From Natronolimnohabitans sp. A-GB9 (GTDB taxonomy: Archaea; Halobacteriota; Halobacteria; Halobacteriales; Natrialbaceae), in NCBI RefSeq assembly GCF_030848565.1, contig NZ_JAVDDV010000002.1, positions 124,001 through 188,000 of the forward strand: a DNA stretch of 64,000 nt, in the 5' to 3' direction. Position 1 is the first letter of the stretch. Every line of letters begins with the position of its first letter. Under the pieces are notes generated by a model. That model made no database searches. It was given only the letters and a program-made list of their open reading frames with translations, and was not told the DNA's origin. The position numbers were made by a program, and so were the translations under genes. This document shows, in pieces, positions 1 to 64,000 of the stretch.

Positions 1-2
1 CC

Positions 3-290
3 GAACTTCACCCCGAGTACGACGAGGCGACGGTTCGCTCCGCACTGGACGAACTCGTTCAGGAGCGCTGGAAGGGCCAGCGCCACGCCCTCTGGGGCGA
101 ACAGCTCTCGCAAGCGATGCTCAACTACGCGTTGCACGCGACCACGATGAACCGGGACCGGGATCCGGCCGGCGAGGAAGACGCGTCACTCGAGTACGAC
201 GCCTTCGACGGCGGTCGACCGGCGGCCGAGCCACGCACCGACGGCGGGAAACACGGTCGAAATGCGAGTCGAGATCGGGGTGACCACTGA
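3..290 (+). CDS. glpA: Glycerol-3-phosphate dehydrogenase subunit A, C-terminal end (partial)
   Basis: The reading frame is open from the window edge to a TGA at 288-290, giving 95 C-terminal residues; the start lies outside the window. The stretch contains [12 protein letters not shown], which resembles the C-terminal cap of FAD-dependent glycerol-3-phosphate dehydrogenases, followed by a hydrophilic acidic/arginine-rich tail. The main support is position: glpB starts one base after this stop (ATG at 292) and glpC follows, the usual haloarchaeal glpABC order. In that complex GlpA carries FAD and oxidises sn-glycerol-3-phosphate to dihydroxyacetone phosphate. Glycerol from Dunaliella is a major haloarchaeal carbon source. 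Confidence 0.82.
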
Positions 291-291
291 G

Positions 292-1593
292 ATGGCGATC
301 GAGGACGACGTTCTCGTCGTCGGTGGTGGTCTCGCCGGCGCGATGGCGGCGCTTTCGGCCGCGGACGCAAACGACGACGCTCGAGTGCGACTGGTAACCT
401 ACAAACAGAGCACGCTGCGCCAGGCCAGCGGCCTGATCGATATCCTCGGGTACACGCCCGCAGGCGAGGGGCCACTCGTCGATCCCTTCGACGCCCTCGA
501 GTCCCTCCCCACGGGACATCCCTACGAGCGCGTCGGAAGCGAGGCCGTCCGCGACGCGCTCGCCTTCTTCGACGAGATCGCGGGCGACGCCTACGCCGGC
601 GGGCACACGAACGCGAACGCGCTCGTCCCAACCCACGGCGGAACCGTCAAACCGACCGCACGCTATCCCGCCTCGACGGCCGCCGGGCTGGCCAGCGACG
701 ACCGCGACGCGTTGCTGGTCGGCTTCGAGACCCTGCCCGACTTCGACGCGCCGCTGGCCGCGGCCCACCTCGAGGCAGCCGGCGTCCCGTTCGACGCCCG
801 CGGCGTCACGGTCCCGTTTCCCGGCATCGTTCGCGACGACGCGAAGGTGACGCGCTATGCACACCTGCTGGATCGCGACGAGACGGTGACGACGGGTGCC
901 GGCGAAACTGGCGCGCGCGAGGCGCTCGCGACGACTGTCCGCGACCACCTCGAGGACGAGTCTCGCGTCGGATTCCCTGCAGTTTTGGGCGACGACGACG
1001 CCGACGGGGTGCGCGCCGAGCTAGCGGACACACTGGAAGTCGACGTCTTCGAAGTGCCGATGGGACCGCCGAGCCTGCCGGGGATCCGACTCGAGGAGCT
1101 GCTGTATGGAGCACTCGAGGACGCCGGGGTGCGCGTGACGTCGGGGGTGCCGGTGGTCGACTACGAGACCGGCGCTAATGGAAGCGACGAGCACATCGAC
1201 CACGTCGTCGTCGACCGCAACGGCACCGAGATCCCCCACCGGGCCGACCAGTACGTCCTCGCGACGGGCGGGCTGGTCGGCAAGGGCGTGCGCTCCGAGC
1301 GCGACCGCGTCTTCGAACCGATCTTCGACTGTCACGTTCCCCACACTCCGGACCGCTACGACTGGTTCGTCGACGACGTCTTCGGCGACCAACCCTACGC
1401 TCGCTTCGGTCTCGCGCCCGACCGCGAGTTGCGGCCAGTCGACGCGACCGACGAGCCCGAGTTCGTAAACCTCCGGGCAGCGGGAGCCGTACTCGGCGGC
1501 TACGACTACGCAGCCGAGAAGTCCGGCGCCGGCGTCTCGATCGCGACCGGCTACGTCGCCGGGAAGCGAGCCGCCGAGGTGGTGGACCGATGA
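292..1593 (+). CDS. glpB: Anaerobic-type glycerol-3-phosphate dehydrogenase subunit B
   Basis: 433 residues. The N-terminus has a Rossmann dinucleotide motif (VLVVGGGLAGAMAALSA), as expected of the GlpB flavoprotein, which passes electrons from GlpA towards the membrane-associated GlpC. The C-terminal part has a second cofactor-contact motif (YVLATGGLVGKG, residues about 320-332) and ends in GVSIATGYVAGKRAAE, typical of the FAD-domain closing helix. I choose ATG 292 over the longer frame from 262 because it directly follows the glpA stop with one base between, and the Rossmann fold then starts about seven residues in. It is probably co-transcribed with glpA and glpC, 70 bases separating it from glpC. 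Confidence 0.93.
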   Translation: MAIEDDVLVVGGGLAGAMAALSAADANDDARVRLVTYKQSTLRQASGLIDILGYTPAGEGPLVDPFDALESLPTGHPYERVGSEAVRDALAFFDEIAGDAYAGGHTNANALVPTHGGTVKPTARYPASTAAGLASDDRDALLVGFETLPDFDAPLAAAHLEAAGVPFDARGVTVPFPGIVRDDAKVTRYAHLLDRDETVTTGAGETGAREALATTVRDHLEDESRVGFPAVLGDDDADGVRAELADTLEVDVFEVPMGPPSLPGIRLEELLYGALEDAGVRVTSGVPVVDYETGANGSDEHIDHVVVDRNGTEIPHRADQYVLATGGLVGKGVRSERDRVFEPIFDCHVPHTPDRYDWFVDDVFGDQPYARFGLAPDRELRPVDATDEPEFVNLRAAGAVLGGYDYAAEKSGAGVSIATGYVAGKRAAEVVDR

Positions 1594-1663
1594 GCGAGCC
1601 GGGCGACTCGAGCCCGCGTCTCGAGCGAGCACCGCGATTCCAAGCGACAGCGACTAGTAACTC

Positions 1664-3016
1664 ATGAGCGACACAGAGCGACCGACCGACGATGGCGTAC
1701 CGGGTACGGAAGACGACGAGTTCGAACCGGTTCAGGTGTTCCCCGAGGCAGCGGAGATGGACCTCCGACCGGGTGCGGACGACTGCTACAAGTGTTCGAC
1801 CTGCGATACGAACTGTCCCGTCGCCGAGGTCGACGACGAGTTCCCCGGCCCGAAGTTCCAGGGCCCCGAGCAGTGGCGGCTCAAGCGTCAGGACGACCAC
1901 GACATCGACGACTCCGTGATGAAGTGTTCGAACTGTATGCGCTGTGATAGCGCCTGCCCGTCCGAAGTCCCTCTCTCGCAGATGCACAACACGGCCCGCG
2001 GGGAGTACGTCGAAGAGAACATGTCCACGTTCTCCCGTGAGTACCTCCGGAACCGGCTGCTCGCGAACTACCGCCGACTCGCCCCGCTTGCGGCGACGTT
2101 CCCACGGACGGCGAACTTCGTGATGGGACTGTCCGCGACCAAGTGGATCGGCGAGAAGGTACTGGGGATCACGAGCGAGCGGGAGTTCCCCGAGTTCGCG
2201 ACCGAGACGTTCCGCGAGTGGTGGACGAAACGGGGCGGCGCCCACGTCGAGAGCGACGAGAACCGAATCGCCTACTTCCACGGCTGCTACGCGAACTACA
2301 ACACCCCCGAAGTAGCGAAGGCCCTGGTCCGGGTCTACGAACATTTCGGCTACGAGGTCATGGTCCCCGAGCAGTCCTGTTCGGGCACGCCGATGTTCGC
2401 CAACGGAACCCTCGAGGACGCCCGCCGGGCCGCCGAGACCAACGTCGAGGCCCTCGCCGCGGCCCTCGAAGACGGCGCGGACATCGTCGCCTCTTGCAGT
2501 TCGTGTTCGATGTCGATCCGCCAGGAGTATCCCGAACTGTTCGACTTCGAGGACACCGCGGCCGTGGCCGAAAACACCTGGGACGCTGTCGAATACCTTC
2601 GCGTCCACGAGGACCTCGAGGGTGAACTCGCGGGAACGAGCGTCGACAGCGCGGCGTTTGCCTATCACGCACCGTGTCATTCACGTAATCAGGGACTCGA
2701 TGGACAAACGATCGAACTGATGAGCGCGATCGACGGGGTCGAGGCACACGACGTGGGTGACTCCTGTTCGGGGATCTCCGGCACCTACGGCTGGAAGGCC
2801 GAGCACTACGAGACGTCGATGAAGATCGGCGAGGAGATGTTCGAACACATGGAGTCGGCCCCCGCCGAGACGGGATTGACGGAGTGTCCGACCTGTTCGA
2901 TGCAGATGGAACACGGGACGGGCTACGAGATCAAACACACCCTCGAGGTCATCGAAGCGGCGCTCCTGGAGGGAGACCACGACGCGGACCGACGCGGGCG
3001 CCAGGAGGCACGGTAG
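1664..3016 (+). CDS. glpC: Anaerobic-type glycerol-3-phosphate dehydrogenase subunit C, iron-sulfur protein
   Basis: 450 residues. Two ferredoxin-type [4Fe-4S] motifs occur near residues 41-51 (CYKCSTCDTNCP) and 87-98 (CSNCMRCDSACP). Two cysteine-rich CCG domains follow: HGCYANY near 206 with SCSGTPMF, and APCHSRNQG near 338 with DSCSGISGTYG, then ECPTCSMQMEHG near 406. This is the GlpC/HdrD-like plan: electrons from GlpAB pass through the clusters and the CCG site to membrane quinone. It closes the glpABC operon. Its TAG stop is followed with no gap by the ATG of the next gene, so the Orc-like gene may share its transcript. Confidence 0.94.
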   Translation: MSDTERPTDDGVPGTEDDEFEPVQVFPEAAEMDLRPGADDCYKCSTCDTNCPVAEVDDEFPGPKFQGPEQWRLKRQDDHDIDDSVMKCSNCMRCDSACPSEVPLSQMHNTARGEYVEENMSTFSREYLRNRLLANYRRLAPLAATFPRTANFVMGLSATKWIGEKVLGITSEREFPEFATETFREWWTKRGGAHVESDENRIAYFHGCYANYNTPEVAKALVRVYEHFGYEVMVPEQSCSGTPMFANGTLEDARRAAETNVEALAAALEDGADIVASCSSCSMSIRQEYPELFDFEDTAAVAENTWDAVEYLRVHEDLEGELAGTSVDSAAFAYHAPCHSRNQGLDGQTIELMSAIDGVEAHDVGDSCSGISGTYGWKAEHYETSMKIGEEMFEHMESAPAETGLTECPTCSMQMEHGTGYEIKHTLEVIEAALLEGDHDADRRGRQEAR

Positions 3017-4234
3017 ATGGAGTTACAGGAACGCATCGCCCGCCGACTATCGACGCGTGGGGATCCGGGTATCGTAGTCGACCGCGACCACCTCAGTCCG
3101 GTCGTCCATCCGACGGAGCCAGTGGGCCGCGGTTCCGTCCTCGAGCAGTTGCTCGACGTCCTCGAGCCAGTGTTCGACGGCGAGTTGCCGCCGCCGGTCG
3201 CCGTCGTCGGGCCGTCGGGTTCGGGGACGTCGGCGATCGTCACTGCGCTGTTCGACGCCCTCAACGAACGGTTCGGGGCGTCGACCCGGACGATCGGCAC
3301 GACGACCCGGGCCGGGAGCGACGAGCCCGTCACGTGGTTCGTCTACGTCGACGGTCGCCGCGTCGAGAGCGCCTTTACCTTCTACCGAGCCGTCCTGTCG
3401 GTCGTCGCGACCGAGCCGGTCCCCGAAAGCGGCATCGGAACCGACGCGCTCCGCGACCGCCTCGAGGATCGACTCATGCGACCGGACCGACGCGCGGTCG
3501 TCGCGATCGACCACCACGACGAGCCCGAGACTCTCGACTTCGAACGGGCCTGTGAGTTGCTCGAGCCGGTCGCGGAAAGCGTCTCGACGGTCGCGGTCGG
3601 AACGTCGGTTCCCGAAACGTGGGCCGACGGCGATCCGACCGTTCCCGTCCCCGCTTACCGTCGACACGAACTCGTCGACGTCATCACCGACCGGGCCTCG
3701 AACGGACTCGCGGCGGGCGCCGTCGACCACGAATCGATCCGTGACGTGGCGACGTGGGCCGACGGCGACGCCCACGACGCGCTCGCGATCCTCTTCGGCG
3801 GCGCCGTCCTCGCAAGCGACGCGGACCGCGACCGGATCGAGGCCACACACCTCGAGACCGCGCGAGCCGACGTCCCCGACGATGGCGTCCACCTCGATCG
3901 AGTGCTCGCCCTACCGGAGACCCGCCAGCGCGTCCTGTGTGCCCTTATCGACGTCGATACCGATGAACGGCCGATCCGAACGGTCGCAGCCGACATCGCC
4001 GATCGCTCGTCGCTGACGACGGGGACGGTCAAGCGGTTCCTCTACGAACTCGCGGACCAGGGACTTCTCGAACGCGTCCCCCTTCCCGCAAGCGGCAGCG
4101 GACGCCGACCTAGCGCGGTCGTTCCGAACTTCCCGACGATCGCCTTTCGGGCGCTGGGGCCGTCGACGGCCGGCGACGAGAGAGCGGCTGACGACGGCGA
4201 CGACCCCAAAACGAGCGGAGACGAAACGATCTGA
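3017..4234 (+). CDS. Orc1/Cdc6-like AAA protein with degenerate Walker A
   Basis: 405 residues in the plan of archaeal Orc1/Cdc6: nucleotide-binding fold, then a C-terminal winged helix. The P-loop reads GPSGSGTS (residues 65-72), so the usual GKT/GKS lysine is Thr71. A Walker B-like VVAIDH lies at 161-166. Residues about 310-385 (LPETRQRVLCALID ... TTGTVKRFLYELADQGLLERV) look like a winged helix. No origin-like repeats are seen nearby, so I do not call it an initiator. A non-canonical paralog acting as a DNA-binding regulator is equally plausible. The start ATG directly follows the glpC stop. The TGA stop runs straight into a family B repeat fragment. Confidence 0.7.
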   Translation: MELQERIARRLSTRGDPGIVVDRDHLSPVVHPTEPVGRGSVLEQLLDVLEPVFDGELPPPVAVVGPSGSGTSAIVTALFDALNERFGASTRTIGTTTRAGSDEPVTWFVYVDGRRVESAFTFYRAVLSVVATEPVPESGIGTDALRDRLEDRLMRPDRRAVVAIDHHDEPETLDFERACELLEPVAESVSTVAVGTSVPETWADGDPTVPVPAYRRHELVDVITDRASNGLAAGAVDHESIRDVATWADGDAHDALAILFGGAVLASDADRDRIEATHLETARADVPDDGVHLDRVLALPETRQRVLCALIDVDTDERPIRTVAADIADRSSLTTGTVKRFLYELADQGLLERVPLPASGSGRRPSAVVPNFPTIAFRALGPSTAGDERAADDGDDPKTSGDETI

Positions 4235-4260
4235 GACGGTCTCCCGTCATCAATTACCGC
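4235..4260. repeat. Family B gene-end element, partial copy
   Basis: Directly after the TGA of the Orc-like gene the sequence reads gACGGTCTCCCGTCATCA followed by ATTACCG. This matches the TACGGTCTCCTGTCGTCA end plus the start of the inner arm seen in fuller copies such as 20511-20589. The rest of the element is missing. It is one of at least nine copies that abut a stop codon in this window. Confidence 0.55.
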
Positions 4261-4298
4261 TGTCGGTCAGTGTCGATACACGTACGATCCGGTTGTGA

Positions 4299-4359
4299 TA
4301 CTGTTGGACAGCACGAGTCGACGGTCGGTCGCGCGACTGCGGCCGTCCCGACGGTATGA
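4299..4359. repeat. Family A palindromic element, partial copy
   Basis: It begins TACTGTTGGACAGCACGA, the family A terminal sequence, and continues with TCGACGGTCGGTCGC and CGACTGCGGCCGTC, shared with the reverse complement of the copy at 10966-11043. The right-hand terminal repeat is not recognisable, so the right boundary is approximate. It lies in the 167-bp gap between the convergent Orc-like and DUF368 genes. Confidence 0.6.
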
Positions 4360-4401
4360 GTGTGCCGGGACGTCGAGACGGAAAGTCCTCTCGCAATACC
4401 G

Positions 4402-5328
4402 TCAGTACTCGAGGTCGTCGGTGTACCAGTCGACGAGCAAGACGGCACCGGCACCGACGAGCGCGGCGACGACGGCCACGCTGGGGGTTCCGTACGCCGT
4501 CTCACCGAGGTTCGTCGTGACCTCACGATACGGCAGCCGGAGCGCGCCGACCATCAGGCTCACGAGGAAGGCAAGCGTCGCAGCCCGATACCGATCCAAC
4601 GCGTAGCCGACCGCGTGGGCCATCGTGAACAGACCGATGACGGCGCCGGCACCGAAGATTGCGACGACCGCGCCGGCCTCGATCACCGGCTCGAGTGCGT
4701 TCCCGTTGAGTAGCCCGATTACCCCGTCGACGAACGTGCTCAACACGCCGGTCAGGTATTCGTACTGGCCAAGCACCAGGAGGAAGAACGCGCCCGAAAC
4801 GCCGGGTAAGACCATCGCACAGATCGCGATCGCCCCGGCCACGAAGACGATCACCGGACCGTGGGAGACGTCACCCGCGGTGATCCCAGTCACCGTAAAC
4901 GCGATCGCGATCGCGACGAGCGAGACGCCGATTCGAGCCGGCGTCCAGCGTTCGACCTGTCCGTAGAGGACGACCGCCGACGCGGCGATCAACCCGAAGA
5001 AAAAGCCGTAGGTCGGCACCGGATACGTCGTCGCCGCACCGTGCATCACCCGCGAGAGGACCACGATCGCCGACGCGACGCCGAGCCCGAGAACGATCAG
5101 AAACGCGAGATCCATCCGCTCGAGTTCGGTCCGCAGACTCGCTCGAGCCTCGGGATCGTGGGCCCGCAACGCCGGCCGAAGCCGGCGCGGATCGATCGCC
5201 GTGATCGCCCGAATCATTCGATCGTAGATACCGACGATGAGCGCGATCGTCGCGCCCGAGACACCGGGCACGACGTCGGCTGCCCCCATCGAGAATCCTT
5301 TCAAATAGACGGCGAGAAATTCCCGCAT
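4402..5328 (-). CDS. DUF368 family polyprenyl-phosphate carrier
   Basis: 308 residues, almost entirely hydrophobic with 8-10 likely membrane segments. The DUF368 signature occurs twice, as expected of its internal repeat: DVVPGVSGATIAL near residues 19-31 and MVLPGVSGAFFLLVLGQYEY near 174. Bacterial DUF368 proteins were shown to recycle undecaprenyl phosphate across the membrane. Here the lipid carrier would be dolichyl phosphate, released on the outer face by the oligosaccharyltransferase. Supporting that, the gene lies 111 bases downstream of aglB on the same strand. The dolichyl-phosphate role is an inference from family and neighbourhood; no substrate is shown by sequence. Confidence 0.85.
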   Translation of the reverse strand: MREFLAVYLKGFSMGAADVVPGVSGATIALIVGIYDRMIRAITAIDPRRLRPALRAHDPEARASLRTELERMDLAFLIVLGLGVASAIVVLSRVMHGAATTYPVPTYGFFFGLIAASAVVLYGQVERWTPARIGVSLVAIAIAFTVTGITAGDVSHGPVIVFVAGAIAICAMVLPGVSGAFFLLVLGQYEYLTGVLSTFVDGVIGLLNGNALEPVIEAGAVVAIFGAGAVIGLFTMAHAVGYALDRYRAATLAFLVSLMVGALRLPYREVTTNLGETAYGTPSVAVVAALVGAGAVLLVDWYTDDLEY

Positions 5329-5439
5329 TGGGCAGGGGTATTCCGGACGAGGGCAAAAGGCTTCTCACTTCTGTAGATCGGTGCAGATCACGGGCTACGA
5401 GCGACCGTATCGGTGCGGAAACGTGAGAGCAACGGGTCG

Positions 5440-8418
5440 CTACTCGGCGGCGCCTTCCGTCTCGGTCTCCATCGTCTCGTTGTCGACGATATCGTTCTCG
5501 TCCGTCTCGTTGTCGACGATCTCGTCGTCCTCGGGCAGTTCGTCTTCGGGCAGTTCGTCCTCGTCGGCGTCAGGGTCCTCGAGTTCGACCTGCTCGAAGT
5601 CTTCGACGGTGATCTGGCCACCCTGGACGACGTCTTCCTCGGCGACTTCGGTCTGGGCCAGGTACCCGTCTTCGCCGAACTCGCCGACGGAGACGTTGTA
5701 CTCTCCGGTGGCCTCGACGGCGCTGTCAGTGTAGCCGTCGTCGACGCCGAGTTCGTCGTCGGTCGCGTACGGGACGGTCACCTCGAAGCTGCCGTCGCCG
5801 TCGAGTTCGGCCTCCTGGGTGTAGGTGAACGTCCGTTCGGCATTGGTCTCGAGTTCGACGTCGACGGTGACCGTTGCGTCGTCCTCGAGGAGGGCGTCGT
5901 CGTCCTCGACCTCGCCGGTGAGCGTCGCGCCGTCGACGCGTTCGTAGGTCTTCACGGCGGCGTTGACCTGCGCGTCGAGGACTTCGGTTGTCGGGCTCTG
6001 TTCGAACTCCATGAATCGTTCTTGGCTCATCCGCTGGGTCACGATGGCCGGATCGCCTTCGTCAGGCGAGACGAGCTGACCGTCGTCGTCGAGGTGGAGC
6101 ACGTCACCGTCCGTATAGCCCGCTTGCTGGGCCTGTTCGAACTCCTCGGATTCGGGCGGGAAGAGCCCGTCCATGTACATCTGTGCGTGCGTCACCAGCA
6201 GCTGCTGCGGTACGTCCGCGGTCTCGTGGACGAGTCGGTACTGTTCCATCCCCTCCGCGTCGTCACTGTACAGCTGAGACAGCATCGTGTCGTGATACGG
6301 CGCCTCCTCGAAGTCCGCGCGGAGTTCAGCGGCGTCGATGTGCTGATCGGGGTCGTGATCCGGCGGCGTCACGTAGTGGCCGTAGTCCGGACCGGACCAC
6401 TCCGTGATCGCGGGGAACTTCCCGCCGGCCATCGCGTGGTCGATCATCACGTACCGCAGCTCCTCGTGGGTGGCCTCGGCGGCCATCGCCTCGAGTTCCT
6501 CGTCGGTGGCGTCTTCCGGCGACTCGCCTGCGGCGATCGCATCGAGGATCAGTTCACCGCGCTGTTCGGATTCGGCAGTCAGAAACGCCGAGGAGGAGTG
6601 GGCGTTTTGCTGGAACGGGTTCGAGTGGGGGATCCGCTCGGCCTGTGTCGTTATCAGGTGGCCGTAGTCCCACCACGACATCACCCCATAGGCCCCTTCG
6701 GGGTAGTCGTAGTTCTCGTCCTCGGGTAAGTCGTAGCTGCCGAAGTACTCGAGTCGCTCGGCGTTGTCGTATTCGCCCCAGTTACCCGGTTCGGGGGTGT
6801 TCTCGGCGAGCCAGTGGTTGGACTCCTCCCAGACCATGGCTTCCGAGTGGGGGCCGACGTTCTCGCCGCGATCCCAGGCCGTCTCGTCGGCGGCCATCGG
6901 CGGGAGCAGCGGCGCGAACAGCAACATAACGACGAGCACGAGAGCGATGATCTGATAGGTCTCGACCTGTCGCAGCGAGTCGACGCCGCCCCGAATGTCG
7001 AGATCGAAGAGTCGGACGACGTCAGCGACGAAGACGGCGTTGACGACCGCGACTGCGAGCACGAGATAGTACGCGAATCGGATCTGTGTCGCGGCCATAC
7101 TGATCAGAAACAGCGACCAGACGACGATCAGGGTGTGCTCGGCGCGGAACTCACGGCCACGCAGCGGCCGCGTGACGAGGAGTGCCAGACCCGCGAGCAT
7201 CGTGTAGAAGGCCGCGCCGAACTCGCCGTAGACGTGTTCGGTAAAGTTGTCCGGCGGTTGGGCCTCCGAGATCGTCTGTGCCCCAGTCCCTGGGTCGAGG
7301 GGCAGCAGTCGACTCGTGAGGTTGCCGATCAGTGTGCTGTAGAGATCGGGCAATGCAGCCCACATAACCGCGAAGACCGCGACGATGATCCCGACGATAG
7401 CCACCGGATAGTACCGTCGATCGATGCTTCGATCGTCCCACTGCCGGGCGAGCCAGGCCATAAAGAGCGCACCGAGCGCGACCAGGGCAGCCGCAGTTGG
7501 CTGGAGGAGGCCAAAGCTCGTCTCACTGCTGATCGTCACGCGCTCGAGCATGACGAGCATGAAGACGGTCGGAACCGCCATACTGACGGCACCGACGAAC
7601 GCAACGTGGTCTGGAGAACGACCACGAACGTAGTCGAGGCAAAGCTGAATAGCGAAAAAGATCGCGAAGATACCGATAAGAACGACACCGGGCGGCCACA
7701 CCCAAAGATACAGGCTCAACGCCCCACCAGCGAGAAGGCTGAAGATAGCGGGTGTCCGGAGTGCGTCCCAATCCTTGTCGACGAGGAGTTCGTAGACCGG
7801 CTTCTCGCGTTCGGCCACGCGCAAGGCGACCATCATCGCCAGGATCGAGATTGCCATAAACAGGACCTCAGCGACGTGGTGTTGGATCTGACCTGCAGTG
7901 GTACGATAGAGGAACGTCCCTGGTGCGAACGCGAGAAGCAGCACCGAGACGAGACCTCCGATCGTCCCGCCTAGCCGACGCCCGATATAGAAGACCGGAA
8001 TCGCGACCAGTGCCGCCATCACGGGAACGGTCAACAGCGCGACGGTATAGAGCGTACTCGTCGAAGGGTCACCGAGACCGACGATCATCGCGATCGTCAC
8101 GATGATCTGGTCGAAGAGGGTTCCAAACTGGCCGACGTAGTTCCCTGTCGGGAATCCGGTCCAGATCTCGTATGGCATCGTATACGGATAGTTCTCTGCG
8201 GTCCATTCGACCGTTCGCCAGTGATACCACGAGTCGACGCCACCAAGCGCCGGCGTCCCGTCTTCAGTGACGAACCGATCGTATGCCTGGATTCGTATCC
8301 AGAACATAAACAGCATCGCAACCCCGATTACCGGGAGGTGATACCAGTCAGCAAACGACCCCAGGAAGGACGATGAAGTATCAGTCCCCTCCTCGAGGCG
8401 TTCAGTGTCCGTACTCAT
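5440..8418 (-). CDS. aglB: Dolichyl-phosphooligosaccharide--protein glycotransferase (oligosaccharyltransferase)
   Basis: 992 residues; the STT3/AglB catalytic subunit that moves the finished glycan from dolichyl phosphate to asparagine in N-X-S/T sequons outside the cell. The first half carries about 13 membrane segments. The diagnostic WWDYGH motif is near residue 580, followed by a large soluble domain. The C-terminus is a highly acidic linker (EDELPEDELPEDDE) ending in a short repeat with two NET sequons (IVDNETDEN, IVDNETMET), which might be self-glycosylated. ATG at 8418 is supported by a TATA-like box 25-31 bases upstream (leaderless). It heads the glycosylation region, with DUF368 just downstream. 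Confidence 0.97.
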   Translation of the reverse strand: MSTDTERLEEGTDTSSSFLGSFADWYHLPVIGVAMLFMFWIRIQAYDRFVTEDGTPALGGVDSWYHWRTVEWTAENYPYTMPYEIWTGFPTGNYVGQFGTLFDQIIVTIAMIVGLGDPSTSTLYTVALLTVPVMAALVAIPVFYIGRRLGGTIGGLVSVLLLAFAPGTFLYRTTAGQIQHHVAEVLFMAISILAMMVALRVAEREKPVYELLVDKDWDALRTPAIFSLLAGGALSLYLWVWPPGVVLIGIFAIFFAIQLCLDYVRGRSPDHVAFVGAVSMAVPTVFMLVMLERVTISSETSFGLLQPTAAALVALGALFMAWLARQWDDRSIDRRYYPVAIVGIIVAVFAVMWAALPDLYSTLIGNLTSRLLPLDPGTGAQTISEAQPPDNFTEHVYGEFGAAFYTMLAGLALLVTRPLRGREFRAEHTLIVVWSLFLISMAATQIRFAYYLVLAVAVVNAVFVADVVRLFDLDIRGGVDSLRQVETYQIIALVLVVMLLFAPLLPPMAADETAWDRGENVGPHSEAMVWEESNHWLAENTPEPGNWGEYDNAERLEYFGSYDLPEDENYDYPEGAYGVMSWWDYGHLITTQAERIPHSNPFQQNAHSSSAFLTAESEQRGELILDAIAAGESPEDATDEELEAMAAEATHEELRYVMIDHAMAGGKFPAITEWSGPDYGHYVTPPDHDPDQHIDAAELRADFEEAPYHDTMLSQLYSDDAEGMEQYRLVHETADVPQQLLVTHAQMYMDGLFPPESEEFEQAQQAGYTDGDVLHLDDDGQLVSPDEGDPAIVTQRMSQERFMEFEQSPTTEVLDAQVNAAVKTYERVDGATLTGEVEDDDALLEDDATVTVDVELETNAERTFTYTQEAELDGDGSFEVTVPYATDDELGVDDGYTDSAVEATGEYNVSVGEFGEDGYLAQTEVAEEDVVQGGQITVEDFEQVELEDPDADEDELPEDELPEDDEIVDNETDENDIVDNETMETETEGAAE

Positions 8419-8442
8419 TAGGTTGCACCAGACACAAGTAGA

Positions 8443-8449
8443 GAATAAG
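8443..8449 (-). promoter_or_regulatory. Probable TATA box of aglB
   Basis: On the minus strand GCTTATTCTC lies 25-31 bases before the aglB ATG. This is the spacing expected for transcription starting at or next to the first codon, common in haloarchaea. The match is by eye only. Confidence 0.4.
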
Positions 8450-8623
8450 CCTTGTCATCTACAGGCCATGTCTTGATATCCACGGTCAAAACGGCCGTTT
8501 CGACGTGAATGTCTGTCATGCGGACCGGTATCCGTCGATGCGGACAGCGCTCTCCCCCAGCAGTGGGGTCGAGGAACCGAACCGACGGCCCGCTTTCCAG
8601 GTGACGTCGCCAATTCGGCAAGG

Positions 8624-8629
8624 TTTATG
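8624..8629 (+). promoter_or_regulatory. Probable TATA box of the GT2 gene at 8655
   Basis: GGTTTATGC lies 26-31 bases upstream of ATG 8655, consistent with a leaderless transcript. It decides the start: the longer frame from 8505 would extend upstream across this box. Confidence 0.45.
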
Positions 8630-8654
8630 CACGACGGGCCGTACGAGCGCTACG

Positions 8655-9794
8655 ATGCTGCTGCTCTGGATTGGCGGTGTATTTCTCGTCGCTGCAGGGA
8701 TTCCGTACGTGCTCTATTTGTTGGGGCAGCGATGTCTCACTCTGAGCGGCTCTCCCGCCGAAAAGTCCACGGTCGATGAACCGGTCAGCGTCGTCCTTCC
8801 AACGTACAACGAAGCACGGATCGTCGAGGAGACACTCGAGCGACTCTGTTCGCTCTCGTATCCGACCGAGGCGATGGAGATCGTCGTCGTCGACTCGAGC
8901 GACGACAGGACAGCAGCGATCGTTCGGTCGTTTTTCGCCGATCGAGACACACCGGAGCTAACGCTGATCGAGGAGGACGATCGGGGTGGTGTCGCTCGAG
9001 CCGTGAATCGGGGCATCGAAGCCGCCACACACGAGATCGTCTTTCGGACCGACTGTGACTCGCGGCTCCACGAGGACGCGATTGCACACGCCGTATCGAA
9101 TCTCGCCGACCCATCGATCGGTGGCGTGACTGGCCAACAGACCGAGGTCCTCGGCGATAGCGAGGTCGAAGCCTCGTATCGTGATCTCCAATCACGGAAT
9201 CAGGCACTCGAGTCCCATCTCGACTCGACGTTTATCGTCCATGGACCGTGCTTTGCGTTTCAGAAATCGTACTTCGAACCGATCGCAGCCGACTCCCTCG
9301 CCGACGACACCGAAATCGCCGTTGCAATTCGAAAGCGGGGAAAGCGCGTGGTTATGGATCCGGCGATGCAGTTCACGGAAGTCGGTGTCTCCGGGCTCCG
9401 GGAGCGACGGCAACGAAAGGACCGGCGTGCGATGGGACTCCTGCAGTTGCTCGAGCGAAACCGCGACGTTCTCGGTCGGTACGGCCTGTACGGAGCCGTC
9501 GTCGTGCCGTTTAATTGGTGGTTCCTCGCGATTTCGCCGTGGCTGTCGATCGGCGGTGCCGTACTCGTTTTCTTCGGTCTCTTGACGACGGTCCCTCCCC
9601 TTGGAATCGGTGCACTTGCGGCGTTTGTAGGCTTCGTGTTGCTTGGACAACGTGATCTGTTGGGACCGCTTCAGGCACCCTACGCGGTGTTCGACGCCCA
9701 CCTCTCGCTGGTGATCGCTCGAATTCGGCTGTGGCGGGATGGATCCGACGGCACCTGGTCGGTCGACGCCGCGTCGAGAGAACTGCTTCGCTGA
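8655..9794 (+). CDS. GT2 family glycosyltransferase with C-terminal membrane segments
   Basis: 379 residues. A short N-terminal hydrophobic stretch (LLLWIGGVFLVAAGIPYVLY) is followed by a GT-A fold: VSVVLPTYNEARIVEETLERL, IVVVDSSDD, and the metal-binding DxD-type FRTDCDSRLHEDA. The QRRKDRRA region fits the acceptor/QxxRW-like area of processive GT2 enzymes, and at least two membrane segments lie near the C-terminus (residues about 285-340). It probably adds a sugar to, or loads, a dolichyl-phosphate carrier in the Agl pathway; donor and position are unknown. I chose ATG 8655 because of the TATA box and because upstream translation (MNVCHADRYP...) is not GT-like. Its TGA is followed at once by a family B element. 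Confidence 0.87.
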   Translation: MLLLWIGGVFLVAAGIPYVLYLLGQRCLTLSGSPAEKSTVDEPVSVVLPTYNEARIVEETLERLCSLSYPTEAMEIVVVDSSDDRTAAIVRSFFADRDTPELTLIEEDDRGGVARAVNRGIEAATHEIVFRTDCDSRLHEDAIAHAVSNLADPSIGGVTGQQTEVLGDSEVEASYRDLQSRNQALESHLDSTFIVHGPCFAFQKSYFEPIAADSLADDTEIAVAIRKRGKRVVMDPAMQFTEVGVSGLRERRQRKDRRAMGLLQLLERNRDVLGRYGLYGAVVVPFNWWFLAISPWLSIGGAVLVFFGLLTTVPPLGIGALAAFVGFVLLGQRDLLGPLQAPYAVFDAHLSLVIARIRLWRDGSDGTWSVDAASRELLR

Positions 9795-9884
9795 TACGGT
9801 CCCAGTTACGGATCGCTGTACCGATTTCCCGTGCAACCGCCGCCGGGTCGCGGTTGCGCCGGTACCGACGTCCAGTAGTCCGTA
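9795..9884. repeat. Family B gene-end element, 90 bp, GCGGTTGCGCC-hairpin variant
   Basis: It starts TACGGTCCCAGT immediately after the TGA of the GT2 gene and ends TAGTCCGTA, so the ends are inverted repeats (TACGGtC... / TACGGaCT...). The core is a strong hairpin: GTGCAACCGC, a short loop with CGGGTC, then GCGGTTGCGCC. The same core is found at 18881-18959 and 43877-43956. Confidence 0.75.
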
Positions 9885-9945
9885 AGTATCGATCTCCGAC
9901 GACTCCACAGCCCGGTCGTGACGCTGCGGACTCCGACACAGTCAT

Positions 9946-10008
9946 CCGACCTCCTGTCGTCGTCCCACGGGGTCGGCGGTCTGTGGGACATGACGACAGG
10001 AGACCGTA
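9946..10008. repeat. Family B gene-end element, 63-bp copy
   Basis: It contains the perfect inverted repeat CTCCTGTCGTC / GACGACAGGAG with an inner GTCCCAC / GTGGGAC arm, and ends ACCGTA. Read on the minus strand, TACGGTCTCCTGTCGTCA begins directly after the TGA of the GT2 gene that ends at 10009. With 9795-9884 it fills most of the gap between two convergent glycosyltransferase genes. Confidence 0.75.
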
Positions 10009-10893
10009 TCAGTTGTTACTAGAGAGGCGTTCGTCGACCCACTCTCGGCCGAGTCGTATACACTCACGGTAGTATCCGATCCCACGGGCGGCAGTCATCG
10101 TGAGCGAAATTGCGTTGTACAGGCCCCGATTCATCGAAGCATCGTACTGGTCGCGGCGAATACCGCTTGGACGGGGCGGAATTCCGGGACGACCGTACCG
10201 GTCTGGATAGTACCGCTGGAGTTGGCAGTGTCCGCGGCCGATCCGAACGTTTCGATCGAACAGCGATCGAAACGAGTCCCGTGTCGGATGAACGACTGTG
10301 GCTTCTTTCGCGTACGCGAGATCGTATCCGGCGTCGTATACTCGATTGCCGAACTCGAGGTCGCCACCGGAGACGAGTCGGTCGTCGAACCGGCCGACGT
10401 CCTCGAGCAGCGTCCGGGTAACGAAGAGACACGACGTGGGGGCATACCGGTGTCGTCGCAGGAAGCCTTCGATCGGAAACCCCGAGACGTAGTTGTACCG
10501 AGCAGTCGGTGATGGATCGTCCGGAAGCTGGAGTTCGACCGCCGGCGCGAGATAGTGGGCTTCGAGGTCGTCCATCCGTGCGAGCGCGTTCTCGAGCCAG
10601 TCATCGGTGACCCGCTGGTCGGCGTCGAGAAAACAGAGTCGATCGCAACTGGCATGTTCGATACCGGTGTTACGGGCGGCGTACGACGACTGGACGTCGC
10701 GTTCGAAGACGAGGGAGACGTGTTCATTTGCGTCGGCGTAACTCCCTGCTACGTCGGGTGTTTCGTCGCTCGAGTCGTTATCGACGACGACGATCTCTGC
10801 AGTTTCCGTATGAGAGAGCAGGGACTCGAGGGTCGTGGTGATTCCCTCGGGATCGTTGTAGACGGGGATGACGATCGAGACGTCCGGACGCAT
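10009..10893 (-). CDS. GT2 family glycosyltransferase (soluble type)
   Basis: 294 residues. The GT-A fold is clear: VSIVIPVYNDPEGITTTLESL at the N-terminus, IVVVDNDSSDETPDVA near residue 34, the DxD motif in CFLDADQRVTDDW near 91, and an acceptor region GGDLEFGNRVYDAGYDLAY near 190. There are no strong membrane segments, so it should act on the cytoplasmic face. It probably extends the dolichol-linked glycan in the neighbouring Agl pathway; sugar and position cannot be read from sequence. I start at ATG 10893 (MRPDVSIVIP) rather than 10944 because the fold begins at once and the upstream residues are serine/arginine-rich. The TGA stop abuts a family B element. Confidence 0.88.
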   Translation of the reverse strand: MRPDVSIVIPVYNDPEGITTTLESLLSHTETAEIVVVDNDSSDETPDVAGSYADANEHVSLVFERDVQSSYAARNTGIEHASCDRLCFLDADQRVTDDWLENALARMDDLEAHYLAPAVELQLPDDPSPTARYNYVSGFPIEGFLRRHRYAPTSCLFVTRTLLEDVGRFDDRLVSGGDLEFGNRVYDAGYDLAYAKEATVVHPTRDSFRSLFDRNVRIGRGHCQLQRYYPDRYGRPGIPPRPSGIRRDQYDASMNRGLYNAISLTMTAARGIGYYRECIRLGREWVDERLSSNN

Positions 10894-10965
10894 CAGTACT
10901 CTTGTGGACGGAAATGAGTGAGAAAAAGTCGTCGACCTCCGCACGTGGCTTCACTCGAGACACCG

Positions 10966-11043
10966 GTCGCGAATTCGCGGCCGTCACCGTCAGCGACGGC
11001 CGTAGTCGGGCGACCGAGCGGTGAATCGTGCTGTCCAACAGTG
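10966..11043. repeat. Family A palindromic element, one end missing
   Basis: The right end is GAATCGTGCTGTCCAACAGTGTA, close to the family A terminus. The inner part GGTCGCGAATTCGCGGCCGTC matches the core of the complete copy at 13179-13284, and GCGGCCGTC..GACGGCCG can form a hairpin. The other terminal repeat is not visible. The right end stops 3 bases before the stop of the gene ending at 11046, so this copy also sits at a gene end. Confidence 0.62.
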
Positions 11044-11045
11044 TA

Positions 11046-11855
11046 TTACAGAACAGCTTCGAGATCCGGATGGGGGAAGTGATCCGTTATTCTGTCGTCG
11101 AGTTGCCGGGGGTTCGTCGCCGCTCGCACCGCTTCCCGGATCGCTTCCCACCGCTCGTGTCTCGCGATTACGTGGACTGGAATCTGCTCGAGTTCCAAGA
11201 CGTGGGCGATTGCCAGGCGATGGTTTCCGTCGACGAACAGCGGTTCCCCATCGCGGCCGATCGCGACTGCAACCTCCTCCATCGAGCGGTCGAACGTTCG
11301 ACTGAGAACGATCTCCCGAAGGGGTTTCCCGTGGCGTTGTGCCTGTGATTTGAACCCCTCTTCGCTGAGGGTTTCGTACAGTTCGTCGACGTGTTCGGTC
11401 CGTTGCTCGACGTCTGCAGCCGTCAGCGAGCCGTTCCAGTACGACTCCCCGCGTTCGACTCGAGCTATCGCCTCACGATAAACATCAGTTTCTTGCCACG
11501 GCGTTCCGTTCTCGAAGTGATCGATCACGCTGCGGTACTTGATCAGTTCGTCGAGCGGACGTGCCGCTTGGTCCCAGTCACCGTCGCGGACTGCGCCGAG
11601 ATCGTCCCATCGATCGATCCGGTCAACGACGTGATGAGTGATCCGATCTGGGGGAAGTTCGATAACGGTGAACGGATCGGTTACCTGACAGTTTCGACGG
11701 CACGTTTTGCGGTACAGATACCGAAGGTACCACCAGTATCCCTGGTAGTTCAAATCGAGTACACGAAGTCCTGCTCTGACCGTGGGTAGAATGCCGTCTC
11801 GCCTGAGGATCGTACAGCCCTCCCGAAGCAGCTCAGGAACCGATTTCGAGCTCAA
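11046..11855 (-). CDS. ParB/Srx-like domain protein of glycosylation regions (paralog 1)
   Basis: 269 residues, function unknown. The recognisable part is a C-terminal ParB/sulfiredoxin-like segment: VAVAIGRDGEPLFVDGNHRLAIA near residues 192-213, then IPVHVIARHERWEAIRE. The GNHR turn resembles the GxxR box of ParB and the DGHHR-type box of free serine kinases of that fold. The N-terminal 80 residues are basic and may contain a membrane-facing helix (YQGYWWYLRYLYRK). It is clearly paralogous to the protein at 14774-15604: GFKSQ/GYKSQ, IGRDGE/IGRNGE, GNHRLAIA/GQHRLAIA. Both lie among glycosyltransferases, so a role in glycan or lipid-carrier modification, possibly phosphotransfer, is inferred only. 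ATG 11855 is the first start. Confidence 0.68.
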   Translation of the reverse strand: MSSKSVPELLREGCTILRRDGILPTVRAGLRVLDLNYQGYWWYLRYLYRKTCRRNCQVTDPFTVIELPPDRITHHVVDRIDRWDDLGAVRDGDWDQAARPLDELIKYRSVIDHFENGTPWQETDVYREAIARVERGESYWNGSLTAADVEQRTEHVDELYETLSEEGFKSQAQRHGKPLREIVLSRTFDRSMEEVAVAIGRDGEPLFVDGNHRLAIAHVLELEQIPVHVIARHERWEAIREAVRAATNPRQLDDRITDHFPHPDLEAVL

Positions 11856-11963
11856 TATCGACTGCTATCGTGTATGCAGTATAAAATCGTTCGATAACGT
11901 GATCAGTGTCCTGTGATCGGAGTTCCGGCGACCGACCCAAACACGACGAACTGATCGGGATCC

Positions 11964-13118
11964 CTAGTCGATCGATTCCGGGAGCCGAACGTTTGGGAGT
12001 CGTGTGGCCTCGTACAGCCTGGCCGTCAGCGTCTCGGGGTCGGGTGTGTCACGCGACAGCATCTTCGTCTCCGAATCGTAGTGGTATGTCAGTTGTCGCC
12101 GGAGCCACTCCCGCTGACTGTCCCGGTCGGCATCACCGAAGACGTCCACCACGTACGCCATTTCGATCCCCGAACAGTTGTACGGATACCCGTACGGGTT
12201 CCCGTCTAGACGCGCCGGAAACTCCTCGCCAGTGGCAAACGAAAGTGCCTGATCGAAAACTGACGTCTTCCAGACGTCGTGTGACGGATAGCACTCGTTC
12301 AAGATGGCAAACGCGTACAGGTTAAACGAGTGGTAGCCGATCGCACGCTCGTGCCAGACGTCGTGTCCGTCGCCTTCCTCGCTCCGACCGAAAATGGACC
12401 GTAGCTGTCCAGCAACCATCTTGTGAGCAGTTCCTCGACGGAGCCCATCGACGAACACGGTCGCGTATTTCGGAACGTCGAACTCCGGTTTCAGGAGATG
12501 TCGAATCACGCCGGAGTCGTACACGTTCATATTCGCGTCGATTTCGTCTAAAAATCGGGTCACCTGTGCATCGATCGCTGGATCCACACCGGGTTGCTCC
12601 GCCAGCAACGCACCAGCAGCTGCAAACCACAACTGGTGATTGAACGTCATATCGAACCCGATCACGGAGCCGTCGATATCGACGATCTTCCACGCTGCCA
12701 GTCGTTCGTCGAACGGATGGCTCAGAAACACGGACTCCGCGACCTCGAGCGCGTCGTCGTGCTCGAGTCCGTCCGCCGCACCGACGAGCGCCTCTATGGT
12801 CCATGCCTGACCGATCAGCCCGTTACACCGATCCTGAGAGCCGTCGAGTCGATGATAGAACGTCGCCCCATGAGGGCGACGGTCGCTCGAGAGGAGATAC
12901 TCGGTCGCTCGTTTCGCAGCCGACCGGTATCGATCGTCACCCGTGGTTTCGTGAACTTTCAGAAACGTCAGCAACCAGTGGCCTGTGTTCCGAACGGGTG
13001 TTTCCGGATCGTTCCATGGACCGTTGTTTCCGGCCGGCAGCGAGCCGTCCGCGGACATCCGTCCGATAGCCTCGTCGGCACACGCAACCAGAAGGTCGTA
13101 CAGATGGGCCGTCGACAT
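11964..13118 (-). CDS. AglQ-like (alpha/alpha)6-barrel glycosylation-region protein
   Basis: 384 residues. Repeating helical hairpins with buried aromatic/histidine clusters (RNTGHWLLTFLKVHE, NGLIGQAWTIEALVGAAD, FNHQLWFAAAGALLAE, YHSFNLYAFAILNE) fit an (alpha/alpha)6 toroid, as in GH47/GH88-like enzymes and the agl-cluster protein AglQ of Haloferax volcanii. AglQ is needed for full assembly of the N-linked glycan, with unproven chemistry. I start at ATG 13118 (MSTAHLYDLL); the frame upstream to 13265 reads arginine-rich sequence that runs through a family A repeat and is unlikely to be protein. The relation to AglQ is by fold and context, so the symbol is left empty. Confidence 0.72.
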   Translation of the reverse strand: MSTAHLYDLLVACADEAIGRMSADGSLPAGNNGPWNDPETPVRNTGHWLLTFLKVHETTGDDRYRSAAKRATEYLLSSDRRPHGATFYHRLDGSQDRCNGLIGQAWTIEALVGAADGLEHDDALEVAESVFLSHPFDERLAAWKIVDIDGSVIGFDMTFNHQLWFAAAGALLAEQPGVDPAIDAQVTRFLDEIDANMNVYDSGVIRHLLKPEFDVPKYATVFVDGLRRGTAHKMVAGQLRSIFGRSEEGDGHDVWHERAIGYHSFNLYAFAILNECYPSHDVWKTSVFDQALSFATGEEFPARLDGNPYGYPYNCSGIEMAYVVDVFGDADRDSQREWLRRQLTYHYDSETKMLSRDTPDPETLTARLYEATRLPNVRLPESID

Positions 13119-13178
13119 CGACGGTTGACGTAGTGAACCCCACGTCCGTATAGCTTCTCCTCGGCTGGTCCGGAATGA

Positions 13179-13284
13179 TACGGCCGGACAGCACGACTCG
13201 ACGAACGGTCGCGGTACTGGGGCCACCCCTTGGGGACGGCCGCGAACTCGCGACTGACGGCTCACTGACTGCTGTCCGGCAGTA
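13179..13284. repeat. Family A element, complete 106-bp copy with 15-bp terminal inverted repeats
   Basis: The left end TACGGCCGGACAGCA and the reverse complement of the right end (TACTGCCGGACAGCA) match at 14 of 15 positions. Inside are GGTCGCGG / CGCGAACTCGCGACT arms around GGGGCCACCCCTTGGGG. It fills the gap between divergent genes (AglQ-like and GT61), upstream of both. This is the fullest family A copy and the reference for the others. No obvious target-site duplication is seen. Confidence 0.78.
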
Positions 13285-13371
13285 GACGAACTGTATCGAG
13301 CCGGAGCACTCGACGCGGACTCGTCGAGCGAACGGTGAGGTCGCTGCGATCAGTTCAACGAGTTCATATCC

Positions 13372-14670
13372 GTGTGTCGTGAAAGCGACCACTACCGACG
13401 CGTGATCGATTCGCTTTCCCTACTGCTTCGTGCCCGCCGAAAGTATGCGTCCGATGGCACCGCAGCAGTTCTCTCCGAAGCCCTGACGACCGTTCTCGAG
13501 AGCGAAGCTAGTCGATCAGTCATCCGAAACGCAATTCTCGATCACGCGATAGTCCTCGAACAATCGCAGCTTCGCGAGCGGGCACACAGATACTGGTCGT
13601 GTGTGCCTCCAGACTCGTCGAATCCGTTCGGAACGGAAGCGTCGATCCCGCCGAAGACTCGGCTGCCAAACAGCGGCTCGTTCGACGGACTAGAGCAGAC
13701 GTGTCCACCGTCACCGTTCGTCGCCGAACTCGAGGACGTGACCGTACTGGGTCCCGCCGGAATCGGCGTCACCGATCAGTCGGAACTACTCAAGGATACG
13801 ATCGCACCCAGAAGCGACTCCGACAGTCGGATCGAGAAAGTTCTCGCTCGAAGCGTTCGCCACAACGGATTCCGAACGACCAGAGACGCCGTTCGCTCGC
13901 CATCCGACCGCGCCGATCGACACGTTCGGACCGCAGCCTCGCTGATCCCAGTGTGGAACAACTACTACCATTGGACACTCGAGTGTCTGCCGAAACTGCT
14001 CGGGATCGAGACATATCACGAACGAACCGGCGAACTCCCGACGCTTCTCCTCCCACCCGATCTGTCGTCGTGGATGCGCGAGTCTCTCGAGCTCGTCGGC
14101 GATGTGGATCTCGTCTCGAGACCGCTCCGATCGGGCACGACCCGCGTCGACCGGTTCGTCGTTCCGTCGTATCCGACACCGTCGCGGACGGGGTGTTTCT
14201 GGCTTCGGGATCGAGCGCATCGAGCGGCCGGGGTGGAAACCGAGACGATCGAGGAGCTCCCCTCGCGGATCTACGTGAGCAGACACAACGCAAACATCCG
14301 TCGCGTGCGCAACGCTGGGGCGGTACACGACGTCCTCGAGGAGTTCGACATCGAGCCGTACGCGCTCGAGGAGCTCCCTGTCGCGACACAGGTACGGCTG
14401 TTTGCAAACGCCGATCTCGTCGTCTCTCCCCACGGGGCCGGGCTGGCAAACCTCGTGTACGGAACCGATCCAACCGTCCTCGAGCTGTTTGGCGGCAAGC
14501 AGAAAACGACGTTCTATCGGCTCTCGAAGCTGATGGGCTTTGAGTACCACGCACTGTTTTGCGATCATACCTGCGAAGACCTGCTTGTCGACCCCGATCG
14601 CCTCCGAACCGTCATTGGCGATATCATTGCCGGTGATCGAACCCCTATACTGCCGGCCAGCAGTCAGTGA
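13372..14670 (+). CDS. GT61 family glycosyltransferase (DUF563)
   Basis: 432 residues. The C-terminal two thirds match the GT61 plan: VWNNYYHWTLECLPKL near residues 198-213, a central DxD-free Rossmann half, RIYVSRHNANIRRVRN near 300, VRLFANADLVVSPHGAGLAN near 342, and PTVLELFGG. GT61 enzymes add xylose, GlcNAc or other sugars to protein- or lipid-linked glycans. Start is GTG 13372; GTG 13402 is an alternative. The last seven codons (ILPASSQ) and the TGA lie inside a 53-bp family A repeat, so the C-terminus was probably reshaped by the repeat. The next gene, on the same strand, is the second ParB-like paralog. Confidence 0.85.
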   Translation: MCRESDHYRRVIDSLSLLLRARRKYASDGTAAVLSEALTTVLESEASRSVIRNAILDHAIVLEQSQLRERAHRYWSCVPPDSSNPFGTEASIPPKTRLPNSGSFDGLEQTCPPSPFVAELEDVTVLGPAGIGVTDQSELLKDTIAPRSDSDSRIEKVLARSVRHNGFRTTRDAVRSPSDRADRHVRTAASLIPVWNNYYHWTLECLPKLLGIETYHERTGELPTLLLPPDLSSWMRESLELVGDVDLVSRPLRSGTTRVDRFVVPSYPTPSRTGCFWLRDRAHRAAGVETETIEELPSRIYVSRHNANIRRVRNAGAVHDVLEEFDIEPYALEELPVATQVRLFANADLVVSPHGAGLANLVYGTDPTVLELFGGKQKTTFYRLSKLMGFEYHALFCDHTCEDLLVDPDRLRTVIGDIIAGDRTPILPASSQ

Positions 14671-14700
14671 GCCGTCGGTGCATCGTGCTGTCCGACAGTA
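14648..14700. repeat. Family A element, 53-bp short form, overlapping a coding end
   Basis: Ends are TACTGCCGGCCAGCA and TGCTGTCCGACAGTA, an inverted pair. The middle CAGTCAGTGAGCCGTCGGTG is shared with 19416-19468, which is also exactly 53 bp. It contains the final codons and stop of the GT61 gene. Confidence 0.78.
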
Positions 14701-14732
14701 TCGTCGTGGTTCGGTAGCGTATCGGGATACCC

Positions 14733-14740
14733 ATATATTT
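14733..14740 (+). promoter_or_regulatory. Probable TATA box of the ParB-like gene at 14774
   Basis: ATATATTT lies 34-41 bases upstream of the ATG, which would give a leader of roughly ten bases. It follows the GT61 gene end and family A repeat, suggesting a fresh promoter for the genes downstream. Confidence 0.4.
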
Positions 14741-14773
14741 CGAACGTGACCGATAGAACGATCGTTCACTCGT

Positions 14774-15604
14774 ATGAGAAACGAGGATATCTCTGGTGTG
14801 AGTGAGGCGATGGCTCAGTCATTGACGATGTTTCGGCAGGAAGGAGTGGACCGAGTAGTTTTGTACGGCGTTCGCTATCTGAGTTGGAAATTGCGAATAC
14901 ACAACCGTGTGAGCGCACTCCCACGCCCGGCAGCGACCGCAATCTACTGGCTGTCGAGAACGGCGGTGAGTGGACTCCTCTACGTCCTTGGATCAGTTTA
15001 CTCGGATAAATACACTGATGCAGATCCATACAAGCGAATCTGGGTCGATCCAGCGACAATCGAGTATACTACCGGAGAGATATTCTCGAAGCGACGAGGG
15101 TGGAGCGTCGACGGAAATTGGGACGAGCGCGGCCGTCCGTTCATGCACCGAACGTATCCAAAGGCGATCGAGCAACACTTCGTCGACGGACTCGAGTGGG
15201 ACGAAACCGTCCTCGCAGAGAAATACGATGGCCCGGCACTCGAGGAACGTGGCGCCGAGATCGATCGGCTGTATCACCGGATCCGTACGGAGGGTTATAA
15301 GTCACAGCGACAGCTCCTCGAGGATGCACCCGACGCCGCCTGGAGCGGACTCAACGATGCGATGCATCCATTGGCGAACGAGATTGCCGTCGACATCGGT
15401 CGGAACGGCGAACTCCTGTGGAATATGTGCGGCCAGCACCGACTCGCGATCGCAAAAGTCCTCGAGATCGACCGGATACCCGTACAGGTGTTCCGGCGGC
15501 ACAAGGATTGGCAGGCCCTCCGAGATCGGGCACGCCGAGGGGGCGAAATACCCGAGTCCGTACGCGACCACCCGGATTTAGCAGACGTTCTCGAGGACGA
15601 ATAA
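14774..15604 (+). CDS. ParB/Srx-like domain protein of glycosylation regions (paralog 2)
   Basis: 276 residues, unknown function, paralog of the protein at 11046-11855. Shared blocks: RPFMHRTYPKAIEQHFVDG / RPLDELIKYRSVIDHFENG, EGYKSQRQ / EGFKSQAQ, IAVDIGRNGELLW / VAVAIGRDGEPLF, CGQHRLAIAKVLEIDRIPVQ / DGNHRLAIAHVLELEQIPVH, then RRHKDWQALRD / ARHERWEAIRE. The GxHR box (about residues 219-223) is the likely active turn of a ParB/sulfiredoxin-like fold. The N-terminus has a hydrophobic stretch near residues 52-77 (YWLSRTAVSGLLYVLGSVY) that could anchor it to the membrane. The codon mix is slightly less GC-rich than its neighbours. It lies 56 bases before the flippase gene. Confidence 0.68.
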   Translation: MRNEDISGVSEAMAQSLTMFRQEGVDRVVLYGVRYLSWKLRIHNRVSALPRPAATAIYWLSRTAVSGLLYVLGSVYSDKYTDADPYKRIWVDPATIEYTTGEIFSKRRGWSVDGNWDERGRPFMHRTYPKAIEQHFVDGLEWDETVLAEKYDGPALEERGAEIDRLYHRIRTEGYKSQRQLLEDAPDAAWSGLNDAMHPLANEIAVDIGRNGELLWNMCGQHRLAIAKVLEIDRIPVQVFRRHKDWQALRDRARRGGEIPESVRDHPDLADVLEDE

Positions 15605-15623
15605 CCCGCTGCGAGTGGTAATA

Positions 15624-15631
15624 CCCTTAAC
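15624..15631 (+). promoter_or_regulatory. Possible TATA box of the flippase gene
   Basis: CCCTTAAC lies 30-37 bases before ATG 15661, a spacing that fits a very short or absent leader. It is weak by sequence and could instead be read-through spacer from the gene upstream. Confidence 0.3.
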
Positions 15632-15660
15632 TCGCCGGTTCAGATACCGACTCACGACGA

Positions 15661-17103
15661 ATGCGCCTCGGCCAAACCTCCGTCATCTATCTCGTCTCGA
15701 AACTCGTTGCCTCTCTACTCGGTTTTCTCGCGACGATCTACTTTACGCGGACACTCGGCGAAGAGATCTACGGCTTCTACGCACTGACTCTCGCATTGGT
15801 CTCCTGGCTCGGGATCGTCAAAAGCGTCGGTTTCGGGCAGGCGATTGTCAAGCGAATGAGTGAAGACGAAGAGCCCGACGCGTATCTCGCTGCTGGGGCG
15901 ACGATCAAAGCCGTCCTCACTGGTCTCGTCGCGGTGGGGATCGTGCTCTTTCGGGAACAGGTAAACGGGTACGTCGGACAGCCGGTCGCCGAGTTCGTCG
16001 TCCTCCTATTGGTCGTCTCGATTTTCAGTGAGTTAGTCAACGTTGCACTCAAAGGCAGTCACCGGGTTCACGTCTACGCGCCGCTGAGCACGCTGAAAGA
16101 GGGGGCACGCAGCGTCGCGATGATTGCACTCGTAGTCCTTGGCTGGGAACTCTCCGGAATGCTCGTCGGCCACGCGATCGGAACGGCGGTAATCGCCGTG
16201 ATCGGGCTCTGGATCGTCCGGCCGACGATCGCAATCCCGCGGTGGCGACACGTTACCCGACTGTTCGACTTCGCGAAGTTCGCCTGGCTCGGTAATATGA
16301 GAAAGAAGACGTTCAGCGATATGGACATTATCGTGCTCGGAGTGTTCGTCCCAGCGGGGCTGACCGGAATCTATGCGGTCGCGTACACGCTCGCAAAGTT
16401 CCTCGATATTTTCGGAAGTGCGATACAGACGACACTGTTTCCGGAGCTGAGCAAACGATCCGTTTCGGGAGATACGGACATGATCCGGACGCTCACCAAC
16501 GACGCACTGACATATGCTGGCCTCTTTCTGATTCCGGGTATTGCCGGCGCAGCGATCCTCGGCGATCGACTGATGCGCATCTACGGCGAGGGATTCGAGA
16601 TCGGAGCAGAGATACTCACAATCTTGCTGGTCGGGATCCTCGCATACACCTACAACAAACAGCTACTCAACACTCTCAACGCGCTCGATCGACCCGACCT
16701 CGCGTTCCGAGCGAACGCCGCCTTCATCGTCGCAAACCTCGTTCTCAACGTCGCTCTCGTGTACAGTATCGGCTGGTTGGGGGCAGCGATTGCGACGGCA
16801 AGTTCGGCTGCGGTCGGTCTCGGATTCGGCTACTACTACGCTCGACAACACGTCCAGTTCCGGATCCCGACTGGTGAAATCGCGCGGCAATGTCTCGCTG
16901 CGCTCGTCATGGCAGGAACTGTTTACGGGACGCGAACGATTGCCGAACCCCACTGGATCGCCGACTACAACGAACTCTTCGTCGTCCTCCTCGTCACCCT
17001 CGGTGCCGGCGTCTACTTCAGTACGCTGTTGGTGATCTCGAGTCGGTTCCGGACGACGGTGACGAACAACCTGCCGTTTGACGTCCCGTTCGTGCCGAAC
17101 TGA
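15661..17103 (+). CDS. Wzx/MATE-type polysaccharide flippase
   Basis: 480 residues, about 12-14 membrane segments, start MRLGQTSVIYLVSKLVASLL. Motifs such as TIYFTRTLGEEIYGFYALTL, FAKFAWLGNMRKKTFSDMDI and YAVAYTLAKFLDIFG are typical of the RfbX/Wzx family, and the AglR protein of Haloferax belongs to this superfamily. Its expected job is to move the dolichol-linked glycan or monosaccharide from the cytoplasmic to the outer face so AglB can use it. It sits with glycosyltransferases upstream and a nucleotide-sugar enzyme 50 bases downstream. The substrate is inferred from context. Confidence 0.88.
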   Translation: MRLGQTSVIYLVSKLVASLLGFLATIYFTRTLGEEIYGFYALTLALVSWLGIVKSVGFGQAIVKRMSEDEEPDAYLAAGATIKAVLTGLVAVGIVLFREQVNGYVGQPVAEFVVLLLVVSIFSELVNVALKGSHRVHVYAPLSTLKEGARSVAMIALVVLGWELSGMLVGHAIGTAVIAVIGLWIVRPTIAIPRWRHVTRLFDFAKFAWLGNMRKKTFSDMDIIVLGVFVPAGLTGIYAVAYTLAKFLDIFGSAIQTTLFPELSKRSVSGDTDMIRTLTNDALTYAGLFLIPGIAGAAILGDRLMRIYGEGFEIGAEILTILLVGILAYTYNKQLLNTLNALDRPDLAFRANAAFIVANLVLNVALVYSIGWLGAAIATASSAAVGLGFGYYYARQHVQFRIPTGEIARQCLAALVMAGTVYGTRTIAEPHWIADYNELFVVLLVTLGAGVYFSTLLVISSRFRTTVTNNLPFDVPFVPN

Positions 17104-17120
17104 CTGGTATGCCTTCCCAA

Positions 17121-17128
17121 AGTATATG
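17121..17128 (+). promoter_or_regulatory. Probable TATA box of the nucleotidyltransferase gene
   Basis: AGTATATG is centred about 29 bases upstream of ATG 17154 and decides that start: the ATG at 17109 lies before this box. Confidence 0.45.
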
Positions 17129-17153
17129 CCAGCACACCGAAACCGTTACAGAC

Positions 17154-17885
17154 ATGCAAGCAGTCGTGCTGGCCGCCGGCAAGGGCACCCGCCTCGAGCC
17201 CCTCACCGACGATAAACCGAAGGCGCTCGTCGAAGTCGACGACACGCCGCTCATCGAGGACGTCTTCGACAATCTTCTCGAGATCGGCGTCACCGAACTG
17301 ATCGTCGTCGTCGGCCACATGAAAGAGCAGATCATCGAACGCTACGGCGACGCCTACGAAGACGTGCCGATCACCTACGCCCACCAGCGCGAGCAGTTGG
17401 GACTCGCCCACGCGATCCTCCAGGCCGAACCCTACGTCGAGGACGATTTCGTCGTGATGCTTGGCGACAACGTCTTCCGGGCGAACCTCGCGGACGTCAT
17501 CAATCGCCAACACGAAGACCGGGCCGACGCCGCGTTCCTCGTCGAGGAAGTCCCCTACGAGGAGGCGTCCCGCTACGGCGTCCTCGACACCAACGAGTAC
17601 GGCGAGATCGTCGAGGTCGTCGAGAAACCCGAGGATCCGCCGTCGAATCTCGTGATGACCGGGTTCTACACCTTCACCCCCGCGATCTTTCACGCCTGTC
17701 ATCTCGTCCAGCCCAGCGATCGCGGCGAGTACGAACTTCCGGACGCGATCGACTTGCTGATCCAGTCGGGGCGGACCATCGACGCGATCCGGATGGACGG
17801 CTGGCGCATCGACGTCGGCTATCCAGAGGATCGCGAGCGGGCCGAAGAGCGCCTGGCTGAATCTAGAACGATCGACTCGTCGTGA
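17154..17885 (+). CDS. Sugar-1-phosphate nucleotidyltransferase (AglF/RfbA-like)
   Basis: 243 residues. The N-terminus MQAVVLAAGKGTRLEPLTDDKPK is the nucleotide-binding signature of glucose-1-phosphate uridylyl/thymidylyltransferases. VVMLGDNVF is the metal-binding GD motif, YGVLDTNEYGEIVEVVEKP the sugar-phosphate region, and DGWRIDVGYPEDRERAEE the C-terminal closing motif. It should make UDP- or dTDP-sugar for the glycosyltransferases upstream, like AglF. At 243 residues it is a catalytic core without the longer C-terminal beta-helix of GlmU. ATG 17154 fits the TATA box and the family's first residue. After the TGA comes TCAGCAGTCAGTGACAC, resembling the middle of a short family A element. 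Confidence 0.88.
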   Translation: MQAVVLAAGKGTRLEPLTDDKPKALVEVDDTPLIEDVFDNLLEIGVTELIVVVGHMKEQIIERYGDAYEDVPITYAHQREQLGLAHAILQAEPYVEDDFVVMLGDNVFRANLADVINRQHEDRADAAFLVEEVPYEEASRYGVLDTNEYGEIVEVVEKPEDPPSNLVMTGFYTFTPAIFHACHLVQPSDRGEYELPDAIDLLIQSGRTIDAIRMDGWRIDVGYPEDRERAEERLAESRTIDSS

Positions 17886-18121
17886 TCAGCAGTCAGTGAC
17901 ACGGACCACCGTTCGTCTCAGTTTCAGCAACCATCGTCCGCAGGACGCGTCCCACCGCTGCAGTCGATTCGAGAGCCATCGTACCGTACCGTACCGAAGA
18001 CGCCTCTCACCGACATCCAACGCCCGCCGAGCGACAGCGATCGGCCCGGGCCTACGGCCCGATAAGCGATATCGACGGGTTGGGCCGTCGCCCGGTCGAT
18101 CCACAGTCCAGCCAGGGTTCG

Positions 18122-18256
18122 CTACGGGTGAAGCGAGTAGTCGAAGTACTCGAGCAGTGCGCTGACGAGTTCGAAGTAGCCGAGGACGCCGAGCGCTACG
18201 ACCACCAGCGCCAGGATAAACGGTGGCAGCGAGCGGATGTCGATGTACATCGTCAT
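18122..18256 (-). CDS. Small single-pass membrane protein, hypothetical
   Basis: 44 residues from ATG 18256 (MTMYIDIRSLPPF) to TAG. A single hydrophobic helix (FILALVVVALGVLGYFELVSALL) is followed by a short polar end. No family recognised. Similar one-helix proteins are common in haloarchaea. It is on the same strand as, and 118 bases downstream of, the next small membrane protein. The frame could extend to 18313, but the added residues are tyrosine-rich and unlikely. The call rests on hydrophobicity and open frame only. Confidence 0.38.
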   Translation of the reverse strand: MTMYIDIRSLPPFILALVVVALGVLGYFELVSALLEYFDYSLHP

Positions 18257-18374
18257 GTGGTAACGATACACGCAGACATATACGTAGACGTCAGACATCA
18301 GTTGCTGAGACACACCGAAGGGATCGCAGTCGCAGTCACGACGGCCGCGTGTGTCGTACTCCTGTCCCGTCGAG

Positions 18375-18716
18375 CTATCTCGTCGTTTCGTCCAGTGCCA
18401 GCCGACTGTAGAGGTCGATCACGTTGAGGACGACGATCGTAAGCGGGAACGCCACGTCCGCGAAAGTGACGGTCTCGAGTCGAAGTGCCGTAACGAGGAT
18501 CGGCTCGATGAGCGGTCCGGCAAAGAGTAGCGTCCCGGGGCTGAGAAACACGATCGCGACGCCACAGAGTGTACCCCAGCTCAGTCCCCGCTTCCACTGG
18601 CGGACACAGAGGTGTCCGGCGCCAGGGCAGACGACAGCCAGCAGATACGCCGACCACGTCAGTACGCGCGACCCGAACTCGCGCGGTCGACGCGTCGTGA
18701 CACGTATCGCCGACAC
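18375..18716 (-). CDS. Small membrane protein, hypothetical
   Basis: 113 residues from GTG 18716. It begins with a basic stretch (RVTTRRPREFG), then three to four hydrophobic segments: WSAYLLAVVCPGAGHLCV, WGTLCGVAIVFLSPGTLLFA, ILVTALRLETVTFADVAFP and TIVVLNVIDLYSRLAL. The PGAGH-x-basic pattern recalls small haloarchaeal membrane proteins of the TM2-like kind that have PGLGH after the first helix. No function is known. It stands alone between the nucleotidyltransferase and thiamine-binding genes. Confidence 0.55.
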   Translation of the reverse strand: MSAIRVTTRRPREFGSRVLTWSAYLLAVVCPGAGHLCVRQWKRGLSWGTLCGVAIVFLSPGTLLFAGPLIEPILVTALRLETVTFADVAFPLTIVVLNVIDLYSRLALDETTR

Positions 18717-18880
18717 GGGTCATCGCCTCCGGCGGCGTCTCGAGCAATCGTCGTCACGGTCTCTCCCGGATCTGGAGCGTGTACCCATAACAGTCGCGTC
18801 CACGGTTTCGGTCAAAAATCTCAGTCAGACGATCGTCCGACGGCCGACAGACATCCGGTCGGAAGAACCGAAACCGTGCA

Positions 18881-18959
18881 TACGGCCTGGTAGAAGTCAG
18901 TACCGGCACAACCGCAGCTGGGTCGCGGTTGCGTCGGCACATCGCTCCAGGGATTCGTC
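18881..18959. repeat. Family B gene-end element, 79 bp, diverged
   Basis: It begins TACGGCCTGG, contains the hairpin ACCGGCACAACCGC / GCGGTTGCGTCGG, and ends GGGATTCGTC directly against the stop codon (TGA on the minus strand) of the gene at 18960. The length equals the copies at 20511 and 34760. It is the most diverged at its ends. Confidence 0.6.
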
Positions 18960-19268
18960 TCAGTCGCCGCTTGGGTCACGCCCGAGAACGCTGGCGACGG
19001 ATTCGACGCGCTCCGTGGCGTCTTGCTCGCGGCTCTCGTAGTCGTCGACCTCGAGCGAGGTGATGACGCGATCGGTGTCGACCGCGTCGTGGGCTGCCTG
19101 GACAGCTTCGAACACTTCGTCGGCCGACTCGGCTTCGATGACCGTGTCCGTCGCGGTGAGTTCGTAGGAGATGTCGTACTCGTCGATCGCGTCGATAGCC
19201 TGTGCAATGTCGTCCGAGAGGCTCCCGTCGTGAACGGGAATAACCTCGAATCTGGCAATTACTGTCAT
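18960..19268 (-). CDS. MTH1187/YkoF-type thiamine-binding family protein
   Basis: 102 residues from ATG 19268 (MTVIARFEVIPVHDG). This is the small ferredoxin-like fold of the DUF77/MTH1187 family: strand-helix-strand with SLSDDIAQAIDAIDEYDISYELTATDTVIEA and SADEVFEAVQAAHDAV. Several members bind thiamine or related pyrimidines and are thought to buffer or sense them; archaeal members are usually uncharacterised. The upstream frame to 19340 is rejected since homology starts at 19268. A family B repeat abuts its stop. Confidence 0.78.
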   Translation of the reverse strand: MTVIARFEVIPVHDGSLSDDIAQAIDAIDEYDISYELTATDTVIEAESADEVFEAVQAAHDAVDTDRVITSLEVDDYESREQDATERVESVASVLGRDPSGD

Positions 19269-19415
19269 ATGATCTCGCGGACTCGACAGCGGCCGACGGT
19301 AACGCCCACTGTTGAAGATCGCTACCAGAACGATTGGCATAGAACTTCGGGGACGGAATCGGCGCCGTGTCGCCGGTGAGTTCGAGTACCGCCACGAGAA
19401 TTACCGAGCGATCGA

Positions 19416-19468
19416 TACTTCCAGGCAGCAGTCAGTAACCCGTCGGTGAATCGTGCTGTCCGACAGTA
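19416..19468. repeat. Family A element, 53-bp short form
   Basis: Left end TACTTCCAGGCAGCA, middle CAGTCAGTAACCCGTCGGTG, right end TGCTGTCCGACAGTA. Length and middle are nearly identical to 14648-14700. It lies in the space between the ends of carS and the upstream region of the thiamine-binding gene, with no gene overlap. Confidence 0.75.
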
Positions 19469-19497
19469 TGAGAAACGGTCGGCGTCCGAACCGCGTC

Positions 19498-20043
19498 CTA
19501 CCAGGGTTCGTTCTTCAGGCCGAGCTTGTAGGCGATCACGTTCGTCGTGACGTGAAGCACCGGCGTGAGGATCACGACGACGGCGATGACGCCCCACGTG
19601 AAGACCTTGAAGAACCAGTCGGGCGCAAGCAGTGCGGTCAGCGGCAGGGAGACGACGACGAAGTCGAGCTGGTCGACGCCGGGGAACATCGCGCCACGTT
19701 GGCGACCGGTTCGGCGTTTCAAAAACGAGGCGAGGATGTCGCCGAGCATCGCCCCTGCGGCCAGTCCCAGCGCTGCCAGCGGCGCGAATTCGGGGACATC
19801 GATCCCGATCGCGTTGCTGACGTCGGCCGCGACGAGGTTCAGAATTCCTGCGAGCGCGAGTCCGGCGACGATCCCGGCGGCGGTGCCACGCCAGGTTTTC
19901 CCATCGCCCAGTAGCCGGCTGTCACCCCACGTCCGCCCGCCGTCGATCGGTTGGCCACCGCCGGCCAACACCGCAGCGTTGTTCGGCACGTAAGCGGGCA
20001 ACATCGCCCAGAACGCGATCACGATAGTCTCGAGTATTGCCAT
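19498..20043 (-). CDS. carS: CDP-2,3-bis-(O-geranylgeranyl)-sn-glycerol synthase
   Basis: 181 residues from ATG 20043 (MAILETIVIAFWAMLPAYVPNN). The N-terminal AYVPNNAAVL, DGGRTWGDSRLLGDGKTWRG and GAMLGDILASFLKRR carry the archaeal CarS pattern, with GDGKTWRG as the CDP-binding loop. About five membrane segments. It activates digeranylgeranylglyceryl phosphate with CTP for archaeal phospholipid headgroup addition. The longer upstream frame (to 20394) has no homology and overlaps the divergent gene remnant. Length and motifs match the family (about 170-185 residues). Confidence 0.93.
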   Translation of the reverse strand: MAILETIVIAFWAMLPAYVPNNAAVLAGGGQPIDGGRTWGDSRLLGDGKTWRGTAAGIVAGLALAGILNLVAADVSNAIGIDVPEFAPLAALGLAAGAMLGDILASFLKRRTGRQRGAMFPGVDQLDFVVVSLPLTALLAPDWFFKVFTWGVIAVVVILTPVLHVTTNVIAYKLGLKNEPW

Positions 20044-20292
20044 GTCCGCGGCAACGAACCGGGGTGTCTTAACCGCCGGTGGTTCGGACCGAGCGAGCCG
20101 ACGCTCTACGTACCATCCCCCTATCGATCGGCCGCCAGGGTCGGCCACCGCGAGTCGAGTGACGCTGTGACACATCCAGATCCGCCTCGAGAGTCGTGCT
20201 CCGCCACGCAGATGTGTAAACAGTATCTGTAACTTCCACACACGAGAAATTTCTAGTATTTCTGATCGGTCCCTCTCGCAGGGCTTGCTATC

Positions 20293-20510
20293 ATGGCACG
20301 AGATATTTTCGACGACGCGGAATACGAACGCCGGGTCGCCCGGACGAAAGAGCGGTTGCGCGAGGCCGCCCGTATCTCCGAGAACGCGATGCAAGCGGGA
20401 CTCGAGCGATCGAGGACGGCGTGCCCGGAACGAGGCCGCCGCGGCGATCTACGACGTCTCGATCACGGGCACCGAGGACTACGGCGGCGACTACAGTTAC
20501 GCAACCCTCA
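20293..20510 (+). pseudogene. Remnant of an M24 (Xaa-Pro peptidase / ectoine-hydrolase-like) gene
   Basis: Reading from ATG 20293, MARDIFDDAEYERRVARTKERL looks like the start of a creatinase/M24 peptidase, but after about 24 residues it jumps to ARISENAMQAGLE, a segment that normally lies some 140 residues later. The frame then shifts by one base near 20415-20428 and resumes as AAAAIYDVSITGTEDYGGDY, the M24 stretch before the metal-binding half. Homology stops at 20510, exactly where a family B repeat begins. So the gene has lost its middle and all of its catalytic half and is not functional. Assignment to ectoine hydrolase versus proline dipeptidase cannot be settled from what is left. Confidence 0.7.
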
Positions 20511-20589
20511 TACGGACTGCTGTAACGATGTACCACCGATCGCCAGGACGGGGTCGGCGATCGGCGGTAATTGACGACAGGAGACCGTA
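20511..20589. repeat. Family B element, 79 bp, CCGATCGCC-hairpin variant
   Basis: Left end TACGGACTGCTGTAACGA, right end TGACGACAGGAGACCGTA; the right end reverse-complemented is TACGGTCTCCTGTCGTCA. The core hairpin is CCGATCGCC ... GGCGATCGG. It truncates the M24 remnant at its left edge. This copy does not abut the stop of the next gene (46 bases away). Confidence 0.8.
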
Positions 20590-20635
20590 TCACTCGTCAT
20601 CACAAACGAGTCGGATCGCGTCCGGGCGGCCGATT

Positions 20636-21607
20636 TCAGTTCGACTCCGGAACGTACACCGCGTTCTCGAGTTCGCCGCCGTCCTCGAGGACGGCAACGT
20701 TGTGGGCGACGATGTCGGCCAGCCGATCCCAGTGTTTCGGCGTGTGGCCGCCCGTGTGGGGCGTGATCAGACAGTTCTCGAGGTCCCACAGTTCGTGGTC
20801 GTTTGGCAGCGGCTCGGGATCGGTGACGTCGAGGGCGGCGCCCCGGATACCGTTGAACTGTAAGGCGGCGACGAGCGCGTCGGTGTCGATGATTCCACCA
20901 CGGGCGGCGTTGACGACCACCGCATTCGGCGGGAGCGTCGCCAGCGCATCCTCGTCGACGAGGTGACGTGTCAGGTCGTTCAGTGGACAGGCGAGGACGA
21001 CGTAGTCGCTTCGGGCGAACGCCTCGTGGACGTCTTCCTCCTCGAAGCCGAGTACCTCGTCGGTCGGGCCGCCCTTCGAAGGGGTATACCGGATGCCGAT
21101 CGTCTCGACACCGAACCCGTCGAGGCGCGTGACGATCTCCTGGCCGATCGAGCCGAGGCCGACGACCGTGACCGTGCTGTCTGTAAACTCCCGTGGCTGG
21201 AAGTGGCGCCACTCGCTGTTTTGCTTGCGTCGCCACCCCTCGTGGAGGTTGCGCGCGAAGACGAGCATGTTCGCGATCGACTGCTCGGCGATACCGGGCG
21301 CGTGGATACCGCCGGCGTTCGTGACCGTGACGCCGTGGTCGGCCAGCGCGTCCATCGGCACGTGGTCGGTGCCGGCGAAGGTACACGCAAACAGCTCGAG
21401 TCGGTCGGCAGACTCGAGCAACGTCTCCTCGATCGTGATCCCCGTCACGACCCGTGCCTGGGAAACGAGCTCGCGCTCTTCGGCCGGTGTCCGCGCGAGC
21501 GCGACGGTGTGGTCCGGCAGTCGGTCGCGTAAGGTTTCGGCGTACGATTCCATCGATAGTCCTTCCGTCCCCTCGCGGAGGACGACGACGTCTGGGTTCG
21601 TGCTCAT
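20636..21607 (-). CDS. D-2-hydroxyacid dehydrogenase (NAD-dependent)
   Basis: 323 residues from ATG 21607 (MSTNPDVVVLREG). The NAD Rossmann motif VVGLGSIGQEIVTRL lies mid-protein. VVNAARGGIIDTDALVAAL carries the catalytic arginine, ALDVTDPEPLPNDHELWDLEN the conserved acidic region, and ITPHTGGHT the catalytic histidine. Typical of the D-isomer-specific 2-hydroxyacid dehydrogenase family, and close in style to the haloarchaeal D-2-hydroxyacid dehydrogenases that reduce 2-ketocarboxylic acids. The substrate cannot be assigned. It stands between decayed genes, which suggests that an older catabolic cluster here has lost members. Confidence 0.92.
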   Translation of the reverse strand: MSTNPDVVVLREGTEGLSMESYAETLRDRLPDHTVALARTPAEERELVSQARVVTGITIEETLLESADRLELFACTFAGTDHVPMDALADHGVTVTNAGGIHAPGIAEQSIANMLVFARNLHEGWRRKQNSEWRHFQPREFTDSTVTVVGLGSIGQEIVTRLDGFGVETIGIRYTPSKGGPTDEVLGFEEEDVHEAFARSDYVVLACPLNDLTRHLVDEDALATLPPNAVVVNAARGGIIDTDALVAALQFNGIRGAALDVTDPEPLPNDHELWDLENCLITPHTGGHTPKHWDRLADIVAHNVAVLEDGGELENAVYVPESN

Positions 21608-21712
21608 ATGGTGTCTCCCGCGTCGCAATCGGCACCGTGCCATGCGACGCGTCGATATCCGACGATTGTCATCGGCTCTCTTATCCCTTTGTGTATCTCC
21701 CGTAAACACTGA

Positions 21713-22240
21713 TTGTGTATAACTAAGTTACTGCAGTGCGTCAGCGAGTCGCCTCGAGCCGACAGTGATCCCACGCACCGGGCGCTCGTCGGCGACGTCG
21801 CCAGCGGAGTCGAGGGCATCGATCGCGTCGTGCCGTCCACGGAGTTCGGTGCGAGCGAGGACGCGACCTTCCTGATGGAACGCGTCCAGCGTGAGGGCGG
21901 GCTGGCGACGTATCTGATCGTCGGCACCGACCACCCAACCAGTCACCACACGCCGACGTTCGACGTCGACGAGGACGCCCTCGAGCGCTACGCCGAGGCG
22001 CGACTGGCCGTTGCAGGCTGGCCGACATCCGTCGGCGAGATCGTCGAAACCGAGGGCGCCGAACTGGACGTCCTCGAACGCGCGCGTCGAACGGCCACCG
22101 ACGACCCGAACCGGGTTCCCGTCACCGTCGACCTCGAGGGCAGCGGCCCCGACCACCTCGCGGCCGTCCTCGAGACGCTGGACGGACTCGAGGGGGTTTC
22201 GGTCCGTGAGTGTTTGCTCGATACGTCTTCGCTCGATTGA
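21713..22240 (+). pseudogene. Chimeric ORF: M20 amidohydrolase C-terminal fragment plus unknown tail
   Basis: The frame from 21743 to about 21983 (SESPRADSDPTHRALVGDV ... GTDHPTSHHTPTFDVDED) is about three quarters identical, by eye, to the C-terminal quarter of the intact M20 amidohydrolase at 26106-27386. It lacks the N-terminal 75 percent, including the HACGHDAH metal site. After about 22000 the frame stays open but changes character (TSVGEIVETEG ... VPVTVDLEGSGPDHL) into a segment I cannot assign. The first ten codons before the homology also look random. It is best read as a duplicated fragment fused in frame to another gene's end; expression is unknown. Confidence 0.65.
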
Positions 22241-22464
22241 CATCCTCCGCTGCGTGAACGCGACGGAATCCTGAGCGTTGGAATGTTATCGTTTGGAAAC
22301 TGTTCGTGCAAGCCCAGTACACTTGTCCGCACTCGGTGTACGCTCACAGACATGACTCGAGACTCCGCCCTTCGTCCGGTCACGGTCGGTGGTGATCGCC
22401 CAGAGACGGCGGTAGCCAGCCGTTCTCGGTTACGTTCGACGACCGGTATCGATCGCACGATCCG

Positions 22465-24102
22465 ATGACTGATACAGATCGCCAGGGCGGCGACGAGGGG
22501 TTTTTTGCGGAACTCGATCCCGTCGTCTTTGGCGTCGGCTTCGCGATTGCCGTCGCTGCCGTGATCGCGTTCGTCGTCAGGCCGACGACGACGGGGTATA
22601 TGGACACCGCGAACGACGTCATCTGGACCGGGTTCGGATGGTGGTATCTGATCGTGATGTTCTTTCTCGTCGCGTTCGTTGTCTTCCTGATCTTCGGCCC
22701 CTGGGGGAACATCAAACTCGGCGAGGAAGACGAACAACCGGAGTTCGCCTTTCTCTCCTACTTCGCGATGTTGTATTCAGCGGGAATCGCCGCCGGGATC
22801 GTCTTCTGGGGACCGGCAGAGGCGGTGTCACATTACGACGACGTGTCGCCGTTCATCGGTGCGGAGTCGCAGTCTCCCGAGGCCGCCGTCGGTGCAATTC
22901 AGTACACGTTCTTCCACTGGGGCGTCTCCGCGTGGACGGCGTACGTCGTCGTCGCCTTACCGATCGCCTACTGTGCGTATCGATACGACGCGCCGATGCG
23001 AATTTCGACGGTGCTCGCGCCGTGGATCGGCATCGACAATCTCGATACTCCCGTCGCGAAAGCCGTCGACATCCTCGCCGTGTTCGCGACGATCGGCGGG
23101 GTCGCGACGACCCTCGGACTGGTCGGGAGCCAGTTTCTGGTCGGCCTCGAGTGGACCATGGGCATCTCGGTCGGTGACCTGGGGACGGTCCTCGTCATCA
23201 CCGGCATGACCGTCGCGTTCACGGCGTCGGTCGCACTCGGGGTCCAGAAGGGAATTCGCCGGATATCGTACGTCAACCTGTCACTGTTCGGCCTGCTGAC
23301 GGTCGTGACCTTCCTGCTCGGACCGACGAGTTTCATCACAGCGATCGGAACCGAAGCGCTCGGCACCTACATCAGCCAGTTCATCCCGATGAGTTTCTAT
23401 ACTGGAACCGCCGAGACCGGGACCGGTGGTGTCTCCGGGTGGGTCGGGGAGTGGACGATCTTCTACTGGGCGTGGTGGTTCTCCTGGACACCGTTTGTCG
23501 GGTTGTTCATCGCACGGATCTCACGCGGGCGAACCGTCCGTCAGGTCGCTGCGACGGGTGTTCTCGCGTCGACCGGCATTACGATCCCGTGGTTCGCGAC
23601 GATGGGCGGAACGGCGATCTACCTGCAGGGCGACGGCCAGGCCGACGTGCTCTCAGCGATCCAGACGTACGACGAAGCGGGTGCAGGGTACCCGCTCTTC
23701 GAGGCGCTCCCGCTCGGTTGGCTGTTGACGGCGCTGTTTCTCCTGCTCGTCCTTCTCTTTCTGATCACGTCTGCGGATTCGTCCACGCTCGCACTCGGCA
23801 TGCTCACGACGGGCGGCGCACAGCGCCCCTCGACGGTCAACCGGGTTATCTGGGGCTTTCTCATCGGTGCGCTCGCCTCGTTGCTCATCGTTACGGGCGG
23901 TGTCGAAGCCCTGCAAGCAGCAGCGATCATCACCGGCGGTCCGTTTTCCCTCATTACGGTGATCGCCGTCGCTTCGATGGCGCTCGCGTTCGGGACCCAA
24001 CGGTCGCTGTTCCTGCGAGAGGAAGACGAAGTCGACGTGCCCAGTTCCAGCGCGGTCGCCTCGAGTGACTCCGATCCCGATTCGAAAACCGATGACGACT
24101 GA
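22465..24102 (+). CDS. BCCT family betaine/choline/carnitine transporter
   Basis: 545 residues with about 12 membrane segments. The family signature is clear: WGPAEAVSHYDDVSPF near residues 112-127, FFHWGVSAWTAYVVVALPIAY near 151, and the tryptophan-rich stretch WTIFYWAWWFSWTPFVGLF near 330 followed by ARISRGRTVR. BCCT carriers bring in compatible solutes by sodium or proton symport, here probably for osmotic balance. The C-terminal tail is short and acidic/serine-rich, like many halophilic BCCTs. It is preceded and followed by decayed genes (M20 and AstE/AspA fragments), yet its own frame is intact. Confidence 0.95.
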   Translation: MTDTDRQGGDEGFFAELDPVVFGVGFAIAVAAVIAFVVRPTTTGYMDTANDVIWTGFGWWYLIVMFFLVAFVVFLIFGPWGNIKLGEEDEQPEFAFLSYFAMLYSAGIAAGIVFWGPAEAVSHYDDVSPFIGAESQSPEAAVGAIQYTFFHWGVSAWTAYVVVALPIAYCAYRYDAPMRISTVLAPWIGIDNLDTPVAKAVDILAVFATIGGVATTLGLVGSQFLVGLEWTMGISVGDLGTVLVITGMTVAFTASVALGVQKGIRRISYVNLSLFGLLTVVTFLLGPTSFITAIGTEALGTYISQFIPMSFYTGTAETGTGGVSGWVGEWTIFYWAWWFSWTPFVGLFIARISRGRTVRQVAATGVLASTGITIPWFATMGGTAIYLQGDGQADVLSAIQTYDEAGAGYPLFEALPLGWLLTALFLLLVLLFLITSADSSTLALGMLTTGGAQRPSTVNRVIWGFLIGALASLLIVTGGVEALQAAAIITGGPFSLITVIAVASMALAFGTQRSLFLREEDEVDVPSSSAVASSDSDPDSKTDDD

Positions 24103-24219
24103 TCGTCGACTGCTCGTGTCACCTGGCCGGACGATCCGTGCCGGGATATGCCAGCAAACGAGCCATCCCCGTGTCGGGATAGTATCCCAAGAACATAGAC
24201 GAAATTCGGTCCGCCCGAT

Positions 24220-24545
24220 GTGACCGTTCGGGGACCAGGAGAGCCCGAGGAGGTGGTCGTTGCCGGCGTTCATGGCGACGAGCGAAGCGGTATCCGTGCG
24301 GTGAACCGTCTGCGCGAGGCCGACCTCGACCTGCAACGAGGCGTTGTGTTCGTCCTCGCCAACCCAACGGCGATCGAGAAGAACGGATCGCAGCCCGACT
24401 CTGCGAGTTCGTCGAGGACGCTTTCGGGACTGCTGCGGAACCGACCCCGTTCGCGTTGATACACAGTGGTCGGGACTGCAGGAGCGTGAGTTTCGATTGG
24501 CCTCGCAACTACCCGTGCCGCGCATCGTCAATCACTACGGGATAA
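24220..24545 (+). pseudogene. Decayed succinylglutamate desuccinylase/aspartoacylase (AstE/AspA) gene
   Basis: From GTG 24220, VVVAGVHGDERSGIRAVNRL and LQRGVVFVLANPTAIEKN are the N-terminal zinc-site region of AstE/AspA enzymes. After about residue 50 the frame turns to SQPDSASSSRTL. A different frame then gives EFVEDAFGTAAEPTPFALIHSG and SVSFDWPRNYPCRASSITTG before a TAA at 24543. So there is a frameshift and a loss of most of the internal domain; an intact enzyme has more than 250 residues. An AstE/AspA member acts in ectoine breakdown (DoeB), so with the M24 remnant this could be the debris of such a pathway; that is speculation. Confidence 0.68.
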
Positions 24546-24709
24546 ACTGTTCTTTTTGTATTCGTTATACACAGGTTGTGTTTATGGATTCGAATCAGTC
24601 GTAGCGCCCTCAACAGTATCTATTACTGGACATTCAGGGAGATTTCTCCAACTTCTCTCGTGGACTCCAGTTACTTCCGAGTGATTCCACCGAGAGTTAG
24701 ATAACGATA

Positions 24710-25075
24710 TCAGTAAATGTGGACTGTACTGTGTGATCTCGAGTCCGGTCGAGCCGTTTCACGTACTGTTTTCGGAGTGGTCGACGACGAACTTACGCTG
24801 ACGATCATCCCGCATGCGGTGATCCCCATTAGGAGTTGGAGCGGATCGGTTACAACGGCCCACAAAACGACGACGTCGAGAGCCATCGGTATCAGCTTCG
24901 TAGCTCCGAAGAACCCTGTCATCAAGACGAACGACACGATCGCCCCACCCCCAGCCAGTATCCGCCACCAGCCGAACGGAACCCAGAACGCTATCACCGC
25001 GAGCGCAGCACAGAAAAAGAAGGTTGCCGCGATCATCTCGAGAAACAATCCGAGAAGCGGCAGATCGGACGACAT
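24710..25075 (-). CDS. Small integral membrane protein, hypothetical
   Basis: 121 residues from ATG 25075 (MSSDLPLLGLFLEM). Three to four hydrophobic segments: MIAATFFFCAALAVIAFWV, WRILAGGGAIVSFVLMTGFFG, LIPMALDVVVLWAVV and LLMGITACGMIVSVS. A short polar tail ends in HIY. The frame could start at TTG 25132, adding MRWVWPWSDGD, but ATG 25075 is the better start. No family recognised. The surrounding sequence (24540-24720 and 25200-25330) is visibly richer in A/T than the window, and a family A repeat lies upstream, so it may be a recent arrival. Confidence 0.55.
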   Translation of the reverse strand: MSSDLPLLGLFLEMIAATFFFCAALAVIAFWVPFGWWRILAGGGAIVSFVLMTGFFGATKLIPMALDVVVLWAVVTDPLQLLMGITACGMIVSVSSSSTTPKTVRETARPDSRSHSTVHIY

Positions 25076-25207
25076 CGTGAGCTGGCCCAACAGTCCACTG
25101 TCGCCATCACTCCACGGCCAGACCCACCGCAAGAGGCCACCGAACTCTCGTTGGGCTTCGCTATCCAGTGGAACGAGATACGACGCCGCGAAGTGGGCCT
25201 GTAGTAT

Positions 25208-25284
25208 ACTGTCGGACAGCAGTCACTGAAGAGAATTCGCCGGACGGAAGCGGCAAATGCTCACAATAGTTCTGTCCGACAGTA
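25208..25284. repeat. Family A element, 77 bp
   Basis: Left end TACTGTCGGACAG and right end CTGTCCGACAGTA are a perfect 13-bp inverted repeat, extended by TA on each outer side (GTATACTG / CAGTATAT). The inner sequence CAGTCACTGAAGAG is shared in part with the short forms; the rest is AT-richer and unique. It lies between two genes on the minus strand. Confidence 0.8.
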
Positions 25285-25372
25285 TATCAGAAGTGCTGAA
25301 AACAGCCAGTTCGCTATCGACATAATGCCCGTACACCATCCTGCGATAAAATCCTGCCTGCGCTCGAGTCGG

Positions 25373-26020
25373 TCAGTTCGTCAGCTCCTCGAGTTTGCGG
25401 TCGCGTGCCTGGGCGCTTTCGGTGACGCGTTCGGAGAACTCGTCGACGCGGTCTTTGATTTCCTCGCGGGTCGCCTCGGGGGAGAATCCGTCGGACATCG
25501 TCAACAGCCGGACGAACGCGCGGAGCTCTTCGTCGGTGAGCTGGGCGAACTCCTCGTTTTCCAGTTTCTCGATGACGTCGTCGACGTCGATTTGGCCGAC
25601 CGGCTCGACGTTGAACTCGACGTTGACCATCCGGTAGTTCGAGCCGGCCAGTTGCTGTTCGGCCTTGCCGACACCCTCAGAGAGCATGTCCTTAAACGGC
25701 GTGTGATACCCCCTCGTCCCCAGATGCAAGAAGGCGAGCATGTCCGTGATCCCCTGGGTGTAGGCGTCGCGTTCCTCGTCGTCGGGATCGAACACCGTCT
25801 CCCGGTCGCGTTCCTCCATGTACTCGAAGAGGATACTGAAATCAAGAATCGCGTTTCGCACCCGACGTCGGATCCGGTTTCGCTTCTGTTTTTTCGAGTG
25901 ATCCGTGTAGTCGGTCTTCCGACCGAGCAGGAAGTCGCGATCGGAGGGCGTAAGAATTCCGCGCGGCCGATCCGAATCGGCCGCCGTCTGCAGCGACTCC
26001 GGCACGTCGTCCTGGCTCAT
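25373..26020 (-). CDS. Conserved haloarchaeal protein of unknown function
   Basis: 215 residues from ATG 26020 (MSQDDVPESLQTA). The N-terminal third holds the most distinctive block: ILTPSDRDFLLGRKTDY then KKQKRNRIRRRVRNAILDF, a basic stretch that suggests nucleic-acid or membrane-surface contact. The rest is acidic and helical (TREEIKDRVDEFSERV). No domain of known function, no membrane segment. I recall close relatives across haloarchaea, but that is not verified here. The M20 amidohydrolase starts about 1.4 kb further on; no operon partner is evident. Confidence 0.72.
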   Translation of the reverse strand: MSQDDVPESLQTAADSDRPRGILTPSDRDFLLGRKTDYTDHSKKQKRNRIRRRVRNAILDFSILFEYMEERDRETVFDPDDEERDAYTQGITDMLAFLHLGTRGYHTPFKDMLSEGVGKAEQQLAGSNYRMVNVEFNVEPVGQIDVDDVIEKLENEEFAQLTDEELRAFVRLLTMSDGFSPEATREEIKDRVDEFSERVTESAQARDRKLEELTN

Positions 26021-26105
26021 ACGTGACACACAGTGGGGCCGCGAATTAACGTTTCTGTTCTTTCAGAGATGACTACGTATTGACACAATATCCTCGAGAG
26101 GGACG

Positions 26106-27386
26106 TCAGACCGGCCGGCGGGAGAGTTCGACCGCCGTCTCGGCCAGCACCGAGACGCCGATCTCGAGGGAGTCCTCGTCGATGTCGAACGTCGGCGTGT
26201 GGTGGTTCGTCGGGTGATCGGTCCCAACGAGGAGATACGACGCGAGACCGCCACCGTCTTGGACACGTTGCATCAGGTAGGTGACGTCCTCGCTGACGCC
26301 GAACTCGGTCGTCGGCACGACGCGATCGACGCCGTCTACGTCGCGAGCGACGTCGCCGACGAGATCCCGGAGCGCGGGATGGCTGTCCGCCCGGGGCGAC
26401 TCGCTGATGACCCGCGGCGTGACGTCGCAGTCGTGCATCTCCGCGGCGGCATAACAGACGCGCTCGAGTTCGGTCCGCATGTACTCCATCAGGCCGGTCG
26501 TCTCGCCGCGGACTTCCGCTTCCATGGTGATCTCCTCGGCGATGACGTTGCTCGCGGTACCGCCCTCGATGTACCCGACGTTGACGCGGGTCATCCCGTC
26601 GCTGTGGCGGGGGATCGCGTACGCGTTCTGGATCGCCGTTGCCGCGGCCTGCATCGCGTTCCCACCCTCGTTGGGCGCTTTCCCCGCGTGGGCGCTTGCT
26701 CCTTCGAAGGTCGCCGTCAGGTGTGCCATCGCCAGGGGTTTCTCGACGCCGGCGACGATCTCGCCGGTCGAGTGGTCGAGGCCGACGTGGACCGCCAACA
26801 GGTAATCGACGTCCTCGAGGTAGCCACCCTCGGCCATCGCCTTCCCGCCGCCGGAAATCTCCTCGGCGGGCTGGAAGAAGACCTTCAGCGTCCCCGAGAA
26901 CGCACTCGCTTTGACCGCCTCGATCGTGCCGAGTGCCATCGCGATGTGGGCGTCGTGGCCACAGGCGTGCATGTAGCCGTCGTGTTCCGAGCGAAAGCCC
27001 TCCGCGGCCGGCTGGTGGTCGTCGGCCGGCGACTCCTCCATCGAGATTCCATCGAGGTCGACGCGCAGTCCCACGGTCGGTCCCGCTCCCTGCTCGAGGA
27101 CGGCGACGGCGCCGGTGTTGCCGCCGGTCATCCGCTCGAGGACGTCCTCACGGACGCCGGCCTCACGGGCCCGCTCGAGCCAGGGTTCGACCGCCTCGTC
27201 GTCGGGGACGGCCATCCGTTCGTCCGCTGCCAGCGCCTCGCGACCGACGGCGATCTCGTCGACGCCGATGCGCTCGAGTTCGTCGACGACGCGGGCCGTC
27301 GTCCGGAACTCCCGCCACCCAGGTTCGGGATGGCGATGAAACGCCCGTCGGAGATCACGTACGCTGTTTCGCACGTTATAGGACAT
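26106..27386 (-). CDS. M20 family metallo-amidohydrolase (N-acyl-L-amino acid amidohydrolase type)
   Basis: 426 residues. HACGHDAHIAMAL is the first metal-site motif, GLRVDLDGISM the conserved strand before it, EEISGGGKAMAEGG the acidic catalytic region, and GTDHPTNHHTPTFDIDED the last metal ligand region. This is the aminoacylase/carboxypeptidase G2 dimetal hydrolase fold. It would release acyl groups or cleave amide bonds of N-acyl amino acids in the cytosol. A fragment of a close paralog lies at 21743-22000, so the gene was duplicated and one copy decayed. The long N-terminal segment between RAFHRHPEPGWREFRTT and the metal site carries an insert (EAVEPWLERAREAG). Confidence 0.93.
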   Translation of the reverse strand: MSYNVRNSVRDLRRAFHRHPEPGWREFRTTARVVDELERIGVDEIAVGREALAADERMAVPDDEAVEPWLERAREAGVREDVLERMTGGNTGAVAVLEQGAGPTVGLRVDLDGISMEESPADDHQPAAEGFRSEHDGYMHACGHDAHIAMALGTIEAVKASAFSGTLKVFFQPAEEISGGGKAMAEGGYLEDVDYLLAVHVGLDHSTGEIVAGVEKPLAMAHLTATFEGASAHAGKAPNEGGNAMQAAATAIQNAYAIPRHSDGMTRVNVGYIEGGTASNVIAEEITMEAEVRGETTGLMEYMRTELERVCYAAAEMHDCDVTPRVISESPRADSHPALRDLVGDVARDVDGVDRVVPTTEFGVSEDVTYLMQRVQDGGGLASYLLVGTDHPTNHHTPTFDIDEDSLEIGVSVLAETAVELSRRPV

Positions 27387-27626
27387 TCTTGCCGCTTTTA
27401 GGCGCGGGAACTACTTAATCGTGGTTAATAATCGTCTCAGAGCGCTTCGCTGCCGGACGGATCGGGTTCACTCGTCGACTGCGACGGTATAGGGAGGTCC
27501 CTGATATCGAACCCCGAACCGGTCACGTCCCACTCTTTTCGGGACTGTAACAGGTAGATCTATCCGCCGAATCGGGCAGGCTAAATATCGCCGTCCGTTT
27601 TCATCGGGACGAGTTGGTTCCCGTCG

Positions 27627-28802
27627 ATGCGCTGGCGATATCGAGAGACCGTCCTCGCGCTGTGTACGCTCGCCTTTCTGGTTACGATGATGGGGCGACT
27701 GGCTATCAGCCCCGTTATCCCCGAGATCGTCGAGACGTTTGCCGTCTCGAACGCGGTCGTCGGGCTCTCGCTGACCGGGATGTGGCTGGCGTACGGTCTC
27801 TCCCAGTATCCAAGCGGTGTCCTCGCGGATCGGTACGGGGAGCGATCGATCATCCTCGTCGCCGTCGGTGGGTCGGCGCTGGCTGCCCTAGCCGTTTCGA
27901 TCACGCCCGCGTTCGCGTTGTTTTTCCTCGCGACGATCCTGCTTGGCGCGGTCGCGGGGTTACACTACAGTGTCGCGACGACGCTGCTTGCACGCACCTA
28001 CGACGGCAACGTCGGCGCCGCCATCGGCGTTCACAACTCCGGTGCGACGGTCGCTGGTCTGGTCACGCCGGTCGCCGTCGCGTGGCTTGCGATCCATTTT
28101 GGGTGGCGAGTCGCCGTCGCCGCGGTCGCAGTGGTAGGGATCCCCGCGACGGTGCTTTTCGCCTGGAAGGTTCGCCCGACCGAACCCCGCCGTCCCGAGA
28201 CGCCACTCCGGGATCGGTTCCAGGTCAGCGTCGTCCGTGATCTCCTCTCGCGGCCGGCGGTCGCGTTCACGCTCGTGATCGCTATCATCGGCGAGTTCGC
28301 CTGGCAGGGGACGGCGTCGTTCTTGCCGACCTTTCTCATCGAACACCACGAGGCGTCGACGACCCTGGCAGGGACGCTCTTCTCAGTGTACTTCGTCGTC
28401 CAGGGTGTCGCCCAGGTCGGCGTCGGAGCCGTCTCCGACCGGTTCGGTCGCGACCGTGCCCTCGCCGGCTGTATGTTCGCTGGCGTCGTCGGATTCGGAC
28501 TGCTCGTGACGGCGTCGGGACTTCCAGCGATCGTCGTCAGTGTCGCGTTCGTCGGGGTCGCCATGAGTTTCGGTTCGGCGCTCATGCCCCGGTTCCTGAA
28601 TGCGTTCTCCGACGAAGAACAAAACGCCGGCTTCGGCCTCGTCCGGACCGTCTACATGATCGTCGCCTCGCTTGGCTCCGTCGTCGTCGGACTGCTCGCG
28701 GACCTGTTCGGCTGGGCGGTCGCCTTCGGTTTTCTCGGCGCCGCCCTCGCCGCGGTCGCGATCGCGATCGTGATCAATGGGGCACTCGAGCTCGGATACT
28801 GA
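27627..28802 (+). CDS. Major facilitator superfamily transporter
   Basis: 391 residues, about 12 membrane segments in two six-helix halves. The loop between helices 2 and 3 reads GVLADRYGERSIILVAVGG, the MFS motif A (GxLaDrxGrR), and a second copy AVSDRFGRDRALAG appears in the C-terminal half. The central loop (KVRPTEPRRPETPLRDRFQ) is cytoplasmic. The C-terminal half also contains MSFGSALMPRFLNAFSDEEQ. The family covers drug, sugar and anion carriers and nothing here decides the substrate. Start ATG 27627 follows GATG without a clear ribosome-binding site. Confidence 0.9.
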   Translation: MRWRYRETVLALCTLAFLVTMMGRLAISPVIPEIVETFAVSNAVVGLSLTGMWLAYGLSQYPSGVLADRYGERSIILVAVGGSALAALAVSITPAFALFFLATILLGAVAGLHYSVATTLLARTYDGNVGAAIGVHNSGATVAGLVTPVAVAWLAIHFGWRVAVAAVAVVGIPATVLFAWKVRPTEPRRPETPLRDRFQVSVVRDLLSRPAVAFTLVIAIIGEFAWQGTASFLPTFLIEHHEASTTLAGTLFSVYFVVQGVAQVGVGAVSDRFGRDRALAGCMFAGVVGFGLLVTASGLPAIVVSVAFVGVAMSFGSALMPRFLNAFSDEEQNAGFGLVRTVYMIVASLGSVVVGLLADLFGWAVAFGFLGAALAAVAIAIVINGALELGY

Positions 28803-28877
28803 CGGCGTTCAACAGTACGAGAACGGAAAACGGGGTCTCGAACCCGGTATGGCGCCGGACCCTCGAGACGACTCGAG

Positions 28878-28985
28878 CTACGCGAGTTCGGCGATCGCGT
28901 CCATCTCGACGCGGACGTCCTCCGGGAGCTGCGAGACCTCGACGCAGACCCGAGCCGGGGGCTCGTCGCCGACAGCGGGAAGCCA
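28878..28985 (-). pseudogene. C-terminal remnant of a RidA family gene
   Basis: In one minus-strand frame the last 35 codons read LPAVGDEPPARVCVEVSQLP, EDVRVEMDAIAELA, then TAG (plus coordinates 28880-28878). This is the C-terminal end of RidA (Rid enamine/imine deaminases end in RxxVxVxxLPxxxxVEIEAIA). No start or upstream RidA core is visible; the sequence before it (GPRWCW) has no RidA similarity. The fragment lies 26 bases beyond the stop of the LarA-type gene and points towards the MFS gene end. Confidence 0.75.
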
Positions 28986-29010
28986 ACACCACCGAGGGCC
29001 TTCGCGGAGG

Positions 29011-30246
29011 TCACGTGTCGGGATCGACGAGCAACGTGTTCAACGCGTCCGGGACCACGAGCACCTCGCTGCCGGACTCGAGTGCGTCGGCTACGTCGGC
29101 TTCGGCGTGCATGAGACAGTCCTCGACGACCGTGGGCGCCTCGCTGTTCGTGATATAGAGGTCGTGCTCCCGGAGGACGCGGGCGACGACGAACGCCCGC
29201 TGGGCGCCGGGCTCGTACCCCTCGCGCATCGCTCGATAGAGGGTTTCAGCGTCGTTCGCCCCGCTCAGTCGGCGATAGAATCGTTGCTCGCCGGTGCCGT
29301 CGCCGACGCCTTCCGGCAGCGCGGCGGGAACGACGAGTCGGCCACCCTCTCGGAGCGGATTTCGATCCCCGAGGGCGACGTAGGTCGCCCCGCGGGTCGC
29401 CTGGTAGAGGTTCGCGTCCTTGGGCGCGCCGACGCCACAGACCACGGCGTCGAACTCGCGATCGATCGGGACCGAGAGGGCGTCTCGAGCGATGGCAGCG
29501 AGTTCGCGGACGACACGCCGGCCGTCCCCTGCGCGAACACCGAGGACGCCCGCAGGGCCGTGGGTGAGGTTGACCGAGAAGTCCAGGCCGGCGAGGTCGC
29601 CGGCCGCGTCGAGCGTCTCGCGGAACGGGTTCCCCTCGACGCGGCCCAGTCGGACACCTTCGCGGGCGAGCATCTCTGGGCCGTGCGTGTATCGGATGAG
29701 CGACTCGCCCCCGGCGCCGATGACGACGGTCTTCGCGCCGCCGCTGAAGCCCGCATACTGGTGGGGCTCGACGACACCCGTCGAGAGCACCGTGTCGGCG
29801 TCGGCGACCGGTTCGCCGATCTCGACGGGGACCTCGCCGTCGGCTACCGTCCCCACCACCACGACCGATTCGGGATCGTGATTCGCCGCCAGATCAGCAT
29901 GCGGACCGAGCATCGCCTCGATCTCGTCGTCGGTCATCGGTCGATGGAGACCGAGCCCGATCACGACCGTCACCTGCTCGCGCTCGATTCCACACGCCGC
30001 GAGGCGCTCGAGCAAGACGTCAAGCAGGATATCGTCGGGCGCCTTGCGAGTCACGTCGGTGACGACGATCGTGACGTCGTCGTCGGGGTCGACTCGGGTC
30101 GAAAGCGGCGCTCCGAGCGGGTCCTCGAGCGCCCGCTGGGCGGCCTCGCGAACGTCGACCGGTTCGCCGCCCGGCGGGTCGGCGACCGTCGTCGGACAGT
30201 CCGGCACGGCGGGATCGATCGTTCCGGCTCCGAGTGGTATTTCCAT
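29011..30246 (-). CDS. LarA-type nickel-dependent racemase family protein
   Basis: 411 residues. The residues that act in lactate racemase are in place: His101 in IGLGLHRPMT, His162 and Lys172 in EPHQYAGFSGGAKTVV, ten apart as in Lactiplantibacillus LarA (His174/Lys184). The N-terminal domain carries DVTIVVTDVTRKAPDD and the middle ESLIRYTHGPEML with RVEGNPFRE. LarA enzymes racemise or epimerise 2-hydroxyacids using a nickel-pincer nucleotide; some members use other substrates. The pincer-making LarB/C/E genes are not in this window. Function as lactate racemase is likely by motif but not proven. Confidence 0.87.
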   Translation of the reverse strand: MEIPLGAGTIDPAVPDCPTTVADPPGGEPVDVREAAQRALEDPLGAPLSTRVDPDDDVTIVVTDVTRKAPDDILLDVLLERLAACGIEREQVTVVIGLGLHRPMTDDEIEAMLGPHADLAANHDPESVVVVGTVADGEVPVEIGEPVADADTVLSTGVVEPHQYAGFSGGAKTVVIGAGGESLIRYTHGPEMLAREGVRLGRVEGNPFRETLDAAGDLAGLDFSVNLTHGPAGVLGVRAGDGRRVVRELAAIARDALSVPIDREFDAVVCGVGAPKDANLYQATRGATYVALGDRNPLREGGRLVVPAALPEGVGDGTGEQRFYRRLSGANDAETLYRAMREGYEPGAQRAFVVARVLREHDLYITNSEAPTVVEDCLMHAEADVADALESGSEVLVVPDALNTLLVDPDT

Positions 30247-30306
30247 GCTGTCGGCTCACACGGATGGCTGTAAGTCAGTTCCGGCGTCCCCGTGAGTTCG
30301 TCCGGT

Positions 30307-31149
30307 TTAGAACTGCGACCGGAGCGCAGCGCCGGCCGACGCCAGCCGCCCGACCACGAGCGGCGCGGAGAACACCCACGCGACGAGGACGGCATAGAGG
30401 GCGACGAGCAGTGGTGCGACCTCGACGACCGTCTCCATCGTCCGGAGCCCTACGACGATGCCACCGCCGACGGCGACGAGGACGAGTCCCTCGAGTCGCG
30501 AACGCAGAGCCGGCAGTCGATCGATCCGGCCGGCGGTGAGAACCCCGCCGATCGCACCGCCGAGCGCAAGGACGCTGTCTGTAGTCCCACCGGTGAGGAA
30601 GACGGCCGGAACCGCGAAGACGGCCGCGATCGCGAACCCGAGGGTCGGAATCGAACGCGTGAGTCGGTTCATCGCGGCGACGAAGACGATCCCGAGGACG
30701 ATGCCGACGATCACGTCGCCGAGATAGTGGACCCCGAGGACGACTCGAGACAGCGAGATGGCGACGATGATCGCCGCGGCCGCCGTCATCGCTCGCCAGT
30801 CCCGCAGGCGATCGAAGACCGAGATCAGCCCGCCGTAGACGACCGTCGCCGCGAAGGCGTGGCCGCTCGGGAAGCCGTAGCCGTCGATCTCGAGTGGTGT
30901 GAGAAGCGCCGATTCGGGCGGCCGCGGGAGTCCGAGTACGGTCTCGAGAGTCAACATGAATCCGAGTCCCGCGACGGCGTAGCTGATCACGAGCGCACTT
31001 CGCCGCCTGTCGTGACACCAGAACAACACCGCGAGCAGAACCATCAGTGTCGTCGGGCCGCCGAGTTCGGTGATCGCGACGACGACGTCGGCGTACTCGG
31101 CCGGGACGGCCCCACGGATGGGTTCGCTCTCGTCCTCGAGACGTATCAC
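30307..31149 (-). CDS. PAP2 family membrane phosphatase
   Basis: 280 residues, about six to eight membrane segments. The three PAP2 motifs are present: LGLPRPPES (weak first motif with RP), YGFPSGHAFA (residues 91-100), and SRVVLGVHYLGDVIVG with the catalytic histidine and arginine pair (134-149). The family removes phosphate from lipid phosphates such as prenyl diphosphates or phosphatidate-like lipids. GTG 31149 is the start; it overlaps the stop of the lipoprotein gene upstream (GTGA), so the two are probably translationally coupled. The C-terminal half has further hydrophobic segments, longer than the PAP2 core. Confidence 0.87.
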   Translation of the reverse strand: MIRLEDESEPIRGAVPAEYADVVVAITELGGPTTLMVLLAVLFWCHDRRRSALVISYAVAGLGFMLTLETVLGLPRPPESALLTPLEIDGYGFPSGHAFAATVVYGGLISVFDRLRDWRAMTAAAAIIVAISLSRVVLGVHYLGDVIVGIVLGIVFVAAMNRLTRSIPTLGFAIAAVFAVPAVFLTGGTTDSVLALGGAIGGVLTAGRIDRLPALRSRLEGLVLVAVGGGIVVGLRTMETVVEVAPLLVALYAVLVAWVFSAPLVVGRLASAGAALRSQF

Positions 31150-31826
31150 ACGAGCGGATCGTCAGCCGATGATAAAGATGACTCGTTCTCTGTCGCCGAC
31201 GCGGCTCGTTCGGCGATGCCGACGAACGTCGACTCGGGGAGGGTGTGCTCGATCGCGTCATCGGTGTCTGCGATCACCGTCGTGGTCGCGTCTGCCGGCG
31301 GCGACACGCTGCAGTGGAAGACGCCGTGGTCCAGTTCGTCGAACGTGACGACGCGGTCGTCGACGTCGAGGAGTGTCTCGTCCTCGAGGGAGATCACGTT
31401 CCAGTCGGCAAACGAGACGAACGACTCGTTCGCGAAGACGTGGTGAGTGAATCCGTCGTCGAACACCGGGGCGATGAACGCACCTTTCACGGCCGTCGAG
31501 AGATCGCGGCCGACGTGGATCCCGTCCGGTGAACGGTCGCCCTCGACGCCGACGACGAGATCGAATACCGTCTCCGGATCCGCGTACACGATCGTCTTCT
31601 GCTCCTCGTCGACCGTAATCTCGTCGCCGACGAAGGCGGGGTAGTCCACGACTCCACCCGTCGTGGCGGTTTCGACCATCGGGCCCGCGTCGTCTCCGTC
31701 CGGATCGACCGTCGACCGGTTCGACCCGTCGCCAGCGCCGGCGGGTTCGTCGAAACAACCGGCAAGCACCCCCGAAACGCCACACCCGACCGCAGCGAGC
31801 GCTCGCCGTCTGGAACGTTCCATCAT
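31146..31826 (-). CDS. Predicted Tat-exported lipoprotein, hypothetical
   Basis: 226 residues. The N-terminus MMERSRRRALAAVGCGVSGVLAGC shows a twin-arginine signal followed by a lipobox-like LAGC, so it is probably exported by Tat and lipid-anchored by the cysteine at about residue 24 (RRR is a minimal Tat motif). The acidic mature part begins with a flexible stretch (EPAGAGDGSNRS) and then a beta-rich domain (DYPAFVGDEITVDEEQKTIVY). No known fold is recognised. It precedes and overlaps the PAP2 gene, suggesting a membrane-surface partner. ATG 31823 could also be the start. Confidence 0.72.
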   Translation of the reverse strand: MMERSRRRALAAVGCGVSGVLAGCFDEPAGAGDGSNRSTVDPDGDDAGPMVETATTGGVVDYPAFVGDEITVDEEQKTIVYADPETVFDLVVGVEGDRSPDGIHVGRDLSTAVKGAFIAPVFDDGFTHHVFANESFVSFADWNVISLEDETLLDVDDRVVTFDELDHGVFHCSVSPPADATTTVIADTDDAIEHTLPESTFVGIAERAASATENESSLSSADDPLV

Positions 31827-31938
31827 TCTCGATGAAATACGTCACTAGAGACAAATACGTTACTCTCGGCTGCGGTATTCGAGACTCCAGTATCCGAAAC
31901 TGCAACATTCGAGTCTCAGACGTCGAGGGGTGGGGCTG

Positions 31939-34689
31939 CTACGTTCGTGCCCACTCGAGCATCCGCTCGTAGACGGGATCCGACGCCAGCGCGGTCGAAT
32001 CGCCGACGAGGACGAGCGCGCGTTTCGGACGGGTCAGGGCGACGTTGATCCGTCGGTAGTCCTCGAAGATCGGCCCCTCGAGCGAGCCGGTCGCAGTAAA
32101 GGAGACGACGATAAGCTCCTGGCTCGAGCCCTGGAACCGGTCGACCGTGTCGACGGTGACGGCCGCCGGCACGTGTTTTTCGATCTCCGAGACCTGTGCC
32201 CGGAAGGGTGCGATGACGCCGATCTCGGATCGCTCGAGTCCTGCGTTCTCGTAGGTGTCGATCAGGTCGGCGATCCGTGTGGCCTCCTCGCTGTCGGTGT
32301 ACTGGCCGTCGTCGCCGGGGACGTCGACGAACGCGACCGGATCCCGCAGTTCCTCGGGGAGTGCGTCGCGGGAGACGCCCTCGAGGTCGTCCAGCGTCCG
32401 GGCGGCGACCTCGGGCTCGGCGGGCCGTAGTTGTCCGTCGTAGAACTCCCGGGAGGCAAACGCCTGAATGCGCTGGTTCATCCGGTACTGGCGATCGAGC
32501 ATGACGCCCGCGTTCGGATGCAGGTCGACGAGCCGTTCGAACAGCGACTCGGTGAGGTCGGCCGCTCGCGGTTCGTCGCCGCCCTCGGATCGGACGACCG
32601 GCGGCAACTGCTCGTGGTCGCCGACGAGGACGAACCGGTCGGCGAGGTTGATCGCCGCACAGGTTCCCGGCTCGGTCAGCTGGGCAGCCTCGTCGACCAG
32701 TGCGACGTCGAAGGCTTGCTCTTTCATCACTCGCGAGCCACAGGTCGCCGTCGTCGCTGCCACGACCTGTGCGTTCTCGAGTTCGGCGAGTCGACCTTCG
32801 GGGTCGCCGGCGCGCTCGAGACGATAGGGCTCCATATCGTCGCGGACGCCGCTTTCGGAGCCGACGCGGACGACCCGTTCGGTGTCGACGACTCCTTCGA
32901 GTTGCTCGAGCAGCGCCTCGAGGGCGTTGTCGACCGCACGGTTCGTAAACGCCGACAGCAGGACGCGGTCGCCGCGCTCGACCAACGCAGTGATCGCGCG
33001 GGCGATGGTGTAGGTCTTGCCGGTTCCCGGCGGGCCGTGAATCAACGCACAGTCTTGAGCGCCGACGGCTTTCCGGACGGCCTCGTTCTGGGCCGCGTTG
33101 TTGTCGATAAACGTCTCTTCGGGGTGATCGAACGTCGGCGTTTCACGGCCGAACAGCACGTCCTTCCGCCGTTCGTCGCCTTTCAGGAGACAGTCGTGTA
33201 ACGCGGTGAGCAGGCGATCGGTCGTCAGTTCGGAGGGGTAGACGTCCAAACGCGTCACTGCGACCGGCTCGTCGGCCGTCAACACGACCTCCTCGTCCAA
33301 TCGCTCGATACGCGCGAGTTCGGAATCCCCTCGGACGGGATGGCCGTTGCTCGCAAGCACCAGATCCCCCTCCCGGAGTTTCGAGGTCGCGCCGCCGGTC
33401 CGGCGAGCGCGCAGTTCCCACCGCCCCTCCTCGAGTTCCCGTTTCCCGACGAACTCGAGGTCGATCAGTGCGCGGTCGTCGTCGGCTCGCTCCTGGGCGT
33501 CTTGCTCCCAGAGCTTGGCGTACTCGCGGTGGACCGCCCGGCGTTCCTCCTCGATCGCGTGATAGAATCGCTCGAAGTACTCGCGTTCGTCCTCGGGGAG
33601 CGGCGTCCCGATCTGGCCGGCCTTGGACTCCTGGTCGAGCCGACCCGAGACGACCATACAGGTGTCCTGTTCGAAGCAGTACTCGCATTTCGCGTCGCCC
33701 TCGTAACCCGTCGGAACGTCGCCGGCGACCTCCATCGCAGCGATCTCGTTGCGCACTCGGACGACGAACTGCAGGAGTCCCTCGCCCATCGAGAACTCCT
33801 TTGCCGGAGTGAGATCGCCGGTCTCCTCGTTGCGGTCGAGCGCCGAGTTCTTCGTGTACAGAAGCGTCCCGGTGTCGACCGAGCCGCCGTGTTCCTCGAG
33901 CAACAGCGCGTAGCAGGCGGCCTGGACCTTGTCCTTGAATCGGGGTTCTTTCTTGAGGTTCTTCCCCGTCTTGAGCTCGACCGGTGCGCCACGCCGGATC
34001 GCGTCGGCCCGGCCCCGGATGCCGAACGTCTCGCTGATGAGCAGTTGCTCGGAGCGCCAGTCGTCTTCCGCCGTGAGTCTGCCCTGCTCGAGCCAGCCCT
34101 CGATGGCTTTCGCGTTTTCGCGGACGTCCTCGGCGACGGCGTCGGGCGTCTCGCCCAGCAGGCCGAGTTCGAGGCCGCGTTCCTCGACGCGGGCGTCGAT
34201 CGACGCCGCTAACTCTCGGCCCCGGAGCAGGTCACCGAACACCTCGTGGACGAGCGTCCCCTTCACGACGGGGTAGTTAAGCGGGATTCCCGAGAGCTTG
34301 TTTAGATAGTAGAGGCGGGGACACTCGACCCAGCTACGGATCGACGTCACGTTTACCAGAAAGCTCGGCTCGACGACGACGTAGGAGTCGCCCGTCGTCG
34401 AGTACTGAGTCTCGCCCCGGTATTCGTCTTCCTCGGCGTCGGTGACCAGCAGCTCCATCCCCGGCTCGAGCAGCTCGGCCGACTCGGTCCACTTACCCCA
34501 CAGCGTCACCGTCGTAGTCGCCTCCGTGGCGGCCGTCGGCTCGGCGACGCCGCCGTCTCGAGCCACCGTTTCGGGATCGTCGCTCTCGTCGGTGCGGTTC
34601 AACGGCACCTCGGCGAGGTCGCTCTCGCCGTAGCTCGTCGACACCGTCCGCATCTCGACCTCGCCCGCGACGGTTCCGCGTACGTACAC
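31939..34689 (-). CDS. Dna2-like nuclease-helicase (Cas4-type nuclease plus SF1 helicase)
   Basis: 916 residues. After an OB-like N-terminus, residues about 115-360 form a Cas4/PD-(D/E)XK nuclease with a cysteine-framed iron-sulfur site: SWVECPRLYYLNKLSG near 120 and CEYCFEQDTC near 334, and the catalytic ELKTGK. The C-terminal half is a superfamily 1B helicase: IHGPPGTGKTYTIARAI near 551 (Walker A), VALVDEAAQLTEP near 664 (motif II), and QGSSQELIVVSFTA then NVALTRPKRALVLVGD (motifs V/VI). This domain order matches archaeal Dna2, which processes 5' flaps and DNA ends in replication and repair. GTG 34689 is the start. Confidence 0.9.
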   Translation of the reverse strand: MYVRGTVAGEVEMRTVSTSYGESDLAEVPLNRTDESDDPETVARDGGVAEPTAATEATTTVTLWGKWTESAELLEPGMELLVTDAEEDEYRGETQYSTTGDSYVVVEPSFLVNVTSIRSWVECPRLYYLNKLSGIPLNYPVVKGTLVHEVFGDLLRGRELAASIDARVEERGLELGLLGETPDAVAEDVRENAKAIEGWLEQGRLTAEDDWRSEQLLISETFGIRGRADAIRRGAPVELKTGKNLKKEPRFKDKVQAACYALLLEEHGGSVDTGTLLYTKNSALDRNEETGDLTPAKEFSMGEGLLQFVVRVRNEIAAMEVAGDVPTGYEGDAKCEYCFEQDTCMVVSGRLDQESKAGQIGTPLPEDEREYFERFYHAIEEERRAVHREYAKLWEQDAQERADDDRALIDLEFVGKRELEEGRWELRARRTGGATSKLREGDLVLASNGHPVRGDSELARIERLDEEVVLTADEPVAVTRLDVYPSELTTDRLLTALHDCLLKGDERRKDVLFGRETPTFDHPEETFIDNNAAQNEAVRKAVGAQDCALIHGPPGTGKTYTIARAITALVERGDRVLLSAFTNRAVDNALEALLEQLEGVVDTERVVRVGSESGVRDDMEPYRLERAGDPEGRLAELENAQVVAATTATCGSRVMKEQAFDVALVDEAAQLTEPGTCAAINLADRFVLVGDHEQLPPVVRSEGGDEPRAADLTESLFERLVDLHPNAGVMLDRQYRMNQRIQAFASREFYDGQLRPAEPEVAARTLDDLEGVSRDALPEELRDPVAFVDVPGDDGQYTDSEEATRIADLIDTYENAGLERSEIGVIAPFRAQVSEIEKHVPAAVTVDTVDRFQGSSQELIVVSFTATGSLEGPIFEDYRRINVALTRPKRALVLVGDSTALASDPVYERMLEWART

Positions 34690-34759
34690 GACTGTTCGTC
34701 ACGGACGAGTCCTCAAAAACGCTATCGGTCGCGGCCGCCGACGCGTCGTTCCTCCGTCG

Positions 34760-34838
34760 TCCGGACTGCTGTCCCGATCGCCCGCCGATCGCCAGGGTGG
34801 GGGCGGCGATCGGTGGGCAGTGACGACAGGAGACCGTA
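34760..34838. repeat. Family B gene-end element, 79 bp, CCGATCGCC-hairpin variant
   Basis: Left end TCCGGACTGCTGTCCCGA, core CGCCGATCGCC ... GGCGATCGG, right end TGACGACAGGAGACCGTA. The next three bases are the TAA stop (minus strand) of the ATP-grasp gene. It matches 20511-20589 in length and hairpin. With the copy at 38310-38367 it brackets the ATP-grasp/AsnB-like pair. Confidence 0.8.
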
Positions 34839-36053
34839 TTACTCGTCGCTTTCCGATCCGACCCGTCTCGTCACCGCCCCCTCGAGTTCGGTCCTGACCT
34901 GCCGAAGGATCGGCCGGGGGTCGTCCAGATGTAGATAGTCGAAGTTCGGGACTCCGTAACACGAACGCAGGATCTCGGCCGTCCGGCCCGGCAGCGAGGG
35001 CCGCTCGACGAAGGGGGAATCCTCGCGGACGACGCTCACCAGGTGCTCGAGTTCGCCGTAGAGGTAGTGGGTGCCGACGCCGGCGTCGTAGCCGGGTTCG
35101 ATCAGGTCGGTCCGGTCGGTGGCCGCCAGCCAGTACCAGGTCGGGAAATCCGCGCCGGCGCGGGTCGCACACGCAAGCGACTGCCACATCCGCGGGTTGA
35201 TCTCGACGATCGAGAACTCGCCCGTCGCCGCGTCCCGAACGTACTCGATGCAGGCGAGGCCGTGCCACTCGAGTTCGTCGAGGATCGCCCGGCCGGCCTC
35301 CTCGAGTTCCGGAATGTCGACTGACTCCCGGAAGACGCCTCCACTACCGGTGTAGGAGTCGCCGCGAAGCTGGCGATGCTGGAACGTGCCCAGTGCCTCG
35401 CCGCGGTCGTACAGCGCTCCGAAGAGGAACTCCTCACCCTCGACGTACTCCTGGACGATCGGCTCGTGGCCCATCTTCTCCTGGAGCGCGTCGACGTCCG
35501 GCGTCTCGCCCGCCGGCACGTGTTCGACCGACTTGGCGATCGTCGAGTCCTCGAACGTGAACTCCTCGAGGTACGTATCGGTAAGGAGATTGTACCGGGA
35601 TTTGACGATCCTGTTGCCGCTCCAGTCGTCGACGTCGCCGAGCAGTTCCGTGTCCGGGATCGCAACCCCCGCCCGTTCCGCGGCGTCCGCGAGTCGCTTT
35701 CGGTCGTGAACCGATCGCAACGTCTCGAGGTCCGGAACGACGACGTCGACGTGGCGCTCGAACTCGTCGGCGTACTTCGCGAGGACGTATGGATCGTGTG
35801 GGCGGTGGGGGACGATCGTCCGAACGTCCGGCCGGGCGGCCAGGCCCAACAGCGCGTCCCTGTACGCCGGGAGATCGCTCGGCGGCGGGACCAGCACCGA
35901 CTCGTCACAGTACCGGGAGGCGGTGACGCTCAGGGACTCGTCGTCGACCGCGGCGATCGTATGGACGTCGCGGTCACCGAGCGATCTGACGGTCGCGTAC
36001 CCGTGTGGGTATCGCGATGCGGTGACGACGACGGCCTCGCGGTCTTCAGTCAA
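34839..36053 (-). CDS. ATP-grasp carboxylate-amine ligase
   Basis: 404 residues. An N-terminal Rossmann-like lobe (VVVTASRYPHGYATVRSLGD) is followed by an ATP-grasp fold: NRIVKSRYNLL, EPIVQEYVEGEEFLFGAL (residues about 196-213) and the metal-binding EINPRMWQSLACATR near 288. This is the carboxylate-amine ligase type (carbamoyl-phosphate synthase large chain-like), which activates a carboxylate as acyl phosphate for attack by an amine. It overlaps the AsnB-like gene by 8 bases and starts with TTG 36053, since no better start is seen. Together the two may make an amide or peptide bond on a shared substrate. A family B element abuts its TAA. Confidence 0.82.
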   Translation of the reverse strand: MTEDREAVVVTASRYPHGYATVRSLGDRDVHTIAAVDDESLSVTASRYCDESVLVPPPSDLPAYRDALLGLAARPDVRTIVPHRPHDPYVLAKYADEFERHVDVVVPDLETLRSVHDRKRLADAAERAGVAIPDTELLGDVDDWSGNRIVKSRYNLLTDTYLEEFTFEDSTIAKSVEHVPAGETPDVDALQEKMGHEPIVQEYVEGEEFLFGALYDRGEALGTFQHRQLRGDSYTGSGGVFRESVDIPELEEAGRAILDELEWHGLACIEYVRDAATGEFSIVEINPRMWQSLACATRAGADFPTWYWLAATDRTDLIEPGYDAGVGTHYLYGELEHLVSVVREDSPFVERPSLPGRTAEILRSCYGVPNFDYLHLDDPRPILRQVRTELEGAVTRRVGSESDE

Positions 36054-37962
36054 GATCGATCACCGTCGGTTGGAGACACCGCTCGAACGGATCGGTCGCG
36101 TGATCGTGTCGCGTCGTCGAATCGTCCTCGAGTACACACGCCGTCGCGGGCATCGTCAGGACAGTCAACAGCGTGTAGAGCTCGCCGACGCGGTCCTCGC
36201 CGCGACAGTGGGTCCGGTACAGCTCGCGTATCGCGTCGGCGTCCGGCCCGGGGAGCGCGTCGGCGAGATCGCCCTTCGCCTCGAGAACGTCGGTGGCGAA
36301 CCCGAACGAGCGAAGCAGTTCCGCGTCGTCCAGCCACGGGCCGTCGGTCAGGTACGGCTCCGGCGGTGACCGGGGTGAGACGTACTTCCGCCAGAACTCC
36401 GTCGCGTGTTCGCCGGCGTACGCGACCGGGAACGACCGCGAGAGCGAAACGCCGGTGCTCGCGTGCGGAATCGCCGCCAACTCGGGGGCCAGTCGTTCGA
36501 CAGCCCGGTCGACGAGGTTCCGTCGGAGCCGATACCGGATCGGCATCGACAGCGAGAGGTCGACGAGTCGGTCGTCGAGAAACGGCGTTCGGTACGGAAG
36601 CGTCTGGCGGAGTGCAGTGTGAAATCGCATATCGTCGTCGTTCGACAACGGATACAGATCGCCGTAGTAGACGAGTTCGTCGAGCGAGTCGTAGGTGACG
36701 CCGTGGTGGACGATACGGTCGCCGTCGCGGTAGATGTTCTCCTCGAGTACCGTCCGGAGATCAGTCGGGGCTTCGAAGTCGTCGTGGGCCCGCTCGAGCA
36801 GGCGATCGATGTAGTCGTCGATCGTCTCGACCGACCGCTCGACCGGCAGGGACACCGATCCCAGGGGACCGAGCGACGTCGTCGGCGACGGGATCCCGAA
36901 CCCATCGAACAGCGAGTCGGCGTACAGTCCCGACAGGAGTCCGTCGACCCGACTCGTGAGTTCGTCTTCGAAGCCGCTCGTATATGGCTGCGTAAACCAG
37001 CCGTTGAACGAGCCCGCCCATCGGTTGCGCTCGAGTGCGTCGATCCGGTACTGTGACCCCCGCTCGAGCAGTTCGAACTCGGCGTCAGCTGTGAGCGCGA
37101 CCCGTTCCGCAATGCGGGCCTCGCGGTTCATCCAGTCGTTCATGTGTAACGCCGTCGCCTCCTCGAGGCCGGCCAGTACGAGCCTGGAGTCGCTGCCCCC
37201 GGAGAGCAACACGCCGTAGTCGCGATCGTCTCGCGTCCACTCCTCGACGACCGTCCGGAACCGACGTGTGAACTCGTCGACGAACCACTCGAACGACTCG
37301 TCGCGCGGCCGGTATCGCGGCCGCCAGTACTGGTCGCTCGTCAGTTCGCCGTCGGCGAGCGAAAGCGTCGTGATCGTCCCGGGCTCGAGTTTCTCGATGC
37401 CTTCGAACGGCGTCGTTACGCCGAACGTTCGGCGAAAGGCGAGATACTCGTGGAGGTACGCCGGAGAGAACGCAGTGTCGATTGCTGGATGAAACGGGAG
37501 CGTCTGGACGTTCGTCGAGAAGACGAGCGTCTCGTCGTCCGGCCGCGTCCAGTAGATCGGTACCGTGCCGAGTCGATCGGTACACAACGAGAGTCGCTCA
37601 CGGTCCGCGTCGTACAGGAGCAACGCGAAGTTTCCGTTGAGTCCGCCCACGAAGTCGAGCCCCTCGCGTTCGTACCGTGACACACAGTACTGGGCGGGAT
37701 CGACGTCGGCGGGGCGGGCCTCGTACTGGCCGGATCGCGTTCCGTCGCTCGCGTCGGCTCCGTACACGTCACCGATCACCCAACAGCGGATCGATCCGTC
37801 ACTGGCCGCGTGAGGATCGTTCGAGGCTCGGTGTACCCGTGGTGCCGCCGCGATCGCCACGCCGTCAGTTGCGTACTGTATGCCGGCGTCGGACGGAAGC
37901 CAGTCGTCGAGTGTGTCCGCGGCCGAGCCGCCGGTGTGGACCACTCCGTGTGTGTATCGCAT
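36046..37962 (-). CDS. Asparagine-synthase-like protein lacking the glutaminase cysteine
   Basis: 638 residues. The C-terminal domain is an AsnB-type synthetase: GVLLSGGSDSRLVLAGLEE near residues 251-269 is the PP-loop, and the LPYRTPFLDDRLVDLSLSMP region is conserved. The N-terminal Ntn-fold lobe is recognisable (GLNGNFALLLYDADRERLSL near 107-126, CTDRLGTVPIYW). However the protein starts MRYTHG, not Met-Cys, so the cysteine needed for glutamine hydrolysis is missing. It may use ammonia, use another amine, or act as a cyclase/ligase as in lasso-peptide cyclases, or amidate a glycan uronic acid as in WbpS. It is translationally coupled to the ATP-grasp gene. ATG 37962. Confidence 0.82.
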   Translation of the reverse strand: MRYTHGVVHTGGSAADTLDDWLPSDAGIQYATDGVAIAAAPRVHRASNDPHAASDGSIRCWVIGDVYGADASDGTRSGQYEARPADVDPAQYCVSRYEREGLDFVGGLNGNFALLLYDADRERLSLCTDRLGTVPIYWTRPDDETLVFSTNVQTLPFHPAIDTAFSPAYLHEYLAFRRTFGVTTPFEGIEKLEPGTITTLSLADGELTSDQYWRPRYRPRDESFEWFVDEFTRRFRTVVEEWTRDDRDYGVLLSGGSDSRLVLAGLEEATALHMNDWMNREARIAERVALTADAEFELLERGSQYRIDALERNRWAGSFNGWFTQPYTSGFEDELTSRVDGLLSGLYADSLFDGFGIPSPTTSLGPLGSVSLPVERSVETIDDYIDRLLERAHDDFEAPTDLRTVLEENIYRDGDRIVHHGVTYDSLDELVYYGDLYPLSNDDDMRFHTALRQTLPYRTPFLDDRLVDLSLSMPIRYRLRRNLVDRAVERLAPELAAIPHASTGVSLSRSFPVAYAGEHATEFWRKYVSPRSPPEPYLTDGPWLDDAELLRSFGFATDVLEAKGDLADALPGPDADAIRELYRTHCRGEDRVGELYTLLTVLTMPATACVLEDDSTTRHDHATDPFERCLQPTVIDLD

Positions 37963-38309
37963 CCCTCGTCACCTCCTCGAGTCGAACGACGCTCGTTGAT
38001 CGACGGTCGACTGAAGTACGCGAGCCTGCATCATAGTCGACGGAGGGCTGGCTGCGGTATTTATTATAGATGTGATAGTACCGACGTGTTGTGTGAGTTC
38101 AGTGGTTGTGACAGGGATCGATCTCCATCACGAATCCGTAACCCGCTGAACGACCGTTCGAAAGCCGGTATTTCGATCGAGCGACACGACAGCTCGAGCG
38201 ACCGTCACACTGGAACGTCACGCTCATACTACGCCGCGAGGGGAACCATTTCACGAGCTAAAACTATTAGAAACAGTTTACATCCAGTTCATCGGGCGTC
38301 GAGGTGTCA
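37963..38309. other. Intergenic region upstream of the AsnB-like gene
   Basis: 347 bases without a convincing gene. It contains AT-rich patches (GTATTTATTATAGATGTGATAG near 38056-38078, and AAACTATTAGAAACAGTTT near 38260-38278, the second an inverted repeat). The first could be the promoter of the AsnB-like gene about 100 bases downstream on the minus strand. I looked here for a short precursor-peptide ORF and found none that stands out. Confidence 0.5.
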
Positions 38310-38367
38310 TACGGTCTCCCGTTGTCACGTCCCGCCGATCGGCGACATAGCGGGACAGCAGTCCGTA
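38310..38367. repeat. Family B gene-end element, 58 bp
   Basis: Left end TACGGTCTCCCGTTGTCAC, core CCGATCGGCGACATAGCG, right end GGGACAGCAGTCCGTA, directly followed by the TGA (minus strand) of the gene at 38368. It is shorter than the 79-bp form, with the same ends and a reduced hairpin. Confidence 0.75.
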
Positions 38368-38922
38368 TCAGTCCCCGTCCTCGATCGGCTCGCCCTCGAG
38401 ATACCGTCTCCCGCGGTCCGTGATCTCGTACTTGCCGCGGTCGACCCGTTTGACGAGTCCGTGCTCGGCTAACTCGTTCAATCGACGACTGACCGCCCCA
38501 CGACTCCGATCGATGTTCCGGGCGATCAGCGACGGCGTGAGCACGAGCCCGGCGGTCTCGAGTGTCTGAAGGATGTGCCCGTCCATCGGCGTCATCCATT
38601 CCGGTGGCGATCGGATCGCGTTCGGGTCGGTACAGAGAAAGACCGACCACTCCGTCCGTCGGAGACGGTTGTGCATCGGATCGTAGAGCCCGTACGCGAC
38701 GAGCAGCGCAGCCAGACCGTGGACGAAGTGAATCGCCGGACGATACGTCAGCTGTACGAGCGGATCGGCGAGGACGAACAGAAACAGTCCGACGAACGAG
38801 ACGGCGATCGGCGGCCGGGATCGAAGCTGGACTCGGTTCCGATACAGGAGGAGACAGAGGACGAGGCTGGCCAACACCCCGACGAAGAGATCGTACGCGA
38901 CGAGTACCGAGTGGTCGGTCAC
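38368..38922 (-). CDS. Membrane protein with C-terminal winged-helix domain
   Basis: 184 residues from GTG 38922. The first 90 residues hold three to four hydrophobic segments (YDLFVGVLASLVLCLLLY, IAVSFVGLFLFVLADPLVQL, FVHGLAALLVAYGLYD). Residues about 105-180 form a winged helix: HILQTLETAGLVLTPSLIAR, then SRGAVSRRLNELAEHGLVKR, and DRGKYEITDRGRRYLEG. So it is a membrane-bound putative transcription regulator, a pattern seen in several haloarchaeal small proteins. It overlaps the preceding gene by 4 bases (GTGA) and forms a two-gene unit with it. A family B element abuts its stop. Confidence 0.72.
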   Translation of the reverse strand: MTDHSVLVAYDLFVGVLASLVLCLLLYRNRVQLRSRPPIAVSFVGLFLFVLADPLVQLTYRPAIHFVHGLAALLVAYGLYDPMHNRLRRTEWSVFLCTDPNAIRSPPEWMTPMDGHILQTLETAGLVLTPSLIARNIDRSRGAVSRRLNELAEHGLVKRVDRGKYEITDRGRRYLEGEPIEDGD

Positions 38923-39212
38923 GTTCCCCCTCCGAAGTCGTGAAGCGTCAGGAAGAGCAGCGCCACGAGGACGAGAACGCTCGTATTGATTCCGCTTTTG
39001 AGAAGCCGTACGAACGGGACGTCACAGCCGACGAGCAAAACGAGTCCGTTCTGGACGGTAAACAGCGACATCACCAACAAGAGCCCAAACACGAGCGTTC
39101 CGATCGGCGTGCGACGAAAGACAGACCACAGCAGCAACGAGAGAAGCGTCGCACTCGTCCCCGTGATAACTGCAAAGAGGACCGAGGCCTCGTAGACGAG
39201 ACAATCGCTCAT
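38919..39212 (-). CDS. Small membrane protein, partner of the winged-helix membrane protein
   Basis: 97 residues, three hydrophobic segments: YEASVLFAVITGTSATLLSLLLW, IGTLVFGLLLVMSLFTVQNGLVLL and INTSVLVLVALLFLTL. It ends HDFGGGT, with the last codons overlapping the GTG of the membrane winged-helix gene. Its topology resembles the N-terminal half of its partner. Together they could form a membrane signalling pair, by context only. Start ATG 39212. Confidence 0.6.
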   Translation of the reverse strand: MSDCLVYEASVLFAVITGTSATLLSLLLWSVFRRTPIGTLVFGLLLVMSLFTVQNGLVLLVGCDVPFVRLLKSGINTSVLVLVALLFLTLHDFGGGT

Positions 39213-39406
39213 TAGCCTGTGTCTCGATTGCTTTTCCCCATTACTCTTGCTTTGTGCGAACGGCCGGCTGACGGACTCGAGACCGGGTCAGCGGGCGATT
39301 CAGTTCGAGCGACGCCTCGTAAGCTCGGATTACTCGAGTCGAACCGCGTCCCGGAGTGGAACAGTCGGCGACGCTTTTGCCCGCGTGAACCGGACCGTAG
39401 GCCGTC

Positions 39407-39976
39407 ATGAGTGACCCGAGCAGGGACGACCGCGATCGTGAATCGACGGGCGGAGGAGCCGGTGACGTCGGCGACGAGAACCGAGCGCCGTCCGACGACG
39501 TCGACTCGGGGACCGGCGTCGGTGACCGGGACGATCCCGGACGCGATCGCCGCGACGATTCGACGCAAGTGGCAAGCGAGGAACGCCGCCGGAAGATCCC
39601 CATCTTCAGTGCGATCATCGCCATCATCGGCGCGTGGGTCGCCCTCTCCGTCATCGCCATCTACGACGTCTCGCAGGCGGCGTTCTGGAACAACGTCCTC
39701 GTCGGCGCTGCCGTCGTCGTCGCCGCCGGCTACAACTACTACCGGGTCTCGAACGACATGCCGATCAGCGTCGGCGTCTCGGGACTGATCGCGCTGCTGG
39801 GCGTCTGGCTGATCATCGCCCCCGCGCTGTTCGAAATGCCGGCAGGGCTCGGGCTGACCGAGAGTCCGTTCTGGAGTACGCTCGGGTCCGGGCTGCTCAT
39901 CGCGGCACTGGCCGGATACAACGCCTACGACGCACGCGAGGCGCGGAGCGTGGCGACCGACTCGACGCGGGCCTGA
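39407..39976 (+). CDS. SPW-repeat family membrane protein
   Basis: 189 residues. The first 65 are acidic and disordered (DRDDPGRDRRDDSTQ). Four membrane segments follow in two repeats, each holding an aromatic motif: VSQAAFWNNVLVGAAVVVAA and GLTESPFWSTLGSGLLIAAL, with the SPW-like signature and GYNYYRV/GYNAYDA after each. The SPW repeat family is common in bacteria and archaea and lacks a known function. Start ATG 39407 begins with MSDPSRDD. The next gene is convergent, 15 bases away. Confidence 0.75.
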   Translation: MSDPSRDDRDRESTGGGAGDVGDENRAPSDDVDSGTGVGDRDDPGRDRRDDSTQVASEERRRKIPIFSAIIAIIGAWVALSVIAIYDVSQAAFWNNVLVGAAVVVAAGYNYYRVSNDMPISVGVSGLIALLGVWLIIAPALFEMPAGLGLTESPFWSTLGSGLLIAALAGYNAYDAREARSVATDSTRA

Positions 39977-39991
39977 TCGGCTCGAGCCACG

Positions 39992-40255
39992 CTAACGGGT
40001 CGGTCCGAACTCCGACTCGAGTTCGTCCTCGAGCCGTCGGAGCCGGTGTTCGGCGGCGTGATGACGCATCGCGACGACGGCGAAAGCGATCATAACGACG
40101 GCAAATCCGGCCGAAACTGCGGGCGAGATTCCGTTAACGTAGCTGTTCCCGAGCTGTCCGAGCGCCAGCACGAGAGGACCAAACGCAAGCAGGGTGCTTT
40201 TGGCGGGTGTCGCGAGAAACAGTTCGACGAGCGAGAACGGTTGGCGGCCGGACAT
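39992..40255 (-). CDS. Small membrane protein, hypothetical
   Basis: 87 residues from ATG 40255 (MSGRQPFSLVELFLATPAK). Two hydrophobic segments (TLLAFGPLVLALGQLGNSYV and AVSAGFAVVMIAFAVVAM) are followed by an acidic, basic-rich helix (HHAAEHRLRRLEDELESEFG). The longer frame to 40507 is rejected: the upstream part is serine/arginine-rich and overlaps the start of the gene at 40395. Unknown family. Confidence 0.55.
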   Translation of the reverse strand: MSGRQPFSLVELFLATPAKSTLLAFGPLVLALGQLGNSYVNGISPAVSAGFAVVMIAFAVVAMRHHAAEHRLRRLEDELESEFGPTR

Positions 40256-40394
40256 GATCAAACGTCGGTTACTCCTTGTGCCTGGGGAGCGAAGGTATCC
40301 CTTTCGGTTCGACTCGAATCGCTCGGACGAGACGAACAGTCCGTCGTTCGTGCGGACCGATACGTTCATTCTACCCGCAGTACAACGATTACGT

Positions 40395-40946
40395 ATGCGG
40401 ATTCGCGAGTGGCAGGACATACTCGAGGACGTCACCGATCGGGACGTCGAGCCGGAGGACTGGCGCGCCGTCGCCGGTGATCGAGCCGGCGGCGTCGGCG
40501 AAGACATGTACCTCGCGCATCCAGCCGCCGGGGTCTTCTTCTTGAAGACCTACGCGAAGAACCCCTTCGAGGTCAAAGGCGTCGGCACGCGCGTCGCTCG
40601 TAATCTCGACGACGAGATCGGCTCGTTTCTCCCCCAGGAGGACGCAGGCGGGCGCTTTGCCGTTCAGTCGCCGCCGGAAGACGAAGCACAAGCCGAGACG
40701 CTCTCTCAGCGTCTGGAGACGGTCCTCGAGACCCACGCGGACGCACCGACCCGGCCACAGGACCTGTTCGACGACGTCATGGACGCAATCGAGAGCCCCG
40801 CGTTCGGGCCGATGGAGTACGACCAGTACGACCGCCCCGACGAACTCGAGGACCTCTCGGACCGATTCGAGGAGGCCGACGAACTGCTCGACGCCGAACT
40901 CGAGGACCTGATCGAGACTGACGAGGTCGATCGAGGGTTCATGTGA
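40395..40946 (+). CDS. Conserved haloarchaeal protein of unknown function
   Basis: 183 residues from ATG 40395 (MRIREWQDILEDVTDRD). An N-terminal block VAGDRAGGVGEDMYLAHPAA, then VFFLKTYAKNPFEVKGVGTR. The C-terminal third is acidic with heptad-like leucines (LEDLSDRFEEADELLDAELED). It is cytosolic by composition. The family is not known to me by function. A hairpin plus T-tract at 40945-41000 looks like its terminator. The upstream frame to 40194 is overlapped by the opposite gene and not counted. Confidence 0.65.
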   Translation: MRIREWQDILEDVTDRDVEPEDWRAVAGDRAGGVGEDMYLAHPAAGVFFLKTYAKNPFEVKGVGTRVARNLDDEIGSFLPQEDAGGRFAVQSPPEDEAQAETLSQRLETVLETHADAPTRPQDLFDDVMDAIESPAFGPMEYDQYDRPDELEDLSDRFEEADELLDAELEDLIETDEVDRGFM

Positions 40947-41000
40947 TCGCCGGAAACGTGTAATCAACACCCGGCGATCGCCACACCGATCTTTTTTATT
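40945..41000 (+). terminator. Hairpin plus T-tract terminator
   Basis: Arms GATCGCCGG (40945-40953) and CCGGCGATC (40971-40979) form a 9-bp stem starting in the stop codon of the preceding gene. They are followed by CTTTTTTATT at 40991-41000. Archaeal termination relies on the T-tract; the hairpin may add to it. Confidence 0.6.
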
Positions 41001-41079
41001 ATCCGGGAACAGCCCACGCCGTGGAGTCGATACTCGCGCTCGAGGACGGACCCGGAACGGACAGCCCGCTCGACGAGGA

Positions 41080-41107
41080 TACGGCCGAGTGACGACAGCA
41101 GTCCGTA
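41080..41107. repeat. Family B gene-end element, minimal 28-bp copy
   Basis: TACGGCCGAGTGACGACAGCAGTCCGTA keeps both outer ends but has lost the inner hairpin. The next bases are the TGA (minus strand) of the SRPBCC gene. Confidence 0.62.
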
Positions 41108-41899
41108 TCAGAGCAGATCGCCCGATCCGCGACCGGACGGATTCCGCTCGATCGATGGGATCTCGCCGGTCTCGACGAGACTCTTACACCGTTGAAGCGC
41201 CTCGCCGGCGAGCGTCGCCGGGACGATCCCGAGACGCTGCATCGTCGCGTCGCCGAACGCCCCACCCGGCGGCTCGTACTCGACCCGGAGTGAGACCGCC
41301 GTCCCTCGGTCGTCGGGCGCCGGTTCGAACTGGATCGTCGCGGTGTAGGGAATTGGTGCGTCCTCGAGCGTCTCCCAGCGCATGTACTCTCCGGGCTCGC
41401 TGTCGACGAGTTTCGTCTCCCACTCGAGCGGCCGACCTAGCGGGCCGTCGACCTGCCAGTAGTGGCGTCGGTCTTCACCGCCGACTGACGAGACGTCCGC
41501 GAACGGACCGACGAGTCGGGTCAAATGCTCCGGATCGCGCCAGTAGGTCTCGAGTTCGTCGGCGCTCTCGCCGACGGTGATCGTCCGTTCGACCGCCGGG
41601 CCACGGACCGGCCGCTCCGATCCCGGCCGTTCGTGTCCCGAGACGGTGTCGCTCTCGAGTCGCTCGTAGAGTCGGCTGTGGCCGGTAACACCGCGGGTGA
41701 GCAACGCGGCGCCGACGGTCGCGGACGCCACACCGCCGAGCGAGCGACGCCTTGCCCCGCGTACCACCAACGCAGCGCCGATCGCCGCCGACGCCGCACG
41801 TTCCCATCGGCCGAGATTCGTTCGTCGCTCCGACGCAGTCGGATCGAACGCCGTTTTCGATCGCTCGTCGGTCACACGGCGCTGTGAGCGCGTGGTCAT
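41108..41899 (-). CDS. SRPBCC (cyclase/dehydrase-like) family protein with N-terminal helical hairpin
   Basis: 263 residues from ATG 41899 (MTTRSQRRVTDERSK). Residues about 40-85 have two short hydrophobic helices (AASAAIGAALVVRGA, LGGVASATVGAALLTRGV), like DUF2892 segments. The C-terminal domain is a START/SRPBCC fold: VERTITVGESADELETYWRD, then YWQVDGPLGRPLEWETKLVD and GTAVSLRVEYEPPGGAFGDA. This type is often called a coenzyme-Q-binding or cyclase/dehydrase protein, but ligand and role are unknown. The upstream frame to 41965 starts within cysteine-rich non-coding sequence and is left out. Confidence 0.78.
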   Translation of the reverse strand: MTTRSQRRVTDERSKTAFDPTASERRTNLGRWERAASAAIGAALVVRGARRRSLGGVASATVGAALLTRGVTGHSRLYERLESDTVSGHERPGSERPVRGPAVERTITVGESADELETYWRDPEHLTRLVGPFADVSSVGGEDRRHYWQVDGPLGRPLEWETKLVDSEPGEYMRWETLEDAPIPYTATIQFEPAPDDRGTAVSLRVEYEPPGGAFGDATMQRLGIVPATLAGEALQRCKSLVETGEIPSIERNPSGRGSGDLL

Positions 41900-42071
41900 A
41901 GGTCGGATCCGGTCCGTACTCCGGAAACCGTTCCATTGGAAGTTTGCGCTGCAACTGCAACGCAAGTGTGTCTACCGCGGGCAGTCGGGATGGCGGTCGG
42001 TCACTGTGGGGCTGGCTTCCCCTGCGTTTGCGGCCGGTGGGCCTTTGAGCGCAGCCGTCGACGGATGGCCC

Positions 42072-42467
42072 ATGAGCGACCGCGCCGAATCCGTCGTCCA
42101 CGACTACTACGACGCGCTCCGCGAGGGCGACCCGCTCGCACCGTACTTCCTCGAGGACGAGTCGACGGTGAAATTCGGGATTAGCGAGGCGCTGTTCGGT
42201 TTCGAAGAGGTCAGCAACGCATTGCAGACACAGACGGAGACGACCGCCGAGTGGGCCGTCGAGAGCGGCCACCTCGTCGTTACGGAACGCGATGGGGTCG
42301 CTACGTTCGCCGACAGCGTAACGATGGCCTGGACCGACACCGAATCCGGCGATCGGAACCGCTTCGAGACGCGCTGGAGCGGGACGCTCGTCCGCCGGAC
42401 CGACGACGAACGCGCCCCCGCGTGGCAGTTCGCCGTGATGCACGTCAGTACGGCCGACGAGCTATGA
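42072..42467 (+). CDS. NTF2/SnoaL-like small domain protein
   Basis: 131 residues: MSDRAESVVHDYYDALREGD, LAPYFLEDESTVKFGISEAL, WAVESGHLVVTERDGVATFA, then ETRWSGTLVRRTDDERAPAW. This cone-shaped NTF2-like fold, with the typical Y-x-A-x-x-x-G-D start and a final strand pair, is found in many ketosteroid-isomerase-like and AtzH-like proteins. The role is unknown. Its stop overlaps the ATG of the next gene (ATGA), so they should be translationally coupled. Start ATG 42072 follows GGCCC. Confidence 0.72.
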   Translation: MSDRAESVVHDYYDALREGDPLAPYFLEDESTVKFGISEALFGFEEVSNALQTQTETTAEWAVESGHLVVTERDGVATFADSVTMAWTDTESGDRNRFETRWSGTLVRRTDDERAPAWQFAVMHVSTADEL

Positions 42468-42700
42468 GCCGCGGCTCCGGTCGGGATCCCAGTCGCCGCG
42501 GCCGCGGCTCCGTCCGCTCGAGTGCGTTGACGAGTCCGTCGGATCGAGTCAAAGTCGCGTTCGTCGTACTCGTCGGGCTCTCCGGGGGGATGATGGCACT
42601 TCAGGGCGGCGCTTCGCTGGCCGTCGTCGGGCTGGCAGCCGTCGGTGGACTCCTCGCTGGCGGCGCGTTGCTGTGGTATCTGGTCTGGATCCTCGAGTGA
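42464..42700 (+). CDS. Small membrane protein coupled to the NTF2-like gene
   Basis: 78 residues, start ATG 42464 overlapping the preceding TGA. A basic, serine-rich N-terminus (MSRGSGRDPSRRGRGSVRS) precedes two membrane segments (VKVAFVVLVGLSGGMMALQG, AAVGGLLAGGALLWYLVWIL). No known family. Coupled translation suggests that it works with its NTF2-like neighbour at the membrane. Confidence 0.6.
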   Translation: MSRGSGRDPSRRGRGSVRSSALTSPSDRVKVAFVVLVGLSGGMMALQGGASLAVVGLAAVGGLLAGGALLWYLVWILE

Positions 42701-42728
42701 TATCGAGACGACAGATCAGCACCGGCAG

Positions 42729-43691
42729 TTACCGGTCGACACGCTGGAGCCACATCGTGGGCGCGTCGAGTTCGTCCTGGGTCGGGAGGTTCTCCGGACC
42801 CTCCCAGACGAGACCCGCCGTCTCGAGGTCGCGTTCCTCGGTGACGGTCTCGAAGAACTCCTTGCCCCGCTCGTACTGTCGTTCCTTGAGGCCAAGCCCG
42901 AGCAGTCGGCGGAACAGCTGCTGGATCGGTCCTCGTCCCTGTCGGCGCGCGTCGAGTTTTCGCCGCAGGTCCGCGTACTCGTCGTCGAAGGCGTGGTCCA
43001 TCAGGAGTTCGGCATACCCTTCGACGACGGTCATCGCCGCGTCCAGTTCGCGAAACGCCTCGCGGTCGAACGACCCCTCCGACAGCGTCGCGATCCCCTC
43101 CTCCATGCGCGTCTCGAGATGGTCGGAGAGCCACGGCGCGGCGCCGAACTCCGCGGCGTGGGTGACCTCGTGGAAGGCGATCCACCGGCGGAACCGGTCG
43201 GGATCGACCTCGAGTTTCTCGGCCGCTTTCAGGATGTTCGGACGGACGAAGTAGAGCGCGTGGTCGTCCTCGGGCGTTTCAGCGAGCAAGAGCGGATCGT
43301 ACTGCCCGAGGACGTTTCGGCCGAGGAACGCGAGCAAGACGGTCATCGTCCCCGTGTTGATCGTTCGAGCGACGCCAGGGAACGCCCCTTGTGGGACCTG
43401 TTGCTCTAGTGTCCCCATCACGCGCTCGAAAGTCGCGATGTTGGCGTCGATCCAGTGGTGGCGGTTCTGGATCTCGACCGTGTCGGGGACGTCGAACTCC
43501 GCGCCGGAGACCGATCGCACGGCATCGCGTGCCTCGCGGACGTCGCGGGCGTAGGCTTCGCGTTCGCCCGGCTCGAGCTCGAGCGAGCCGGGATCGGTCA
43601 CCGCCTTCGCGGCGTCGGCGGCCGACTGCCAGTCGATCATATCGTCACCGGACGCCCCGGCAACGGCCCGGGCGCTGCGATAGAGATTCAC
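42729..43691 (-). CDS. Zinc-dependent metalloprotease of the coenzyme F420-associated (DUF2342) family
   Basis: 320 residues from GTG 43691 (MNLYRSARAVAGASGDDMID). The HEVTHAAEF motif near residue 170 supplies two zinc-binding histidines and the catalytic glutamate; EEGIATLSEG and VEGYAELLMDHAFDDEYADL follow as expected for the family. An N-terminal helical half (DNIATFERVMGTLEQ-like) precedes it. The family is called F420 biosynthesis-associated in actinobacteria, but the function is unproven. ATG 43637 (MIDWQSAADAAKAV) is a possible alternative; I prefer GTG 43691 since the N-terminal segment is conserved in such proteins as I recall them. Confidence 0.85.
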   Translation of the reverse strand: MNLYRSARAVAGASGDDMIDWQSAADAAKAVTDPGSLELEPGEREAYARDVREARDAVRSVSGAEFDVPDTVEIQNRHHWIDANIATFERVMGTLEQQVPQGAFPGVARTINTGTMTVLLAFLGRNVLGQYDPLLLAETPEDDHALYFVRPNILKAAEKLEVDPDRFRRWIAFHEVTHAAEFGAAPWLSDHLETRMEEGIATLSEGSFDREAFRELDAAMTVVEGYAELLMDHAFDDEYADLRRKLDARRQGRGPIQQLFRRLLGLGLKERQYERGKEFFETVTEERDLETAGLVWEGPENLPTQDELDAPTMWLQRVDR

Positions 43692-43837
43692 GGATACGAA
43701 TACGGGCAGCAAGCGCAAAAGGGTTCGGCTCGGATCGCCGTCGGTCGGTCTCACCGTCGGACGCCGGGTCGCTTTCCCAGGCCGCTGTCCGTCGGTGCCG
43801 CGCGATCACAACCTCCGGCAGTCGCGCCGGAACGAGG

Positions 43838-43872
43838 TCGACGATCGGCGGGACGTGACGACAGGAGACCGT
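43838..43872. repeat. Family B element, right-half fragment
   Basis: GACGATCGGCGGGACGTGACGACAGGAGACCGT is the right half of a CCGATCGCC-type copy. It lies directly before the complete copy at 43877-43956, so two family B copies are arranged in tandem, with different hairpin types. Confidence 0.55.
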
Positions 43873-43876
43873 CTCA

Positions 43877-43956
43877 TACGGATTGCTGTAACGATTTACC
43901 GGCGCAACCGCAGTCAGGGTCGCGGTTGCGCCGGTAACGACGTACAGGAGACCGTA
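43877..43956. repeat. Family B gene-end element, 80 bp, GCGGTTGCGCC-hairpin variant
   Basis: Left end TACGGATTGCTGTAACGA, perfect 14-bp stem ACCGGCGCAACCGC / GCGGTTGCGCCGGT with a 10-base loop, right end ACAGGAGACCGTA. The next bases are the TGA (minus strand) of the gene at 43957. It is the best hairpin copy in the window. Confidence 0.82.
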
Positions 43957-44262
43957 TCAGTTGACGATGACGTCCGGCTCTTCTTCCTCGAGTTCGTCCT
44001 CGTCGCCGCCGCGGAACTTCTTGGCGGCCGCAGCGATGGCGACCAGCGTGACGAGCGCGACGACGGCGCCTATGGCCTTACTGCTCGACTCCTCGTCTTC
44101 CGGTTCGTCGACGTCGATTTCGGTCTCGGTTTCGTACTCTGGCGATTCCTCGGACTCCTCGGCGCCCGAACCGAACGGGAGCGCGGTACCGAGCGAGCCG
44201 AGTCCGAACTGTGTGTCGCCGTCCAGATGCAACTCGATGAGGGTGAACTTCGTATCGCCCAT
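43957..44262 (-). CDS. Small protein with one membrane segment, hypothetical
   Basis: 101 residues from ATG 44262 (MGDTKFTLIELHLDGDTQFG). A short N-terminal domain is followed by an acidic linker (EESEESPEYETETEIDVDEP), a membrane segment (KAIGAVVALVTLVAIAAAAK) and an acidic tail ending DVIVN. The linker and anchor plan is common to haloarchaeal surface or membrane-tethered small proteins. Family unknown. The TGA stop is abutted by a family B repeat. Confidence 0.68.
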   Translation of the reverse strand: MGDTKFTLIELHLDGDTQFGLGSLGTALPFGSGAEESEESPEYETETEIDVDEPEDEESSSKAIGAVVALVTLVAIAAAAKKFRGGDEDELEEEEPDVIVN

Positions 44263-44381
44263 ACCGGTGGTTCACCGACTAGATACTTATACTGTTTGCC
44301 GACCGTCACGCGTCGACAGCGAGCGGGCGGCGATCACCGCAACGTTCGGTTCGAGACGGTTCTGTGGAGCCAGTACCGGTA

Positions 44382-44389
44382 CGATTAAG
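44382..44389 (+). promoter_or_regulatory. Probable TATA box of the LSm-eL37 operon
   Basis: CGATTAAG lies 25-32 bases before ATG 44414, a leaderless spacing. Confidence 0.42.
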
Positions 44390-44413
44390 TGTCCATCACC
44401 TGCGGTCTTTCGT

Positions 44414-44638
44414 ATGAGTGGACGACCGCTGGACGTCCTCGAGGCGTCACTTGGCGAACGCGTTACGGTACGACTCAAGAGTGGCGACGAGTACGTCGGC
44501 GAACTCGCCGGCTACGACCAGCACATGAACCTCGTGCTCGAGGACGTAGCGATTCCGGAAGGGGGAGTCGAAGACGAAGCGCCGGTCGAAGACACAACGA
44601 TTATACGCGGCGATAACGTCGTTTCGATCACTCCATGA
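44414..44638 (+). CDS. lsm: LSm (Sm-like) RNA-binding protein
   Basis: 74 residues, [21 protein letters not shown]. The Sm1 motif [28 protein letters not shown] and the Sm2 motif [12 protein letters not shown] are complete. Archaeal LSm proteins form heptameric rings that bind U-rich small RNAs and tRNA precursors. As is usual in haloarchaea, the gene overlaps the eL37 gene by four bases (ATGA), and the pair forms a translationally coupled operon. Start ATG 44414 is supported by a TATA-like box; longer upstream frames are not used. Confidence 0.93.
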
Positions 44639-44811
44639 CTGGCGCAGGAACCCCAAGCCAAGGAAAGAAGAACAAGACGACGCACACCAAATGTCGTCGC
44701 TGCGGTGAGAAGTCTTACCACACTAAGAAGAAGGTCTGTTCCGCGTGTGGCTTCGGCAAATCGTCCAAGCGACGAGACTACGAGTGGCAGTCGAAGGCCG
44801 GCGACAACTAA
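44635..44811 (+). CDS. rpl37e: Large ribosomal subunit protein eL37
   Basis: 58 residues: [20 protein letters not shown], then [20 protein letters not shown] and [18 protein letters not shown]. The CxxC ... CxxC zinc ribbon and the basic, K/R-rich composition are the eL37 hallmarks. Overlap with lsm by ATGA is the typical haloarchaeal arrangement. It is an early assembly protein of the archaeal large ribosomal subunit. Confidence 0.97.
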
Positions 44812-45178
44812 CGGTTTCTCGTTTCACTACTTCGGATCGAGACGGTCGGTAGCGACGCGTCTGCGGGCCTGAACGGGCCAACGAGTGCTTCATCGTCGGC
44901 GGCTCCGAACGCCGACGATTGGCGATCGCAGTCGCGTGGCCCGTAGTCGACTTCCACTTTCGTACTCTATCGGACAGTTCCGACGCGACCGTGACCCGTC
45001 CAGCGGTCGCGCCGGGGGCATCGATCAGCGTTCTGTACTCTCCGTTCTCGAGACGTTCGGATATCGCCACGAGACACCCGCTACAGTCAGGAATTCGGAC
45101 GCAACGCGGCTTTATATAGGTGTCAGGCGTATAATAAAACGACCGAACCGGAGACGGCAGTCGGTCGAGGACGAGACG
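44812..45178 (+). other. Intergenic region between the eL37 gene and a DUF4013 gene
   Basis: 367 bases. T-rich GGTTTCTCGTTTCACTACTTC just after the eL37 stop may end the operon. A TATA-like TTTATATAGG at 45111-45120 and AT-rich GTATAATAAAACG near 45130 lie 40-70 bases before the next gene. Small open frames in between show no family resemblance, and I see no RNA gene. Confidence 0.5.
45111..45118 (+). promoter_or_regulatory. Probable TATA box of the DUF4013 gene
   Basis: TTTATATA sits about 61-68 bases before ATG 45179, which would give a leader of roughly 35-40 bases, longer than usual here. Confidence 0.45.
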
Positions 45179-45877
45179 ATGCTATCCGACGCACTTACCT
45201 ACCTGAAAGACAGCGACGACGTTTGGACGACCACGATCATCGGCGGCCTATTCGTACTGACGAGTTTCCTGGTACTCCCCCTCTTTTTCGTCTGGGGGTA
45301 CGTCGTCCGGGTGCTCGAGCGAACCAGCCAGGGGAGCGTCGACCCACCGACGTTCGGCGACTGGCGTGTGTTGACAATCGACGGTGTGAAAACGGTCGCG
45401 ATACTCCTCGCGTACGCACTGATTCCCGCCGTCGTGGGAGCCTTCCTATCCGGGGGTGTCCTGCTCGCGACCGGCGGGGAGCCGGGAGCCGTCGGCGCCG
45501 CTGCGCTCGTGGCCAGCGGTCTCCTGGTGGTCGCGCTCGCACTCGCCGTAGCCTACACTGTCCCCGGTGCGCTGGCACGATTCGCGACCGAACGGCGACT
45601 CGGTGCCGCCTTCGAGGTCGACGCGTTGCGTCCGAGCCTCACGACGAGCACGTACGCGGTCGGCTGGCTGCAGGCACTCGGGATCGTCCTCGTCGGTTCG
45701 ATCGTCGCTGGTCTGCTCGGCGAGGTCCCGGTCGTCGGTGCCGGCCTGGGTGCGATCGTGACGTTCTACGCGCTCGTCAGCGCCTACTACGTCATCGGCC
45801 GGACCTGGGCTGATCTCCATCCCGTCTCGCTCGAGGAGGCGTCGGACGAGTCGTCGACCGAACGACCCGTCGTCTGA
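45179..45877 (+). CDS. DUF4013 family membrane protein
   Basis: 232 residues from ATG 45179 (MLSDALTYLKDSDDVWTTTI). About six membrane segments, for example TTIIGGLFVLTSFLVLPLFF, VKTVAILLAYALIPAVVGAF and VPVVGAGLGAIVTFYALVSA. The signature near the start (YLKDSDDVWTTTIIGG) and the E-x-T-x-G-x-x-D-P-P block after helix 1 (ERTSQGSVDPPTFGDW) fit DUF4013, a membrane family common in haloarchaea. Function unknown. The longer frame to 44885 is not credible. The C-terminus is acidic and serine-rich (EEASDESSTERPVV). Confidence 0.8.
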   Translation: MLSDALTYLKDSDDVWTTTIIGGLFVLTSFLVLPLFFVWGYVVRVLERTSQGSVDPPTFGDWRVLTIDGVKTVAILLAYALIPAVVGAFLSGGVLLATGGEPGAVGAAALVASGLLVVALALAVAYTVPGALARFATERRLGAAFEVDALRPSLTTSTYAVGWLQALGIVLVGSIVAGLLGEVPVVGAGLGAIVTFYALVSAYYVIGRTWADLHPVSLEEASDESSTERPVV

Positions 45878-46000
45878 TGCGAAGCGCTGCCGGTCGGTTT
45901 CGGCGCGACCTCTCTATGCCGGCGCGTCGTCCCATCGTCGGCCGACGAAAAGCGATCAACCGATGAACAACCATTAGTTCGCCCCCGCGAACAGTCGTCT

Positions 46001-47194
46001 ATGGAGACGACGGACGCCTTCGCCGGCCTCGAGTGTGTCGACTGCGGCGGAACGTACGACGCCGCGGACGTATCCCACCGCTGTCCGGACTGCGATGGCT
46101 TTCTCGATCCGACCTACGACTACGACGCGATCGACCTCGACCGCGAGACCCTCGCATCCCGCCCGTTCGACTCGATGTGGCGCTACGAGGAACTGCTCCC
46201 GTTTACACGCGAGTCGGCGGTGACCACCGACGAGGGCGCGACCGCGCTGGTCGACTGTCCCGACCTGGTCGACGAACTCGGCGTCGAACGCGTCCTCATC
46301 AAAGACGACGGCCGAAACCCGACGGGATCGACGACCGACCGTGGGCAGTCGATCGCCGTGACAGCCGCCACACAACACGGCGCAGACGAGGTCGCACTCG
46401 CCTCGACGGGCAACGACGGACAGGCGGCCGCCGCCTACGCCGGTCGCGCGGGCTTTGAATCCCACGTCTACGTCCCCTCGCGTGCGAGCTTTACGAACAA
46501 GGCGATGATCAACGTCCACGGCGGCGACATGAACGTCGTCGGCGGTCGGTTCGACGACGCCGTCGGCGCCTACGAGGAGGCGATGGGCGAACACGACGAC
46601 TGGTACTCGTTACAGCCGTTCGAGACGCCCTACCGACACGAAGGCGCCAAGACGACGCTGTACGAGATCGTCGAGGAACTCGAGTGGGAGGTACCCGACG
46701 TGGTCTGTTACCCGACGGGACTGGGCGTCGGCATCGTCGGCGCGTACAAGGCCGCGACGGAGCTCCGTGAGATCGGTCTGGTCGACGAGCGCCCGTCGCT
46801 GTACGCTACACAGGCCGACGGCTGTGCGCCCATCGTCGAGGCAGTCGACGCCGACCGCGACGCACACGAGCCAGTCGAGACGCCGGATACGATCTGTGGC
46901 GAACTCGAGATCGCCGACCCGCCAGCGAGTCCGCAGGTCCTCGAGGCCGTCCGCGAGACCGACGGCGGCGCGGTCGCTACCGAGGACTCGGACATCCTCG
47001 AGGCCGGCGTCCAGGTCGCCAAACACGCGGGCCTCGAGATGGCGCCGAGTCCGGCCGCGGCTGCAAGCGGCGCCTGGGAACTCGCCGAACGCGGCGCGTT
47101 CGACGGCGACGAGACGGTCGTCATCGTCAATACAGCAGCGGGGAACAAGGAGGGCGACGTCCTGCGCAGCCACCTGATGAGCCAGGGTGTGTAA
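46001..47194 (+). CDS. Threonine-synthase-like protein without the PLP lysine
   Basis: 397 residues, with an N-terminal zinc ribbon (C12, C15, C28, C31) and the threonine-synthase fold. But the cofactor-binding motif reads NPTGSTTDRG (residues 106-115): the usual GSFKDRG lysine is Thr112, encoded by ACC, and the Phe is Thr111. The rest of the active-site strand, ASTGNDGQAAAAYAGRAG near 130, is intact. So PLP could not form its normal internal aldimine. Possible roles: a regulatory or structural paralog, or an enzyme with a repositioned lysine. I therefore avoid naming it thrC. A diverged family A element starts directly after its TAA. Confidence 0.8.
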   Translation: METTDAFAGLECVDCGGTYDAADVSHRCPDCDGFLDPTYDYDAIDLDRETLASRPFDSMWRYEELLPFTRESAVTTDEGATALVDCPDLVDELGVERVLIKDDGRNPTGSTTDRGQSIAVTAATQHGADEVALASTGNDGQAAAAYAGRAGFESHVYVPSRASFTNKAMINVHGGDMNVVGGRFDDAVGAYEEAMGEHDDWYSLQPFETPYRHEGAKTTLYEIVEELEWEVPDVVCYPTGLGVGIVGAYKAATELREIGLVDERPSLYATQADGCAPIVEAVDADRDAHEPVETPDTICGELEIADPPASPQVLEAVRETDGGAVATEDSDILEAGVQVAKHAGLEMAPSPAAAASGAWELAERGAFDGDETVVIVNTAAGNKEGDVLRSHLMSQGV

Positions 47195-47258
47195 TACTAT
47201 TTGACAGCAGTCATCGGACGGATGCGGTGAACGCACACACTAGTGCTGTCAGACGATG
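47195..47258. repeat. Family A element, 64 bp, diverged, abutting a stop codon
   Basis: It begins TACTATTTGACAGCA directly after the TAA of the preceding gene and ends TGCTGTCAGACGATG, an imperfect inverted pair. The middle CAGTCATCGGACGGATGCGG parallels the 53-bp forms. It lies only 7 bases from the stop of the small membrane gene on the other strand. Confidence 0.6.
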
Positions 47259-47265
47259 TGACAGG

Positions 47266-47472
47266 TTAGGCTTCGAACGCGATTCGTTCGACACCGACGA
47301 CCACCCTGTAGACCAGGTACACGAGGTACAAATTCAGAGCGAGCCACACTGCTGGGACACCAAACACGGTCCCCGAGAACAGTATTCCGTACCAAACGAG
47401 CGGGGCAACGAGAAATATCACGACGAGCGCGTGAACAATGGGCAGTCGTATCCACGACGTACCAGCAGACAT
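47266..47472 (-). CDS. Small membrane protein, hypothetical
   Basis: 68 residues from ATG 47472 (MSAGTSWIRLPIVHALVVIF). Two membrane segments, IVHALVVIFLVAPLVWYGIL and AVWLALNLYLVYLVYRVVVG, and a short tail (ERIAFEA). AT-richer leader region (47473-47510) with a likely promoter. The longer frame to 47646 overlaps the DUF502 gene end. Unknown family. Confidence 0.55.
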   Translation of the reverse strand: MSAGTSWIRLPIVHALVVIFLVAPLVWYGILFSGTVFGVPAVWLALNLYLVYLVYRVVVGVERIAFEA

Positions 47473-47536
47473 AATTTGATTGTTGAATTTTCGTATTAAA
47501 TACGTTCTGTTCTGAGGCTGATCCTCGAGAACGGTA

Positions 47537-48253
47537 TCAATCGTCGTCGCTTCGCTCTGCGTTCCCGTCCTCGAGTCGCTTGGTCTTGGCCTCGTCGACG
47601 ACGTCGATCGAGACCCCCGCGTCCATGCTCCGATTTCGGTTCGCATCGCCGAAGCCGGCGCTCAAGACCCGCGTGAGGGCGTCTTCGACGTCCTCGTCGA
47701 GTTCGGTGATTCGGTCGGATTCGACCTCGATAACGAAGCCAGTGGTGATGTTCGGAGAGGTCGGCAGAAACAATACTTCACGGCCGTCGTCGGTCGTTTT
47801 TCCCGTCTTGAACGCCGTCATCCGGAGCCCGTTCCAGGTCTCGAGTTTGACCGGCTTTTGTAACGAATCCTGTTCGCCGAAGGCGGTTTCGGCGGCCATC
47901 TTCGAGGCGTTGTAGACGACCCGCATCACCGGGACGCGGTTGGCGACGTTGTCGACGACCCGTTCGACGAGACCACCGATGGTCGTCCGCATGAGATAGC
48001 CCACGGAGAACGTGAGGATGGTAAAGACCGTCAACGCGACGACGACCCGGAGGAACTGGGCGAGTTGCTCGCGTGTCTGCTGGGCCTGCGAGCCGTCGCC
48101 CGGCACCAGCGGCTCGAGGGCTTCCGGCTCGAGAATGAGGCCGGGAGTGAGACCGGCGATGATGCCGTAGAGCCAGTAGATGACGTAGAGAGTGACGAGA
48201 ATCGGGCCGAGGACGATCAGCCCACTCGCGAAATCCCGCTTCCACGAAGCCAT
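47537..48253 (-). CDS. DUF502 family membrane protein
   Basis: 238 residues from ATG 48253 (MASWKRDFASGLIVLGPILV). The start is typical of DUF502: a short basic leader, then a first helix with GLIVLGPILVTLYVIYWLYG. A second helix (LRVVVALTVFTILTFSVGYLM) follows, then a soluble beta-rich domain (PVMRVVYNASKMAAETAFG; VKLETWNGLRMTAFKTGK; VLFLPTSPNITTGFVIEVES). Membrane protein of unknown function, widespread in bacteria and archaea. An acidic tail (DGNAERSDDD) is added here. Confidence 0.88.
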   Translation of the reverse strand: MASWKRDFASGLIVLGPILVTLYVIYWLYGIIAGLTPGLILEPEALEPLVPGDGSQAQQTREQLAQFLRVVVALTVFTILTFSVGYLMRTTIGGLVERVVDNVANRVPVMRVVYNASKMAAETAFGEQDSLQKPVKLETWNGLRMTAFKTGKTTDDGREVLFLPTSPNITTGFVIEVESDRITELDEDVEDALTRVLSAGFGDANRNRSMDAGVSIDVVDEAKTKRLEDGNAERSDDD

Positions 48254-48270
48254 GTACGGCAACTCACACT

Positions 48271-48288
48271 AAGGGCTAATGAGCCCTT
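48271..48288 (-). terminator. Possible hairpin terminator of the proline dehydrogenase gene region
   Basis: AAGGGCT at 48271-48277 pairs with AGCCCTT at 48282-48288 around a four-base loop, in the 39-base gap between the DUF502 start and the proline dehydrogenase stop. Without a T-tract it may equally be a regulatory stem for DUF502. Confidence 0.35.
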
Positions 48289-48292
48289 CCCT

Positions 48293-49129
48293 TTACCGAT
48301 CGAGGAGGGCACGGAGGGCGAATCGAACGTTTGCCGTCCGTTCGGTCATCCGTCGGTAGAAGTACGAGAGCCACCGATCACCGAAGGGAGCGTACTGGGA
48401 AACGGGGTACTCTGCGGCCAGATCGTACTGGGCCGCTTCTCGAACGCCCATGAGCATCTGGATCTCGAACGGCGTGTCGTGTTCCTCGTGGAGTTCGATC
48501 GCGACGTCGATCATCGCGGGGTCGTGACTGGCGACCGCAATGCCTCCGTCGTAGTGGGCGAAAGCGTACTCGAGCAACGCCTCGTACTCCCGATCGACCC
48601 GGTCGGCGTCCTGATAGGCGACGGCGGCCGGCTCGTCGTAGGCGCCTTTGACGAACCGGACCCGTCCCGGAACGTCCGCGAGTCGCTTGACGTCGTCGCG
48701 GGTCCGCCGGAGGTTCGCCTGGACACAGACGCCGATCCCACCGCCGTGTTCGGTGACGAGGTCCTCGAAGGCGTCGAGGGTCGCGTCGGTCGTCGTGTGG
48801 TCTTCCATATCGATCCAGACGAAGACGTCCCGGTCGGCGGCGACGTCGACGACGTCCGCGAGCGTCTCGCGGAACACGTCCTCCCCGAGGTCCAGTCCCA
48901 ACTGCGACGGCTTGACCGACAGCGTCGCCTCGAGATCCGACGCGGCGATGTCGCGGGCAAGCGCACGGTACTCCGCCGCGTCCGAGCGGACCGGCGGGCG
49001 CGTCTCGTAGTGTTCGCCGAGCAGGTTGACGATCCCGGCGACGTCGCGCTCGTTGAGTCGGCGGACGTGCTCGAGTGCCGTCGCCGGGGACTCCCCCGCG
49101 ACGAAGCGGTTCGCGATCGGCGGTATCAT
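48293..49129 (-). CDS. Proline dehydrogenase family protein
   Basis: 278 residues, a (beta/alpha)8 flavoprotein of the PutA/ProDH type. MIPPIANRFVAGESPATALE is the N-terminal helix-strand; KPSQLGLDLG near residue 76, VFVWIDMEDHTTTDATLDAF near 103, and GIGVCVQANLRRTRDDVKRL near 131 are the conserved barrel strands. EIQMLMGVREAAQYDLAAEY and QYAPFGDRWLSYFYRRMTER close it. It oxidises L-proline to pyrroline-5-carboxylate with FAD, feeding electrons to the respiratory chain. The partner P5C dehydrogenase is not in this window. Confidence 0.92.
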   Translation of the reverse strand: MIPPIANRFVAGESPATALEHVRRLNERDVAGIVNLLGEHYETRPPVRSDAAEYRALARDIAASDLEATLSVKPSQLGLDLGEDVFRETLADVVDVAADRDVFVWIDMEDHTTTDATLDAFEDLVTEHGGGIGVCVQANLRRTRDDVKRLADVPGRVRFVKGAYDEPAAVAYQDADRVDREYEALLEYAFAHYDGGIAVASHDPAMIDVAIELHEEHDTPFEIQMLMGVREAAQYDLAAEYPVSQYAPFGDRWLSYFYRRMTERTANVRFALRALLDR

Positions 49130-49226
49130 CTCTCGAAGGATCGATTCATCACCCAGCCGTAAGGTAGTTTGTGTCTACAAGACGGCCGGCCGAGCGATCC
49201 GGCCGGGTGTCGACCGACGCGGCCAG

Positions 49227-49243
49227 ACGGATAGCAGCCCGTA
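49227..49243. repeat. Family B element end, fragment abutting a stop codon
   Basis: ACGGATAGCAGCCCGTA directly precedes the TGA (minus strand) of the gene at 49244. Only the outer end of a family B copy remains (compare CAGCAGTCCGTA at 38355-38367), so it is a diverged remnant. Confidence 0.45.
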
Positions 49244-49894
49244 TCAGTCGATCGAAACCTCGAGTTCGAGAATTCCGAGATACGGCGGTGCGCCGCCGCC
49301 GTCCTTGCGGAGTTCGGTCGCCGTCGACCCGATGTAGTCGTAAAACTCCGAGGGAGACTGGGGGATCACGGGCGTTCCGTCGTCACGTTTGAGATACGCT
49401 GGGGCGTTCGTCCGCTGGATGCGTTCGACCCGTTCCTGCCAGGCCGACCCCGAGTAACAGAAGACGCCGAAGGAGAACCGGCCCGCCGCGAGGGCGTCGT
49501 GTTTCGAGTCGAACAGCGTCACTTCCTCGGTCTTGTACTCCTCGTCGCTGACCCACGCGAGCGCGGCGACGTCGTCGGTCTGGAGGAGATAGAGGTCCCA
49601 GCCCAGTTGGGCGTCGAACACCGCCCAGGCGTTTCGCGGGCCGACGGTGTCGACCTCGAGGCTGAAGGCGGGACGGCTCCGCGACGGTTCGTGGACGAAC
49701 GTCGCGTCGTAACCCGGCACGCGAATGCCACGATCGTGGTAGACGATCCCGTCGACGGGGATCTCCACGTCCAGGTTGTCGACGATCTCTCGGACGGAAA
49801 AGGCCCCCTCGTCCTCGAGGTGGTCGACGAACGTGGGAAACCGGGAAACGTCGTCCCAGGGCCGATCGCTGGGACCCGACTGGGGCTGACTCAT
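49244..49894 (-). CDS. Conserved haloarchaeal protein of unknown function
   Basis: 216 residues from ATG 49894 (MSQPQSGPSDRPWDDVSRFP). The protein has a wide beta-rich domain (IPVDGIVYHDRGIRVPGYDA; FSLEVDTVGPRNAWAVFDAQ; LGWDLYLLQTDDVAALAWVS) and no known motif. A tail QRTNAPAYLKRDDGTPVIPQ then ELEVSID. The family looks conserved in haloarchaea by my recollection. It lies alone between the proline dehydrogenase gene and rqcH. The stop abuts a family B remnant. Confidence 0.68.
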   Translation of the reverse strand: MSQPQSGPSDRPWDDVSRFPTFVDHLEDEGAFSVREIVDNLDVEIPVDGIVYHDRGIRVPGYDATFVHEPSRSRPAFSLEVDTVGPRNAWAVFDAQLGWDLYLLQTDDVAALAWVSDEEYKTEEVTLFDSKHDALAAGRFSFGVFCYSGSAWQERVERIQRTNAPAYLKRDDGTPVIPQSPSEFYDYIGSTATELRKDGGGAPPYLGILELEVSID

Positions 49895-50163
49895 CGATCC
49901 CCCCCGTGGCCCGACCGTTCGCGACCGTCGATTCCGTGTTCGGCTCGCCGGTCCGGGTCCGCGGAGTCCCGATCACGTGCGTTCGGGTCGGGACCCCCGC
50001 TCGAACTCGCGGCTCGTTTCCTATCGGCGATATCGCACATACGAGAAGAGAGCGTCTCGGCGCGGATTAGATTTCCGACCCGTTCCCGACCCGTCCCCGA
50101 CTCGAGCCGGCGGCGTCGAAGCGGAGCGACACGCCTTTTTGACCGGGCGGGGCAGTTGCTGGT

Positions 50164-52293
50164 ATGGATCCAAAGCGGGAACTCACGAGCGTCGACCTCG
50201 CCGCCCTCGTCGGGGAACTCGGTGCCTACGAGGGTGCGAAGGTCGACAAGGCCTATCTCTACGGCGACGATCTCGTTCGGCTGAAGATGCGGGACTTCGA
50301 TCGGGGCCGCGTCGAATTAGTCCTCGAGGTCGGCGAGATCAAACGTGCACACACGGTCGCTCCCGAACGGGTGCCCGACGCGCCCGGCCGACCGCCGCAG
50401 TTCGCGATGATGCTTCGCAACCGGCTCTCGGGTGCGGACTTCGCCGGCGTATCCCAGTACGAGTTCGACCGTATCCTCGAGTTCGTCTTCGAGCGCGATG
50501 ACGGCACGACCCGAATCATCGTCGAACTGTTCGGCCAGGGCAACGTCGCCGTCACCGACGGCGAGTACGAGGTGATCGACTGTCTCGAGACTGTCAGGCT
50601 CAAATCCCGGACCGTCGTCCCGGGCTCGCGCTACGAGTTCCCCGACAGCCGGACGAACCCGCTTACGGTCTCCCGGGAGGCGTTCGACCACGAGATGGAC
50701 CAGTCCGATACCGACGTCGTCCGGACGCTTGCGACACAGCTCAACTTCGGCGGCCTCTATGCCGAGGAGATCTGTACTCGCGCCGGCGTCGAGAAGGCGA
50801 TGGACATCGACGATGCCGACGAAGACGTCTACGATCGGATCTACGAGGCCATCGAGCGACTCGCACTCGACCTCCGAAACGGGAACTTCGACCCGCGGCT
50901 GTACATCGCCGACGAGGACGAGGAAGACGACGAAAGCGCCGGCCGTGTCGTCGACACGACGCCGTTCCCGCTCGAGGAACACGCCGAACTGGCCGCCGAG
51001 CCGTACGATTCGTTCCTCGCGGCGCTGGACGACTACTTCTATCGACTGGAACTCGACGAGGAAGAAGAGCCTGACCCGACCGAGCAGCGACCCGACTTCG
51101 AGGAGGAGATCGCCAAACACGAGCGGATCATCGAACAACAGCAGGGCGCGATCGAGGGGTTCGAACAGGAGGCCGAAGCCCTTCGCGAGCAGGCCGAATC
51201 CCTCTACGCCGAGTACGGGCTAGTCGACGACATCCTCTCGACGGTCCGGGAGGCCCGAGAGCAGGATCGGCCGTGGGACGAGATCGAACAGCGATTCGAA
51301 GAGGGTGCCGAGCAGGGTATCGAAGCCGCCGAAGCCGTCGTCGATATCGACGGCAGCGAGGGCGTCGTGACCGTCGAAATCGACGGCGAACGGATCGATC
51401 TCGTGGCCCAGCAAGGCGTCGAACAGAACGCCGATCGCCTCTACACCGAGGCCAAACGCGTCGAGGAGAAAAAGGAGGGCGCACTGGCCGCCATCGAGGA
51501 CACTCGAGAGGACCTCGAGGAGGTCAAACAGCGCCGTGATCGATGGGAAGCGGAAGACGCCGCCGAGGACGAAGAAGACGAAGACGAACAAGAGGAACGC
51601 GACTGGCTCGCCGAACCCTCCGTCCCGATCCGGGAGAACGAACCCTGGTTCGATCGGTTCCGTTGGTTCCACACCAGCGACGGCTACCTCGTGATCGGCG
51701 GCCGAAACGCCGACCAAAACGAGGAATTAGTGAAGAAATACCTCGAGCCGGGCGATAAAGTCTTGCACACCCAGGCCCACGGCGGTCCCGTCACCGTGTT
51801 GAAAGCGACCGATCCAAGCGAGGCGTCCTCAGCGGACATCGAACTCCCCGACTCGAGCATCGAGGAAGCCGCTCAGTTCGCCGTCTCCTACTCCTCGGTC
51901 TGGAAGGACGGCCGGTACGCGGGCGACGTCTACGCCGTCGACTCCGATCAGGTGACGAAGACGCCCGAAAGCGGCGAGTACCTAGAGAAAGGCGGCTTCG
52001 CGATTCGGGGTGACCGCACCTACTACCGCGACACGCCCGTCGGCGTCGCGGTCGGCGTCCAGTGTGAGCCCTACACCCGCGTGATCGGCGGCCCGCCGTC
52101 GGCCATCGAGGACCAAGCCGAGACGACGATCGAACTCGAGCCCGGGCGCTACGCCCAGGCCGACGCGGCCAAGCGACTGTATCGGCGCTTCCGTGAGCGC
52201 TTCGAAGACGAGTCGTTCGTCCGCAAGATCGCCAGTCCGGATCGCATCCAACACTTCATGCCGCCGGGTGGCAGCCGGATCACAGAGGACTGA
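50164..52293 (+). CDS. rqcH: Ribosome-associated quality-control protein RqcH (NEMF/Rqc2 family)
   Basis: 709 residues. NFACT-N domain at the start (MDPKRELTSVDLAALVGELG), with the D102-R103 pair (QYEFDRILEF) that is needed for tail addition in bacterial RqcH. A helical middle (residues about 300-480) is acidic and heptad-like with EEEIAKHERIIEQQQGAI and EEVKQRRDRWEAED. NFACT-R follows with FHTSDGYLVIGGRNADQNEE (about 506) and VLHTQAHGGPVTVLKAT. RqcH binds stalled large ribosomal subunits and recruits tRNA to add C-terminal tails. Full length, ATG 50164, no neighbour in an operon except the small gene at 52386. Confidence 0.95.
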   Translation: MDPKRELTSVDLAALVGELGAYEGAKVDKAYLYGDDLVRLKMRDFDRGRVELVLEVGEIKRAHTVAPERVPDAPGRPPQFAMMLRNRLSGADFAGVSQYEFDRILEFVFERDDGTTRIIVELFGQGNVAVTDGEYEVIDCLETVRLKSRTVVPGSRYEFPDSRTNPLTVSREAFDHEMDQSDTDVVRTLATQLNFGGLYAEEICTRAGVEKAMDIDDADEDVYDRIYEAIERLALDLRNGNFDPRLYIADEDEEDDESAGRVVDTTPFPLEEHAELAAEPYDSFLAALDDYFYRLELDEEEEPDPTEQRPDFEEEIAKHERIIEQQQGAIEGFEQEAEALREQAESLYAEYGLVDDILSTVREAREQDRPWDEIEQRFEEGAEQGIEAAEAVVDIDGSEGVVTVEIDGERIDLVAQQGVEQNADRLYTEAKRVEEKKEGALAAIEDTREDLEEVKQRRDRWEAEDAAEDEEDEDEQEERDWLAEPSVPIRENEPWFDRFRWFHTSDGYLVIGGRNADQNEELVKKYLEPGDKVLHTQAHGGPVTVLKATDPSEASSADIELPDSSIEEAAQFAVSYSSVWKDGRYAGDVYAVDSDQVTKTPESGEYLEKGGFAIRGDRTYYRDTPVGVAVGVQCEPYTRVIGGPPSAIEDQAETTIELEPGRYAQADAAKRLYRRFRERFEDESFVRKIASPDRIQHFMPPGGSRITED

Positions 52294-52385
52294 CCGCGAT
52301 CCGTTCGCCGCCGATTCATCCGACTCGAGTCACGGCTGCACCTGCCGGGTACAGTCCTACACGGCCGACGGTGGATACACCGTCT

Positions 52386-52697
52386 ATGGTAGACGTCGAT
52401 ATCGACAGCGGCACCGAGACCCAGACCGACACCGACCGCGAACTCGGCACTGCGACGATCGTCTACGAGACGGCGTCAGGAGAGATCGAACGGGTCACCG
52501 TCGACAACGAACACATCGCTTACTTCCAGGATCACTGGCTGTTCGCCTACGGTACCGACGACGACGGCAACGACGTCGTCCGCCGGGTGCCACACCAACA
52601 GGTCCGCTACGTCGAACGCTCCGTCGAAGAACTCGAGGAGACCTTCGAGTCTGGCGTCGAGAAGGCCAAGGGGAAACTCGAGGAGCTTACGGACTGA
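52386..52697 (+). CDS. Small conserved haloarchaeal protein downstream of rqcH
   Basis: 103 residues from ATG 52386 (MVDVDIDSGTETQTDTDREL). A short beta domain: GTATIVYETASGEIERVTVD, EHIAYFQDHWLFAYGTDDDG and RRVPHQQVRYVERSVEELEE, with a helical end (KAKGKLEELTD). Unknown function; same strand as rqcH, 92 bases further. The TGA is directly followed by a family A element beginning TACTGTCGAACAGCAC. Confidence 0.65.
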   Translation: MVDVDIDSGTETQTDTDRELGTATIVYETASGEIERVTVDNEHIAYFQDHWLFAYGTDDDGNDVVRRVPHQQVRYVERSVEELEETFESGVEKAKGKLEELTD

Positions 52698-52740
52698 TAC
52701 TGTCGAACAGCACGAGCCTCGGCATCGGTTACCTTCCGGT
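52698..52740. repeat. Family A element, left-end copy abutting a stop codon
   Basis: TACTGTCGAACAGCACGAGCC starts at the base after the TGA of the preceding gene. The rest of the element (GGCATCGGTTACC) is not clearly the family, so the right boundary is approximate. Confidence 0.5.
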
Positions 52741-52824
52741 CATCGAGACGGACGATCCCATCGGGATGGGTTCCTCGACCGACGTCACCGCGGAACTCTC
52801 CTGATCCGAGGTCCCGGTGCGAGT

Positions 52825-53109
52825 TCAGTCGTCGTCGGCCGCCTCGACCCGGTCTGCGTGTTGCTCGAGGTCGGCCGCGAGCGTCCGGGCCTGGTCGGGC
52901 GTCAACTCGAGTTCCTCCATGTGGGCCGGGAGGTGTTCTTCGGTCATGTTGTCGAGTTCGAACTGCAGTTGGACGCAGTCTGGGTCCTCCCGATCGGAGG
53001 TCGCGTTCGCGACGGCGAACGCCTCGTTCTCGAAGTCTTGGCCCTTCGCGACGGCATCGACGAGATCCAGCGTCGTGTACGCGGTGACCTTCATCAGTCG
53101 GTCGGTCAT
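52825..53109 (-). CDS. Small haloarchaeal protein, DUF6360-like
   Basis: 94 residues: MTDRLMKVTAYTTLDLVDAV, then FENEAFAVANATSDREDPDC and VQLQFELDNMTEEHLPAHME. This resembles the haloarchaeal DUF6360 type as I recall it, with no known function. It lies 19 bases downstream of the nitrite/sulfite reductase gene on the same strand, so it is probably in the same transcript and may serve that enzyme. Acidic throughout; no membrane segment. Confidence 0.7.
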   Translation of the reverse strand: MTDRLMKVTAYTTLDLVDAVAKGQDFENEAFAVANATSDREDPDCVQLQFELDNMTEEHLPAHMEELELTPDQARTLAADLEQHADRVEAADDD

Positions 53110-53128
53110 CGCTGTGAATCCCCACCCA

Positions 53129-54907
53129 TTAGTCGTCGGACGTGATCGGCGTCCCGTCGGCTCGAGCGGGCGCAGGACTGGCGTCCATGTCGTCGTCTTC
53201 GGCGTAGGGGTACCACGTGCGCTTCGTGTTGTGCATGTACGGATCGTCGTACTCCGTCTCCTCGGGTTCGATCAGGTCGGCGAGCTCTTCGTCGTCGCGT
53301 TCGGCGACGAACTCCCGGAAGCTCTGGTGCTCGCTGTCGCGTCCCTCGGCGAAGTTCTCGAGCAGGTTCGCGATCGCACCCGGCACCTCGTCGGCCGGGA
53401 CGCGCTCGGCGACCCAGGAGGCGAACTGCGGGTCCTCGCCGAGGCCACCGCCGAGGCCGATGTCGAGCGCCTCGACGGGTTCGCCGTCCTTGCGCGTCTT
53501 CATCCCGCGCAGGGAGACGTCGGCGATCTGGGGCTGGGCACAGGAGGCCGTACAGCCCGAGAGGTGAATGTGGAAGTTCTCGACGCCTGCCGGGAGTTCG
53601 ACGTTCTCTTTGAGCCAGCGGGCGAATCGGACCTGGCGGTTTTTCGTCTCGACGATCGAGAGCGAGCAGAACTCGGTCCCCGTACAGGCGATCGAGCCAC
53701 GCTGGAAGGGATGTGGGTCGGGGCTATACTCCTCGAGGACGGGTTCGGAACGCAGTTCCTCGAGGTTCGATTCGGGAACGTCCGTGAAGATAATGTTCTG
53801 GCGCTGGGTCAGGCGGACTTCGCCGGAGCCGTACTCCTCGGCCGCGTCGGCCAGGTCGTACGCGTCGTCGACACCGATCCGGCCGACGAGGACGTTTAGG
53901 CCGACGTAGTAGTCACCGTCGACCTGCTCGTGGACGCCGACGTGGTCGTGTTTGCCGTCGGCCTCGCCGGCGTTGTACGAGTACGACTCGCGTAGGTCGT
54001 CGCCTGCAGTGTGGAGTTCGAAGTCGACGTACTCCACCTGGAGGGTCTCGCGGAGCTTCTCGGGGCCCCACTCGTCGACGAGGAACTTGATGCGCGCGTT
54101 GTAGCGGTCCTCGCGGTCGCCGTGGTCGCGAAACAGCGCGGAGATGCCGCCGGCGACGTCGACGGCCTGGTCGGGCGTCGCGAAGACGTCGATGTCGCGG
54201 GCGAGGCGGGGCTCGTTGCGCGAGAGCCCGCCGCCGACGCGGATGTTGTAGCCCGTGACGGTCTCGCCATCGATTTCCTTCTCGGCGGGCTCGAACGCCA
54301 GGTCGTTGATATCGCCCTGCCCACAGCCCTCGTCACAGCCGGTCACCGACACCTTCCACTTCCGCGGGAGGTTGGAGTGGGCCTCGTTTTTCTTGAACGT
54401 ATCGTGGAGTTCGTTTGCGAGCGTCTCTGCGTCGACGTGTTCGTGTTTGTCCTTGCCGGCGACCGGACAGCCGACGATGTTCCTCCAGGAGTCACCACAG
54501 GCCTGGACCGTCGACAGCCCGACGTCCTCTAACTGCTCGAAGATCTCCGGGACGTCCTCGAGGCGGATCCAGTGGAGCTGAATCGCCTGTCGAGTCGTCA
54601 CGTCGATCCAGCCGTTCCCGAACTCGGGATTTTCGGCCGGTCCACGGGAGAACTCGTCAGCGATCTCGACGATGCGCCGGAACTGGCCGGGCTCGAGAAC
54701 ACCGCTTGGCGGACCGATCCGCATCATGAAATACGATTCCTGGCCGGCTCGCTGGTGGTACAGCCCGTACCACTTGAAGCGCTCGAACCAGGCGTCCTGT
54801 TCGTCGTCGGGGATGGACTCCCAGCCCTCCTCGGCAAACCGTTCGATCTCGTCGCGGATATCCGTCCCGTAGAGTTCGTCCTTCCACTGCTCGACGTCGG
54901 TACCCAT
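53129..54907 (-). CDS. Ferredoxin-type nitrite/sulfite reductase (siroheme and 4Fe-4S)
   Basis: 592 residues. Duplicated ferredoxin-like lobes and siroheme domains: EFGNGWIDVTTRQAIQLHWI near 98, VQACGDSWRNIVGCPVAG near 137, and the cluster ligands CTGTEFC (C-x5-C) near 405 with HLSGCTASC (C-x3-C) near 443. That set binds the [4Fe-4S]-siroheme centre. The family includes ferredoxin-nitrite reductase (NasD in haloarchaea) and assimilatory sulfite reductase, and these cannot be told apart reliably here. No nitrate reductase or ferredoxin gene is adjacent. ATG 54907. Confidence 0.9.
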   Translation of the reverse strand: MGTDVEQWKDELYGTDIRDEIERFAEEGWESIPDDEQDAWFERFKWYGLYHQRAGQESYFMMRIGPPSGVLEPGQFRRIVEIADEFSRGPAENPEFGNGWIDVTTRQAIQLHWIRLEDVPEIFEQLEDVGLSTVQACGDSWRNIVGCPVAGKDKHEHVDAETLANELHDTFKKNEAHSNLPRKWKVSVTGCDEGCGQGDINDLAFEPAEKEIDGETVTGYNIRVGGGLSRNEPRLARDIDVFATPDQAVDVAGGISALFRDHGDREDRYNARIKFLVDEWGPEKLRETLQVEYVDFELHTAGDDLRESYSYNAGEADGKHDHVGVHEQVDGDYYVGLNVLVGRIGVDDAYDLADAAEEYGSGEVRLTQRQNIIFTDVPESNLEELRSEPVLEEYSPDPHPFQRGSIACTGTEFCSLSIVETKNRQVRFARWLKENVELPAGVENFHIHLSGCTASCAQPQIADVSLRGMKTRKDGEPVEALDIGLGGGLGEDPQFASWVAERVPADEVPGAIANLLENFAEGRDSEHQSFREFVAERDDEELADLIEPEETEYDDPYMHNTKRTWYPYAEDDDMDASPAPARADGTPITSDD

Positions 54908-55036
54908 TACGCCGCCCTATGGAGGGTACGGATAAGCCTCTCCCCCTCTCGTCAGTTTCCCCCGCCTCTCGGTGGTCCCGGACTCCTTTGCCACTGTCCG
55001 ACCATGTTACCAGACGACACTGTTCGAGATCGGTCA

Positions 55037-55085
55037 TACTGTTAGACAGCACGATTCGACGATCGGTCGTCACCGACGGCGGGGA
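55037..55085. repeat. Family A element, left-end copy
   Basis: TACTGTTAGACAGCACGATTCGACGATCGGTCG repeats the left half seen at 4299 and in the reverse of 10966-11043. The right end is not visible. It lies between the reductase start and the small zinc protein gene end. Confidence 0.6.
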
Positions 55086-55119
55086 CCGCTGGTTCGTAGA
55101 CGACTTCGATTCGGTCGTA

Positions 55120-55443
55120 TCACGAACGCTCGCCGTCGGGTTCGACCCCCCACTGGACGCACTCGGGATCGTAAGGGCAGAACGCCCCGTCGACCATTCG
55201 ACCGACGGGCAACCGCTCGATCGTGTCGCGGGTGCCACACTCGAGACACTGCCCGACCGCGCCGGTGACCACGACCCGGCCGTCGACGTCGGCGTCGAAG
55301 AATCCCTCGAGCAGTACGTACGCCGGTTCACAGTCACAGAAGACGCCGCGAGAGAGCGTCCAGACGTCGCTTACGCTCACTTGACGGCTGTCGTTGACGC
55401 TGATCCACGCGCCGTCGTCGAGCGTTCGCAGTGCGATCGGCAT
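55120..55443 (-). CDS. Small zinc-ribbon-like protein, hypothetical
   Basis: 107 residues from ATG 55443 (MPIALRTLDDGAWISVNDSR). Cysteine pairs C-x-C (FCDCEPAY), C-x2-C (QCLECGTRD) and C-x5-C (CPYDPEC) suggest one or two bound zinc ions, as in DNA- or RNA-binding ribbons. Two beta strands surround them (AYVLLEGFFDADVDGRVVVT). Family unknown. The upstream frame to 55647 is not used. It stands alone between two other small genes. Confidence 0.55.
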   Translation of the reverse strand: MPIALRTLDDGAWISVNDSRQVSVSDVWTLSRGVFCDCEPAYVLLEGFFDADVDGRVVVTGAVGQCLECGTRDTIERLPVGRMVDGAFCPYDPECVQWGVEPDGERS

Positions 55444-55689
55444 ACTCCCAGTTCGTCGCCCCCGACACTCCGTTCGTCGCCCCGGGCAACGCTTACCGCT
55501 GTGATGACGGCGCGTTCTCGTTGCTATGGACCGTCTCGAGTACAGAGGGAGCGACGTGGAGGCAATGTGGCGTCGGACGAACGGACCGAGATACCGGCTA
55601 TTGTTTCCGACAGGGACGAGATCGGCGTCCGATTCGTTTCGGAACAATCCTGATTAGGGCGGGGGTCGTACCCACGGGTGGTGGTTCCA

Positions 55690-56028
55690 ATGGACGGATC
55701 GATCGAGTCGCTCGAGCCGACGATCGGACCGCTACAGGTCGACCCGACGACCGCGATCGCAGCCATCGTCATCGTCGCAGTCGTCGGATCGATCGTTGTC
55801 CTGCTCTACCTCGCGTTCGGCACCGAGACGCCGGCGTTCCACGACGAGGCGAGCGCCGTCGGCGAGGCGACGGATGCCGCGACAGAGACCGAATCCGAGT
55901 CGGAAACCGAGCGGGATAGCGCCGTCGAAACCGAACGCGACCCTGACCCCGACCGCGACCCGGACTCCGACACGTCGAGTTCGACACAGTCCTCGAGCGA
56001 GACGACGGGCTCGGCCCAGGGCGGCTGA
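55690..56028 (+). CDS. Small membrane protein with acidic tail
   Basis: 112 residues from ATG 55690 (MDGSIESLEPTIGPLQVDPT). One membrane segment (TAIAAIVIVAVVGSIVVLLYLAF) followed by an acidic, threonine/glutamate-rich tail (ETESESETERDSAVETERDP). The tail is low complexity, so function cannot be guessed. Such anchors with charged tails are frequent in haloarchaea. The GTG codon at 55678 is an alternative start. Confidence 0.5.
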   Translation: MDGSIESLEPTIGPLQVDPTTAIAAIVIVAVVGSIVVLLYLAFGTETPAFHDEASAVGEATDAATETESESETERDSAVETERDPDPDRDPDSDTSSSTQSSSETTGSAQGG

Positions 56029-56121
56029 GCCGACGGACGCCGACGCGTCACTCGGGCTTTGTGGCGGCGTCCAGCACCCACGGCTGACTCCGTCGACACT
56101 TCGTCTGGTCTGGTCGCCCGG

Positions 56122-56652
56122 CTAGCCGTCGACCTCGCCGACGTCAGACTCCGTCTCCCGAGCGATCCGATCGACCCACCGCTGCTGGCTCGCGTCGTAA
56201 GACGCGCCGAGGGCGATCAGGAAGCCGATAATCGCGGTGATCACCGCGATTGCTCCGACGGCGACGACGGCGACTGACAGGAGTTCGCCGCCCAGCACCC
56301 GTGCCGAGGTCAACAGCGACACCGCCGTCACGGCCGCGATGAGCGCGAGCAGGCGGCCGAAGCGTCCAGTGTCGAATCCCGAATTGGATTCGTCGGTGTC
56401 AGTGTCCAGTAGCTCGTTGATGATCCCCTTGTACTCGTCGCCGCGGGAGGCGTTGCCGAGCGAGTGAATCGAGTGGGCGACCCACAGCCCGGCGGTGAAG
56501 TTGAGCAAGGCGACGAAGGAGACGAGCCCAATCTCTCCCCCGACGAACAGCCCCGCCAGAATCGCGTTGGCGAAGGCGACGACCATGACCGCATGGATCG
56601 TGAGCGAGCGCGTGCCGAAGTCCTCGAAGAGCTGAACGTGTGCCAGTTTCAT
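56122..56652 (-). CDS. Membrane protein, hypothetical
   Basis: 176 residues from ATG 56652 ([20 protein letters not shown]). Four membrane segments: [60 protein letters not shown] and [21 protein letters not shown] polar loop ([14 protein letters not shown]) lies between them. No family recognised. Divergent to the pelota gene with about 185 bases between, so each has its own promoter region. Confidence 0.65.
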
Positions 56653-56837
56653 ACATACCGCTTGGCTTCGGGCGCGCATACAACGCGCCCCTAACTATGC
56701 CACACTGTACCAAACGTGACTGTGGCGCGAGCCGATACGAACGCCGAGCGAATCCGTCGACCACGCGGGACTCGTTCGAGTCGCTCCTCGCTCGAGGGAT
56801 CGCAGCCCACTTACCGACACCCCGCGAAACCTCGCGC

Positions 56838-57905
56838 ATGCAGATCAAAGACCGGGAGCAGGTCGAGGGCGGGCGCGAACGGGTGACCGTCGTCCCCGAG
56901 AGCGTCGACGACCTCTGGCATTTGCAGTACGTCCTCGAGCCCGGCGACCGCGTCGCGGGTGATACGACCCGGCGGATCCAGCGCAACGACGACCAGATGC
57001 GTGATACGGGCGGCGAACGCGAACACATGTGGGTCGCCATCGCCGTCGAGGACATCGAGTTCCACAAGTTCGCCAACCGTCTTCGAGTGGGAGGCGAGAT
57101 CGTCGCCTGCTCGCGCGAGGACCAGCTGGGCTTTCACCACACCCTGAACGTCGAGGAACGCGACGAGATCTCGATCGAGAAACGGTTCAAACCGGACCAG
57201 GAGGCCCGCCTCGAGGAGGCCGAAGAAGCGACCGAGAACCCGGACGTCGCCATCGCGACCGTCGAGGAGGGCCAGGCCCACGTCCACACGGTCGCCCAGT
57301 ACGGTACCGAAGAGCGAGCGACGATCACCGGCCCCACCGGAAAGGGCGAGTACGCCCGCGAGCGCTCGGAGCTCTTCTCGGAACTCGCCGACGTCTTAAA
57401 ACGCCAGGACGCCGACGCGGTCATCCTCGCCGGTCCTGGCTTTACGAAACAGGACGCCTACAAGCACCTCGAGGAAGCGGTGCCCGAAGTCGCCGAGAAG
57501 GTGACCATGGTCGACACCGCAAGCGTCGGCGACCGCGGTGTCCACGAGGTACTCAAACGCGGTGCCGTCGCCGACGTCCAACAGGAGACCCGCATCGAAA
57601 GCGAGGCCGAGTACATCGACGAACTCACCGCCCGCATCGCCGAGGGTGCGAAAGCGGCCTACGGTCCCGAGGAAGTCCAGAAGGCCGCCGAGTTCGGCGC
57701 GATCGACGAACTGCTGATCCTCGACGACCGCCTCCGGAAGGAACGCGGTCCCGAGGGCGAGTGGGACGTCGACGTCAACGAGATCGTCCGCACGACAGAA
57801 CAGAAAGGCGGCGACGTGACGGTGTTCTCGAGCGAGTTCCCGCCCGGCCAGCAGCTCTCCAATCTCGGTGGCATCGCGGCGCTGTTACGGTACCGACTCG
57901 AGTGA
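56838..57905 (+). CDS. pelA: mRNA surveillance protein Pelota
   Basis: 355 residues from ATG 56838 ([20 protein letters not shown]). The N-terminal Sm-like domain carries [20 protein letters not shown]. The middle domain has [20 protein letters not shown] and [20 protein letters not shown], and the C-terminal domain [20 protein letters not shown]. It is an eRF1-like protein that lacks the GGQ motif, as expected. Pelota and its GTPase partner rescue stalled ribosomes. It complements RqcH at 50164, so two quality-control factors lie within 8 kb. Confidence 0.95.
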
Positions 57906-57928
57906 TCGAGACGGGTTCCACGCTCGAG

Positions 57929-58252
57929 CTATCGGGGTCGGTCTTCGAGTCGCTTCCGGAGTTTGTACTCCTTCTGGATGATATCGGCACCGAGCGCGGT
58001 CAGCAGTGCCAGCGGCCAGAAGACCAGCAGCGTCAATCCGATTCCGACCGCGGGCGGGATCACGTCGGTCGCGGCGAATCGAAGGAGCCAGTAGCAAACG
58101 CCCGTCGAGACGAGCGAGATCACCGTCGGAACGATCATGGCTCGGTACGGCGATGGCCGTCGAAGACACCACCTGACGATCGGCTCGAGTGGCGTGTTTC
58201 GAATCGACAGCAGCCACGATCGCCCTTTGTACACGTCGCGATGGTCGACCAT
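57929..58252 (-). CDS. Small membrane protein, hypothetical
   Basis: 107 residues from ATG 58252 (MVDHRDVYKGRSWLLSIRNT). Two or three membrane segments (RAMIVPTVISLVSTGVCYWL, IPPAVGIGLTLLVFWPLALL) and a basic, cytoplasmic end (KEYKLRKRLEDRPR). A basic N-terminal stretch precedes them. No family recognised. Convergent with the pelota gene, 23 bases from its end. Confidence 0.6.
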   Translation of the reverse strand: MVDHRDVYKGRSWLLSIRNTPLEPIVRWCLRRPSPYRAMIVPTVISLVSTGVCYWLLRFAATDVIPPAVGIGLTLLVFWPLALLTALGADIIQKEYKLRKRLEDRPR

Positions 58253-58348
58253 ACGCGCCCTACGAAGGCCACCCGATATCCGATGACTGCTTGCAACCGC
58301 CAGACGACTCGCCTGCGCTGATCGAAGGCGACACGGATCGAAATCGCG

Positions 58349-59095
58349 TTATAGCTGGTCGCTGGCCTCGATCAACTGGATCAGGACGGAGGCAAACAGC
58401 GAACCGGAGCTCCAGATCGCCGTCTCGCTCCCGTCGTCGTCGACGACGCTCAACAGGATGCTGTCGTCGTCGACGACGACGATCCGACCCGAACGGTCGT
58501 CGCTGGTCCGATAAGACGGCGGCGCCTCGACCGCGACGCCGTCGACGGTCTCGAATCGCTCTCGAACCGCCTCGCTCCGGCTGATCACGGTGGCCGACAC
58601 GCCAGCTGTAGCTCGTGTTTCGAGCGCCTCTACGGTGGCTTCCGTGACGAGCTCCGGCAGTCGCGTCCCGAAGACGATCCGTTCGTCGGCCCGCGAGAGC
58701 AGGTCGACGACGCGGTTATCGATCCGCTCGCGGCCCCTGACCGTCCAGATGTCTTCCTGAGTTTCTTCCGACGACGACTCCTGTTTGACGGTGTCGACGT
58801 AGTCGAACGCTCGCTCCTGCTCGCGTTCGAATCGGTTCCGGAGCGTCTCCTGGGCCTCGTCGATGCTGACCGGCCGATAGCGGATCGGACTCGACTGCTG
58901 CACCTCGAGGAGCCCGCGTTCCTCTAGGCTCTCGGCGACGCTGTAGACCTGCGAGCGAGGGACGTCTGTCACGTTGGCGACGTCACGTGCGGTGCCGGAA
59001 CCGAGCTGGTGTAGGGCAATGAATACCTTGGCCTCGTAGCTGGTGAGCCCGAGTCGCTCGAACGCGTCGACGGCCTCGCTTTCGTCGTCGGTCAC
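58349..59095 (-). CDS. TrmB family transcriptional regulator
   Basis: 248 residues from GTG 59095 (MTDDESEAVDAFERLGLTSY). The N-terminal winged helix matches TrmB: EAKVFIALHQLGSGTARDVA, NVTDVPRSQVYSVAESLEER and GLLEVQQSSPIRYRPVSIDE. The rest (ADERIVFGTRLPELVTEATV; SYRTSDDRSGRIVVVDDDSI) is a ligand-sensing domain of the type found in TrmB-like proteins. The start overlaps the stop of the MMPL transporter (GTGA), so it probably controls or senses the export of that pump's substrate. Targets cannot be read. Confidence 0.85.
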   Translation of the reverse strand: MTDDESEAVDAFERLGLTSYEAKVFIALHQLGSGTARDVANVTDVPRSQVYSVAESLEERGLLEVQQSSPIRYRPVSIDEAQETLRNRFEREQERAFDYVDTVKQESSSEETQEDIWTVRGRERIDNRVVDLLSRADERIVFGTRLPELVTEATVEALETRATAGVSATVISRSEAVRERFETVDGVAVEAPPSYRTSDDRSGRIVVVDDDSILLSVVDDDGSETAIWSSGSLFASVLIQLIEASDQL

Positions 59096-62000
59096 GGCGT
59101 GTCGCCTCCTCGTGACTCTCTTTCATCGTCGTCGGTGTCGGTTTCGGTCTCGATACCACCGTCGCTGGCGGTCGGCGCTCCGACGGACGCCCCCGGGCTG
59201 GCAAAGGAGACGTCGGGGCCGAAGTACCGCGTCCAGAGGATCAACAGCGTCGGCAGGACGATCACGCTCGCGATAAACGAGTACGTGATCGTCAGCCCGG
59301 TGATGATCCCGAACTGCTGGAGCGCCGGGAAGATCGCGAACGCGAGCGTCCCGAAGCCGCCGACGGTCGTCGCAGCGCTGCCAAGCAGCGCACCGCCGGT
59401 TCCGGTCACGGTCGTGTACATCGCTGACCAGGCGTTACCCTGGCGCTCGAGTTCGAGGGTGTAGCGGGCGCTGACGTGGATACTGTAGGCGACCCCGAGT
59501 CCGATGGTGAGACTCGTGATCATCCCCGTCAACACGTTAAACGGCATACCGAGCAGATACATCGTCCCCAGGATCCAGCTGACCGCGAACGCGACGGGTA
59601 GCAGCGTAACCGTCCCGAGAGTCGCGCTGTTGCCGGTCAGCCAGTAGGCCGCCGTCAGGAAGGTGAAGACGGCTACGAGCGTGACCAGCAGGCTCTGGAG
59701 CACCGTCTCGAGCAGGTCCTGTTCGACGATGTGGTTGACGATCGGATCGCCGGTCGCGATCGCGTTCAGTTCGCCCTCACCCGCGTCTACGTTGCGTTCG
59801 TCACCGGTTCCACTGGCGTCGAGGGTCCCGGCGATCTCGCGCAGTTCGTCGGTCACCTCGTCGAAGCTAGCGTCACCTTGCACGCCGACGGTCAGCAGGA
59901 CCGACTCGTACTCGCCGTCGTCCGTGCGATGGATGACGCTGCTCGCTTCCGCTTCGTTGACCTCGAACAGTTCGTCGTACAGCGTCTCGAGGTTCTGATC
60001 CGGAACGTCGTCGTCGTTCAGCGTCTCCTGATAGGTCTCGTTGAACGACTCGTTCTCTGCGGCGGTTGTTTCCATCACCGATAGCGGTCCCTGGACGTCG
60101 GCCTCGCCGTTCGGGAGGGTGTAGACGACGTCACCCTCGGCGGCCTCCTCTTGGGCCGCCGAGAGCTCTTGTAAGGTGTCGTCGTCTGTAATATCACCCT
60201 CTACCAGTATCTGTGTCTGGGTGTCCTCTCGCTGGAAGTTCTCGTTGACGAACTCGAGGTCGTCGGCAGCCTGATACTCACCGGGGGACATCCCGCCTGG
60301 GAGGTGTTCCGTCCACGCGGGCGGACTCTCGGCGAGGAAGTCCTCCTCCTCGAAACTGGTGTCGACCTGGCTCGCGCCGTAGACGCCGCCGGCGGTCAAC
60401 AGAAGCGCAGCGACGATGACCACGAGCGGGATCCGTCGGGCCGCAGTCGAGCCGATCGTGAGGACACTGGTAAAGCGTCCCTCGCCGGTGCCAAACGCAC
60501 GCTTGCGACGGCTCCACCCGTAGGACTCGAGCAGCGAGTCGAGTTCGACTTTGAGCGCGGGGATTAGTCCGCCAAAGATGACGAGGGCGGCGACGATCCC
60601 GACGGCGCTGACGATCCCGAACTCCTGGATGGGCCCAATGGGGCTGACGAGGTTCGCGAGGAAGCCGATGGCGGTCGTCGCCGTCACCCAGACGAGCGCG
60701 ACGCCGACGCCGGCCAGTGCGACCGCCATCGAGCCGCGAACGGTACCGGTGACATCGTCAGTCTCGCGTTGCTCCCGGTGGCGCATGAAGACGTGAATCG
60801 CGTAGTCGATCGAGAGCCCGATCAGTAACACGGGCACTGCGATCATCATCTGGTTGAACGCGATTCCGGCCCAGCCCATGAAGCCGAACGTCCAGACTAA
60901 GACGCCGACGATCCCGAGGATGCCAAGCGCGATATCGAGTGGATCGCGGTAGGCGACCGACAGGGCGATGACGACGAACAGCAGGGCGAGCGGGCCGACG
61001 ATCCCGAGGCTGTCTCCCATCGAGCGATCGATCTCGTCGGTGATGATGCCGGCACCGAAGATCAGATACTCCTGATCGTCCTCGCTCGCGAGCTCGCGGA
61101 GGTCGAGCTGGCTGTCGAGAGCCGGATCGGTCTCACCACCCATCATGTCGCCAGCGTCCGTCTGCTGAGTGAGCATCGTCATCCGCGCGTCGGCATCGGT
61201 CGAACCGGGATCGTAGTCAGTCGGCATGAAGCCGAGCGCGGCCGCTTCGCCGTTCTCGTCCTCCGAGAGCGTGTCCACCAAGACGTCTTCGAACTCCTCG
61301 TCGTCTAACTCTTCGAGCGCCGCGATCTGCTCCTCGAGGGTCGGATCGAGGTCTTCGAGTTCGTTTTGCCGTTCCTCGAGGTCCTCGCCTCGTTGCTCGA
61401 GCGCTTCGGACGCATCCTCGAGTTCGGCCTGGTCTTCTTCGAGTTCGTCACCTCGTTGCTCGAGGTCCCCGCCCGCAGCCTCGAGCTCTTCACCTCGTTG
61501 CTCGAGCGCTTCGAACTCGTCGGCAAAGACGCCCATCGTACCGAGTTCGAAGGCCTCCTCGAAGGCCGCCTCGAGCTCGATGGACTCGATCTGCTCGAGG
61601 TCGGACTGGAGGTCCCGCACGTCTTCGGCGGTGGCTTCGAAGGCGTCCTGTTGTGGGCCTTCCAGACCGGCGTCGTCACCAGCCACCAGCCAGAGATCCT
61701 GGAAGGCCTGGTCGTTTGCACCTTCTGCTTCGAGCTGCCGGGTTTCAGTTAGCGCCTCGGTGAGGATCACCTGGCTCTCCGGATCGTCGGTGATCTCGGG
61801 AACCTGCTCGTAAGCGGCCTCTAACTCGACCAGCGTTCGAATCGATTCAGTCGCCAGAGAGAAGGTCTCTGCCTGTTCTTGATCGAGATCGGCATCGTCG
61901 ATCGCTTCGGTTTGTACCTCCTGAATCTCCGCTTCGATCGCTGCCTGACCTTGCTCGTCGCCGGCAGCCTCGGCCTCGAGGTACTCGCCTTGCAACGCCA

Positions 62001-62592
62001 TCGTTTCGTTCAGCGCTTCCTCGAGCACTGCGGTTCGTTCCTCGAGTTCGGCCTGCTCTGCCTCGAGTTCGGCCCGTTCTTCCTCGAGTTCCTCGGCATC
62101 GGCCTCGATAGCCTCACCGCGTTCCTCGAGTTCCTCGGCCTCGGCCTCGAGTTCGGCCTGTTCTTCCTCGAGCTCCTCGGCCTCGGCTTCGATCTCGTCG
62201 ACCTCCGCTTCGGTGATCGCGGTGATCGCGACGATGTTCTCGACGCCCGTTATCGGATCGTCCTCGACGAGCGTGTCGGTTACCGACTCGTTCGCGTTGA
62301 TTTCCTGTTGGAACTCGAGTGAACCGACAAGCGACTCCTGTGTGAGGACGTTATCGCCCCTGGCTATCAGTTGGACTGTTGTGGTGTTTTCGTCCTCCTC
62401 GACGACGAAGCGATCGTCGACGTCCTCGAGTGCCTCGGCTTCCGGCGACTCGCTTTCGAACTGATCGAGCGACGAGTCGTCGTCGACCATCGGCATCCCG
62501 GCACCGACAAGCGCCGTCGTCAACAGGAGTACAACGATGACGATCCGTGACCGTCCGGCAACGACGTCGGCGACGCGATTCGGGACGCTCAT
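59092..62592 (-). CDS. MMPL/RND-family transporter with large coiled-coil insert
   Basis: 1166 residues. A first helix (residues about 15-33), a soluble domain to about 525, a five-helix group at about 527-741, another soluble domain, and a last helix group at about 961-1126: the two-halved RND/MMPL plan. Unusual is the first soluble domain, which holds two long heptad-like stretches (residues about 127-197: EAEELEEEQAELEAEAEELE; and about 351-434: EQRGEELEAAGGDLEQRGDE). They probably form coiled coils outside the membrane. The family exports lipids, hopanoids or drugs. It overlaps the TrmB regulator gene. Confidence 0.9.
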   Translation of the reverse strand: MSVPNRVADVVAGRSRIVIVVLLLTTALVGAGMPMVDDDSSLDQFESESPEAEALEDVDDRFVVEEDENTTTVQLIARGDNVLTQESLVGSLEFQQEINANESVTDTLVEDDPITGVENIVAITAITEAEVDEIEAEAEELEEEQAELEAEAEELEERGEAIEADAEELEEERAELEAEQAELEERTAVLEEALNETMALQGEYLEAEAAGDEQGQAAIEAEIQEVQTEAIDDADLDQEQAETFSLATESIRTLVELEAAYEQVPEITDDPESQVILTEALTETRQLEAEGANDQAFQDLWLVAGDDAGLEGPQQDAFEATAEDVRDLQSDLEQIESIELEAAFEEAFELGTMGVFADEFEALEQRGEELEAAGGDLEQRGDELEEDQAELEDASEALEQRGEDLEERQNELEDLDPTLEEQIAALEELDDEEFEDVLVDTLSEDENGEAAALGFMPTDYDPGSTDADARMTMLTQQTDAGDMMGGETDPALDSQLDLRELASEDDQEYLIFGAGIITDEIDRSMGDSLGIVGPLALLFVVIALSVAYRDPLDIALGILGIVGVLVWTFGFMGWAGIAFNQMMIAVPVLLIGLSIDYAIHVFMRHREQRETDDVTGTVRGSMAVALAGVGVALVWVTATTAIGFLANLVSPIGPIQEFGIVSAVGIVAALVIFGGLIPALKVELDSLLESYGWSRRKRAFGTGEGRFTSVLTIGSTAARRIPLVVIVAALLLTAGGVYGASQVDTSFEEEDFLAESPPAWTEHLPGGMSPGEYQAADDLEFVNENFQREDTQTQILVEGDITDDDTLQELSAAQEEAAEGDVVYTLPNGEADVQGPLSVMETTAAENESFNETYQETLNDDDVPDQNLETLYDELFEVNEAEASSVIHRTDDGEYESVLLTVGVQGDASFDEVTDELREIAGTLDASGTGDERNVDAGEGELNAIATGDPIVNHIVEQDLLETVLQSLLVTLVAVFTFLTAAYWLTGNSATLGTVTLLPVAFAVSWILGTMYLLGMPFNVLTGMITSLTIGLGVAYSIHVSARYTLELERQGNAWSAMYTTVTGTGGALLGSAATTVGGFGTLAFAIFPALQQFGIITGLTITYSFIASVIVLPTLLILWTRYFGPDVSFASPGASVGAPTASDGGIETETDTDDDERESRGGDTP

Positions 62593-62660
62593 CGACTCCC
62601 CTCCTCGAAAACCGGCGGCAGCTCTTGGGGGACCATTCTGTTGTTATGATCCTACAAACT

Positions 62661-62672
62661 GTATCCATATAC
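62661..62672 (-). promoter_or_regulatory. Possible promoter or TrmB operator of the MMPL-trmB operon
   Basis: GTATCCATATAC, palindromic at its outer four bases, lies 69-80 bases before the MMPL ATG on the minus strand. It reads GTATATGG on that strand, TATA-like. Whether TrmB binds it is a guess from position. Confidence 0.3.
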
Positions 62673-62797
62673 CTGTTCGGATAGGCACACTGAATGTGTA
62701 CTACTGACACGGTGCCACCCGCTGCCAACCGGTGTGACGGTCGCCTATCCCGGTGCGCTGGCACTGCCACAGGCAGGTCGTGGGGTCGGTGGCATTG

Positions 62798-62887
62798 CCC
62801 GGTCTCCTGTCGTCACTGATTACCATTCGCCGATCCCAACCCTGGTGGGGCTCGCCCCCCGCGGGGCATCGGTACAGCAGCTCATAT
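62798..62887. repeat. Family B element, about 90 bp, diverged copy
   Basis: Left end CCCGGTCTCCTGTCGTCA (compare TACGGTCTCCTGTCGTCA), then ATTCGCCGATC, a GC-rich hairpin (GGTGGGGCTCGCCCCCCGCGG) and GTACAGCAG. The last bases (CTCATATGG) do not match the family. It lies away from any stop codon. Confidence 0.55.
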
Positions 62888-62954
62888 GGCGGACGGCAGT
62901 CCTATTGTGTGCCGTCGGAACAATCAGAAAAGAAGCCTGTCGCGGTCAGTTCGA

Positions 62955-63689
62955 CTACTCGACCGTGATCGTCTTGAGATCCTCGGCGAATCGGACGTCG
63001 CCGTCGTAGTGGGCACCGATCGACTCGAGCATCTCCTCGTGGTGACCGTCGGTATGGGGATAGAGGTGAGTTAAGTAGACCCGACCGATCTCACGGCCGG
63101 CCAGCGCTTTCCCGAGCGTCTCGGGGGTCGGATGGTTCGAGACGTCGACGTCGTCAGGGAACGAACAGTCGTGGGCCAGAATCGCCGACCCCTCCGCGAA
63201 GTTCGCCAGACCGGCGAAGGCCTCGCTGTCGCCACTGTAGGTAAACAGGTCGCCGAAGCGGTAGGCCAGACACGGCAGCGAGTGACGCGTCTCGTAGGCC
63301 GAAACGTCGAATCCAGCGACGGTGAATTCGCCGGGGACGACCTCCCGGACCTGCAGGTCCAGTTTCCCTTGCATGTACTCGTGGACCGAGAGGAGGTCGT
63401 CGAGCAAGGACTTCGTCCCCTGTGGCCCGACGACCTCGAGGTGGTCCTCGCCGGCGAGCCAGCGAGCTTTCATCAGCGGGAGCAGGTCTGCGATGTGGTC
63501 GAGGTGGTGGTGGGTCAACAGGACCGTCGAGACGTTCTCGTAGCCGACGCCGGACTGCTGGAGCCGGTGGAGGACGCCCGACCCGCAGTCGACCAGGAGC
63601 GTTCGGCCGTCGTCCTGGACGAGGATTCCCGTCTGGAACCGCTCGCCGGTCGGCATCGCGCTGCCGCTTCCGAGAAAGGTAACACGCAT
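62955..63689 (-). CDS. MBL-fold metallohydrolase (RNase Z-like)
   Basis: 244 residues from ATG 63689 (MRVTFLGSGSAMPTGERFQT). The zinc site THHHLDHIADLLPL carries HxHxDH (H60, H62, D64, H65); LAHDCSFPDD and VYLTHLYPH supply the later metal ligands. The family's fold is that of RNase Z and lactonase-type beta-lactamase-fold enzymes. The short length without an exosite arm argues against classic tRNase Z, so the substrate is open. The longer frame to 63800 has no family similarity. Confidence 0.9.
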   Translation of the reverse strand: MRVTFLGSGSAMPTGERFQTGILVQDDGRTLLVDCGSGVLHRLQQSGVGYENVSTVLLTHHHLDHIADLLPLMKARWLAGEDHLEVVGPQGTKSLLDDLLSVHEYMQGKLDLQVREVVPGEFTVAGFDVSAYETRHSLPCLAYRFGDLFTYSGDSEAFAGLANFAEGSAILAHDCSFPDDVDVSNHPTPETLGKALAGREIGRVYLTHLYPHTDGHHEEMLESIGAHYDGDVRFAEDLKTITVE

Positions 63690-63819
63690 ACTACTGACTG
63701 ACACAGGCCGCTCCGATAAGTGTAGTCTTCTCGCGGACGCCCGATGACGTTCGATCACCGGCGGAGTCAGTTCGAAGACTGCCCGCAGGACGGTTCGCAC
63801 TCGCCGAGTCGACTGCGGG

Positions 63820-63999
63820 CTACCCGTCTCGATCTGGTCTGGCCTGAGCGCGGACGGCTCGCTCGTTTGGGTTGTACAGAAATCGATCGTACGTCCCGCG
63901 GTACGATCCTAACAGGGGCTCACCGCTGGTCGTGTCGATCCCGAGCGTCCGTGGTCGACCCTCCGTCTCGTACTCGTCGGCGGTATCGTTCGGATCGTA
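63820..63999 (-). CDS. C-terminal end of an unknown protein (partial)
   Basis: The minus-strand frame from the window edge reads YDPNDTADEYETEGRPRTLG, IDTTSGEPLLGSYRGTYDRF and LYNPNERAVRAQARPDRDG, then TAG (63822-63820). It is acidic, haloarchaeal in composition, and has no recognised motif. The start lies outside the window. It is called because of an open frame of 59 codons and a typical codon pattern (third-position G/C). Confidence 0.5.
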   Translation of the reverse strand, partial: YDPNDTADEYETEGRPRTLGIDTTSGEPLLGSYRGTYDRFLYNPNERAVRAQARPDRDG

Positions 64000-64000
64000 G

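Follow-up and report, generated by a model that had tools for sequence, protein, structure and literature searches.

That two enzymes can divide amide-bond formation between them is known from AslA/AsnH of Lactococcus lactis (PMC4155827) and from asnO/ngg of Sinorhizobium meliloti (PMC8070244). In L. lactis, peptidoglycan precursors are acted on by AslA, an ATP-grasp D-aspartate ligase, and then by AsnH, an AsnB-type enzyme that amidates the D-Asp (PMC4155827). The gene pair described here, compared by enzyme type and not by gene sequence, resembles AslA/AsnH in that an ATP-grasp and an AsnB-type enzyme would work in turn on an envelope precursor, and differs in that the lactococcal target is peptidoglycan, which is absent from haloarchaea. 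AsnH, moreover, takes glutamine in the usual way. The asnO-ngg genes for NAGGN share with the pair an AsnB-type gene placed directly 5' of an ATP-grasp-type gene; however, AsnO carries the Cys (MCG), and Ngg, a GNAT/ATP-grasp fusion, has no detectable similarity to the ATP-grasp enzyme. Among solved structures, the closest fold to the AsnB-like protein is that of the hydroxyamidotransferase TsnB9 (7ylz, Z 25.3), although this is a bacterial natural-product enzyme of 16% identity, and beta-lactam and carbapenam synthetases likewise share the AsnB fold and lack a functional glutaminase (structural Z 21-23), but at 14-19% identity and with other neighbours. PylC and the L-amino acid ligases (3vot, RizA) have the ATP-grasp peptide/amide ligase fold (Z ~24), yet at 13-16% identity substrates cannot be read from these. 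No description of the pair was found in open-access papers, most subscription journals lying outside the coverage of that search.

In the window, the whole 64,000-nucleotide stretch of Natronolimnohabitans sp. A-GB9 DNA that was analysed, the AsnB-like gene lies upstream of the ATP-grasp gene, and the 8-base overlap that an earlier note had read from the letters is borne out (Table 1). This overlap would couple the translation of the two genes, and the junction, GGTGATC...TTGA, is kept in Natrialbaceae relatives with overlaps of 8-11 bp. Against two relatives, dN/dS is 0.15-0.30 for the pair genes (0.19-0.30 for the AsnB-like gene) and therefore indicates purifying selection on both.

Table 1. 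Features of the gene pair and of related loci
Feature	Coordinates	Strand	Remarks
ATP-grasp carboxylate-amine ligase	34839..36053	-	404 aa, TTG start
AsnB-like protein	36046..37962	-	638 aa; dead class-II glutaminase domain and PP-loop synthetase domain
Gene overlap	36046..36053	-	8 bp; GGTGATC before TTG start; junction layout common to Natrialbaceae pairs
Mg-binding motif VEINPR, residues 283-288 of ATP-grasp	35190..35207	-	E284, N286, P287 and R288 invariant in 31 paralogues
His500 (IPHA)	36463..36465	-	At AsnB Lys449 or one column beside it (column uncertain by one); His in 93/101 members
Asp349	36916..36918	-	Equivalent of E. coli AsnB Asp351; present in 100/101 members
PP-loop SGGSDSR, residues 254-260	37183..37203	-	98-100% conserved in 101 members; Arg260 100%
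N-terminus MRYTHG	37945..37962	-	M-Cys in AsnB; Cys in 0/101 family members
Leaderless-type uORF	37969..38034	-	21 aa; stop within AsnB Shine-Dalgarno; start 34 nt after TATAATA box
TATAATA promoter-like element of two-gene operon	38062..38068	-	82-139 nt before start in 11/17 Natrialbaceae pair loci
Repeat TACGGACTGCTGTC	34760-34773; 38354-38367; 41094-41107; elsewhere		
Second Cys-less AsnB-like family	L172 5396-7150; L037 9013-10776; L181 9689-11404		

The AsnB-like protein belongs to the AsnB-type PP-loop synthetases, given that it lies above the gathering cut-off of PF00733 (44.8 bits against 21) and carries the SGGxDS motif; GATase_7 (PF13537) is matched at 43.4 bits against a cut-off of 25. 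A structure model (pLDDT 88) contains both AsnB domains and, besides TsnB9, matches AsnB (1ct9, Z 23.1) and beta-lactam synthetase (1jgt, Z 23.1) over its full length. The PP-loop SGGSDS and the start MRYTHG had been read correctly in the earlier note, as had the loss of the glutaminase Cys, which none of the 101 family members possesses; the other glutaminase residues are lost as well, C1, R49, N74 and D98 of the E. coli AsnB reference being unconserved in the family. The start is not mis-called, because an N-terminal Cys appears neither in the stop-to-stop translations of 22 relatives nor in the 101-member alignment. In that alignment most members carry Leu, His or Met in place of Glu348 of AsnB, beside Asp351, and none has Lys at AsnB position 449; with these two catalytic residues replaced, the chemistry of the AsnB-like protein could differ or be lost. 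Nevertheless, since the PP-loop, Asp351, Arg260 and His500 are kept while Glu348 and Lys449 are replaced, the residue pattern suggests a synthetase site that has been remodelled and still works rather than one that has decayed.

In a tree that includes the Cys-bearing E. coli AsnB, S. meliloti NAGGN AsnO and haloarchaeal AsnB, the Cys-less family is separated from these synthetases with 100/100 support, which places the AsnB-like protein outside the ordinary asparagine synthetases, as had been proposed. An ordinary asparagine synthetase is ruled out by this position, by the missing N-terminal Cys (0/101) and by a score of 97.4 bits against the curated cut-off of 267.1 for asparagine synthetase B (TIGR01536). 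Nearly all members of the family are from haloarchaea, the exceptions being a few in Thermoplasmata MAGs and one in a Salinivenus MAG. A viral origin of the pair was rejected, no AsnB relative having been found in viral contigs, and so was a defence system, neither enzyme having been matched in a PADLOC search. Haloarchaea also contain another AsnB-like family without the Cys, deeply separate from the first, with ELFGVFG at the N-terminus and sometimes in tandem with that first family.

The ATP-grasp protein scores barely above the cut-off of ATPgrasp_Ter (PF15632; 29.3 bits against 29.1), and its membership of the superfamily is given by this match together with the predicted fold and the Mg-binding E-N-P-R motif. 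Its AlphaFold model (pLDDT 93) matches 2pn1 (Z 27.4), PylC (Z 24.3) and the L-amino acid ligase 3vot (Z 24.3). Lys151 and Arg153 are invariant in the 31 paralogues, as are Glu284, Asn286, Pro287 and Arg288, and the enzyme should for this reason be active. The reading of both proteins as amide-bond-type ligases in the earlier note is supported. Many haloarchaeal ATP-grasp paralogues, 43-60% identical, have no AsnB neighbour.

The pair is present in 17 of 125 Natrialbaceae genomes, and all 17 ATP-grasp matches of at least 74% identity (74-90%) in those genomes adjoin an AsnB-like gene. Across 392 genomes of the order, the best 19 matches (at least 61% identity) all lie beside an AsnB-like gene, and those ranking below the best 19 have none adjoining, as far as the contigs allow; the proposal that the two genes are conserved neighbours elsewhere holds in both samples. 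Seven of the 19 pairs are convergent (tail-to-tail, as in Halobium salinum, L114, and HArc-gm2, L131) and the others are tandem. In a tree of 53 paralogues, one clade with 100% support comprises the 23 ATP-grasps that are linked to an AsnB-like gene, but their AsnB partners are scattered over several places of the AsnB tree, where monophyly of the partners is rejected (AU p = 1.6e-5), and the link has therefore survived rearrangement. On these comparisons, an AsnB partner that is always present while gene order, orientation and the lineage of the partner change can hardly be accounted for unless the two genes share a function; adjacency is in itself no proof of a common substrate. The pair occurs in at least five genomic contexts, with surroundings that vary between lineages, and is plasmid-borne in Haloterrigena turkmenica, H. 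salifodinae and Haladaptatus halobius; it is accessory and patchy in distribution. In the window, the minus strand beyond the ATP-grasp gene encodes a Dna2-like nuclease-helicase (31939-34689), a fusion of a Cas4/PD-(D/E)XK domain with an SF1 helicase, which adjoins the pair in some lineages only, and a homologue of the nickel-pincer racemase LarA (29011-30246), for which the LarAH5/6 malate racemase models score below cut-off.

Upstream of the operon, most pair loci of Natrialbaceae have the same uORF layout, and the encoded peptide is unconserved and lacks third-position bias. With its sequence free to change, translational coupling fits, and the uORF is probably a coupling device, not a precursor peptide. 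Among 835 small ORFs near 15 pair loci, no family is common across contexts except two upstream genes (38368-38922 and 38919-39212, minus strand) with their antisense shadows, the remainder being shared-synteny noise. Their products are a winged-helix protein anchored in the membrane and a small membrane protein, and both genes accompany the pair in three genomes: that of the window, one that is apparently Natronorubrum bangense (G135, locus L059) and one that is apparently Natronococcus pandeyae (G127, locus L060), the outer context of L060 being different. The "family B" repeats described on both sides of the pair do exist, in the window often directly after stop codons, but their flanking position is meaningless because the core motif occurs 284 times genome-wide at no more than one mismatch; a mobile-element boundary was rejected on the same ground.

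Within 5 kb of 97 AsnB-family loci, recurrent neighbours of the AsnB relatives are, by number of genera, ATP-grasp (12), Wzx-type flippase (11), sulfatase (9), GT4 (7), another glycosyltransferase (6), PF01663 type I phosphodiesterase (7), FemAB-type GNAT (7) and DegT aminotransferase (6). Flippases were seen 12 times near AsnB loci against about 2 expected for the 97; the expectation is an estimate from the flippase content of typical relative genomes (about 2-9 each), and the loci are not independent. The glycan enrichment rests on related genomes. For the pair itself there is a single glycan-cluster case, in which it is flanked by GT2, GT4 and GT2 genes (G238), and most Natrialbaceae pairs, that of the window included, sit among unrelated or housekeeping genes. 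At a further locus (L187), an ATP-grasp paralogue (58%) lies beside PF01663 phosphodiesterase and FemAB-type genes. In Halalkalicoccus and Haladaptatus, an AsnB-like gene heads an operon of overlapping AsnB-like, phosphodiesterase and FemAB-type genes, another uncharacterised amide-forming module; at L175 (7296-12998), and likewise at L173, L174, L176, L177 and L178, it comprises AsnB-like, PF01663 phosphodiesterase and FemAB-type GNAT genes with 4-base overlaps, often together with a DegT aminotransferase gene. Glycan modification, one of the candidate roles suggested by the earlier note, fits the gene neighbourhoods best.

It is suggested, with about an even chance of being right, that the pair is a dedicated two-enzyme amide-synthesis cassette that forms two successive ATP-dependent bonds on one small acceptor, most likely a surface-glycan precursor. 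The ATP-grasp enzyme would convert a carboxylate to an acyl phosphate and couple it to an amine, and the AsnB-like enzyme would form an acyl adenylate from a carboxylate and couple that in turn; since glutamine is unusable by a dead glutaminase, the nitrogen would come from free ammonia or from another amine as substrate. The small acceptor on which the two would work one after the other is most likely a group on the precursor of a surface glycan, either a sugar or an amino acid. The folds, the dead glutaminase site, the intact ATP sites and the obligate neighbourhood are observations; we infer that both enzymes are active and work on one common acceptor, to which the neighbourhoods, and these only, would give a link with surface glycans. 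A more specific possibility, less likely than not, is that haloarchaea have a hitherto undescribed counterpart of the bacterial AslA/AsnH system: an AsnB family with a dead glutaminase, in which its own conserved Arg260 and His500 replace the AsnB residues, and an obligately linked ATP-grasp clade would together add two amide bonds to the precursor of a surface glycan.

Other products have to be weighed against a glycan precursor. The pair might make an amidated dipeptide or an osmolyte, small and soluble, that resembles N-acetylglutaminylglutamine amide (NAGGN), the ligase forming the dipeptide and the AsnB-like protein amidating it: of the NCBIfam models, that of the NAGGN amidotransferase (TIGR03104) scores highest with the AsnB-like protein, the gene order in S. 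meliloti is the same (AsnO-type, then ATP-grasp type), and NAGGN is an osmoprotectant (PMC8070244) while the host is a halophile. This is unlikely, given that the TIGR03104 score of 102.7 bits is far under the cut-off of 570.1, that the pair is accessory and patchy with relatives in glycan clusters, and that AsnO, which retains MCG, groups with ordinary AsnB while Ngg has no significant similarity to this ATP-grasp; the last two observations reject orthology with the NAGGN genes. A secreted small molecule of siderophore-, beta-lactam- or peptide-like type, built by forming two amide bonds in turn, its tailoring genes lying elsewhere, would agree with the shared fold of the glutaminase-dead beta-lactam synthetase and CarA and with the plasmid copies of the pair, and two AsnB relatives lie by a monooxygenase that reads as siderophore-type; we consider it rather improbable, as the genes that are conserved alongside the pair include no exporter, no tailoring enzyme and no resistance gene. 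At the two loci concerned (L052, 5140-15221; L054, 7028-14951), Cys-less AsnB-like genes are near a putative lysine/ornithine N-monooxygenase and transport genes, possibly a siderophore cluster with AsnB-type amide synthesis.

It is also conceivable that the pair matures a ribosomal peptide encoded nearby, in the manner of lasso peptides or graspetides, as RiPP pathways employ both folds and the operon has a short ORF (37969-38034) ahead of it. The chance of this is slim indeed: that ORF is unconserved and free of codon constraint, no small ORF conserved across contexts adjoins the pair as a lasso precursor would, and, by profile score and not by tree, the AsnB-like protein reaches 60.2 bits against a cut-off of 525 for the lasso peptide cyclase (NF033535) and 88.5 against 816.9 for the XrtA/PEP-CTERM (WbpS-like) amidotransferase (TIGR03108). 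No ribosomal-peptide ATP-grasp model, and hence no graspetide ligase, was matched in a profile search at E <= 0.01, and peptide modification in the precursor sense, another suggestion of the earlier note, finds no support. Finally, the replacement of Glu348 and Lys449 besides the Cys could make the AsnB-like protein a pseudoenzyme, or an asparagine synthetase that depends on ammonia, and the pairing a case of operon hitch-hiking. This is very unlikely in view of the near-invariant PP-loop and Asp351, the conservation of Arg260 and His500 (93-100%), a dN/dS of 0.19-0.30 and a pairing that was re-formed or retained in opposite orientation.

In summary, the pair is a real, conserved and uncharacterised amide-forming unit whose folds are recognised, and which the database names 'asparagine synthase-related protein' and 'carboxylate--amine ligase' mask. 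Were the product instead a small molecule, the pair would be a compact two-gene biosynthetic unit that is directly testable. If the decoration of surface glycans is true, amide chemistry would be added to the archaeal envelope and the large Cys-less AsnB family would gain a function.
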